Shown: positions 1 through 29,514 of the stretch, in pieces
How positions within the stretch are numbered: the first letter of the stretch is position 1
How the letters are laid out: every line of letters begins with the position of its first letter
Position numbers and translations under genes: made by a program
Notes under the pieces: generated by a model
The model's input: only the letters and a program-made list of their open reading frames with translations
Told to the model about the DNA's origin: nothing
The model's database searches: none
DNA from: a virus
DNA: 29,514 bases
Strand: one strand, 5' to 3'
Virus record (IMG/VR): IMGVR_UViG_3300017818_000073
Location: 1-29,514 of that record

Positions 1-1
1 A

Positions 2-1921
2 GATGATGACACTCAATCGGATTCAGGTGCTGTTTATATATACACAAAATCTGGTGGTACTTGGTCACAGCAAGCTAAAATTAAAGCTGATACACCAGTT
101 AATAGTCAACGAATGTCACAAGATGCTATAGATCTCTCTGATGATGGAAATACATTAATAGCTGGTGCTTACCGCGATAGCACCAATCTCGGAAAAACAT
201 ATATATTTACAAGATCTGGATCCACATGGTCAGAACAAGCTGCATTAACATCTAGTGATGCAACTGCTAGTCAAAGATTTGGTCATTCAGTTGGTATATC
301 TGGTGATGGTAATACTGCAGCAATAGGTGCTTTTTTTGATACTAGTGAAAAAGGGGCTTTCTATATATTCACGAGATCGGGTTCTACGTGGACACAACAA
401 GTTAAAATAGCTGGACCTAATACAGTAGCTGGAGTAAGTGGTCAATCGGTTAATGAGAAATTTGGCACTGGAGTTCGTATGTCTGGAGATGGAGGCACTG
501 TTATAGTTTCAGCACCTGAGGCTGATAAAGTAAATGTCCAGATAGGTGCTTTATATGTTTATACTGGATCTGGATCATCTTGGACTCAAGCTATAAAATT
601 ATTTAGATCTACACATGAGGCTACTGCTAATAGTTATGCTGCTTATAATACAGATATATCTCATGACGGTAATATAATTTTACTTGGAGCCAATGGTGAA
701 GATGATGGTGGAAATTCAAATACTGGTGCAGCTTATGCGTTTGCAGCACCTGTAGCGTCAACTCCAGATTGGACAGCTGCAGCTCAAGAAGCTCAGCTAT
801 CACCATCATATACGCTGGCTAACTATCAAAATTTTGGATATAGTGTTGATATCAAAGGCGATAGGGCTTTAGTTGGAGCACAAGGTGTTGATAGTAATGC
901 AGGTAAAGTGCTTTATTTTACAAGAGCTTACGAAGGATCAGCATGGACTTTACAACAAACATTTACAGGAAGTAATACTGAGGGTGGTGATTTTTTTGGT
1001 ACTGATGTAGCAATGGATGAAAATGGAACTACGTGCGTTGTTGGTGCACCAGCAGAAGACACTGGCGCAACTCAAGCTGGCATGATTTATGTTTTTACTC
1101 TAAGTGGAAATACATGGACTCAAACAGCACAACTACAAACAAGCGACACTAGAGCTAACTATGATAGCTTTGGCCAATCAGTTTCTATATACAATGGTAC
1201 GATTGCTGCTAGTGCTCCTCAAAAAGACGGCCAAGGTGCTTGTTATGTTTTCACTGGTTCAGGCTCTAGTTGGACGCAACAAGCAAAAGTAGTATCATCA
1301 GATATAGCATCTAGTGATCAATTTGGAAGAGCCATATCTTTATGGGATGACAGTTTATTAGTCGGTGCTTATTACGAAGATCCTGGTAATGTTAATCTTG
1401 CAGGATCTGCATACGTGTTTACAAGATCTGGCTCATCGTGGTCACAACAAGCCAAATTAACAGCTTCTGACGCTGCAGCTAGTGATGTCTTTGGATCAGA
1501 AGTGTGTTTAGTGGGAGACACTGCTATAGTAGGTGCTTATAATAATGACGATGATGGAACAAATTCAGGATCAGCTTATGTTTATGCAAGATCTGGCTCA
1601 TCGTGGTCACAACAACAAAAGTTGACAGCTTCTGACGCAGCGGCCGGTGATCAATTTGGCGTTGCAGTTGCAATTAATAAAACAGACGAAGATGTTGTAG
1701 TAGTAGGAGCTCAAAGTAATGATGGTGGTAAAGCATACACATTTACAAGATCTGGATCAACATGGACTCAACAGCAAGTATTTACAAGATCAGATGTTGC
1801 ATCAACAGATGGATTTGGAAATGCAATTGTAGTAGATAATTCTTCAATTATTATAGGTGATTATCAAGGTGACGAGGGTAGTTATACTAGCTCTGGAGCA
1901 GCGTTTGTATTTAAAGCATAA
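2..1921 (+). CDS. FG-GAP-repeat tail fibre/adhesin-like protein, 5' truncated
   Basis: The reading frame is open from base 2, so the window cuts into this gene and its N-terminus is missing; the ATG at 113 is internal. The visible part is about 640 residues of tandem 50-60 residue blades, each of the form: D.FG, then S.DG.T..VGA, then G..YVFTRSGSTWTQQ. I count about eleven copies of the aromatic TRSGSTW-type strand. This is the pattern of FG-GAP (integrin-alpha-type) beta-propellers, which bind proteins or glycans on cell surfaces. It lies just upstream of a second such gene and the neck genes, where T4-like phages keep fibre and baseplate genes, so a host-recognition role is inferred. No catalytic motif or membrane segment is visible. 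Blades differ most near residues 200-260 of the visible part. Identity as a repeat protein is clear; the exact virion location is not. Confidence 0.75.
   Translation, partial: DDDTQSDSGAVYIYTKSGGTWSQQAKIKADTPVNSQRMSQDAIDLSDDGNTLIAGAYRDSTNLGKTYIFTRSGSTWSEQAALTSSDATASQRFGHSVGISGDGNTAAIGAFFDTSEKGAFYIFTRSGSTWTQQVKIAGPNTVAGVSGQSVNEKFGTGVRMSGDGGTVIVSAPEADKVNVQIGALYVYTGSGSSWTQAIKLFRSTHEATANSYAAYNTDISHDGNIILLGANGEDDGGNSNTGAAYAFAAPVASTPDWTAAAQEAQLSPSYTLANYQNFGYSVDIKGDRALVGAQGVDSNAGKVLYFTRAYEGSAWTLQQTFTGSNTEGGDFFGTDVAMDENGTTCVVGAPAEDTGATQAGMIYVFTLSGNTWTQTAQLQTSDTRANYDSFGQSVSIYNGTIAASAPQKDGQGACYVFTGSGSSWTQQAKVVSSDIASSDQFGRAISLWDDSLLVGAYYEDPGNVNLAGSAYVFTRSGSSWSQQAKLTASDAAASDVFGSEVCLVGDTAIVGAYNNDDDGTNSGSAYVYARSGSSWSQQQKLTASDAAAGDQFGVAVAINKTDEDVVVVGAQSNDGGKAYTFTRSGSTWTQQQVFTRSDVASTDGFGNAIVVDNSSIIIGDYQGDEGSYTSSGAAFVFKA
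1422..1615 (+). repeat. 29-bp exact direct repeat pair inside the first fibre gene
   Basis: The same 29-base string, encoding the RSGSSWSQQ strand of two neighbouring blades, occurs at 1422-1450 and 1587-1615 (165 bases apart, one blade). Flanking codons for the following TASDAAA segment are also nearly the same. Conservation at synonymous positions points to a recent blade duplication. Confidence 0.7.
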
Positions 1922-1929
1922 TGAAATTA

Positions 1930-1937
1930 TATAAATA
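1930..1937 (+). promoter_or_regulatory. T4-type late promoter (TATAAATA) before the 1249-aa fibre gene
   Basis: An exact match to the T4 late octamer lies in the 48-base gap between the two fibre genes, 32 bases ahead of the ATG at 1970. Late transcription by gp55-RNA polymerase would start near 1943 and leave a 27-base leader. Confidence 0.75.
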
Positions 1938-1969
1938 AGAGAATAAACATAAACAATTAGAGATAGTTA

Positions 1970-4900
1970 ATGTCAACCGCAATTAAAACAAAATTTAATG
2001 TTGATAAAATAGAAACTTCAGAAAGTCTTAAGCTTGGTGGCACAACCGCAACAAGTCTTATTGATTCTAGCACCGTTACATCTATAGGTACTTCTTCTTC
2101 AGTAGCTCTCTCTATAGTTCAAAATGCTGGAAACCCATCAGCAAAGATATACGATTCTGCAGAGCTTTTGCCAGGAAGTGCTGATTCTGGTTCAATGGCA
2201 TTAGTAACAGAAACTAATAGATTATACATTTGGAATGGAACTGGTTGGTACAATATTGCTTTAGTTAATACTTCTCCAACGTTAAGTACTACTCCTGATT
2301 CTAATTATACAATGGATTCAGTTGGAGCGTCATTAACAGTTACTATGGTAGCATCAGATCCAGAAGAATTGCCAATAACGTATTCATATCTTTCAGATTC
2401 AGCATCTAACTTTGTATCAATTACTCAAGACTCAGGTGTATTTACTATTTCATCATTAACTCAAGCTCAACTCGATTCCAACGGAGTCAGTTCTGGTGGT
2501 ACATTTAGTATTACATTTAGAGCAACAGATGGCGTTAATATAGCGCCAGCGGTAAGTAGTTTCACATTAACTCTTGCTGTAACATATGATTGGTCAACAA
2601 CATCTCAAGCTAATAAGATAACTGCATCTGATGCTGCTAATAATGATTTCTTTGGTAACGTTGTTGACATAGATGGTGATTACGCTGTAGTAGGAGCTCG
2701 AGGTAATAAGGCTGTTTACATTTACAAAGCATCAGATCTTAGTTGGGCTTATGGACAACAACAAGCTAATTTTCAAGGTGCAGATGTTGGTGGTAATAGT
2801 TTTTATGGACAGGGTCTAGAAATTTCCAATGATGGAAACACTACTGCAGTCGGAGCTAGAGGTGATTATGCTATCTACGTTCATACTAGATCTGGATCAA
2901 CATGGTCTCAACAACAGAAAATTACAGTATCCGGACAATCGGGTCATATTGGTCGTGTTGTATCTCTTTCCGGCGACGGAGACACAGTTGCTTTTTCTGA
3001 CGCTATCTATAGCACCAATAATATTGGTAGAGTGTATGTTTGGACTAGATCTGGGTCAACTTGGTCATCAGAAACAATTATAGAATATGATGATGCAGAT
3101 GCTGATTTAGATTCAGGTGATAGATTTGGAAGTTCTTTAGCGTTAACGGATGATGGTAATACATTAGTAATAGGTTGTTTTAAAGAAGATCAGGATGGGA
3201 GTAACACAGGAGGTGTTTATGTTTTTACAAGATCAGGTTCAACGTGGTCTTTTCAACAAAGACTTCAATCTAATCCCGTTATAACCAATTCTGAATTTGG
3301 TAATGAAAGACACGGTGTAGGAATTTCTGGAGATGGAAATTATATAGTAGTAGGAGCAGGTGGTTCGAATAAATCACACGTATTTAATTTATCTGGAGGT
3401 ACATGGTCTCAACAAGCAATATTAACACCAAGTGGTGGTAGCCCTGGAACGAACGCCCCATCTGTTGATATATCACAAAGTGGTGATACGGTAATAGTGG
3501 GGGTGCCGCTTTCTGATGGAGAAGCTTCTAATGCTGGTGCTGCATATGTATTTACGAGATCAGGCTCAACTTGGACTCAAGAAGCAAGATTAAACCATTC
3601 AACAGCTGCGTCAAATGATTATTTTGGATGGGACGTAGGTATATCAAATGATGGAAACACTGCTATTGTTTCAGCTTATGCGGATGACATAAGTTCTAGT
3701 ACTGATGCCGGTTCAGCATTCGTTTTTACGAGATCTGGTACAACTTGGACTCAACAAAAAGAGTTAAACCAAAGTACGGTATACGCTGAAAGTTATTTTG
3801 GTTATCAATCAAGAATTTCTGGAGATGCAACAACTGCAATAGTAAGCGCAAATGGTTATGATACTTTATCTTCACCGTATGATGTTGGTATGGTGTACAT
3901 ATACGAGCAGGCACGCCAATGGACAGAACAAACAAAGATACAAGAAACAACATTCGGATCCAATTTCGGTCATTCTGTATCAATATCTGGTGACACAGTA
4001 GTAGTAGGTTCAAACAATACAGATGTTAATAGTCCAGATGGAACAAAGTCTTATGTATATACGAGAGCTAGTTACAACTTAACGAATGCATCATACGCTA
4101 GTAAAACTTATTCATTTGCTTCTGTAGATAATGGACCTACTGGATTTGCATTTAACAGTGATGGAACTAAATTATTTTTTGTTGGTTGGCAACAAACACT
4201 CATCAACAGTACTACTGGTGGTTGTTATCAGTATAGTTTATCTACAGCTTACGACGTTTCGACTGCAACTTACGATAACGTTTCTTTAGATTTAAGTAGC
4301 CAAATGACACAACCTATGGGAATGAATTTTAGTTCAGATGGAACTAAATTGTTTGTTCTCGATAATCAAGCAAGTGTTAATGGAGATGTTGTATTTCAAT
4401 ATAATTTGTCGACAGCATTTGATTTAAGCACAGCATCGTATAGTAATAATAGTTTAGATGTTAGTTCGTACGAGACAATAGCATCCGGAATAGATTTTAA
4501 ACCCGATGGAACAAAAATGTTTGTAGTGGGAGAGCAAACAGATACTATCCGCGCTTGGAATCTTTCAAGTGCTTGGGATCTTTCAACTGCATCGTATGCT
4601 AGTGAAACTTATAGTGTTTCATCACAAGATGGTCTTCCAACTGGATTCACATTTAACAGTACTGGAACTAAGATGTACTTCGTTGGTCGTACAAATCATG
4701 ATATATATCAATATAGCTTATCTACTGCATGGGATGTTTCAACTGCATCTTATGATAGTATTAGTTTAGATGTTAGTAGTCAAGAAGGAGATCAACCGCG
4801 TCAGATTAGATTTAATTCAGATGGAAGTAAATTGTGGATGATAGGCTCTGTTAGTGATTCAATTTTTGAATATAGTGTACCTGAAACGTGGTCTTTACAA

Positions 4901-5719
4901 CAAAAAGTTGATCCGTCTCAAGCTCATCAGGATGATCAGTTTGGAAAACAAAGAACGATGAAATTAGATAAGTCTAATAACAATCAATTCATTGCAGGTG
5001 CATACAGCGAAGATGAAAGTTATTCTGCAGAAGGTGCTGTTTATATATTCACAAGATCAGGTTCAACGTGGTCAGAACAGCAAAGAATAGTACCTTCAGA
5101 CGGAGCAATAAACTCTAACTATGGTATAACTGCAGACATTTCTGGTGATTACGCAGTGTTTGGCGGTCGACCTGGTAACAATTTTGCAGTCTATGTTTGG
5201 ACTAGGTCTGGGTCTACATGGAGCCAACAAACAAAGCTCACACAACCATCTGGCCACACAAACTCTCAATATGCTTATGATAGTGGTTTATCAATAAATC
5301 AAGCTGGAGATACAATAGCAGTTGGTGCATATGGAAACAGTTCCACTCAAGCAGGAAAGGTGTTTATTTTTACAAGATCAGGTTCGACTTGGACAAATCA
5401 AGCTGTAATTCAACCTTCTGATACTGCTAATGGTGACTTTTTTGGATGGGAGTGTAGGCTAGACAGCACTGGTGATATTTTAGTAGTAGGTGCAAAAACA
5501 GCAGGCACTGGCGGAAAGGCATATGTATTCACAAGAGATGGTGCAACTTGGACTCAACAAGCAAATATTACAGCTTCAGATGTCGCTAGTAATTGGGAAT
5601 TTGGTGAAGATGTGGGTATTAGTGGTGGAGACGGTAGATTAATAGTTGGAGCTAGACAATATAGCTCAAGTGCAAGTGGAAAAGGTGCAGCTTATATTTT
5701 TACAGCATCAGAATCTTAA
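1970..5719 (+). CDS. mosaic tail fibre/adhesin: Ig-like domain plus two kinds of beta-propeller repeat
   Basis: A 1249-residue protein with four visible parts. Residues 1-100 form a fibre-type N-terminus with the motif LYIWNGTGW (85-93). Residues about 101-205 look like a cadherin/Ig-like beta-sandwich ending in TLAVTYDW. Residues about 206-700 are FG-GAP blades like those of the preceding gene (FTRSGSTW strands). Residues about 700-975 are a different repeat, roughly five blades with GF.FNSDGTK.F.VG followed by YSLSTA.DVSTASY, resembling WD/YVTN-type propellers. FG-GAP blades resume from about 975 to the C-terminus. No signal peptide, membrane segment or catalytic motif is seen. It has its own late promoter and is followed 32 bases later by gene 13. 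A host-attachment role is inferred from architecture and position; the family is marine-phage-like, but no exact homologue is named. Confidence 0.75.
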   Translation: MSTAIKTKFNVDKIETSESLKLGGTTATSLIDSSTVTSIGTSSSVALSIVQNAGNPSAKIYDSAELLPGSADSGSMALVTETNRLYIWNGTGWYNIALVNTSPTLSTTPDSNYTMDSVGASLTVTMVASDPEELPITYSYLSDSASNFVSITQDSGVFTISSLTQAQLDSNGVSSGGTFSITFRATDGVNIAPAVSSFTLTLAVTYDWSTTSQANKITASDAANNDFFGNVVDIDGDYAVVGARGNKAVYIYKASDLSWAYGQQQANFQGADVGGNSFYGQGLEISNDGNTTAVGARGDYAIYVHTRSGSTWSQQQKITVSGQSGHIGRVVSLSGDGDTVAFSDAIYSTNNIGRVYVWTRSGSTWSSETIIEYDDADADLDSGDRFGSSLALTDDGNTLVIGCFKEDQDGSNTGGVYVFTRSGSTWSFQQRLQSNPVITNSEFGNERHGVGISGDGNYIVVGAGGSNKSHVFNLSGGTWSQQAILTPSGGSPGTNAPSVDISQSGDTVIVGVPLSDGEASNAGAAYVFTRSGSTWTQEARLNHSTAASNDYFGWDVGISNDGNTAIVSAYADDISSSTDAGSAFVFTRSGTTWTQQKELNQSTVYAESYFGYQSRISGDATTAIVSANGYDTLSSPYDVGMVYIYEQARQWTEQTKIQETTFGSNFGHSVSISGDTVVVGSNNTDVNSPDGTKSYVYTRASYNLTNASYASKTYSFASVDNGPTGFAFNSDGTKLFFVGWQQTLINSTTGGCYQYSLSTAYDVSTATYDNVSLDLSSQMTQPMGMNFSSDGTKLFVLDNQASVNGDVVFQYNLSTAFDLSTASYSNNSLDVSSYETIASGIDFKPDGTKMFVVGEQTDTIRAWNLSSAWDLSTASYASETYSVSSQDGLPTGFTFNSTGTKMYFVGRTNHDIYQYSLSTAWDVSTASYDSISLDVSSQEGDQPRQIRFNSDGSKLWMIGSVSDSIFEYSVPETWSLQQKVDPSQAHQDDQFGKQRTMKLDKSNNNQFIAGAYSEDESYSAEGAVYIFTRSGSTWSEQQRIVPSDGAINSNYGITADISGDYAVFGGRPGNNFAVYVWTRSGSTWSQQTKLTQPSGHTNSQYAYDSGLSINQAGDTIAVGAYGNSSTQAGKVFIFTRSGSTWTNQAVIQPSDTANGDFFGWECRLDSTGDILVVGAKTAGTGGKAYVFTRDGATWTQQANITASDVASNWEFGEDVGISGGDGRLIVGARQYSSSASGKGAAYIFTASES
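4070..4893 (+). repeat. five-blade WD/YVTN-like repeat block inserted between FG-GAP blades
   Basis: Within the 1249-residue protein this block repeats a unit of about 55 residues: P.GF.F.SDGTK.F.VG, then QYSLSTA(F/Y/W)D(V/L)STA(S/T)Y, then SLDVSSQ. Four STASY-type copies sit near 4255, 4420, 4580 and 4735. It shares no motif with the RSGSTW blades on either side. Confidence 0.7.
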
Positions 5720-5724
5720 ATTAT

Positions 5725-5732
5725 TATAAATA
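5725..5732 (+). promoter_or_regulatory. late promoter (TATAAATA) before gene 13
   Basis: Exact late octamer in the 32-base gap, 19 bases ahead of the gene 13 ATG. The expected start site is near 5738, so the AAAAGGA ribosome-binding site (5737-5742) would lie at the very 5' end of the mRNA. Confidence 0.8.
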
Positions 5733-5751
5733 GTATAAAAGGATTTAAAAA

Positions 5752-6507
5752 ATGGCAACTCCAACATCACGTGCAACTCTTATAGACTATTGCAAAAGAC
5801 GTCTCGGGGAACCAGTTATCGAAGTTAATGTTGATGAAGATCAATTGGAAGACCGAGTAGACGAAGCTTTACAATATTATCGTGAGTTTCATTCAGATGC
5901 CACAGTAAGAACATATCTTAAACATCAAGTCACAGCTACTGATGTTACTAATGAATATATTACATTAGCTGATAATATTATTTTTGTTTCAAAAATGTTT
6001 CCGTTATCGAGTTCATTTAATAATTCTAGAAACTTTTTTGATATTAAGTATCAAATGATGTTAAACGATATTGCAGATCTTATGAATTTTGCAGGTGATT
6101 TAGCTTATTATGAACAAATGCAGCAATACTTATCGTTATTAGATATGAAATTAAACGGTACACCACAGGTTCAATTTTCAAGAAGACAAAATAGATTATA
6201 CATCTTCGGCGATTTTGCTGATGGTGATATTAAAGAAGGCGATTATATAGTCGCAGAAGTTTATACAGAAGTAAGTGAAACTGATCATACTTCAATATTC
6301 AATGACATGTTTATTAAAGAATATACCACTGCATTAATTAAACAACAGTGGGGTCAAAACTTAATTAAGTTTGAAGGCATGCAATTACCCGGAGGAGTCA
6401 TTTTAAACGGAAGACAAATATATGATGATGCGACTGGAGAGATCGCAACTCTTAGAGAGAACTTGAGATTAGAACACGAATTTCCACCAGACTTTTTCGT
6501 AGGATGA
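5752..6507 (+). CDS. 13: neck protein gp13
   Basis: A 251-residue protein that matches T4-like gp13, the neck protein that joins with gp14 on the filled head so that the tail can attach. The N-terminal ATPTSRATLIDYCKRRLGEP segment and the acidic VDEDQLEDRVDEALQYYREFH helix are typical of the marine T4-like version. T4 gp13 is somewhat longer, at about 309 residues. The start at 5752 is supported by AAAAGGA at 5737-5742 and by the late promoter just upstream. It is followed at one base by gene 14, and 13-14-15-16-17 is the standard late gene order. Nothing looks broken. Function is by family and synteny, not by a catalytic motif. Confidence 0.88.
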   Translation: MATPTSRATLIDYCKRRLGEPVIEVNVDEDQLEDRVDEALQYYREFHSDATVRTYLKHQVTATDVTNEYITLADNIIFVSKMFPLSSSFNNSRNFFDIKYQMMLNDIADLMNFAGDLAYYEQMQQYLSLLDMKLNGTPQVQFSRRQNRLYIFGDFADGDIKEGDYIVAEVYTEVSETDHTSIFNDMFIKEYTTALIKQQWGQNLIKFEGMQLPGGVILNGRQIYDDATGEIATLRENLRLEHEFPPDFFVG

Positions 6508-6508
6508 T

Positions 6509-7390
6509 ATGGCTACAAACTTCTATTTCAGTCAAAAAGTACGATCAGAGCAAAAGCTTTATGAAGATATAGTCATTGAAGCACTCAAGACCTATGGTCA
6601 AGACGTGTACTATTTACCAAGAGACATTGTAAATGAAGATAAGATACTAGGTGATGATCCAGTATCAAGCTTCAACTCATCTTATAAAGTTGAAATGTAT
6701 ATCGAAAACACTGAAGGCTTCGACGGTGAAGGAGATTTGTTTACTCGATTCGGTGTAGAGATAAGAGATGAAGCTACCTTTATTGTTTCCCGTAGAAGAT
6801 GGGAACAAACTATACAAAGATATGATAATGAAATTACAGTTTCAAGACCTGCAGAAGGTGATGTGATATATTTACCTTTAAGTAAATCTTTCTTTCAGAT
6901 ATCGCATGTTGAGCACGAACAACCTTTTTATCAATTAAGCAATCTTCCAGTATATAAATTAAGATGTCAGTTATTTGAATACACTGGCGAGCAAATGGAT
7001 ACAGGTGTAGATGTTCTAGATAATTTAGAAGGTGCATACGCGTACAAATATATTTTATCATTAAACAATTTAAGTGCTGCTTCATTTAAAGTAGGTGAAA
7101 CTATCACATCTCCAAGTGGTGACACGACAATGAGAGGTGAGGTTGTTAAATTTTCTGACTCAGATAATAAGCTTCATGTAATTCATGCAGGTGCAGATGA
7201 TGGTAAATACCATACGTTTGTAGACAGCGCAACTGTAACAGGACTAACTACTAATGCTACAGGCGTTATAACTCTTGTAGTTGAAGATAATCAATTATCT
7301 CAGAATGAACAAAATACAGATTTTTCAACAGGTGCAGACTTTATTGATTTTAGCGAGTCTAATCCATTCGGCGATGTGAGTAATAACTAA
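6509..7390 (+). CDS. 14: neck protein gp14
   Basis: A 293-residue protein in the gp14 position, starting N-terminally with ATNFYFSQKVRSEQKLYEDIV as marine T4-like gp14 proteins do. It partners gp13 in the neck that seals the head and receives the tail. AGGA at 6501-6504 supports the ATG at 6509. The segment FFQISHVEHEQPFYQLSNLPVYKL near residues 128-152 is a conserved beta-rich block. Residues about 180-260 (from ILSLNNLSAASFKVGETI) look like a separate beta domain rich in Thr/Val/Gly that T4 gp14 (about 256 residues) may lack. Its last base overlaps the A of the gene 15 start (TAATG), which indicates coupled translation. Confidence 0.87.
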   Translation: MATNFYFSQKVRSEQKLYEDIVIEALKTYGQDVYYLPRDIVNEDKILGDDPVSSFNSSYKVEMYIENTEGFDGEGDLFTRFGVEIRDEATFIVSRRRWEQTIQRYDNEITVSRPAEGDVIYLPLSKSFFQISHVEHEQPFYQLSNLPVYKLRCQLFEYTGEQMDTGVDVLDNLEGAYAYKYILSLNNLSAASFKVGETITSPSGDTTMRGEVVKFSDSDNKLHVIHAGADDGKYHTFVDSATVTGLTTNATGVITLVVEDNQLSQNEQNTDFSTGADFIDFSESNPFGDVSNN

Positions 7391-8181
7391 TGTTCGGTAC
7401 ACATTTCTATCATTCAAAAACTAAAAAAGCGGTAGCGCTGTTCGGCAGGCTTTTTAACAACATTTATATTATTCGTAAAAATTCTTCAGGCGCCGTTATT
7501 AGTCAATTAAAGGTACCTTTATCATATGCACCAAAAGCAAAATATCTCGAAAGAATAAGAGAGAATCCTAATTTAAATGAAGATACACAAGTTGCAATTA
7601 AGTTGCCTAGAATGTCATTTGAAATTACTTCAATAGCTTATGATGCTCAAAGACAATTGGCAAAAGTTGGTAACTTTACAACAATATCTTCAGATGGTGA
7701 TGTTACAAAGAGACAAAAGTTTTTTAATCCTGTTCCATATTCAATAAACTTTCAACTTAATGCATATGCTAAATCACAGGACGATGCGTTGCAAATAGTT
7801 GAGCAGATATTACCAACTTTTAATCCTCAGTACGCTCTTACAATAAAGCCATTTCAAACTGAGTATCCGAATTTCAAAGAAGATATACAAGTAATAATTA
7901 ATGGTGTAAGTTTTTCTGATGATTTCGAAGGAGCAATGGAGCAGAGAAGAACAATAATTTACAGTTTGGACTTTGAGATGAAGCTAAGTTATCACGGTCC
8001 AATCACAGACAATAGTATCATACGTGATGCTAGAACAAAGATATTTGACATCAATGCTGGTTTAAATGATTCAGATATAGGATTAGAAACTATAGTAGTT
8101 ACTCCTAATCCATCTGACGTTATCGGTCTCGATGACAGTACCTTTGGATTTTCAACAACAATTTTGGATAGTGCGAGTTAA
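7390..8181 (+). CDS. 15: tail completion / sheath stabiliser gp15
   Basis: A 263-residue protein close in length to T4 gp15 (272). In T4 it forms the terminator ring that caps the tail and binds the neck. The start FGTHFYHSKTKKAVALFGRLFNNIYI and the central block LPRMSFEITSIAYDAQRQL are characteristic of marine T4-like gp15. The block FNPVPYSINFQLNAYAKSQDDALQIVEQILPTF (about 116-148) suggests an alpha/beta fold like that of other tail terminators. The start overlaps gene 14 as TAATG. It ends 2 bases before the nuclease gene at 8184, which is an insertion relative to enteric T4. Confidence 0.87.
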   Translation: MFGTHFYHSKTKKAVALFGRLFNNIYIIRKNSSGAVISQLKVPLSYAPKAKYLERIRENPNLNEDTQVAIKLPRMSFEITSIAYDAQRQLAKVGNFTTISSDGDVTKRQKFFNPVPYSINFQLNAYAKSQDDALQIVEQILPTFNPQYALTIKPFQTEYPNFKEDIQVIINGVSFSDDFEGAMEQRRTIIYSLDFEMKLSYHGPITDNSIIRDARTKIFDINAGLNDSDIGLETIVVTPNPSDVIGLDDSTFGFSTTILDSAS

Positions 8182-8183
8182 CA

Positions 8184-8600
8184 ATGTATGAATATAGAGT
8201 AAAGATCGTTAAGATAGTCGATGGTGATACCGTTGATGTTGATATTGATTTAGGTTTTGGTGTATGGATGCACAAAGAACGCATAAGATTATTTGGTATA
8301 GACACGCCCGAATCAAGAACTCGAGATTTAGAAGAAAAGAAATATGGATTAGCTGCTAAAAAATTTCTGACAGGCATGTTAGATGATGAAGGTGGTATTA
8401 TACTTAAGACACATAAAGATAAAACTGGTAAGTTTGGAAGAATACTAGGTGAATTGTGGAGAACAACGAACTATGCTGATCAGTCTATAAATAATTATAT
8501 GATTGACAAACACCATGCAGTAATGTACCTAGGACAATCTAAAGATGATATTCAAGAACAGCATATTAAAAATCGTGAGTTTGTGAACTTAGATGAGTGA
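8184..8600 (+). CDS. staphylococcal-nuclease-like (thermonuclease) protein
   Basis: A 138-residue SNase-fold protein. The motif VDGDT (residues 12-16) gives the metal-binding aspartates. RIRLFGIDTPE follows, with Arg35, Asp40, Thr41 and Glu43 matching the classic SNase catalytic set, and FGR (Arg86) matches the second catalytic arginine. The enzyme is therefore predicted to be an active Ca2+-dependent nuclease cutting DNA or RNA. No signal peptide is seen, so it should act in the infected cell. It sits between tail gene 15 and terminase gene 16 and overlaps the latter by 8 bases, so it is made with the packaging genes. Roles in host DNA breakdown or in trimming packaging or recombination intermediates are possible and not distinguishable here. 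No clear Shine-Dalgarno is seen, which suggests coupling to gene 15. Confidence 0.85.
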   Translation: MYEYRVKIVKIVDGDTVDVDIDLGFGVWMHKERIRLFGIDTPESRTRDLEEKKYGLAAKKFLTGMLDDEGGIILKTHKDKTGKFGRILGELWRTTNYADQSINNYMIDKHHAVMYLGQSKDDIQEQHIKNREFVNLDE

Positions 8601-8970
8601 TAAAAAAGATATGGAAAAGTTTTTTCCGCCTGAAGAAAAAAATATCGATAATGATTACAAGTATTCTCGTGATACTTATTATGAATTAGTTGAAAAAGGA
8701 AAACAGAGTTTAGAACTCATGATGGAGGTTGCGCGTGAAAGTGAGCATCCTCGAGCTTTTGAAGTCTTATCAGGAATGATAAAAAATATTTCTGATGTAA
8801 ATGATAGACTTATGGACCTGAATAAGAAAAAGAAAGATATTGACAAGAAAGATGAGATTAAGAAAGTTGAAAACACTACAAATAATCTTTTTGTTGGTTC
8901 CACAACTGAGCTTCAAAAGCTACTAAAGAATGAATCGGAAATGGTCAATGTCACGCCAAAACCAGAATGA
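8593..8970 (+). CDS. 16: small terminase subunit gp16
   Basis: A 125-residue, highly charged, mostly helical protein directly ahead of the large terminase. The central block YYELVEKGKQSLELMMEVA through RAFEVLSGMIKNISDVNDRLM, followed by a Lys-rich coiled coil (KKKKDIDKKDEIKK), is the pattern of T4-like gp16. That protein forms rings that recognise concatemeric DNA and regulate the gp17 motor. It is shorter than T4 gp16 (164). It overlaps the nuclease gene by 8 bases and the gene 17 frame by about 40 bases if gene 17 begins at 8930. No helix-turn-helix is obvious by eye; assignment rests on sequence pattern plus synteny. Confidence 0.82.
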   Translation: MSDKKDMEKFFPPEEKNIDNDYKYSRDTYYELVEKGKQSLELMMEVARESEHPRAFEVLSGMIKNISDVNDRLMDLNKKKKDIDKKDEIKKVENTTNNLFVGSTTELQKLLKNESEMVNVTPKPE

Positions 8971-10552
8971 AAATTATCTAGGCAATCCTAATATCAAAAA
9001 AGACGGTATTACTTCTAACTTCACACAAGAAGAAGTATTAGAATATGCCAAGTGCATGAAAGATCCTGTCTATTTTGTAGAAAAGTATGTAAAGATTATC
9101 TCACTCGATAAAGGATTAGTTCCTTTCGAATTATATCCTTATCAAAAAAGAATGTTTAAACAGTTCGAAGATAATCGATTTAATATCGTTCTTGCTTGTC
9201 GACAATCTGGTAAATCAATATCTGCGTGTGGTTATCTACTTTGGTTTGCGTTATTTCAGTCAGAAAAATCTATTGCTGTTCTAGCTAACAAAGGTGCGAC
9301 TGCAAGAGAGATGTTAGCAAGAATTACGATTATGCTTGAAAACATTCCTTTCTTTCTTCAACCTGGCTGTAAAGCTCTTAATAAATCTAATATCGATTTT
9401 AGCAATAATAGTAGAATTATAGCTGCAGCGACTACGGGATCATCGATTCGTGGTCTTTCTATTAACTTATTATATTTAGATGAGTTTGCTTTCGTTGAAA
9501 GAGCGGCAGAATTCTATACTTCAACATATCCTGTTGTATCATCTGGTGGAGATACTAAGATTATAGTAACATCAACAGCGAATGGCATTGGTAATACCTT
9601 TCATAAGATATGGGAGGGATCAATTCAAGGAGTTAATGAATATAAAAACTTTAGAGTTGATTGGCATGATGTTCCCGGTCGAGATGAGAAATGGAAAGAA
9701 GAAACAATAAACAATACATCACAGGTGCAATTTGATCAAGAATTCGGTAATACTTTTTTCGGCACTGGTAATACTTTAATAAATGCGCAAACGCTTTTAG
9801 ATTTAAGAGCTAAACCGCCGATAAAATATTTAGAAGGTGGAGATTGTTTAATTTATAAAGAACCAGTTAAAGATCACGAATATATTTTAGTTGCTGATGT
9901 TTCAAAGGGAAGAGGACAGGACTATTCATCTTTTTCTTTAGTCGATATTAACGTTCGTCCTTTTGAGCAGGTTGTTGTGTATCGCAATAATACTATCTCT
10001 CCATTACTCTTCCCTAATATTATATATAAGTACGCAAATGTCTACAACAAAGCTTATTGTATAGTTGAATCTAATGATCAAGGTTCTGTCGTATGTAATG
10101 GATTATATTATGATTTAGAATATGAAAACGTACACGTTGAATCTGCAGTTAAAGCGAATGCTGTAGGTGTTGATATTAATAGAAAATCTAAGCGACTTGG
10201 TTGTAGCGCTTTAAAAGATTTATTAGAAAACAATAAACTTCATGTGGTTGATGAGCAGACAATATTAGAAATATCAACATTTGAAGCTAAAGGACAAACA
10301 TATCAGGCTGCTGTAGGAAATCATGATGATTTAGTTATGAACTTAGTTTTATTTGGTTACTTTGTATCTTCATCATACTTTTCAAACCTAACTGACATTA
10401 ATATTAAAGATATGATCTTTAAACAAAAACTTAAAGAAATTGAAGAAGACATTGTGCCTTTTGGTTTTATAGATGATGGTCATGAACAAGTGAAAAGGAT
10501 AGAAGCCTCTGAAGAGCATCCATGGGCTATAGAATATGATAGAAATCTGTAA
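8930..10552 (+). CDS. 17: large terminase subunit gp17 (packaging ATPase/nuclease)
   Basis: A 540-residue large terminase. The N-terminal ATPase has a Walker A motif, CRQSGKS (residues 90-96), and Walker B plus catalytic acid, LLYLDE (180-185). Coupling motif-like TSTANG lies near 214-219. The C-terminal RNase-H-fold nuclease shows VADVSKGRGQD (Asp323), IVESNDQG (Glu380) and GNHDDLVM (Asp466/467), the three acidic positions of T4 gp17. Both ATP-driven translocation and headful cleavage should therefore be intact. T4 gp17 is about 610 residues. The start is uncertain: ATG 8930 lies inside gene 16, and ATG 8948 would give MSRQNQNENYLGN; neither has a strong ribosome-binding site. Confidence 0.95.
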   Translation: MNRKWSMSRQNQNENYLGNPNIKKDGITSNFTQEEVLEYAKCMKDPVYFVEKYVKIISLDKGLVPFELYPYQKRMFKQFEDNRFNIVLACRQSGKSISACGYLLWFALFQSEKSIAVLANKGATAREMLARITIMLENIPFFLQPGCKALNKSNIDFSNNSRIIAAATTGSSIRGLSINLLYLDEFAFVERAAEFYTSTYPVVSSGGDTKIIVTSTANGIGNTFHKIWEGSIQGVNEYKNFRVDWHDVPGRDEKWKEETINNTSQVQFDQEFGNTFFGTGNTLINAQTLLDLRAKPPIKYLEGGDCLIYKEPVKDHEYILVADVSKGRGQDYSSFSLVDINVRPFEQVVVYRNNTISPLLFPNIIYKYANVYNKAYCIVESNDQGSVVCNGLYYDLEYENVHVESAVKANAVGVDINRKSKRLGCSALKDLLENNKLHVVDEQTILEISTFEAKGQTYQAAVGNHDDLVMNLVLFGYFVSSSYFSNLTDINIKDMIFKQKLKEIEEDIVPFGFIDDGHEQVKRIEASEEHPWAIEYDRNL

Positions 10553-10555
10553 TAT

Positions 10556-10563
10556 TATAAATA
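10556..10563 (+). promoter_or_regulatory. late promoter (TATAAATA) before gene 18
   Basis: Exact late octamer directly after the gene 17 stop, in the 66-base gap ahead of the sheath gene. Expected start near 10569, leaving a leader of about 50 bases that holds AAAGGAA at 10606-10612. Confidence 0.8.
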
Positions 10564-10618
10564 ATGGTAACAAGTGAATATTCGTATAATGTTAATCGCA
10601 TAATAAAAGGAAAATAAG

Positions 10619-12388
10619 ATGGCACTCTCTACACCCTCCGAATCACCCGCGGTTGTTGTCAAAGAAATAGACCTGACTGGTGGCGTGCCTAATGTCCAGT
10701 CAACTACAGGCGCAATCGTAATAAATTCAAGGTGGGGACCTGTTGAGCAAAGAGTTAAACTAAGTTCAGAAGCTGAACTAGTAGACGTATTTGGTTCACC
10801 AGATTCTGCCACCACCAATTCATTTCATCAGGCAAATTTTTTCTTAAAGTATTCCAACTCGCTTCAGACTGTTCGAGTAATAGATGGTACTGCTAAAAAC
10901 GCAGTATCAACAACTGGTCAAACAGCTGCAGCTACACTTGCTGGATTACCTACAGAAGTTGTTAAGAATGAAACTAGTTTTAATTCTCAATTATCTGCTT
11001 TAGATTCAGATTTACATACATTTGTAGCAAAATATCCTGGAGCTCTTGGAAACAGCTTACAAGTTTCTTTATGCCCACACTCTGCTAATGATTCAGCATT
11101 TACTCAGTGGGCGTATAAAGGCGAATTTGATGCTGCACCAGGAACATCTGATTTTGCAACTAAAAATAATGCTTCTAATGACGAAGTACACGTAGCAATT
11201 ATAGACAAGGCAGGAGCATTTACAGGCACACAAGGCACGGTGCTTGAAAGATACGCGTTCTTATCTCTTGGTTCTAATGCTAAAGATACTTCTGGTTCGA
11301 ACATATTTGTTAAAGATGTGTTGAATGAACAATCAAAATATGTTTGGTTAATCGATTTTGACTCAGACTTAGCAGGAGCAGGAGCAGGCACATCAATAGA
11401 CAGCGGAGACGATTTTACTAAGACAACTGGTACAACAAACGCTGATATTGATTACAATTTTAGTCAAGGCGTTAATGTTGATGCATTAACCAGTAGTAAT
11501 ATGTTAACAGGCTATGATCTTTTTGAAGACAAAGATCAAGTTGAAATTGATTTCTTAATAGCACCAAGAGCAACATCAAGAACAGGTAATACTACCATTG
11601 TCAATGATCTTGTTACTACAGCTTCATCATTAAGGAAAGACTGTGTAGTTGTTGCATCACCTGCTCAGTCAGATATCGTTAACGTAACATCAGCTTCTGA
11701 CATTGTAACAAACGTAGTTGAAACTGCTGATACATTTACTAAGTCTTCATATTTAATAATGGATGGAAACTTTCTTAAGGTTTATGATAAATTTAATGAT
11801 CAATTTATCGAAATACCTGCAGCCTCATCCACTGCTGGAATTATGGCAGCCACAGATCTTAACAGAGCACCGTGGTTTTCACCAGCAGGATCAAGAAGAG
11901 GTCAATACCTTGGAATAACTTCAATTTCATTTTCACCAACAAAAGCTCAAAGAGATACACTCTATAAAGCAGGTGTAAATCCAATTGCAAATATCCCAGG
12001 AGCTGGTGTGATACTATTCGGTGATAAAACAAAACTTGCAAGACCTTCTGCATTTGATAGAATCAATGTAAGAAGATTGTTCTTAGTACTAGAAAGAGCT
12101 ATTTCTAGAGCTGCAGAACAGGTACTCTTTGAATTCAATGATGAATTTACAAGAGCTGAGTTTGTTAATATTGTCGAGCCAGTATTACGCGAAGTGAAAG
12201 GTAGACGTGGTATTACAGATTTTAGAGTCGTAGCAGATGAAACTAATAATACACCTGCAGTAATCGATAGAAATGAATTTATCGCAAGTATCTTCATCAA
12301 GCCGGCTAGATCTATCAACTACGTCACACTAAATTTCGTGGCTGTTAGAACTGGTGTCGACTTTGAAGAAGTCGTTGGCACAGTTTAG
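10619..12388 (+). CDS. 18: contractile tail sheath protein gp18
   Basis: A 589-residue sheath subunit (T4 gp18 is 659). The N-terminus SPAVVVKEIDLTGGVPNVQSTTGA and the domain ending in SINYVTLNFVAVRTGVDFEEVVGTV are the conserved sheath ends that interlock subunits and bind the tube. The C-terminal block DRINVRRLFLVLERAISRAAEQVLFEFND (near 475-505) is the most conserved sheath signature. The middle (about 90-330) is rich in Thr, Ser and Ala and is the variable outer domain. AAAGGAA 7 bases upstream and a dedicated late promoter support the start and high late expression. It is followed after 10 bases by the tube gene, the universal contractile-tail pair. Confidence 0.95.
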   Translation: MALSTPSESPAVVVKEIDLTGGVPNVQSTTGAIVINSRWGPVEQRVKLSSEAELVDVFGSPDSATTNSFHQANFFLKYSNSLQTVRVIDGTAKNAVSTTGQTAAATLAGLPTEVVKNETSFNSQLSALDSDLHTFVAKYPGALGNSLQVSLCPHSANDSAFTQWAYKGEFDAAPGTSDFATKNNASNDEVHVAIIDKAGAFTGTQGTVLERYAFLSLGSNAKDTSGSNIFVKDVLNEQSKYVWLIDFDSDLAGAGAGTSIDSGDDFTKTTGTTNADIDYNFSQGVNVDALTSSNMLTGYDLFEDKDQVEIDFLIAPRATSRTGNTTIVNDLVTTASSLRKDCVVVASPAQSDIVNVTSASDIVTNVVETADTFTKSSYLIMDGNFLKVYDKFNDQFIEIPAASSTAGIMAATDLNRAPWFSPAGSRRGQYLGITSISFSPTKAQRDTLYKAGVNPIANIPGAGVILFGDKTKLARPSAFDRINVRRLFLVLERAISRAAEQVLFEFNDEFTRAEFVNIVEPVLREVKGRRGITDFRVVADETNNTPAVIDRNEFIASIFIKPARSINYVTLNFVAVRTGVDFEEVVGTV

Positions 12389-12398
12389 GAGGTAGAAA

Positions 12399-12926
12399 AT
12401 GGCAGTATTAGGCGTAGATGATTTTAAATCAAAGCTAAGAGGTGGAGGCGCTCGCCCCAATCTCTTCAAAGCTACAATAAACTTTCCTGGCTATGCTAAT
12501 GGAGACCCAGAACTGACATCGTTTCTTTGCGAAACTGCTCAGTTGCCTGGATCGACATTAGGTCAAATTATCGTACCATTCCGTGGTCGACAGTTAAAAA
12601 TGGCCGGAGATAGAACCTTCGATGTGTGGACAGTCACAATTATCAATGACACTGATTTTGCTATCAGAAATGCAATGGAAAGATGGATGAACGGTATGAA
12701 TGCACACAGTGCAAATACTGGTCTTACAACTCCAGTAGCATATGAAGCAGATCTATTTGTTGAACAGCTCGATAGGTCAGGCGATACACTTAAGAAGTAT
12801 ACCTTTAGAGGATCATATCCACAAGATATGTCACCTATAGATCTTAATTATGCAACTAATGATGAGATCGAAAGGTTCACTGTAACGTTTGCTTATCAGT
12901 ACTACGATACAGATACCACTACTTAA
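12399..12926 (+). CDS. 19: tail tube protein gp19
   Basis: A 175-residue tail tube subunit (T4 gp19 is 163) that stacks as hexameric rings inside the sheath. Visible signatures include NLFKATINFPGY (residues 22-33), FLCETAQLPGS, VPFRGRQLKMAGDRTFDVWTV and AIRNAMERWMNGMN. The C-terminal strand ERFTVTFAYQYYDTD is also typical. A perfect AGGAGG (12387-12392) overlaps the gene 18 stop and lies 6 bases before the ATG, so translation should be strong and coupled to the sheath gene. A paralogue-like fold recurs at 18535-19101. Confidence 0.95.
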   Translation: MAVLGVDDFKSKLRGGGARPNLFKATINFPGYANGDPELTSFLCETAQLPGSTLGQIIVPFRGRQLKMAGDRTFDVWTVTIINDTDFAIRNAMERWMNGMNAHSANTGLTTPVAYEADLFVEQLDRSGDTLKKYTFRGSYPQDMSPIDLNYATNDEIERFTVTFAYQYYDTDTTT

Positions 12927-12931
12927 GGCAA

Positions 12932-12939
12932 TATAAATA
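12932..12939 (+). promoter_or_regulatory. late promoter (TATAAATA) before gene 20
   Basis: Exact late octamer in the 54-base gap after gene 19. The predicted start, about 12945, falls inside the left arm of the hairpin at 12942-12961, so only read-through mRNAs would carry the whole stem. Confidence 0.78.
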
Positions 12940-12941
12940 GT

Positions 12942-12961
12942 AGGAGGGCTGCGGTCCTCCT
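12942..12961 (+). terminator. GC-rich hairpin without U-tract between genes 19 and 20
   Basis: AGGAGG (12942-12947) pairs with CCTCCT (12956-12961) around an 8-base loop. It is followed by TACTATAAAGG rather than a run of T, so it is at best a weak terminator, and a processing or mRNA-stability stem is equally possible. The real ribosome-binding site of gene 20 (AAGGAA) lies further downstream. Confidence 0.45.
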
Positions 12962-12980
12962 TACTATAAAGGAATTCTAA

Positions 12981-14480
12981 ATGGCAGAAAACTCAATTAA
13001 ATTATTTGGTTTTGAAATAACGAGGACAAAGGATAAAAAGGCGCTTGCTTCGCCTGTTCCGCCACGAGACGATGATGGTGCCGGTTATGTCACTTCGACA
13101 TCAGCTGGAGCACATTATGGTCATTATATCAATATGGACGGAGATGATTCTAAAGATAATGCTCAGCTTATACTTAAGTATAGAGGAAGTGCTATGCACC
13201 CTGAAGCTGATGCTGCTATTGAAGATATCGTAAATGAGTCCATAACAGCAAATGAATTAAAACCAGCAGTTACAATAAATTTAGACAATATACCAGTAAG
13301 TGATTCTATTAAAAAACAAATCACTGAAGAATTTGACAATGTATATAACATGTTAAATTTTAAAGAACTCGGTCATGATATCTTTAGAAGATGGTATATT
13401 GATGGAAGATTATATCATCATTTAGTTGTTGACGAAAGTAACTTATCAGCAGGCATACAAGAAGTAAGATACATTGATGCTGCAAAGATGAGAAAAGTAA
13501 AACAAGTAAAGAGTAAAAAAGATCCAGTAACTGGTGCTAAACTTGTTGAAAAGGTAGATGAATTTTATATATTCCAAGAAAAACCAGGTTCACAAAATGC
13601 TGGTGTAAAAATGACATTAGACTCAGTAAGTTACATTACTTCTGGTCTTTTAGATGAGAATAGAAAGAAAGTCGTTTCGTATTTACACAAAGCTTTAAAA
13701 CCTATTACACAATTAAGAATGATGGAAGATTCTCTTGTAATCTACAGATTAGCAAGAGCTCCAGAAAGAAGAATGTTTTATATTGACGTAGGTAACTTAC
13801 CAAGAGGTAAGGCTGAGCAATATATGAAAGATATAATGTCAAAGTATCGTAACAAGTTAGTTTATGATGCTAAAACTGGTGAAATACGAGATGATCGAAA
13901 ACACATGTCAATGCTTGAAGATTTTTGGCTACCAAGGAGAGAGGGTGGAAGAGGCACTGAAATCTCAACTTTACCGGGCGGTGAAAACTTAGGACAAATT
14001 GAAGACATTATATATTTTCAGAAAAGATTATATAGATCTTTGAATGTACCTATGAACAGGCTTGAACAAGAACAGCAGTTCTCATTAGGCAGAGCTACTG
14101 AAATAAGTAGAGATGAGTTAAAATTTCAGAAGTTTATTGATCGTTTAAGAAATAGATTTTCTCATTTATTCTATGATATCTTAAAAAAGCAGTTAATGTT
14201 GAAAAACATTATTACTGAAGATGATTGGAATACTTGGAAAAATAAATTAACAGTTGAATACTCTCGTGATAATCACTTTTCAGAATTAAAAGAAGCTGAG
14301 CTTTTAAGAGAAAAGATACAAAGTTTAGATCAAGTATCTCAATACGTTGGAGAATATTTTTCTAAACAGTGGGTACAAAAGAATATTCTTCTAATGGACG
14401 ATGAACAAATTAAAAATATGGAAAAAGAGATTGCAGCCTCACAAGCGCAAGAACCAGACGATGACCAAGGAGTAGTATAA
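12981..14480 (+). CDS. 20: portal vertex protein gp20
   Basis: A 499-residue portal protein (T4 gp20 is 524). Twelve copies form the head vertex through which DNA enters; it is also the initiator for prohead assembly. Signatures visible are the acidic helix HPEADAAIEDIVNESI (residues 74-89), DIFRRWYIDGRLYHHLVVD, the IDAAKMRKVKQVK block, RMMEDSLVIYRLARAPERRMFYIDVGNLP (near 245-273), and the basic clip/stem region ending in EQQFSLGRATEISRDELKF. The late promoter and an AAGGAA site support the start. The stop overlaps the gene 67 start as TAATG. Sequence is intact throughout. Confidence 0.95.
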   Translation: MAENSIKLFGFEITRTKDKKALASPVPPRDDDGAGYVTSTSAGAHYGHYINMDGDDSKDNAQLILKYRGSAMHPEADAAIEDIVNESITANELKPAVTINLDNIPVSDSIKKQITEEFDNVYNMLNFKELGHDIFRRWYIDGRLYHHLVVDESNLSAGIQEVRYIDAAKMRKVKQVKSKKDPVTGAKLVEKVDEFYIFQEKPGSQNAGVKMTLDSVSYITSGLLDENRKKVVSYLHKALKPITQLRMMEDSLVIYRLARAPERRMFYIDVGNLPRGKAEQYMKDIMSKYRNKLVYDAKTGEIRDDRKHMSMLEDFWLPRREGGRGTEISTLPGGENLGQIEDIIYFQKRLYRSLNVPMNRLEQEQQFSLGRATEISRDELKFQKFIDRLRNRFSHLFYDILKKQLMLKNIITEDDWNTWKNKLTVEYSRDNHFSELKEAELLREKIQSLDQVSQYVGEYFSKQWVQKNILLMDDEQIKNMEKEIAASQAQEPDDDQGVV

Positions 14481-14800
14481 TGGATAATGTCGAAAACGTG
14501 GAAAATGCAGAGAATGAAACAAATCCAATTCAGGATTTAATTAAAGCTTCTCTAGACAAAGATTACAATAATGCGAATAAGATATTCGGTGAAGTCATGA
14601 CAATTAAAATGTCTGATCTTCTTGACCAAGAAAAAGTTAAGATGGCTGATCAAGTATATAATGGTGCTGAAGAAGAGCCAGAAGAAGATCCGGATTTAAA
14701 TGATGAAGAAGAAACTGAAGAAATAGAAGACGAAGCTGAAGAAGAGGCTGAAGAAGAAATAGAAGCTGAAGCTGAATCCGAAGAAGAAGAAACAGTGTAA
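14480..14800 (+). CDS. 67: acidic prohead core protein gp67-like
   Basis: A 106-residue protein with two parts. The first 60 residues include IQDLIKASLDKDYNNANKIF and MSDLLDQEKVKMADQVYNG, which resemble the T4 gp67 segment around LIKEEKIAIA. The remainder is an extremely acidic Glu-rich tail (roughly residues 65-106). In T4, gp67 is part of the internal scaffold and is cut to small acidic peptides during maturation. The position between genes 20 and 21 is the T4 position. It begins within the gene 20 stop codon (TAATG), so its translation is coupled to the portal. Assignment is based on the shared short N-terminal pattern, the acidic tail and synteny. Confidence 0.8.
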   Translation: MDNVENVENAENETNPIQDLIKASLDKDYNNANKIFGEVMTIKMSDLLDQEKVKMADQVYNGAEEEPEEDPDLNDEEETEEIEDEAEEEAEEEIEAEAESEEEETV

Positions 14801-14811
14801 ATCATAAAAAG

Positions 14812-14819
14812 TATAAATA
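14812..14819 (+). promoter_or_regulatory. late promoter (TATAAATA) very close to the 70-aa gene
   Basis: Exact late octamer ending 8 bases before the ATG at 14828. Using T4 spacing, transcription would start near 14825, leaving a leader of about 3 bases and no Shine-Dalgarno. Confidence 0.75.
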
Positions 14820-14827
14820 TAGTTAAC

Positions 14828-15040
14828 ATGAAAACTTTTTCACAATTAAGAGAATTAACAGGGCGTAAACCGATTGGTAAAGCTGTCTTCGATAAGAAGA
14901 TTAATCGTATTCCTGTTAAGATACATAAAGAAAAAAATATGTTTGTTGTTTATATTGATGGTGATAGATTAGACGCTTATAAATCGCAAGCAGAAGCTGA
15001 AAAGTCTGCTAAAGAATTTATGAAACAATACAAAGGATAA
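14828..15040 (+). CDS. small basic protein in the gp68 position (prohead core candidate)
   Basis: A 70-residue protein: MKTFSQLRELTGRKPIGKAVFDKKI, then a short beta segment FVVYIDGDRLDAYKSQAEAEK and a helical C-terminus AKEFMKQYKG. It is strongly basic, unlike its acidic neighbour gp67. It occupies the place of T4 gene 68 (a second prohead core protein), but I do not see convincing residue-level similarity to gp68, so only position supports that. Small proteins of this pattern recur in marine T4-like head clusters. The late promoter just upstream suggests a virion-assembly role. Confidence 0.7.
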   Translation: MKTFSQLRELTGRKPIGKAVFDKKINRIPVKIHKEKNMFVVYIDGDRLDAYKSQAEAEKSAKEFMKQYKG

Positions 15041-15044
15041 AGTA

Positions 15045-15290
15045 ATGGAAATTAGACCTTTAGCTGCCAAAGTCACTGCAAATGGTGTCGGAGCCAAAAC
15101 AACTGTTGGTGGAGCTCAAACTGTTTATGTTTGCGCAACTGCAGATGATTTAATTACTAATGTTACAACAGGTGGTACAATACAAGTACACGAAAACCAA
15201 TCTTTAGTAATACGAAAAGAGACAGGTGATGAAATACACGCCGGCACTGCAACAACGCATTTTACAAAAATAGCGTATCCAAGAGGTTAA
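15045..15290 (+). CDS. small beta-rich hypothetical protein in head cluster
   Basis: An 81-residue protein starting MEIRPLAAKVTANGVGAKTTVGGAQTVYVCATADDLITN and rich in Val, Thr and Gly, which suggests a compact beta fold. AAGGA at 15033-15037 supports the start, and the next gene begins 1 base after its stop. No known motif, signal peptide or membrane segment is seen. Wedged between the core proteins and the maturation protease, it may be a minor head or decoration component. I do not recognise the family by name. Confidence 0.72.
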   Translation: MEIRPLAAKVTANGVGAKTTVGGAQTVYVCATADDLITNVTTGGTIQVHENQSLVIRKETGDEIHAGTATTHFTKIAYPRG

Positions 15291-15291
15291 T

Positions 15292-15951
15292 ATGAAATTA
15301 ATATCAGAATTTGTAGAAAACGATATTGAATTCTTAATTACCGAAGATAAGAAAACTGGTAAAAAGAATTATGGTATTCAAGGAATCTTTGCACAAGCAG
15401 AGACTAAGAATCGAAACGGTCGTATATATCCAATGCCAGTAATGGAAAAAGCACTAGGTAAATATAATAATGACCAAGTGTCAAAAGGAAGAGCAGTTGG
15501 AGAACTGAATCATCCTGAAGGTCCGACCGTTAATTTAGATAAAGTTTCTCACAAGATTAATGAACTCAAATTTGAGGGAAATAATATTGTGGGCAAAGCA
15601 TCGATACTGAACACCCCTATGGGAGAAGTTGTTAAAGGCTTACTCGATGGCGGAGTTACTTTCGGTGTATCGACTCGTGGTATGGGAAGTTTGAGCCAGC
15701 GTAATAACGCAATGGTCGTCAATGACGATTATATTCTTAACGCGGTAGACATCGTGCAAGATCCATCCGCACCTAGCGCTTTCGTTAATGGGATAATGGA
15801 AGGTGTTGAATGGGTTTGGAATAACGGTATTATAGAAGCACAAACAATTGAAAGAATGGAGACTGAAATTAAAAAAGCTCCACGCGCTGATCTCTATGAG
15901 ACACAAGTTCGTGAGTTCAAAAATTTCCTCTCGTTATTAAAATCAAAATAA
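15292..15951 (+). CDS. 21: prohead maturation protease gp21
   Basis: A 219-residue prohead protease (T4 gp21 is 212). It is a serine protease of the herpes-assemblin fold that cleaves scaffold and capsid after the core is built. Signatures are AETKNRNGRIYP (36-47), GELNHPEGPTV with the likely catalytic His74, and FGVSTRGMGSL with the likely catalytic Ser127. The substrate rule for this family is (L/I)-x-E before A/G. Two such sites occur near its own C-terminus (I-M-E/G at 168-171 and I-I-E/A at 180-183), consistent with self-processing. It is followed by the scaffold gene after 10 bases. Confidence 0.93.
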   Translation: MKLISEFVENDIEFLITEDKKTGKKNYGIQGIFAQAETKNRNGRIYPMPVMEKALGKYNNDQVSKGRAVGELNHPEGPTVNLDKVSHKINELKFEGNNIVGKASILNTPMGEVVKGLLDGGVTFGVSTRGMGSLSQRNNAMVVNDDYILNAVDIVQDPSAPSAFVNGIMEGVEWVWNNGIIEAQTIERMETEIKKAPRADLYETQVREFKNFLSLLKSK

Positions 15952-15961
15952 GGAGTCTAAA

Positions 15962-17017
15962 ATGACTGATAAAATCGAAAATCAGGACGTGGAACTCCAA
16001 GAAGACGATGAGGAAATCTTGGAAGCTCAAGCACACGATCCTAAGAATGCTGAAGCTCAGTCAGTTGCTTCTATTGACAAAGCAGGTGATGCTACTGGAA
16101 CCGCTCCAAAGCGTAAAGGTGACAACACTAAGAAAGATCCAATGCCAAAGACTAAAGCAGGAATGATTGCTGCTATGGTTGGCAAAATGCAAGGTATGAA
16201 AAAAGAAGCTTTAATGGCTATGTACAATGGTACAGATCCAGAAGCTTTTGATGGAGAACAAATTGCTGAAGAGGAAATCAAAGATCAAGTTAAAGTCGAA
16301 GTTGACTTTAAAGATGATTTAGGTGCACTTGTCAATGAGGAAGCTACACTGTCTGATGAATTCAAGCAGAAAGCAGAAACTATCTTCGAAGCTGCAATTA
16401 ATGCAAAAGTAAATGCAGAGATTGACAGATTAGAAGAGAAGTATAACGAGGAGCTTTCAGAAGAAATCGAAAGCACCAAAAAGGACCTTGTAGAGAAAGT
16501 AGACAGCTATCTTAACTACGTAGTTGAAGGCTGGATGGAAGACAACAAGTTAGCAATCCAAAATGGTTTAAGAACTGAAATTGCTGAAGATTTTATGAAT
16601 AAGTTAAAAGACCTATTTGTTGAGTCTCACATTGAAGTGCCAGAAGATAAAGTTGATCTTGTTGACGAACTCGCAGACAACGTTGAGGAACTTGAGGCTA
16701 AACTCAATGAATCAACCGAAAGGTCAATTCAAATGGCTGAAGAGTTAGAGACATATAAGAGGGAGTCTATCATTAGAGAGGCAACCAAAGATTTGGCTGA
16801 AACTCAAGTCGAAAAGCTAAAGTCATTAGCAGAAAACGTAGATTTTGACGACGAAGAAACTTTTGCAAAGAAAGTTGCTCAGTTAAAAGAATCTTACTTC
16901 GCTAAGACTGCAAAAACCCAGGAAGAAATCATTGAAGATGATGACGCTCCAATAGTAGAGTCAACAGGTTCAATGGATTCTTATCTTAAAGCAATAAAGA
17001 AAACTGCAAGTAAATAG
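15962..17017 (+). CDS. 22: major prohead scaffold protein gp22
   Basis: A 351-residue, very acidic, mostly helical protein. Long heptad-like stretches (about 130-290, for example LEEKYNEELSEEIESTKKDL and ELADNVEELEAKLNEST) predict coiled coil, as expected for the internal scaffold on which gp23 assembles. Sites matching the gp21 rule are visible at I-L-E/A (19-22) and I-F-E/A (141-144). It is longer than T4 gp22 (269), with an extra Lys-rich segment near residues 48-65. AAGGAG at 15950-15955 overlaps the gene 21 stop and supports strong translation. Confidence 0.9.
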   Translation: MTDKIENQDVELQEDDEEILEAQAHDPKNAEAQSVASIDKAGDATGTAPKRKGDNTKKDPMPKTKAGMIAAMVGKMQGMKKEALMAMYNGTDPEAFDGEQIAEEEIKDQVKVEVDFKDDLGALVNEEATLSDEFKQKAETIFEAAINAKVNAEIDRLEEKYNEELSEEIESTKKDLVEKVDSYLNYVVEGWMEDNKLAIQNGLRTEIAEDFMNKLKDLFVESHIEVPEDKVDLVDELADNVEELEAKLNESTERSIQMAEELETYKRESIIREATKDLAETQVEKLKSLAENVDFDDEETFAKKVAQLKESYFAKTAKTQEEIIEDDDAPIVESTGSMDSYLKAIKKTASK

Positions 17018-17030
17018 GGAGTCCTAAAAA

Positions 17031-18347
17031 ATGACAGTATCATACGATAGATTGATTGAGAAATGGGCACCAGTGCTGAACGAAGAGTCAGTTGGTACTA
17101 TCTCAGATCATCATAAAAAAGCCGTAACTGCTGCAGTACTTGAGAATCAGGAAATCGCTCTTAGAGAAGAAGGTCTGATTGCTGAAGCTGCTCCAGGAAA
17201 CGCAACATCATCAGTAGCAAACTGGAATCCAGTATTAATTGCACTCGTAAGACGTGCTATGCCAAACTTAATGGCATATGACATCTGTGGTGTGCAGCCA
17301 ATGTCTGGTCCAACAGGTTTAATCTTCGCCATGAAGTCAAGATATGGCGGTGGTTCTACATCAAATAGAGAAGCATTATTCAACGAAGCTGAGACTCAGT
17401 TTTCTGGTGACAGTGCTGGTACTCACGACTCTGATAACGCTTCAGGTCTTAACGTTACTAACTTAGATTCAGACTCAACTGCTGATGACGCAAGACTAAC
17501 TGCATTAGCTGCAGGCGGTATGTCAACAGCCGAAGCTGAAGCTCATGGTTCTACCGGAGAGACTTCATTCAGAGAAATGGGTTTCACTATTGAAAAAGCA
17601 ACTGTGACTGCTAAGTCAAGAGCTCTTAAAGCTGAATACAGCTTAGAATTAGCTCAAGACCTTAAAGCAATTCATGGTCTTGACGCTGAGACAGAATTGG
17701 CAAACATCTTGTCAACAGAAATCTTAGCTGAAATCAATAGAGAAGTTATTAGAACTATTAACTCTCAAGCTAAAACTGGTGCTTTACAAACTAACACAGC
17801 TGTTAACGGTATCTTCAACGTACAGACAGATGCAGACGGCAGATGGTCAGTTGAGAAGTTCAAAGGTTTGATTCTTCAAATCGAAAGAGAGTCAAACATC
17901 ATTGCAAAAGAGACACGTAGAGGTAAAGGAAACTTTATCGTATGTTCATCTGATGTAGCATCTGCATTAGCTGCAGCTGGTATGATGGATTACACACCTG
18001 CAATGTCAACTAACTTAAATGTTGATGACACAGGTAATACCTTTGCCGGTATTATAAACGGTAGAACAAAAGTGTACATCGACCCGTATGCAAATACAGA
18101 CTATTGTACAGTAGGTTATAAGGGTACTAACCCATATGATGCTGGTCTTTTCTACTGCCCATACGTTCCATTAACAATGGTACGTGCAGTTGGTGAGGAC
18201 ACATTCCAGCCAAAAATTGGTTTTAAAACCAGATATGGAATGGCATCAAACCCATTCGTAGGTGCAACACCTGCTGATGGCCTAGCCGCTGTTAAGACTA
18301 ACCAGTACTACAGAATATTCAGAGTTGACAATATTCTAGGTGCTTAA
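17031..18347 (+). CDS. 23: major capsid protein gp23
   Basis: A 438-residue HK97-fold major capsid protein, shorter than T4 gp23 (521) as usual in marine relatives. Signatures are NPVLIALVRRAMPNLMAYDICGVQPMSGPTG (near 66-96), FREMGFTIEKATVTAKSRALKAEYSLELAQDLKA, and the C-terminal VGYKGTNPYDAGLFYCPYVPL. A gp21 cleavage site, I-A-E/A at residues 50-53, matches the place where the propeptide is removed. GGGAG (17017-17021) ends 9 bases before the ATG. Codons are visibly richer in C-ending forms than in the early genes, consistent with high expression. A strong terminator lies 24 bases after the stop. Confidence 0.96.
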   Translation: MTVSYDRLIEKWAPVLNEESVGTISDHHKKAVTAAVLENQEIALREEGLIAEAAPGNATSSVANWNPVLIALVRRAMPNLMAYDICGVQPMSGPTGLIFAMKSRYGGGSTSNREALFNEAETQFSGDSAGTHDSDNASGLNVTNLDSDSTADDARLTALAAGGMSTAEAEAHGSTGETSFREMGFTIEKATVTAKSRALKAEYSLELAQDLKAIHGLDAETELANILSTEILAEINREVIRTINSQAKTGALQTNTAVNGIFNVQTDADGRWSVEKFKGLILQIERESNIIAKETRRGKGNFIVCSSDVASALAAAGMMDYTPAMSTNLNVDDTGNTFAGIINGRTKVYIDPYANTDYCTVGYKGTNPYDAGLFYCPYVPLTMVRAVGEDTFQPKIGFKTRYGMASNPFVGATPADGLAAVKTNQYYRIFRVDNILGA

Positions 18348-18370
18348 GTCTTAGTACTTATATTGAAGGA

Positions 18371-18396
18371 AGGGGAGCTACGGCTCCTCTTTTTTT
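18371..18396 (+). terminator. rho-independent terminator after the capsid gene
   Basis: AGGGGAGC (18371-18378) pairs with GCTCCTCT (18383-18390, one G-U pair) around the loop TACG, closed by C-G. This is a UNCG-type ultra-stable tetraloop. It is followed by a run of seven T (18390-18396). It is the only clear intrinsic terminator in the window and would insulate abundant capsid mRNA. Confidence 0.9.
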
Positions 18397-18397
18397 G

Positions 18398-18405
18398 TAT
18401 AAATA
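18398..18405 (+). promoter_or_regulatory. late promoter (TATAAATA) abutting the capsid terminator
   Basis: Exact late octamer one base after the terminator T-run. With T4 spacing the start site would be at about 18411, which is the A of the ATG of the next gene, so this mRNA may be leaderless. Confidence 0.75.
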
Positions 18406-18410
18406 ACAGT

Positions 18411-18551
18411 ATGGAATTATTCTTAATAACATTGTTTGTATTCATGTCATTCACAGCTTCAAGTTTGTCACTAGCAGCTATGCTTAATAGACCAATAAAA
18501 GGAAGTTGTGGTGGAATAAATTGTAGGTGTAAAGATGGCACTAACGAATAA
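18411..18551 (+). CDS. NqrM-like small membrane protein
   Basis: A 46-residue protein with a hydrophobic N-terminal segment (residues 2-24) followed by NRPIKGSCGGINCRCKDG. The order transmembrane helix, then R-x-I-x-GSCGG, then further cysteines is the signature of NqrM (DUF539). In bacteria, NqrM helps install the iron centre of the Na+-translocating NADH:quinone reductase. Cys33, Cys38 and Cys40 are candidate metal ligands. It is shorter than bacterial NqrM and lacks the usual longer Cys-rich tail. The frame is open upstream to 18363, but that start lies before the terminator; the ATG at 18411 follows the late promoter. It overlaps the next gene by 17 bases. Function in infection is inference. 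Confidence 0.65.
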   Translation: MELFLITLFVFMSFTASSLSLAAMLNRPIKGSCGGINCRCKDGTNE

Positions 18552-19101
18552 CTTTAACTATTTACAACCCACAGGGTTTAAATTAGTTATAGATAGAAAA
18601 AATTATCCAAATTTAGAATTCTTTTGTCAGGATTTTACTCATGCTGGTGTTATTATGAACACTGCAGATTTAGGATATAAAAAGATAGCATCTATTCCTT
18701 TTGTAGGCGACAAGTTAACTTATAACGAAATGCTTTCAAACATCATTTTGGATGAAGATATGCAATCTTATATTGAGATGCATAACTGGATGAGAAGAAT
18801 ACTTGATCAAGATAATGTAACAGCATTAGATAGATTTAAGAATGCTACACAAAATCCACCAGCGCAATCTGATATTACTCTATCGATATTAAATAGTTCG
18901 AATAATGCTGTTGCGCAAATTATATATAGAGATAGTATACCAGTTGCATTGACTGATATACAGTTTCAAGCAACTAGTGGTGCAGAATCATTCTTGACAT
19001 TTGGAGCATCATTTAGATTTACTTATTTTGACATTAAGACATTCAACGCAACAACCGGAGCAATTACAGATTCATTTAGTGTAACTGGCAGCACTGGTTA
19101 A
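18535..19101 (+). CDS. tail-tube-fold protein (gp19-like paralogue)
   Basis: A 188-residue virion-type protein. Its pattern parallels gp19 block by block: TGFKLVID at the N-terminus, then LEFFCQDFTHAG (as FLCETAQLPG), then IPFVGDKLTYNEMLSNIILDEDMQSYIEMHNWMRRI (as FRGRQLKMAGDRTFDVWTVTIINDTDFAIRNAMERWMN), and a closing beta segment FLTFGASFRFTYFDI. It is therefore likely to adopt the tube fold that T4 also uses for gp48 and gp54. In many marine T4-like genomes this slot after gene 23 is annotated as gene 3 or a tail tube-like protein; I see no good match to T4 gp3. It is translated after, and overlaps, the NqrM-like gene. Confidence 0.75.
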   Translation: MALTNNFNYLQPTGFKLVIDRKNYPNLEFFCQDFTHAGVIMNTADLGYKKIASIPFVGDKLTYNEMLSNIILDEDMQSYIEMHNWMRRILDQDNVTALDRFKNATQNPPAQSDITLSILNSSNNAVAQIIYRDSIPVALTDIQFQATSGAESFLTFGASFRFTYFDIKTFNATTGAITDSFSVTGSTG

Positions 19102-19103
19102 CA

Positions 19104-19111
19104 TATAAATT
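19104..19111 (+). promoter_or_regulatory. degenerate late promoter (TATAAATT) before uvsY
   Basis: Seven of eight bases match the late octamer, in a 27-base gap. The expected start near 19117 would leave a 12-base leader that holds GGAG (19120-19123). Confidence is lower because the sequence is AT-rich. Confidence 0.5.
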
Positions 19112-19128
19112 ATATTATTGGAGATATT

Positions 19129-19575
19129 ATGCTTAACTTGAAACAGGTCCACTCTATGTGGATTAAAGATTGTAAAATTGATTCTTTTCAACTCGATGAA
19201 ACTTCTCGCAAAACGCCATCCTTACATGCTAAATACATTCAAATGTGGTCTACTGCAAAATTAGAATTAAGGCGTGCTGAACGTTCGCAGAAAAGTTTAT
19301 TAAAGGAAAAGTGGTTGTATTATAACGGTAAGATGGATCATGAAACTTTAAAAGAAAAAGGTTGGAATCCAGATCCCTTTGACGGTTTAAAGGTACTTAA
19401 AGGCGAAATGGATTATTATTATGACAGCGATCCAGAAATACAGCAATCAGAAGAATTAATACAATACTGGAAAACATATGTAGAAACAGTAACAGAGATA
19501 ATAGATAATTTAAAATGGCGACACCAAACAATATCGAACATGATCAGATGGAAACAATTCGAGTCAGGAAATTAA
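19129..19575 (+). CDS. uvsY: UvsY recombination mediator
   Basis: A 148-residue protein (T4 UvsY is 137). UvsY is the mediator that loads the UvsX recombinase onto gp32-coated single-stranded DNA. The helical block HAKYIQMWSTAKLELRRAERSQKSLLKEKWLYYNGKMD (about 29-66) aligns well by eye with the corresponding T4 segment, which has the same spacing of Lys/Arg and the YYxGK/R end. The C-terminus IRWKQFESG matches the T4 ending in FEAG. GGAG 5 bases before the ATG supports the start. Its 3' end overlaps uvsW by up to 60 bases, and uvsY-uvsW is the standard pair. Confidence 0.92.
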   Translation: MLNLKQVHSMWIKDCKIDSFQLDETSRKTPSLHAKYIQMWSTAKLELRRAERSQKSLLKEKWLYYNGKMDHETLKEKGWNPDPFDGLKVLKGEMDYYYDSDPEIQQSEELIQYWKTYVETVTEIIDNLKWRHQTISNMIRWKQFESGN

Positions 19576-21020
19576 ATCACGCAATTCTTAAAGTTGAATG
19601 CGATAGAAGTGCAGGTGCAGAATTAAGAGAATTCTTTTCTTTTTATGTACCAGGATATAAATTTATGCCTGCATATCGTAATCGATTATGGGACGGTAAG
19701 ATCAGATTGTATAATCAAACAACAGGTGAAATATCTGCAGGGCTGTTTCCACAGATCATTTCATTTGCAGAAGCTCGTGAATATAAAATTGATATAGAAG
19801 AATCAGATTATGGCAGTCCTAATGAAGGAAATAAGATTAATCCTGAATTTATGATGAAGTTTATTGAAGCTTTAAACTTACCATTTAAAATAAGAGATTA
19901 TCAATTTGATGCAGTATGTACTGGAATACAAAGAAAGAATGCGATACTGTTATCGCCGACTGGTTCTGGTAAATCATTAATAATATATGTACTTATGAGA
20001 TACATGTTATCTTCTTTTGATAATGATATTCTTATAATAGTACCAACTACTTCTTTAGTTGAACAAATGTATAATGATTTTAAAACATACGGCTATGATG
20101 TAGAAAAACATTGTCATAGAATATATTCAGGTAAAGATAAAAATACATCTAAAAGAGTTGTGATTAGTACATGGCAATCAATATATAAATTTCAAGCAGA
20201 TTGGTTTCATAGATTTGGTACAGTATTTGGTGATGAATGTCATGGATTTAAATCAAAATCTTTAACAACTATAATGAATAAATGTTCAGAAGCTGAATAC
20301 AGATTTGGAACTACAGGTACATTGGACGGCGCTTTAACACACGAATTAGTATTACAAGGATTATTTGGAAAGGTATATAGAGTTACTAGTACTAGAGCTC
20401 TACAAGATAATGACACTCTCGCAAAACTAAGTATCAAAAGAATCATACTCAATTACGATGATCAAATTAAGAAAAATTTTGGAAAGAAAACATATCAAGA
20501 AGAAATTGAATTTATAGTCACTAATAATAAACGTAATACATTTATAAAAAACTTAACACTCGATTTAAAAGGTAATACATTAGTTTTATATAACTACGTA
20601 GAAAAACATGGTAAGCCACTTTATAATATGATTAAAGATGAAGCACATGAAGATCGCAGAATTTTTTTCGTATCAGGAGAAACAGCAGCAACTGATCGTG
20701 AAGCTATAAGAGCAATAGTAGAAAAACAGAAACATTCGATTACAGTTGCATCACTCGGTACTTTTAGCACTGGTATAAATATTAGGAACCTACATAATAT
20801 TGTCTTTGCATCTCCATCTAAATCTCAGATAAGAGTATTGCAAAGCATAGGAAGAGGTTTAAGAAAAACTGATGACGGTAAAAGCACTACGCTTTATGAT
20901 ATTATAGATGATATAATCTGGAAGTCAAGAAAAAATTTTGGTATTACGCACGCTGATGAAAGACTTAGAATCTATGGAAGAGAGAAATTTAATCACAAAA
21001 CCTATAGAGTAGATTTATGA
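19515..21020 (+). CDS. uvsW: UvsW DNA/RNA helicase
   Basis: A 501-residue superfamily 2 helicase (T4 UvsW is about 502). In T4 it unwinds R-loops and branched DNA and shuts off origin replication in favour of recombination-driven replication. Visible motifs are Walker A SPTGSGKS (147-154), IIVPTTSLVEQ (motif Ia, 174-184), DECH (240-243), TTGTL (266-270), VASLGTFSTGINI (411-423) and QSIGRGLR (443-450). The N-terminal AELREFFSFYVPGYKF and WDGKIRLYN are UvsW-specific. By alignment to T4, the ATG at 19548 (METIRVRKLNH) may be the true start; neither has a good ribosome-binding site. Gene end overlaps the next gene (ATGA). Confidence 0.95.
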   Translation: MATPNNIEHDQMETIRVRKLNHAILKVECDRSAGAELREFFSFYVPGYKFMPAYRNRLWDGKIRLYNQTTGEISAGLFPQIISFAEAREYKIDIEESDYGSPNEGNKINPEFMMKFIEALNLPFKIRDYQFDAVCTGIQRKNAILLSPTGSGKSLIIYVLMRYMLSSFDNDILIIVPTTSLVEQMYNDFKTYGYDVEKHCHRIYSGKDKNTSKRVVISTWQSIYKFQADWFHRFGTVFGDECHGFKSKSLTTIMNKCSEAEYRFGTTGTLDGALTHELVLQGLFGKVYRVTSTRALQDNDTLAKLSIKRIILNYDDQIKKNFGKKTYQEEIEFIVTNNKRNTFIKNLTLDLKGNTLVLYNYVEKHGKPLYNMIKDEAHEDRRIFFVSGETAATDREAIRAIVEKQKHSITVASLGTFSTGINIRNLHNIVFASPSKSQIRVLQSIGRGLRKTDDGKSTTLYDIIDDIIWKSRKNFGITHADERLRIYGREKFNHKTYRVDL

Positions 21021-21505
21021 ATATAAAACAATTTAAGCTTACTAATAATGAAGAAATAATATGTGAAGTTATAGAATGGAACACTGGAGATGATCCTGGT
21101 GACATTCTTGTAAAAAGAGCATTAAGAGTTATATCTGTAGAAGACTATCAAAAAGGTTGGAGATTCTTTGCATTTAGACCTTGGATGTCATTTCAAGATG
21201 ATCCAGATTTATTACAAACTTTAAATTCTTCTCATGTAATAGTTACAACAAATCCGTCTCCTAATTTATTAAAACATTATGAAAGATGCTTAAAACGTAT
21301 AGTACGTGAAGTCGAAAATGAAAAATCCGGTGGAAAAAAGATTTATGCTAATCTAGATGAAATACAAGATGAATTAAGAGAATTAACTGATGATGAAATG
21401 GATGACTTTTTAGCCAATAAATACGGTGCAGTTGAAGAGGATAGTTTTCTTTCTGATTCTGGCAGTGATAATATTATTAAATTCAAACCAAAAACTTTCC
21501 ATTAA
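21017..21505 (+). CDS. conserved hypothetical protein after uvsW
   Basis: A 162-residue protein overlapping uvsW by 4 bases (ATGA). The N-terminus IKQFKLTNNEEIICEVIEW resembles the beta-strand opening of Sm/LSm-like folds, but this is weak and by eye only. The middle has an aromatic block (GWRFFAFRPWMSFQDD, residues 54-69). The C-terminal half is acidic and helical, with a Lys/Arg patch ERCLKRIVREVENEKSGGKK. No membrane segment, metal motif or enzyme signature is seen. Proteins of this shape follow uvsW in marine T4-like phages, so it is likely conserved, function unknown. Confidence 0.75.
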   Translation: MNIKQFKLTNNEEIICEVIEWNTGDDPGDILVKRALRVISVEDYQKGWRFFAFRPWMSFQDDPDLLQTLNSSHVIVTTNPSPNLLKHYERCLKRIVREVENEKSGGKKIYANLDEIQDELRELTDDEMDDFLANKYGAVEEDSFLSDSGSDNIIKFKPKTFH

Positions 21506-21593
21506 AGGGTATATCCCCTCTTCCTCAGATATACTATCTTATTTTACCACACTTTTCACCATTTGTACACCGTTATTTTTAGCACTAAGAGAA

Positions 21594-22106
21594 ATGAAAT
21601 ATATGAAAATGAACATGAAAATTTTTAAAGATAAAGTAGATAACTTTTTCAAATGGGTAAAAGGAACTGAACTTGTTGAACTCGATAATATCGATGTTTC
21701 AGAAGATCCTGTAAGACCTGAGCTTGATGTAGAATTTAGATTAAACTATGATCGTAAGATTTTTGGTCTAAAATATCAAGATAATATTGAAGGTATTATT
21801 TGTGTTGCTTATACAAATGATGTACCACACAATGTTAAAGAATTAGATCTTATGAGTCAGACTGCACACTTTAAAAAAGATCCTAACACAGCAGTAGCTT
21901 ATACAGTTTGGTCACGCAAAAGAGGTGCTGGTAAAGAAATCGTAAAAAAGTTATCAGAACATTGTAAAAATCTTTCTTATATAGAGAAATTAGTTACACT
22001 TTCACCATTAACACCTATGGCTACACATTTCCATATCAGTAATGGTGCAAAGTTGATAAGCATCAATCACACATCACAAAACTTCGAATACAAGTTATCA
22101 TCTTAA
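21594..22106 (+). CDS. GNAT-like acetyltransferase-type protein
   Basis: About 170 residues. The core reads like a GNAT fold: strand IIC VAYTND, then AVAYTVWS, then R-K-R-G-A-G (residues 108-113), matching the acetyl-CoA pyrophosphate loop Q/R-x-x-G-x-G/A. Helix KEIVKKLSEHC follows, then strand LVTLSPLTP and helix MATHFHISNGAKLI, matching motif B. Substrate is unknown. The frame is open up to 21426, but that extension overlaps the previous gene and lacks support, so I place the start at the ATG cluster 21594-21615; exact start is unsure. It lies just before gene 55. Classification as a GNAT is moderately supported. Confidence 0.65.
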   Translation: MKYMKMNMKIFKDKVDNFFKWVKGTELVELDNIDVSEDPVRPELDVEFRLNYDRKIFGLKYQDNIEGIICVAYTNDVPHNVKELDLMSQTAHFKKDPNTAVAYTVWSRKRGAGKEIVKKLSEHCKNLSYIEKLVTLSPLTPMATHFHISNGAKLISINHTSQNFEYKLSS

Positions 22107-22115
22107 AAGAAAAAA

Positions 22116-22157
22116 TACTATTGTACTTTTGCATAAAATTGGTGTATAATAGTACTA
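22116..22157 (+). promoter_or_regulatory. sigma70-type phage promoter before gene 55
   Basis: TTGTAC (22121-22126) and TATAAT (22145-22150) are separated by 18 bases. TACTTTT (22124-22130) lies 14 bases before the -10 and recurs before genes 45 and hsp20. The downstream tract TACTATAAAATAAAG is repeated before gene 45. The -35 and -10 sit in the two arms of an imperfect inverted repeat (22116-22126 and 22144-22154, 10 of 11 pairs). Confidence 0.8.
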
Positions 22158-22175
22158 TAAAATAAAGGATTAGCT

Positions 22176-22757
22176 ATGGCACGTAAAAAAAGCATACATT
22201 ATGTCAACAATTCTGATTTTTCTACCGCAGTGGTTGAATATGTTGAAAGAGTAGAAAAAGCTAGAAAAGAAGAGACAAAGATTCCTACAGTACCAGACTA
22301 TATAGCTCAATGCTTTCTCAGAATCGCAGAAGGTTTATCACACAAAGCTAACTTCATAAGATATACTTATAGAGAAGAAATGGTAATGGACGCAGTTGAA
22401 AATTGTTTAAAAGCAATAGGGAACTATAACTTAGAAGCAGCAACAAGAACTGGTAAACCAAATGCATTTGCATATTTTACTCAGATAACGTGGTATGCTT
22501 TTTTAAGAAGAATAACAAAAGAAAAGAAACAACAAGAAATAAAAATAAAGTATTTAACTAAATCGGGTATTGATAGTTTTGTTGATGTTGGTACTGAAGC
22601 AACCGCTGCAGATACAGCAGCACACTTTGTAGATACTCTTAAAGATAGAATAGCTAGAGTACGAAGTGCTGATAATGAGATAAAAGAAATAGTTAAAAAG
22701 GAAAGAAAGAAGCGTAAAGTTAAAATAGCAGATTCAGATTTAAGTGAGTTTATGTAA
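22176..22757 (+). CDS. 55: late-transcription sigma factor gp55
   Basis: A 193-residue protein (T4 gp55 is 185). gp55 is a minimal sigma factor that binds host RNA polymerase and recognises TATAAATA; in T4 it works with gp33 and the gp45 clamp. The helical region with IAEGLSHKANFIRYTYREEMVMDAVENCLKAIGNYN (near 50-85) followed by PNAFAYFTQITWYAFLRRITKEKKQQ (about 95-120) corresponds to sigma region 2, which contacts the polymerase clamp and the -10. There is no full region 4. AAAGGA precedes the ATG. The exact late octamers upstream in this window are its expected targets. The stop overlaps gene 47 (TAATG). Confidence 0.93.
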   Translation: MARKKSIHYVNNSDFSTAVVEYVERVEKARKEETKIPTVPDYIAQCFLRIAEGLSHKANFIRYTYREEMVMDAVENCLKAIGNYNLEAATRTGKPNAFAYFTQITWYAFLRRITKEKKQQEIKIKYLTKSGIDSFVDVGTEATAADTAAHFVDTLKDRIARVRSADNEIKEIVKKERKKRKVKIADSDLSEFM

Positions 22758-23815
22758 TGAAAATAGCTATATTGACTGATACACATTGTGGTATCAGAAA
22801 TTCATCTGAAGTTTTTTTAGACAATGCTGAAGATTTTTATACAAACATATTTTTTCCAGAGTGTGAAAAGCACGGTGTAAAACAAATAATACATCTTGGT
22901 GATTATTACGACCATCGTAAGTTTGTAAACTTTAAAGCTTTAAACCAAAACCGTAGAGTATTCCTTGATCAATTAAGAAAAAATAATATGACTATGGATA
23001 TCATACCAGGGAATCACGATACTTATTATAAAAATACAAACGAACTTAATGCGTTAAAAGAATGTTTAGGGCATTATATGAATGAAATCCATATTGTTAT
23101 GGAACCAACAGTTATGCAATACGGATCATTAAGTATGGGGCTCCTTCCGTGGATATGTCCAGATAATTATGAACAGTCTATGAATTTTATAAGAGACTGT
23201 AAAGCTGATTGGTTAGGTGCACACCTCGAATTAGCTAACTTTGAAATTGGTAGAGGCATAATGGCTCATGGTGGTATGGACCCTAATTTGTTTAAAAAAT
23301 TTGAACAAGTATTATCTGGACATTATCACACTGCATCTAAAAAAGACAATATATGGTATCTTGGTAACCCTATGGAATTCTTTTGGTCAGATGCTCATGA
23401 TCCAAAATATTTTCATATACTTGATACTGAAACAAGACAAATTGAAAAGATAAGAAATAATTACACATTATTTGAAAAAATTGTGTACAATGACAAAAAA
23501 ATAGATTATAATAACTATAATAAAAATTTATCTAAAAAGTTTGTAAAAGTTGTAGTTGCAGAAAAAACTGATCCTTTTACTTTCGACAGATTCATTGATA
23601 ACATTCAGAATCAAGACATATATGAATTAAAGATAGCAGAAAACTTTAATGAATTTATGGGTGAAAATGTTAATGATGAAGAAGTTAATTTTGAAGATAC
23701 AACAGAAATAGTAGATACGTATATTGAGGCAGTGGATACTGATTTAGACAAAGATAAAATCAAGATTCAAATGAGAGAATTGATGACTGAAGCACAGGCA
23801 CTTGAAATAGCATGA
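22757..23815 (+). CDS. 47: recombination nuclease subunit gp47 (Mre11-like)
   Basis: A 352-residue metallophosphoesterase (T4 gp47 is 339). With gp46 it forms the Mre11-Rad50-like complex that resects DNA ends for recombination-dependent replication and host DNA degradation. Metal ligands are visible: DTH (Asp8, His10), HLGDYYD (Asp49), PGNHD (Asn86, His87), MAHGG and SGHYH. All five phosphoesterase motifs are present, so the enzyme should be active. The C-terminal 60 residues are acidic and helical, as expected for the gp46-binding part. It overlaps gene 55 by 1 base and gene 46 by 4, giving a tightly coupled 55-47-46 operon. Confidence 0.94.
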   Translation: MKIAILTDTHCGIRNSSEVFLDNAEDFYTNIFFPECEKHGVKQIIHLGDYYDHRKFVNFKALNQNRRVFLDQLRKNNMTMDIIPGNHDTYYKNTNELNALKECLGHYMNEIHIVMEPTVMQYGSLSMGLLPWICPDNYEQSMNFIRDCKADWLGAHLELANFEIGRGIMAHGGMDPNLFKKFEQVLSGHYHTASKKDNIWYLGNPMEFFWSDAHDPKYFHILDTETRQIEKIRNNYTLFEKIVYNDKKIDYNNYNKNLSKKFVKVVVAEKTDPFTFDRFIDNIQNQDIYELKIAENFNEFMGENVNDEEVNFEDTTEIVDTYIEAVDTDLDKDKIKIQMRELMTEAQALEIA

Positions 23816-25512
23816 TAATTTTTAAATCTATTAAATATAAAAACTTTTTATCTTCTGGCAATTATTTTACAGAGATAGCTTTAAATAAAAATAAATCAAC
23901 GTTGATAGTTGGTCATAATGGTGCAGGTAAATCGACAATGCTTGATGCTATATCATTTGCATTGTTTGGTAAACCACATCGAAAGATAAGTAAGAATCAA
24001 CTTGTTAATTCTATAAATCAAAAACAAGCAGTTGTTGAAGTAGAATTCTCCATAGGTAAAGCACAATTTAGAATTGTAAGAGGTATAAAGCCTAATGTGT
24101 TTGAAATATGGAAAGATGGCAATATGATTAATCAATCATCGCACGCATTAGAATACCAGAAGATCCTTGAGCAAAACATTTTGAAACTTAATCATAAAAG
24201 TTTTCATCAAGTAGTAGTATTAGGTTCGTCATCTTTTATCCCCTTTATGCAGCTTAATGCTGGCCACCGTAGAAATGTTATCGAGGATCTTCTGGATATT
24301 AATATCTTTTCTAAAATGAATATCATATTAAGAGAAAGAAATTCTACGCTTAAAGAAAACATTAATACGATTAATAATGAAACTAATATAGTTAAAAGTA
24401 AGATAGAACAACAAACAAAATATATTCGTGATATCGCTGCAGTCACTGAAGAAAATAAAGTTAAATATGAAAAACAAATTGAAAGCGCTAGAAAAAGAAT
24501 CAGTGTTTTACAAAATGAAAATAATGAATTAAGTAAAGAGCTTGAATCAAATACAGCTAATGACGAGCTAAAAGAATTACAGAAAGAAAAAAATAAAATC
24601 ATAGGTGATATCGCAACTATAAAACAAGAAATGAAAGCGATAGCAAAGCGTGGAATGTTTTTAGAAAAAAATGATGAATGTCCTACTTGCGAACAAACTA
24701 TAGAAAATAAAACTAAACTTATATCTGAAACTAAAAATGAAGCTTATCAAGTTCAGTCTTCTCTAAGCATGGTAGAAAACAATGGTTCAATAATCGATGA
24801 TCAAATTTCTTCATTAGAAGATATTATTACTAGTATTAGAAAAAAGACAGATACTATTAATGTTAATAATAGAGAGATAGTTTCACTAAATCAAAGTAAT
24901 GATGAATTATCAAAATACTTAGAGAGTGAAGTTGCTGCAGATTTAACTGGCGCTAGAAAAGATTTAGAACAAATGAAAAATGATAAAGAAAGTTTGTTCG
25001 AAGAAAAACTCAAGCTAAATGAACAGTTTGGATATAATAATGTTATAGCAGAAATGTTAAGAGATACTGGTATTAAAACGAAAATAATAAAACAGTACTT
25101 GCCAACTATTAATAAACTTGTTAACCAATACTTACAAGTTCTTGATTTCTTTGTGCACTTTAATCTAGATGAAAACTTTAATGAAACTATAAGATCAAGA
25201 CATAGAGATGACTTTACATATGATTCATTTAGTGAAGGTGAAAAACAAAGAATAGATTTATCATTGTTATTTACATGGCGTCAAATAGCAAAGATGAAAA
25301 ACTCAGTAGCTACTAATCTACTGGTACTTGATGAAACATTCGATTCATCACTTGATCATGATGGTATTGAAAACTTACTTAAAATATTGTACACTCTCGA
25401 TGAAGGTAGTAATACATTTATTATATCTCATAAGGGTGATATACTCGATGGTAAGTTTGAATCCAAGATTGAGTTCTTTAAAGATAGAAATTTCTCTAAG
25501 ATAAAAAATTAA
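23812..25512 (+). CDS. 46: recombination ATPase subunit gp46 (Rad50-like)
   Basis: A 566-residue SMC/Rad50-type ATPase (T4 gp46 is 560). Walker A GHNGAGKST is at residues 34-42. A long coiled coil spans about 170-430 and is interrupted by a zinc hook CPTC (290-293) that dimerises two complexes. The ABC signature SEGEKQR lies near residue 472, and Walker B LLVLDETFD near 500-508. The conserved SHKGD switch histidine segment follows. It starts at ATGA overlapping gene 47. The combination of hook, signature and Walker motifs makes the identity secure, and no defect is visible. Confidence 0.95.
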   Translation: MIIFKSIKYKNFLSSGNYFTEIALNKNKSTLIVGHNGAGKSTMLDAISFALFGKPHRKISKNQLVNSINQKQAVVEVEFSIGKAQFRIVRGIKPNVFEIWKDGNMINQSSHALEYQKILEQNILKLNHKSFHQVVVLGSSSFIPFMQLNAGHRRNVIEDLLDINIFSKMNIILRERNSTLKENINTINNETNIVKSKIEQQTKYIRDIAAVTEENKVKYEKQIESARKRISVLQNENNELSKELESNTANDELKELQKEKNKIIGDIATIKQEMKAIAKRGMFLEKNDECPTCEQTIENKTKLISETKNEAYQVQSSLSMVENNGSIIDDQISSLEDIITSIRKKTDTINVNNREIVSLNQSNDELSKYLESEVAADLTGARKDLEQMKNDKESLFEEKLKLNEQFGYNNVIAEMLRDTGIKTKIIKQYLPTINKLVNQYLQVLDFFVHFNLDENFNETIRSRHRDDFTYDSFSEGEKQRIDLSLLFTWRQIAKMKNSVATNLLVLDETFDSSLDHDGIENLLKILYTLDEGSNTFIISHKGDILDGKFESKIEFFKDRNFSKIKN

Positions 25513-25514
25513 AT

Positions 25515-25558
25515 GTTTACTTTTATGAAAAACTGTGGTATAATATACTATAAAATAA
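25515..25558 (+). promoter_or_regulatory. sigma70-type phage promoter before gene 45
   Basis: TTTACT (25516-25521) and TATAAT (25539-25544) have 17-base spacing. TACTTTT at 25518-25524 is again exactly 14 bases before the -10, and TACTATAAAATAAAG follows as before gene 55. This is the only spacer in the replication cluster between 22757 and 28985. Confidence 0.82.
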
Positions 25559-25574
25559 AGAAGGAAGGTTTATT

Positions 25575-26252
25575 ATGGAATTAAGTGAAAACACTTTACA
25601 AATCTTAAGAAACTTTTCAGGTATTAATCAGAACTTATTGATTAAACCCGGATCGATTATTAAGACTATTAGCGAAGCACGAAATGTAGTAGCAACTGCC
25701 GATGTTACTGAAAGCTTCGAAAAAGATTTCGGCATTTACGATTTAAATGAATTTATTGGAGTAATGGGTTTAGTCGATACTCCATCACTAAAATTTGAAG
25801 ATGACTTTGTTACTGTTTCTGATTCATCAGGTAGATCTAAAGTAAAATATTTCTATGCTGCAGAAGAAACACTAACGTCGCCTGCAAAAGATGTGAATAT
25901 GCCTGATGGAGATGTTAAGTTTACATTAGATAATGATACACTTAACAAGTTAAAAAAAGCTGCATCAACGCTAGGTCACAATGAAGTATCAATAAAAGCA
26001 AATAATGGTGTATTAAGTTTGTCGATTGTCGAGAACCAAAATGCAACATCAAATGCCTTTTCAATTGATATTGACGGGGAGTTTAAACAGGACGCTGTGT
26101 TTAACTTCATTATTAGTATTTCTAATCTTAAGATCCTTCCAGGCGATTATGATGTAGAAATATCTTCTAAATTAATAACGCAATTCAAACATAAAGAAAT
26201 ACCTTTAAAATATTGGATTGCACTTGAAAAAACTTCAACATACGGAGCATGA
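25575..26252 (+). CDS. 45: sliding clamp gp45
   Basis: A 225-residue clamp (T4 gp45 is 228). It forms a trimeric ring that tethers the polymerase gp43 to DNA and, in T4-like phages, also activates late transcription through gp55/gp33. The start ELSENTLQILRNFSGINQNLLIKPGS and the block FGIYDLNEFIGVMGLVD (about 51-67) match T4 gp45 closely. FNFIISISNLKILPGDYDVEISS (near 176-198) matches the last conserved clamp segment. GAAGGAAGG lies upstream, and it has its own promoter. That promoter shares its box with gene 55, so the two late-transcription factors should be expressed together. Confidence 0.95.
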   Translation: MELSENTLQILRNFSGINQNLLIKPGSIIKTISEARNVVATADVTESFEKDFGIYDLNEFIGVMGLVDTPSLKFEDDFVTVSDSSGRSKVKYFYAAEETLTSPAKDVNMPDGDVKFTLDNDTLNKLKKAASTLGHNEVSIKANNGVLSLSIVENQNATSNAFSIDIDGEFKQDAVFNFIISISNLKILPGDYDVEISSKLITQFKHKEIPLKYWIALEKTSTYGA

Positions 26253-26253
26253 C

Positions 26254-26484
26254 ATGTCAGATAATTTAACTCAACTTAAAGACCTTGCCAATAAAGCAAG
26301 TAGAAGTACAGTAGCAGTAATTGATGCTGTAACTCAAAGAGGTGGATTCAAAGGCGAAGAGCTTTCTACAATTGGAAGCTTAAGAGACCAATGTATTCAA
26401 ATCATTCAAATCAGTGAAGCACTTCAGCAAGAAGATGCCATGAAAGATGATAGTGCACAACCTGAGGAAAAAACTAAGAAATGA
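26254..26484 (+). CDS. small hydrophilic hypothetical protein between genes 45 and 44
   Basis: A 76-residue protein starting MSDNLTQLKDLANKASRSTVAVIDAVTQRGGFKGEEL, with a helical middle (LRDQCIQIIQISEALQQED) and a Lys/Glu-rich tail. The frame is open back to 26218, but that start lies inside gene 45; the ATG at 26254, 1 base after the clamp stop, is preferred. It overlaps gene 44 as ATGA. No motif is recognised. Its fixed place between clamp and clamp loader suggests a replication accessory, which is only inference. Confidence 0.75.
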   Translation: MSDNLTQLKDLANKASRSTVAVIDAVTQRGGFKGEELSTIGSLRDQCIQIIQISEALQQEDAMKDDSAQPEEKTKK

Positions 26485-27419
26485 GTGTAGACTTCCTATG
26501 GGTTGAAAAATACAGACCTAAAACGGTCTCAGATATAGTCTTACCTCAATCTTTAAAACAAACCTTCCAAAAGATAGTTGCTAGTAAAGAACTTCCTAAT
26601 ATGTTGTTCACTGGTACCGCTGGCTTAGGTAAGACTACAGTCGCACGAGCTCTATGCAATGAGCTCGATTGCGATTATATTCTTATCAACGGTTCTGAAG
26701 AAGGTAATATTGATACGTTAAGAACTAAGATAAAACAATTTGCATCATCGGTTTCACTTCAAGGTGGCTACAAAGTTGTGATACTCGATGAAGCTGACTA
26801 TTTAAATCCTCAATCAACACAACCCGCATTACGTGGATTTATAGAAGAATTTTCGAAAAACTGTAGATTTATTCTTACATGTAACTTTAAGAATAGAATA
26901 ATTGAACCACTTCATTCAAGATGTGGTGTGTATGAATTCAATACATCTAAAAAATCTATGATTGAACTATGTGAATCATTCATGGATAGATGTAAGACAA
27001 TATTAGATAATGAACAAGTTGAATATGATGCTAAACCAGTTGCAGAACTAATAATGAAGTTTGCACCAGATTGGCGTAGAGTATTAAATGAATTACAGAG
27101 ATATTCTGTTAATGGTAAAATTGACTCTGGTATTATTAACAATTTACAAGATAAAAACTTTGATGATTTATTCTCTCATTTAAAAAATAAAAATTTTAAA
27201 AGTATGCGTTCTTGGGTTGTAAACAATATAGATACTGATGCAAGCGCTATTTTTAGAGCTATTTACGATAGGATGTCAGATAAAGTTGCACCGCAATCAA
27301 TACCACAGCTCGTACTTTTGCTTGCAGACTATCAATATAAAAATGCATTTGTAGCTGATCACGAACTTAATGTAGTAGCATGTTTAACGGAGGTAATGTC
27401 AGATGTCCAGTTCAATTAA
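26481..27419 (+). CDS. 44: clamp loader large subunit gp44
   Basis: A 312-residue AAA+ ATPase (T4 gp44 is 319). Four gp44 subunits plus one gp62 open the gp45 ring and place it on primer-template DNA. Motifs seen: EKYRPKTVSDIV (N-terminal RFC box), Walker A GTAGLGKT (45-52), Walker B ILDEAD (101-106), sensor 1 LTCNF (132-136) and the arginine-finger SRC (146-148). The C-terminal collar helices follow. It starts at ATGA overlapping the previous small gene. GGAGG near its 3' end (27389-27393) serves the next gene. Confidence 0.95.
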   Translation: MSVDFLWVEKYRPKTVSDIVLPQSLKQTFQKIVASKELPNMLFTGTAGLGKTTVARALCNELDCDYILINGSEEGNIDTLRTKIKQFASSVSLQGGYKVVILDEADYLNPQSTQPALRGFIEEFSKNCRFILTCNFKNRIIEPLHSRCGVYEFNTSKKSMIELCESFMDRCKTILDNEQVEYDAKPVAELIMKFAPDWRRVLNELQRYSVNGKIDSGIINNLQDKNFDDLFSHLKNKNFKSMRSWVVNNIDTDASAIFRAIYDRMSDKVAPQSIPQLVLLLADYQYKNAFVADHELNVVACLTEVMSDVQFN

Positions 27420-27705
27420 ATTAACTTTATATACTCAAGATGATTGTCAATACTGTAACGTATTGAAAAGAAAACTTTTAGAGTGGAATTATTCATATAG
27501 AGAAGTTAATGTAAGCTACGACTTATTTGCTAAAGATTTTTTAAAAAATGAAGGACATCGAACAGTTCCTCAACTTTACTGGAATAATTTGCACTTAAAT
27601 AAAATGCCAACCCTAGAACTTCAAAAAAGAGATATTGAAGCTGAAATAAATTATGAAGACTATATTGGTGGAGTCGAAAATTGGGGAATACAAAAAAGAG
27701 CATAA
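27403..27705 (+). CDS. glutaredoxin
   Basis: A 100-residue glutaredoxin/thioredoxin-fold protein. The active site is CQYC (Cys15, Cys18) after a first strand KLTLYTQDD, and the cis-proline motif is TVP (54-56). Family members reduce ribonucleotide reductase or other disulphides; T4 NrdC is the analogue. It lacks a clear GG-DD glutathione-site motif after the proline and carries an extended charged C-terminus, so substrate preference is open. GGAGG 9 bases before the ATG supports the start, and it overlaps gene 44 by 17 bases. A redox gene inside the clamp-loader operon is notable. Confidence 0.88.
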   Translation: MSSSIKLTLYTQDDCQYCNVLKRKLLEWNYSYREVNVSYDLFAKDFLKNEGHRTVPQLYWNNLHLNKMPTLELQKRDIEAEINYEDYIGGVENWGIQKRA

Positions 27706-27884
27706 AAACATTATGGCATTATTGGTGTAAGGCTATGGGTAGTCATGCATACGATAATAATAAGAAAGACGACTATGTTCATAATTCTATTAGATCATTA
27801 TGGGTGTTACTTCATATAGTTACTTGCTTTGCAATCATATTAAATGCTATAGCTAATCATGGTTGGAGTTTAATAGGATTATGA
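27681..27884 (+). CDS. small predicted membrane protein with WHYWCKAMG motif
   Basis: A 67-residue protein. The preferred start is TTG at 27681, because GGTGGAG (27668-27674) lies 6 bases upstream; an ATG at 27735 would remove the aromatic segment LWHYWCKAMG. After a polar part (HAYDNNKKDDYVHNS) comes one hydrophobic helix, SLWVLLHIVTCFAIILNAIA (about 39-58). It overlaps the glutaredoxin gene by 25 bases and the next gene by 4 (ATGA). Membrane location is inferred from hydrophobicity; I do not know its function. Confidence 0.68.
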   Translation: MGNTKKSIKTLWHYWCKAMGSHAYDNNKKDDYVHNSIRSLWVLLHIVTCFAIILNAIANHGWSLIGL

Positions 27885-28039
27885 TATTAGAAGTATTGTC
27901 AATAGCAGTTTCTCTCGGTATTTTGTATATTGTGTGGGATATCTTATACACGCGCTATAAAGAAAAAGAGTGGAGACGTAACAATCCAGATGAACATGAA
28001 TGGACAAGAAATCCAGTAAAGAAAGATCCAGGTTTATGA
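27881..28039 (+). CDS. 52-aa predicted membrane peptide
   Basis: This short gene begins in the ATGA overlap with the preceding gene and ends in another ATGA overlap with gene 62, so translational coupling on both sides supports it. It encodes MILEVLSIAVSLGILYIVWDIL, one N-terminal membrane helix of about 22 residues. A basic and acidic tail follows, with RYKEKEWRRNNPDEHEW and a closing KKDPGL. Topology is probably tail in the cytoplasm because of the positive charges after the helix. No family is recognised. Confidence 0.7.
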   Translation: MILEVLSIAVSLGILYIVWDILYTRYKEKEWRRNNPDEHEWTRNPVKKDPGL

Positions 28040-28413
28040 ATCCTTTTGAATATTGTAATGCAATAAATTACACTAAGAAAAATATTATGATAGATGATAT
28101 CACAGAAAAAGCATATTCATCTTACATGGTAAACCGTCAGTTATCATACTTCCCAGATACCGTTTTAGCTGCAAATGAAATGAATCGCAATCACCACCTC
28201 GAAAATCGTTTACAATTCGATTTTTTTATAAATATAATTAGAAAACGTAAAAGGTTTTCTAAATGGTTCAAACCTGAACAAATTAGTGATTTGGATGTAG
28301 TTAAACAGTATTATGGCTATAGTAATGAAAAAGCCCGCCAAGTTTTAACACTCCTATCCACTGATAATATAAAAGAATTGAAAAATAAGGTGGCTAAAGG
28401 TGGAAGAAAATAA
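28036..28413 (+). CDS. 62: clamp loader small subunit gp62
   Basis: About 125 residues from the ATG at 28036, which lies in an ATGA overlap. The frame is open further back to 28000, but that part overlaps the membrane peptide. The block YSSYMVNRQLSYFPDTVLAANEMN aligns with the T4 gp62 segment [24 protein letters not shown], and RKRKRFSKWFK aligns with the following KRYGKW. T4 gp62 is 187 residues, so this one is a compact version, as seen in other marine T4-like phages. It acts with gp44 as the fifth, non-catalytic clamp-loader subunit. Three genes separate it from gene 44, unlike T4, where 44 and 62 are adjacent. Confidence 0.85.
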   Translation: MNPFEYCNAINYTKKNIMIDDITEKAYSSYMVNRQLSYFPDTVLAANEMNRNHHLENRLQFDFFINIIRKRKRFSKWFKPEQISDLDVVKQYYGYSNEKARQVLTLLSTDNIKELKNKVAKGGRK

Positions 28414-28816
28414 AATTGTAGAATGGAACCCAGCGAATATGCTTGAGGTGACATTGAATGAGCCGGACGATTTCCTTAAAATCAGAGAGACTCTTACTAG
28501 AATAGGAGTCGCATCTCGTAAAGATAATAAACTTTATCAATCTTGTCACATCTTACATAAACAGGGGCGGTACTTTATAGTACATTTTAAAGAACTCTTT
28601 TTATTAGATGGAAAGAAATCAAACTTAGAAGAAAATGATGTTGCTCGTAGAAACACTATAGCTACATTAATGAGTGATTGGGGTCTATTAACTGTAGAAA
28701 ACAAAGAACAGTTACAACCTATAGCACCATTAAGACAAATAAAGATTATTTCTTTTAAAGATAAAGATCAATGGGAATTGTGTCCGAAATATAATATTGG
28801 TAATGGAACAAAGTAA
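28400..28816 (+). CDS. regA: translational repressor RegA
   Basis: Up to 138 residues. From residue 14 (MLEVTLNEPDDF) it aligns along its length with T4 RegA (122 residues), including KIRETLTRIGVASRKDNKLYQSCHILHKQG, YFIVHFKELFLLDGK and the end CPKYNIGNG. RegA binds AU-rich start regions of early mRNAs, such as those of genes 44 and 45 and its own, and blocks their translation. The start is uncertain: the GTG at 28400 overlaps gene 62, while the ATG at 28439 matches the T4 N-terminus exactly; neither has a strong ribosome-binding site, which fits a self-repressed gene. Gene order 45-44-62-regA is as in T4. Confidence 0.93.
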   Translation: MEENKIVEWNPANMLEVTLNEPDDFLKIRETLTRIGVASRKDNKLYQSCHILHKQGRYFIVHFKELFLLDGKKSNLEENDVARRNTIATLMSDWGLLTVENKEQLQPIAPLRQIKIISFKDKDQWELCPKYNIGNGTK

Positions 28817-28985
28817 AATTAAAGAAGCTTATAGAATGTTCTTCTTTATTAAAGGGCATCTTAACTGTAGCGAAAAAACAGCACTTGATTGTTATGATAA
28901 TTATTTTAAGCGCTGTTGGTACAATCAAGAGATGTGGATAAGAGAAGAAGCTTTTGAAAAAGAATATGAAAAAAAATTCAGATGA
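28803..28985 (+). CDS. small hypothetical protein after regA
   Basis: A 60-residue protein from ATG 28803 (a TTG at 28797 would add two residues). It overlaps regA by 14 bases. The sequence MEQSKIKEAYRMFFFIKGHL then NCSEKTALDCYDNYFKRCWYNQEMW looks all-helical, with three cysteines and many aromatics, and ends in a charged EKEYEKKF tail. No recognised family, signal peptide or membrane segment. It is the last gene of the 45-to-regA transcription block before the hsp20 promoter. Confidence 0.62.
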   Translation: MEQSKIKEAYRMFFFIKGHLNCSEKTALDCYDNYFKRCWYNQEMWIREEAFEKEYEKKFR

Positions 28986-28989
28986 AGCT

Positions 28990-29022
28990 ATGTACTTTTG
29001 AAAAAAAAGTATTATATATATT
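28990..29022 (+). promoter_or_regulatory. promoter before hsp20 with TACTTTT box
   Basis: ATGTAC (28990-28995) and TATATA (29013-29018) have 17-base spacing; the -10 lies in an alternating AT tract, so its exact place is uncertain. TACTTTT (28993-28999) is shared with the gene 55 and 45 promoters and here forms an inverted repeat with AAAAGTA (29005-29011). The expected start is near 29025, just before the leader hairpin. Confidence 0.6.
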
Positions 29023-29025
29023 ATA

Positions 29026-29078
29026 GGATGCCGAATGGTTCGGGTCCGCACAACAACCTTGCTTAATAGGAGGATACT
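29026..29078 (+). promoter_or_regulatory. candidate ROSE-like RNA thermometer in the hsp20 leader
   Basis: Two stems are visible. Hairpin I spans 29026-29047: GGAT pairs with GTCC, G29030 is bulged, and CCGAA pairs with TTCGG around TGG. Hairpin II pairs CTTGCT (29058-29063) with the Shine-Dalgarno AGGAGG (29068-29073) around a 4-base loop. Its pairs are U-A, C-G, a central G opposite G, U-A, U-G and C-G. A UYGCU segment closing on the SD with a G opposite G is the hallmark of ROSE thermometers of proteobacterial small heat-shock genes. Not tested by folding software. Confidence 0.6.
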
Positions 29079-29489
29079 ATGAACGGAAACTTTGTTTTCC
29101 CAAGAAACGCTTTTTTAGGTTTTGATCACATTTTCGATGCACTGCAAGATATACATACGCATGCAAACGATGGATACCCACCACATAATGTTGTTCGAGA
29201 AGAAGATAACAAATATGTTATTGAAATGGCTGTAGCCGGCTTCAAGAAAAAAGACATTGAAATTAAGGTGAAGGAACATATCCTTACCATCGAAGGAAAT
29301 AGAGATAAACGTAGAGAAGCGGATGCTTATGTACACAAAGGAATTAGTGCACGTAAGTTTAACAAATCGTTCAGACTGTCGGAATATACCGAAGTGACTG
29401 GTGCCGATCTTACGGATGGAATACTAACTGTCAATCTTGAAGTTGTTCTACCAAAAGAAAAGCAGCCTCGTACAATTAACATAACGTAA
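29079..29489 (+). CDS. small heat-shock protein Hsp20
   Basis: A 136-residue small heat-shock protein with an alpha-crystallin domain (about residues 35-125). Typical segments are YVIEMAVAGFKKKDIEIKVKEHILTIEG, SARKFNKSFRLSEY and GADLTDGILTVNLEV. The C-terminus ends in the I-x-I motif (INI, 133-135) that docks between dimers in the oligomer. The N-terminus FVFPRNAFLGFDHIFDAL resembles bacterial IbpA-type proteins. It should act as an ATP-independent holdase in the host cytoplasm. AGGAGG 5 bases before the ATG is a perfect ribosome-binding site, but it is predicted to be masked by the leader structure. hsp20 genes are common in marine T4-like phages. Confidence 0.93.
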   Translation: MNGNFVFPRNAFLGFDHIFDALQDIHTHANDGYPPHNVVREEDNKYVIEMAVAGFKKKDIEIKVKEHILTIEGNRDKRREADAYVHKGISARKFNKSFRLSEYTEVTGADLTDGILTVNLEVVLPKEKQPRTINIT

Positions 29490-29508
29490 ATTAAACGAGG
29501 AGTCAATA

Positions 29509-29514
29509 ATGACA
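29509..29514 (+). CDS. start of the next gene, cut by the window end
   Basis: ATGACA at the last six bases follows GAGGAG (29497-29502) with good spacing after hsp20. Only two codons are visible, so nothing can be said about the product. Confidence 0.45.

Follow-up and report, generated by a model that had tools for sequence, protein, structure and literature searches.

The closest described counterparts of the leader reported here are ROSE elements, which are defined by a 3' hairpin where the sequence UYGCU masks the Shine-Dalgarno (SD) sequence and by a stable hairpin upstream (PMC3669281, PMC11342760). The two-hairpin elements of Pseudomonas ibpA repress at 25 C, whereas at 42 C hairpin II is open and hairpin I remains closed; removal of the bulge abolishes induction (PMC3669281). 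In bacteria, IbpA also acts through this leader to repress its own mRNA, and aggregates titrate the protein (PMC10474464). One small heat-shock protein leader of a cyanobacterium, Anabaena, is reported to contain ROSE-like sequence, and phage lambda cIII is a known phage RNA thermometer (both cited in PMC4166951). The hsp20 gene is a core gene of marine T4-like cyanophages, for which a role in capsid maturation has been suggested (PMC3037559). Within the literature that we searched, no account of phage hsp20 control and no description of a phage ROSE element were found; most subscription papers lay outside that search, and priority cannot be certified. Within the same limits, a ROSE-class element in viruses is new, with its temperature response inferred from the class.

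The DNA analysed here (the window) is a 29.5-kb virus record of 29,514 nucleotides from a marine T4-like phage, whose terminase is nearest to that of phage C48C1 (67.7%, Kyanoviridae), with cyanophages next. The hsp20 gene lies at the right end of the window, after the genes for gp44-like and gp62-like clamp loader subunits and the RegA gene; in cyanophages, hsp20 is frequently found between regA and gp43. Upstream of the leader is a probable T4-type late promoter box (consensus TATAAATA). The YGC motif is preceded by the sequence TATAWATA in 76 of 77 leaders from the window's clade (at a distance of 42-49 nt), 79 of 79 C48C1-like leaders and 60 of 79 Melnitz-like leaders, the distance over the three groups being mostly 43-49 nt. 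Since the late promoter box is accompanied by a gp55-like sigma factor encoded in the window, transcription probably starts at hairpin I, with the predicted 5' end of the mRNA near its first base, about 29026; this is an inference, as the start site has not been mapped. Elsewhere in the window, two large adjoining ORFs (2-5719) of DxxxDGNTxxxGAxxDxxxxGxxYxFTRSGSTWxQQ-type repeats are probably virion surface or fibre proteins, and an ORF among the virion genes (8184-8600) has a staphylococcal-nuclease-like start (VKIVDGDTVDVDIDLGFG...RLFGIDTPE), a judgement made by eye only.

Table 1. Coordinates of the hsp20 leader and associated features within the window.
Feature	Position	Strand	Description and basis
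gp55-like late sigma factor gene	22176-22757		encoded in the window
RegA gene	28400-28816		one gene upstream of hsp20; PF01818, E 1.5e-44
T4-type late promoter box (probable)	29013..29020	+	TATATATA; sequence likeness
Rfam RF02523 (ROSE_3) match	29022..29084	+	covers both hairpins and the start codon
Hairpin I	29026..29047	+	GGAU-(bulged G29030)-CCGAA-UGG-UUCGG-GUCC; folding; at or adjoining the predicted 5' end
Single-stranded spacer	29048..29056	+	folding; length and sequence differ among relatives
Hairpin II, ROSE-type thermosensing hairpin (label based on class)	29057..29073	+	CCUU-(bulged G29061)-CU / UAAU loop / AGGAGG; folding at 25-30 C; covariation; ROSE_3 and R1 matches
ROSE U(U/C)GCU anti-SD motif	29059..29063	+	UUGCU; sequence
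Shine-Dalgarno sequence of hsp20	29068..29073	+	AGGAGG; 5 nt upstream of the start codon
hsp20	29079..29489	+	136 aa alpha-crystallin-type small heat-shock protein; PF00011, E 1.1e-21; phrog_432, E 1.1e-37

The hsp20 leader is 53 nt long and consists of hairpin I, a spacer and hairpin II (Table 1). A sequence-only reading had placed the SD, the CUUGCU facing it (29058-29063), the UAAU loop between them (29064-29067) and the upstream hairpin; all of these positions were correct and folding predicts both hairpins, with the single correction that the stem of hairpin II also includes C29057. Hairpin I has a predicted stability of about -12 kcal/mol at 25 C, with mean z scores of -1.8 to -3.2 across clades; its 5'-side bulged G is present in 43 of 46 leaders of the window's clade, and its outer positions take 4-6 pair types. 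The leader has the sequence and structure features by which the literature recognises the ROSE class: it is a 5' UTR immediately followed by a small heat-shock protein gene; U(U/C)GCU pairs with the SD in the 3'-proximal hairpin and is kept with compensation in relatives; the pairing is imperfect, with a bulged G indicated by both covariation and folding; and, where the class has two to four hairpins including a stable upstream one, this leader has the covarying hairpin I. The Rfam model ROSE_3 (RF02523) aligned with the leader from end to end (model positions 1-69; 23.6 bits, E 0.0038 in 171 nt), and the leader was its only match when the whole record was searched (E 1.6e-4). Because this score misses the gathering score of 43, the leader is left out of the curated ROSE_3 family. 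At the gathering threshold Rfam gave no match anywhere in the window, and in a scan of 15 phage loci even the best, Melnitz (34.1), fell short of the ROSE_3 cut-off. The ROSE design proposed in the sequence-only reading agrees with the literature definition and, below threshold, with the entire ROSE_3 model. The two hairpins and the masked SD are established by comparison of sequences. We judge it likely that the leader acts as a cis-regulatory RNA of the ROSE class, with two hairpins, and restrains translation; its temperature response is inferred from the class.

Many pyrimidine stretches can pair with an SD, and the resemblance could in principle have arisen by chance, a reading with which it agrees that the leader, folded as a single sequence, has an energy no better than its shuffles (z -0.1 to -0.5). 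Model searches (see below) and comparison of relatives leave this reading with practically no credibility. The leaders compared came from named isolates and from hsp20 loci that are related either to the window or to one of four other phage Hsp20s. Since MAFFT mis-registers hairpin I, an RNAalifold consensus on MAFFT alignments understates that hairpin, and such consensuses were replaced by anchored counts and a model-based alignment. Anchored counting used YGC and GGAG, picked by sequence only, in 197 distinct phage leaders. The second loop-side SD pair was U-A in 122 leaders and A-U in 45, and was paired in 99% as against 60% with shuffled partners; the third outer pair was C-G in 60, A-U in 44 and U-A in 43 (75% for these three types) and was paired in 77%, compared with 37% (maximum 45%) after shuffling. 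The model-based alignment of 85 leaders, which unlike the anchored count was fitted to the structure, had 93.2% of cells paired versus 74.3% when shuffled and 47-65% when slid; it contained 213 double-change cells versus 68 in shuffles, with compensatory change at 11 of 14 pairs, and none of 500 shuffles matched any observed pairing or double-change value. The helix representing hairpin I (helix 2) showed double changes in all five of its pairs, with 96.9% of cells paired. Stems of at least 6 pairs in the ROSE register were found in 196 of 207 phage hsp20 leaders versus 9 of 454 other SD leaders, four of these nine being hsp20 leaders with a mis-set start and two belonging to the gene that lies just upstream of hsp20; a comparable stem occurs in about 1% of control leaders from the same records. 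Chance resemblance is refuted by the compensatory changes. Loss of the pairing without compensation in related phages, which would have counted against the original proposal, was looked for and not found: the CUUGCU/SD pairing is kept by compensatory change and is maintained down to 67% protein identity and in far more distant phages.

The register of hairpin II was also judged by covariation. The supported pairs, numbered by the last two digits of their positions, are C57-G73, C58-G72, U59-A71, U60.G70, C62-G69 and U63-A68, with G61 bulged. An arrangement with G61 opposite G70, as first suggested, was dropped, since covariation of the most variable outer pair favours a single bulged G61: that pair fits 30% of leaders in the G-opposite-G register versus 77% in the bulged-G register. 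Deletion of G61 would yield a perfect anti-SD helix, yet 345 of 356 phage hsp20 leaders keep the YGC anchor facing the SD. A sub-lineage related to HTVC008M has no UYGCU, and its CU(G)UCU likewise leaves a single G bulged in the fold, shifted along by one pair. The retained and displaced bulged G is the best evidence from sequence for selection on the helix defect itself. The replacement of UYGCU by CU(G)UCU was seen in HTVC008M-related contigs L438-L445 and also in L163 and L103 (MAGs); the folds of L438 and L103 have a single bulged G at the shifted place, and the predicted fold of L163 has a larger internal loop.

Folding with ViennaRNA predicted a more occluded SD in these leaders, with a median P(unpaired) of 0.22 at 25 C, compared with 0.39 for control leaders. 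No specific opening of the SD between 25 and 45 C was predicted by this method (rise of 0.08 vs 0.07 in controls), and for the window's leader a slight closing with temperature was calculated. The E. coli ibpA control fails in the same way, giving a wrong-way trend, and because of this the temperature-series folding neither supports nor refutes thermosensing. Taken at face value, the absence of predicted temperature-specific opening would suit a temperature-insensitive hairpin that masks the SD and merely lowers or delays Hsp20 synthesis, and conserved pairing by itself demonstrates only SD masking. We nevertheless regard such a hairpin as improbable, as masking alone would not keep a single bulged G in about 97% of leaders, nor would it keep the displaced CU(G)UCU bulge or the characteristic upstream hairpin.

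The distribution of the element was examined with a covariance model, R1, built from Melnitz-like, C48C1-like and cyanophage leaders with the window's own clade left out. The only match of R1 in the window was at 29017-29081 (38 bits, E 4e-7). Of 44 other phage loci, 43 gave an R1 match at the hsp20 leader, as did 12 of 12 further isolates, and a search of 22 whole phage genomes (about 4.5 Mb), among them those of cyanophages, SAR11 and Methylophilales phages and jumbo phages, recovered this leader in 21. Matches outside hsp20 leaders in these 22 genomes were all weak, with E above 0.2. Given how weak these other matches are, the element is a feature of hsp20 rather than of phage leaders generally. 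This distribution also bears on whether the leader is a binding site for the phage translational repressor RegA, which is encoded just upstream of hsp20, or for a different trans factor. Many genes are targets of RegA, as is established for T4, whereas R1 has no other sites in the phage genomes at E below 0.2; the leader is also present where hsp20 is not beside regA (P-SSM4, S-RIM12 and the SAR11 phages HTVC115P and HTVC103P), and bacteria have the same leader. We thus give very little weight to binding of this kind, and a RegA operator was rejected because of the leader's distribution.

Several individual loci deserve comment. Vibrio phage IBT_VpB-34 (L100) has an hsp20 gene without a recognisable ROSE leader. 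At L315:747 and L324:738, a ROSE-type leader precedes a 71-79 aa phasin-like ORF just upstream of hsp20, and the element there seems to head a two-gene unit. Two annotated hsp20 starts look wrong: that of S-SRM01 (L463, position 481) is an AUG within hairpin I, and that of S-T4 (L466, position 607) is about 75 nt further downstream than the leader implies. The ibpB leader of E. coli MG1655 is weakly matched by R1 (L455:2896-2948, minus strand; 16.5 bits, E 0.06).

The same leader design was found before bacterial hsp20 genes of marine Alphaproteobacteria, SAR86, SAR324, Methylophilaceae and others, and R1 matched it in 20 of 20 bacterial loci (weakest L159, E 0.23). The phage proteins do not form one clade in the Hsp20 tree (12 label changes, at least 4 of them forced), which implies more than one transfer of the gene between phages and bacteria; the numbers of exchanges are approximate because some MAG contigs may be phage contamination. 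The sampled cyanophage proteins form one well-supported clade, from which it follows that cyanophages have long kept hsp20 and its leader. The bacterial copies and the repeated exchange support the earlier suggestion that the phage copied or kept the element.

A further explanation is that the leader is chiefly an aggregation sensor, in which Hsp20 binds its own leader and represses translation until unfolded virion or host protein titrates the chaperone late in infection, at constant temperature. Self-repression via the ibpA 5' UTR is known for IbpA of E. coli, Cedecea and Vibrio, where R93 is essential and Y34, R97 and K98 matter (PMC10474464). In phage Hsp20, position 34 is aromatic in every clade, position 97 is R or K in nearly all, and most have R at 93; a sensor of this type would also fit the late promoter box and the steady temperature of the ocean habitat. 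In the window's clade (IbpA numbering), position 34 is Y, 93 is R in 36 proteins and K in 8, and 97 is K, but 98 is S in 44 of 44 and thus not basic. Moreover, position 93 is K throughout the C48C1-like clade, and R93K is repression-defective in E. coli (PMC10474464). An aggregation sensor alone would also leave unexplained why the thermolabile bulged G is retained. With no binding data for any phage Hsp20, we consider this explanation possible though rather unlikely as the chief function of the leader; self-repression by Hsp20 remains a live rival or an addition to thermosensing.

For the ROSE-class reading that we prefer, a mechanism can be proposed by analogy with characterised ROSE elements. 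The 30S subunit would be unable to reach the SD in hairpin II at normal temperature; as the temperature rose, this hairpin, destabilised by its bulged G and its U.G pair, would open while hairpin I stayed folded, and Hsp20 would be made. Judging from the promoter box, the hsp20 message would be made late in infection, and stress would therefore adjust the translation of mRNA that is already there. Free Hsp20 may act as a second brake, released when unfolded protein occupies the chaperone, and the folding load sensed during virion assembly may be as important as heat for a virus in a steady sea. More tentatively, and with somewhat more doubt than confidence, we propose that a ROSE-type leader is near-universal and long-kept in phage hsp20 across Kyanoviridae and unrelated phages, where it would couple late chaperone synthesis to folding stress (heat, or titration of the chaperone by virion proteins) in hosts that include cyanobacteria, independently of host heat-shock regulators. 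The covarying leader extends the ROSE class to viruses and offers a concrete, testable control point for hsp20 in some of the most abundant marine phages, and it predicts that warming of the ocean, or folding stress, could influence infection output via a viral RNA. It also provides hundreds of natural variants, including the lineage with the displaced bulge, for the study of what makes a ROSE element work.

Among known systems, the lambda cIII leader is likewise a phage mRNA leader with temperature-dependent ribosome access, but it has two alternative conformations with the site more accessible at low temperature, the opposite direction, and its sequence and gene are unrelated (PMC4166951). 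The fourU criterion of four consecutive U against the SD is not met, the anti-SD strand being CCUUGCU. ROSE-G elements resemble the phage leader in having a bulged G in the anti-SD stem, which in ROSE-G confers thermosensing (PMC12857270); the ROSE-G criteria of CUGCU and a G bulge opposite another bulged G in the SD are not met by the phage leader, which has CUUGCU and, by covariation, a single bulge. The E. coli ibpA ROSE element likewise has a bulge of this kind in its GCGCC..GGGUGUUC hairpin, and its UCUCGCU pairs with AGGAG; in E. coli an additional hairpin lies between the two, and R1 missed ibpA as one unit. The short ROSE-like thermometers of Pseudomonas ibpA share with the phage leader a 5' UTR of about 60 nt with two hairpins, of which the stable hairpin I lies close to the 5' end and hairpin II hides the SD by means of U(U/C)GCU, as well as an unpaired AUG and a small heat-shock protein gene downstream (PMC3669281). 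The phage hairpin I has a conserved bulged G, for which no comparison with the Pseudomonas hairpin was made. Unlike the Pseudomonas elements, which are served by a sigma-32 promoter, the leader described here is carried by a phage behind a T4-type late promoter box, and its function in the phage is inferred.
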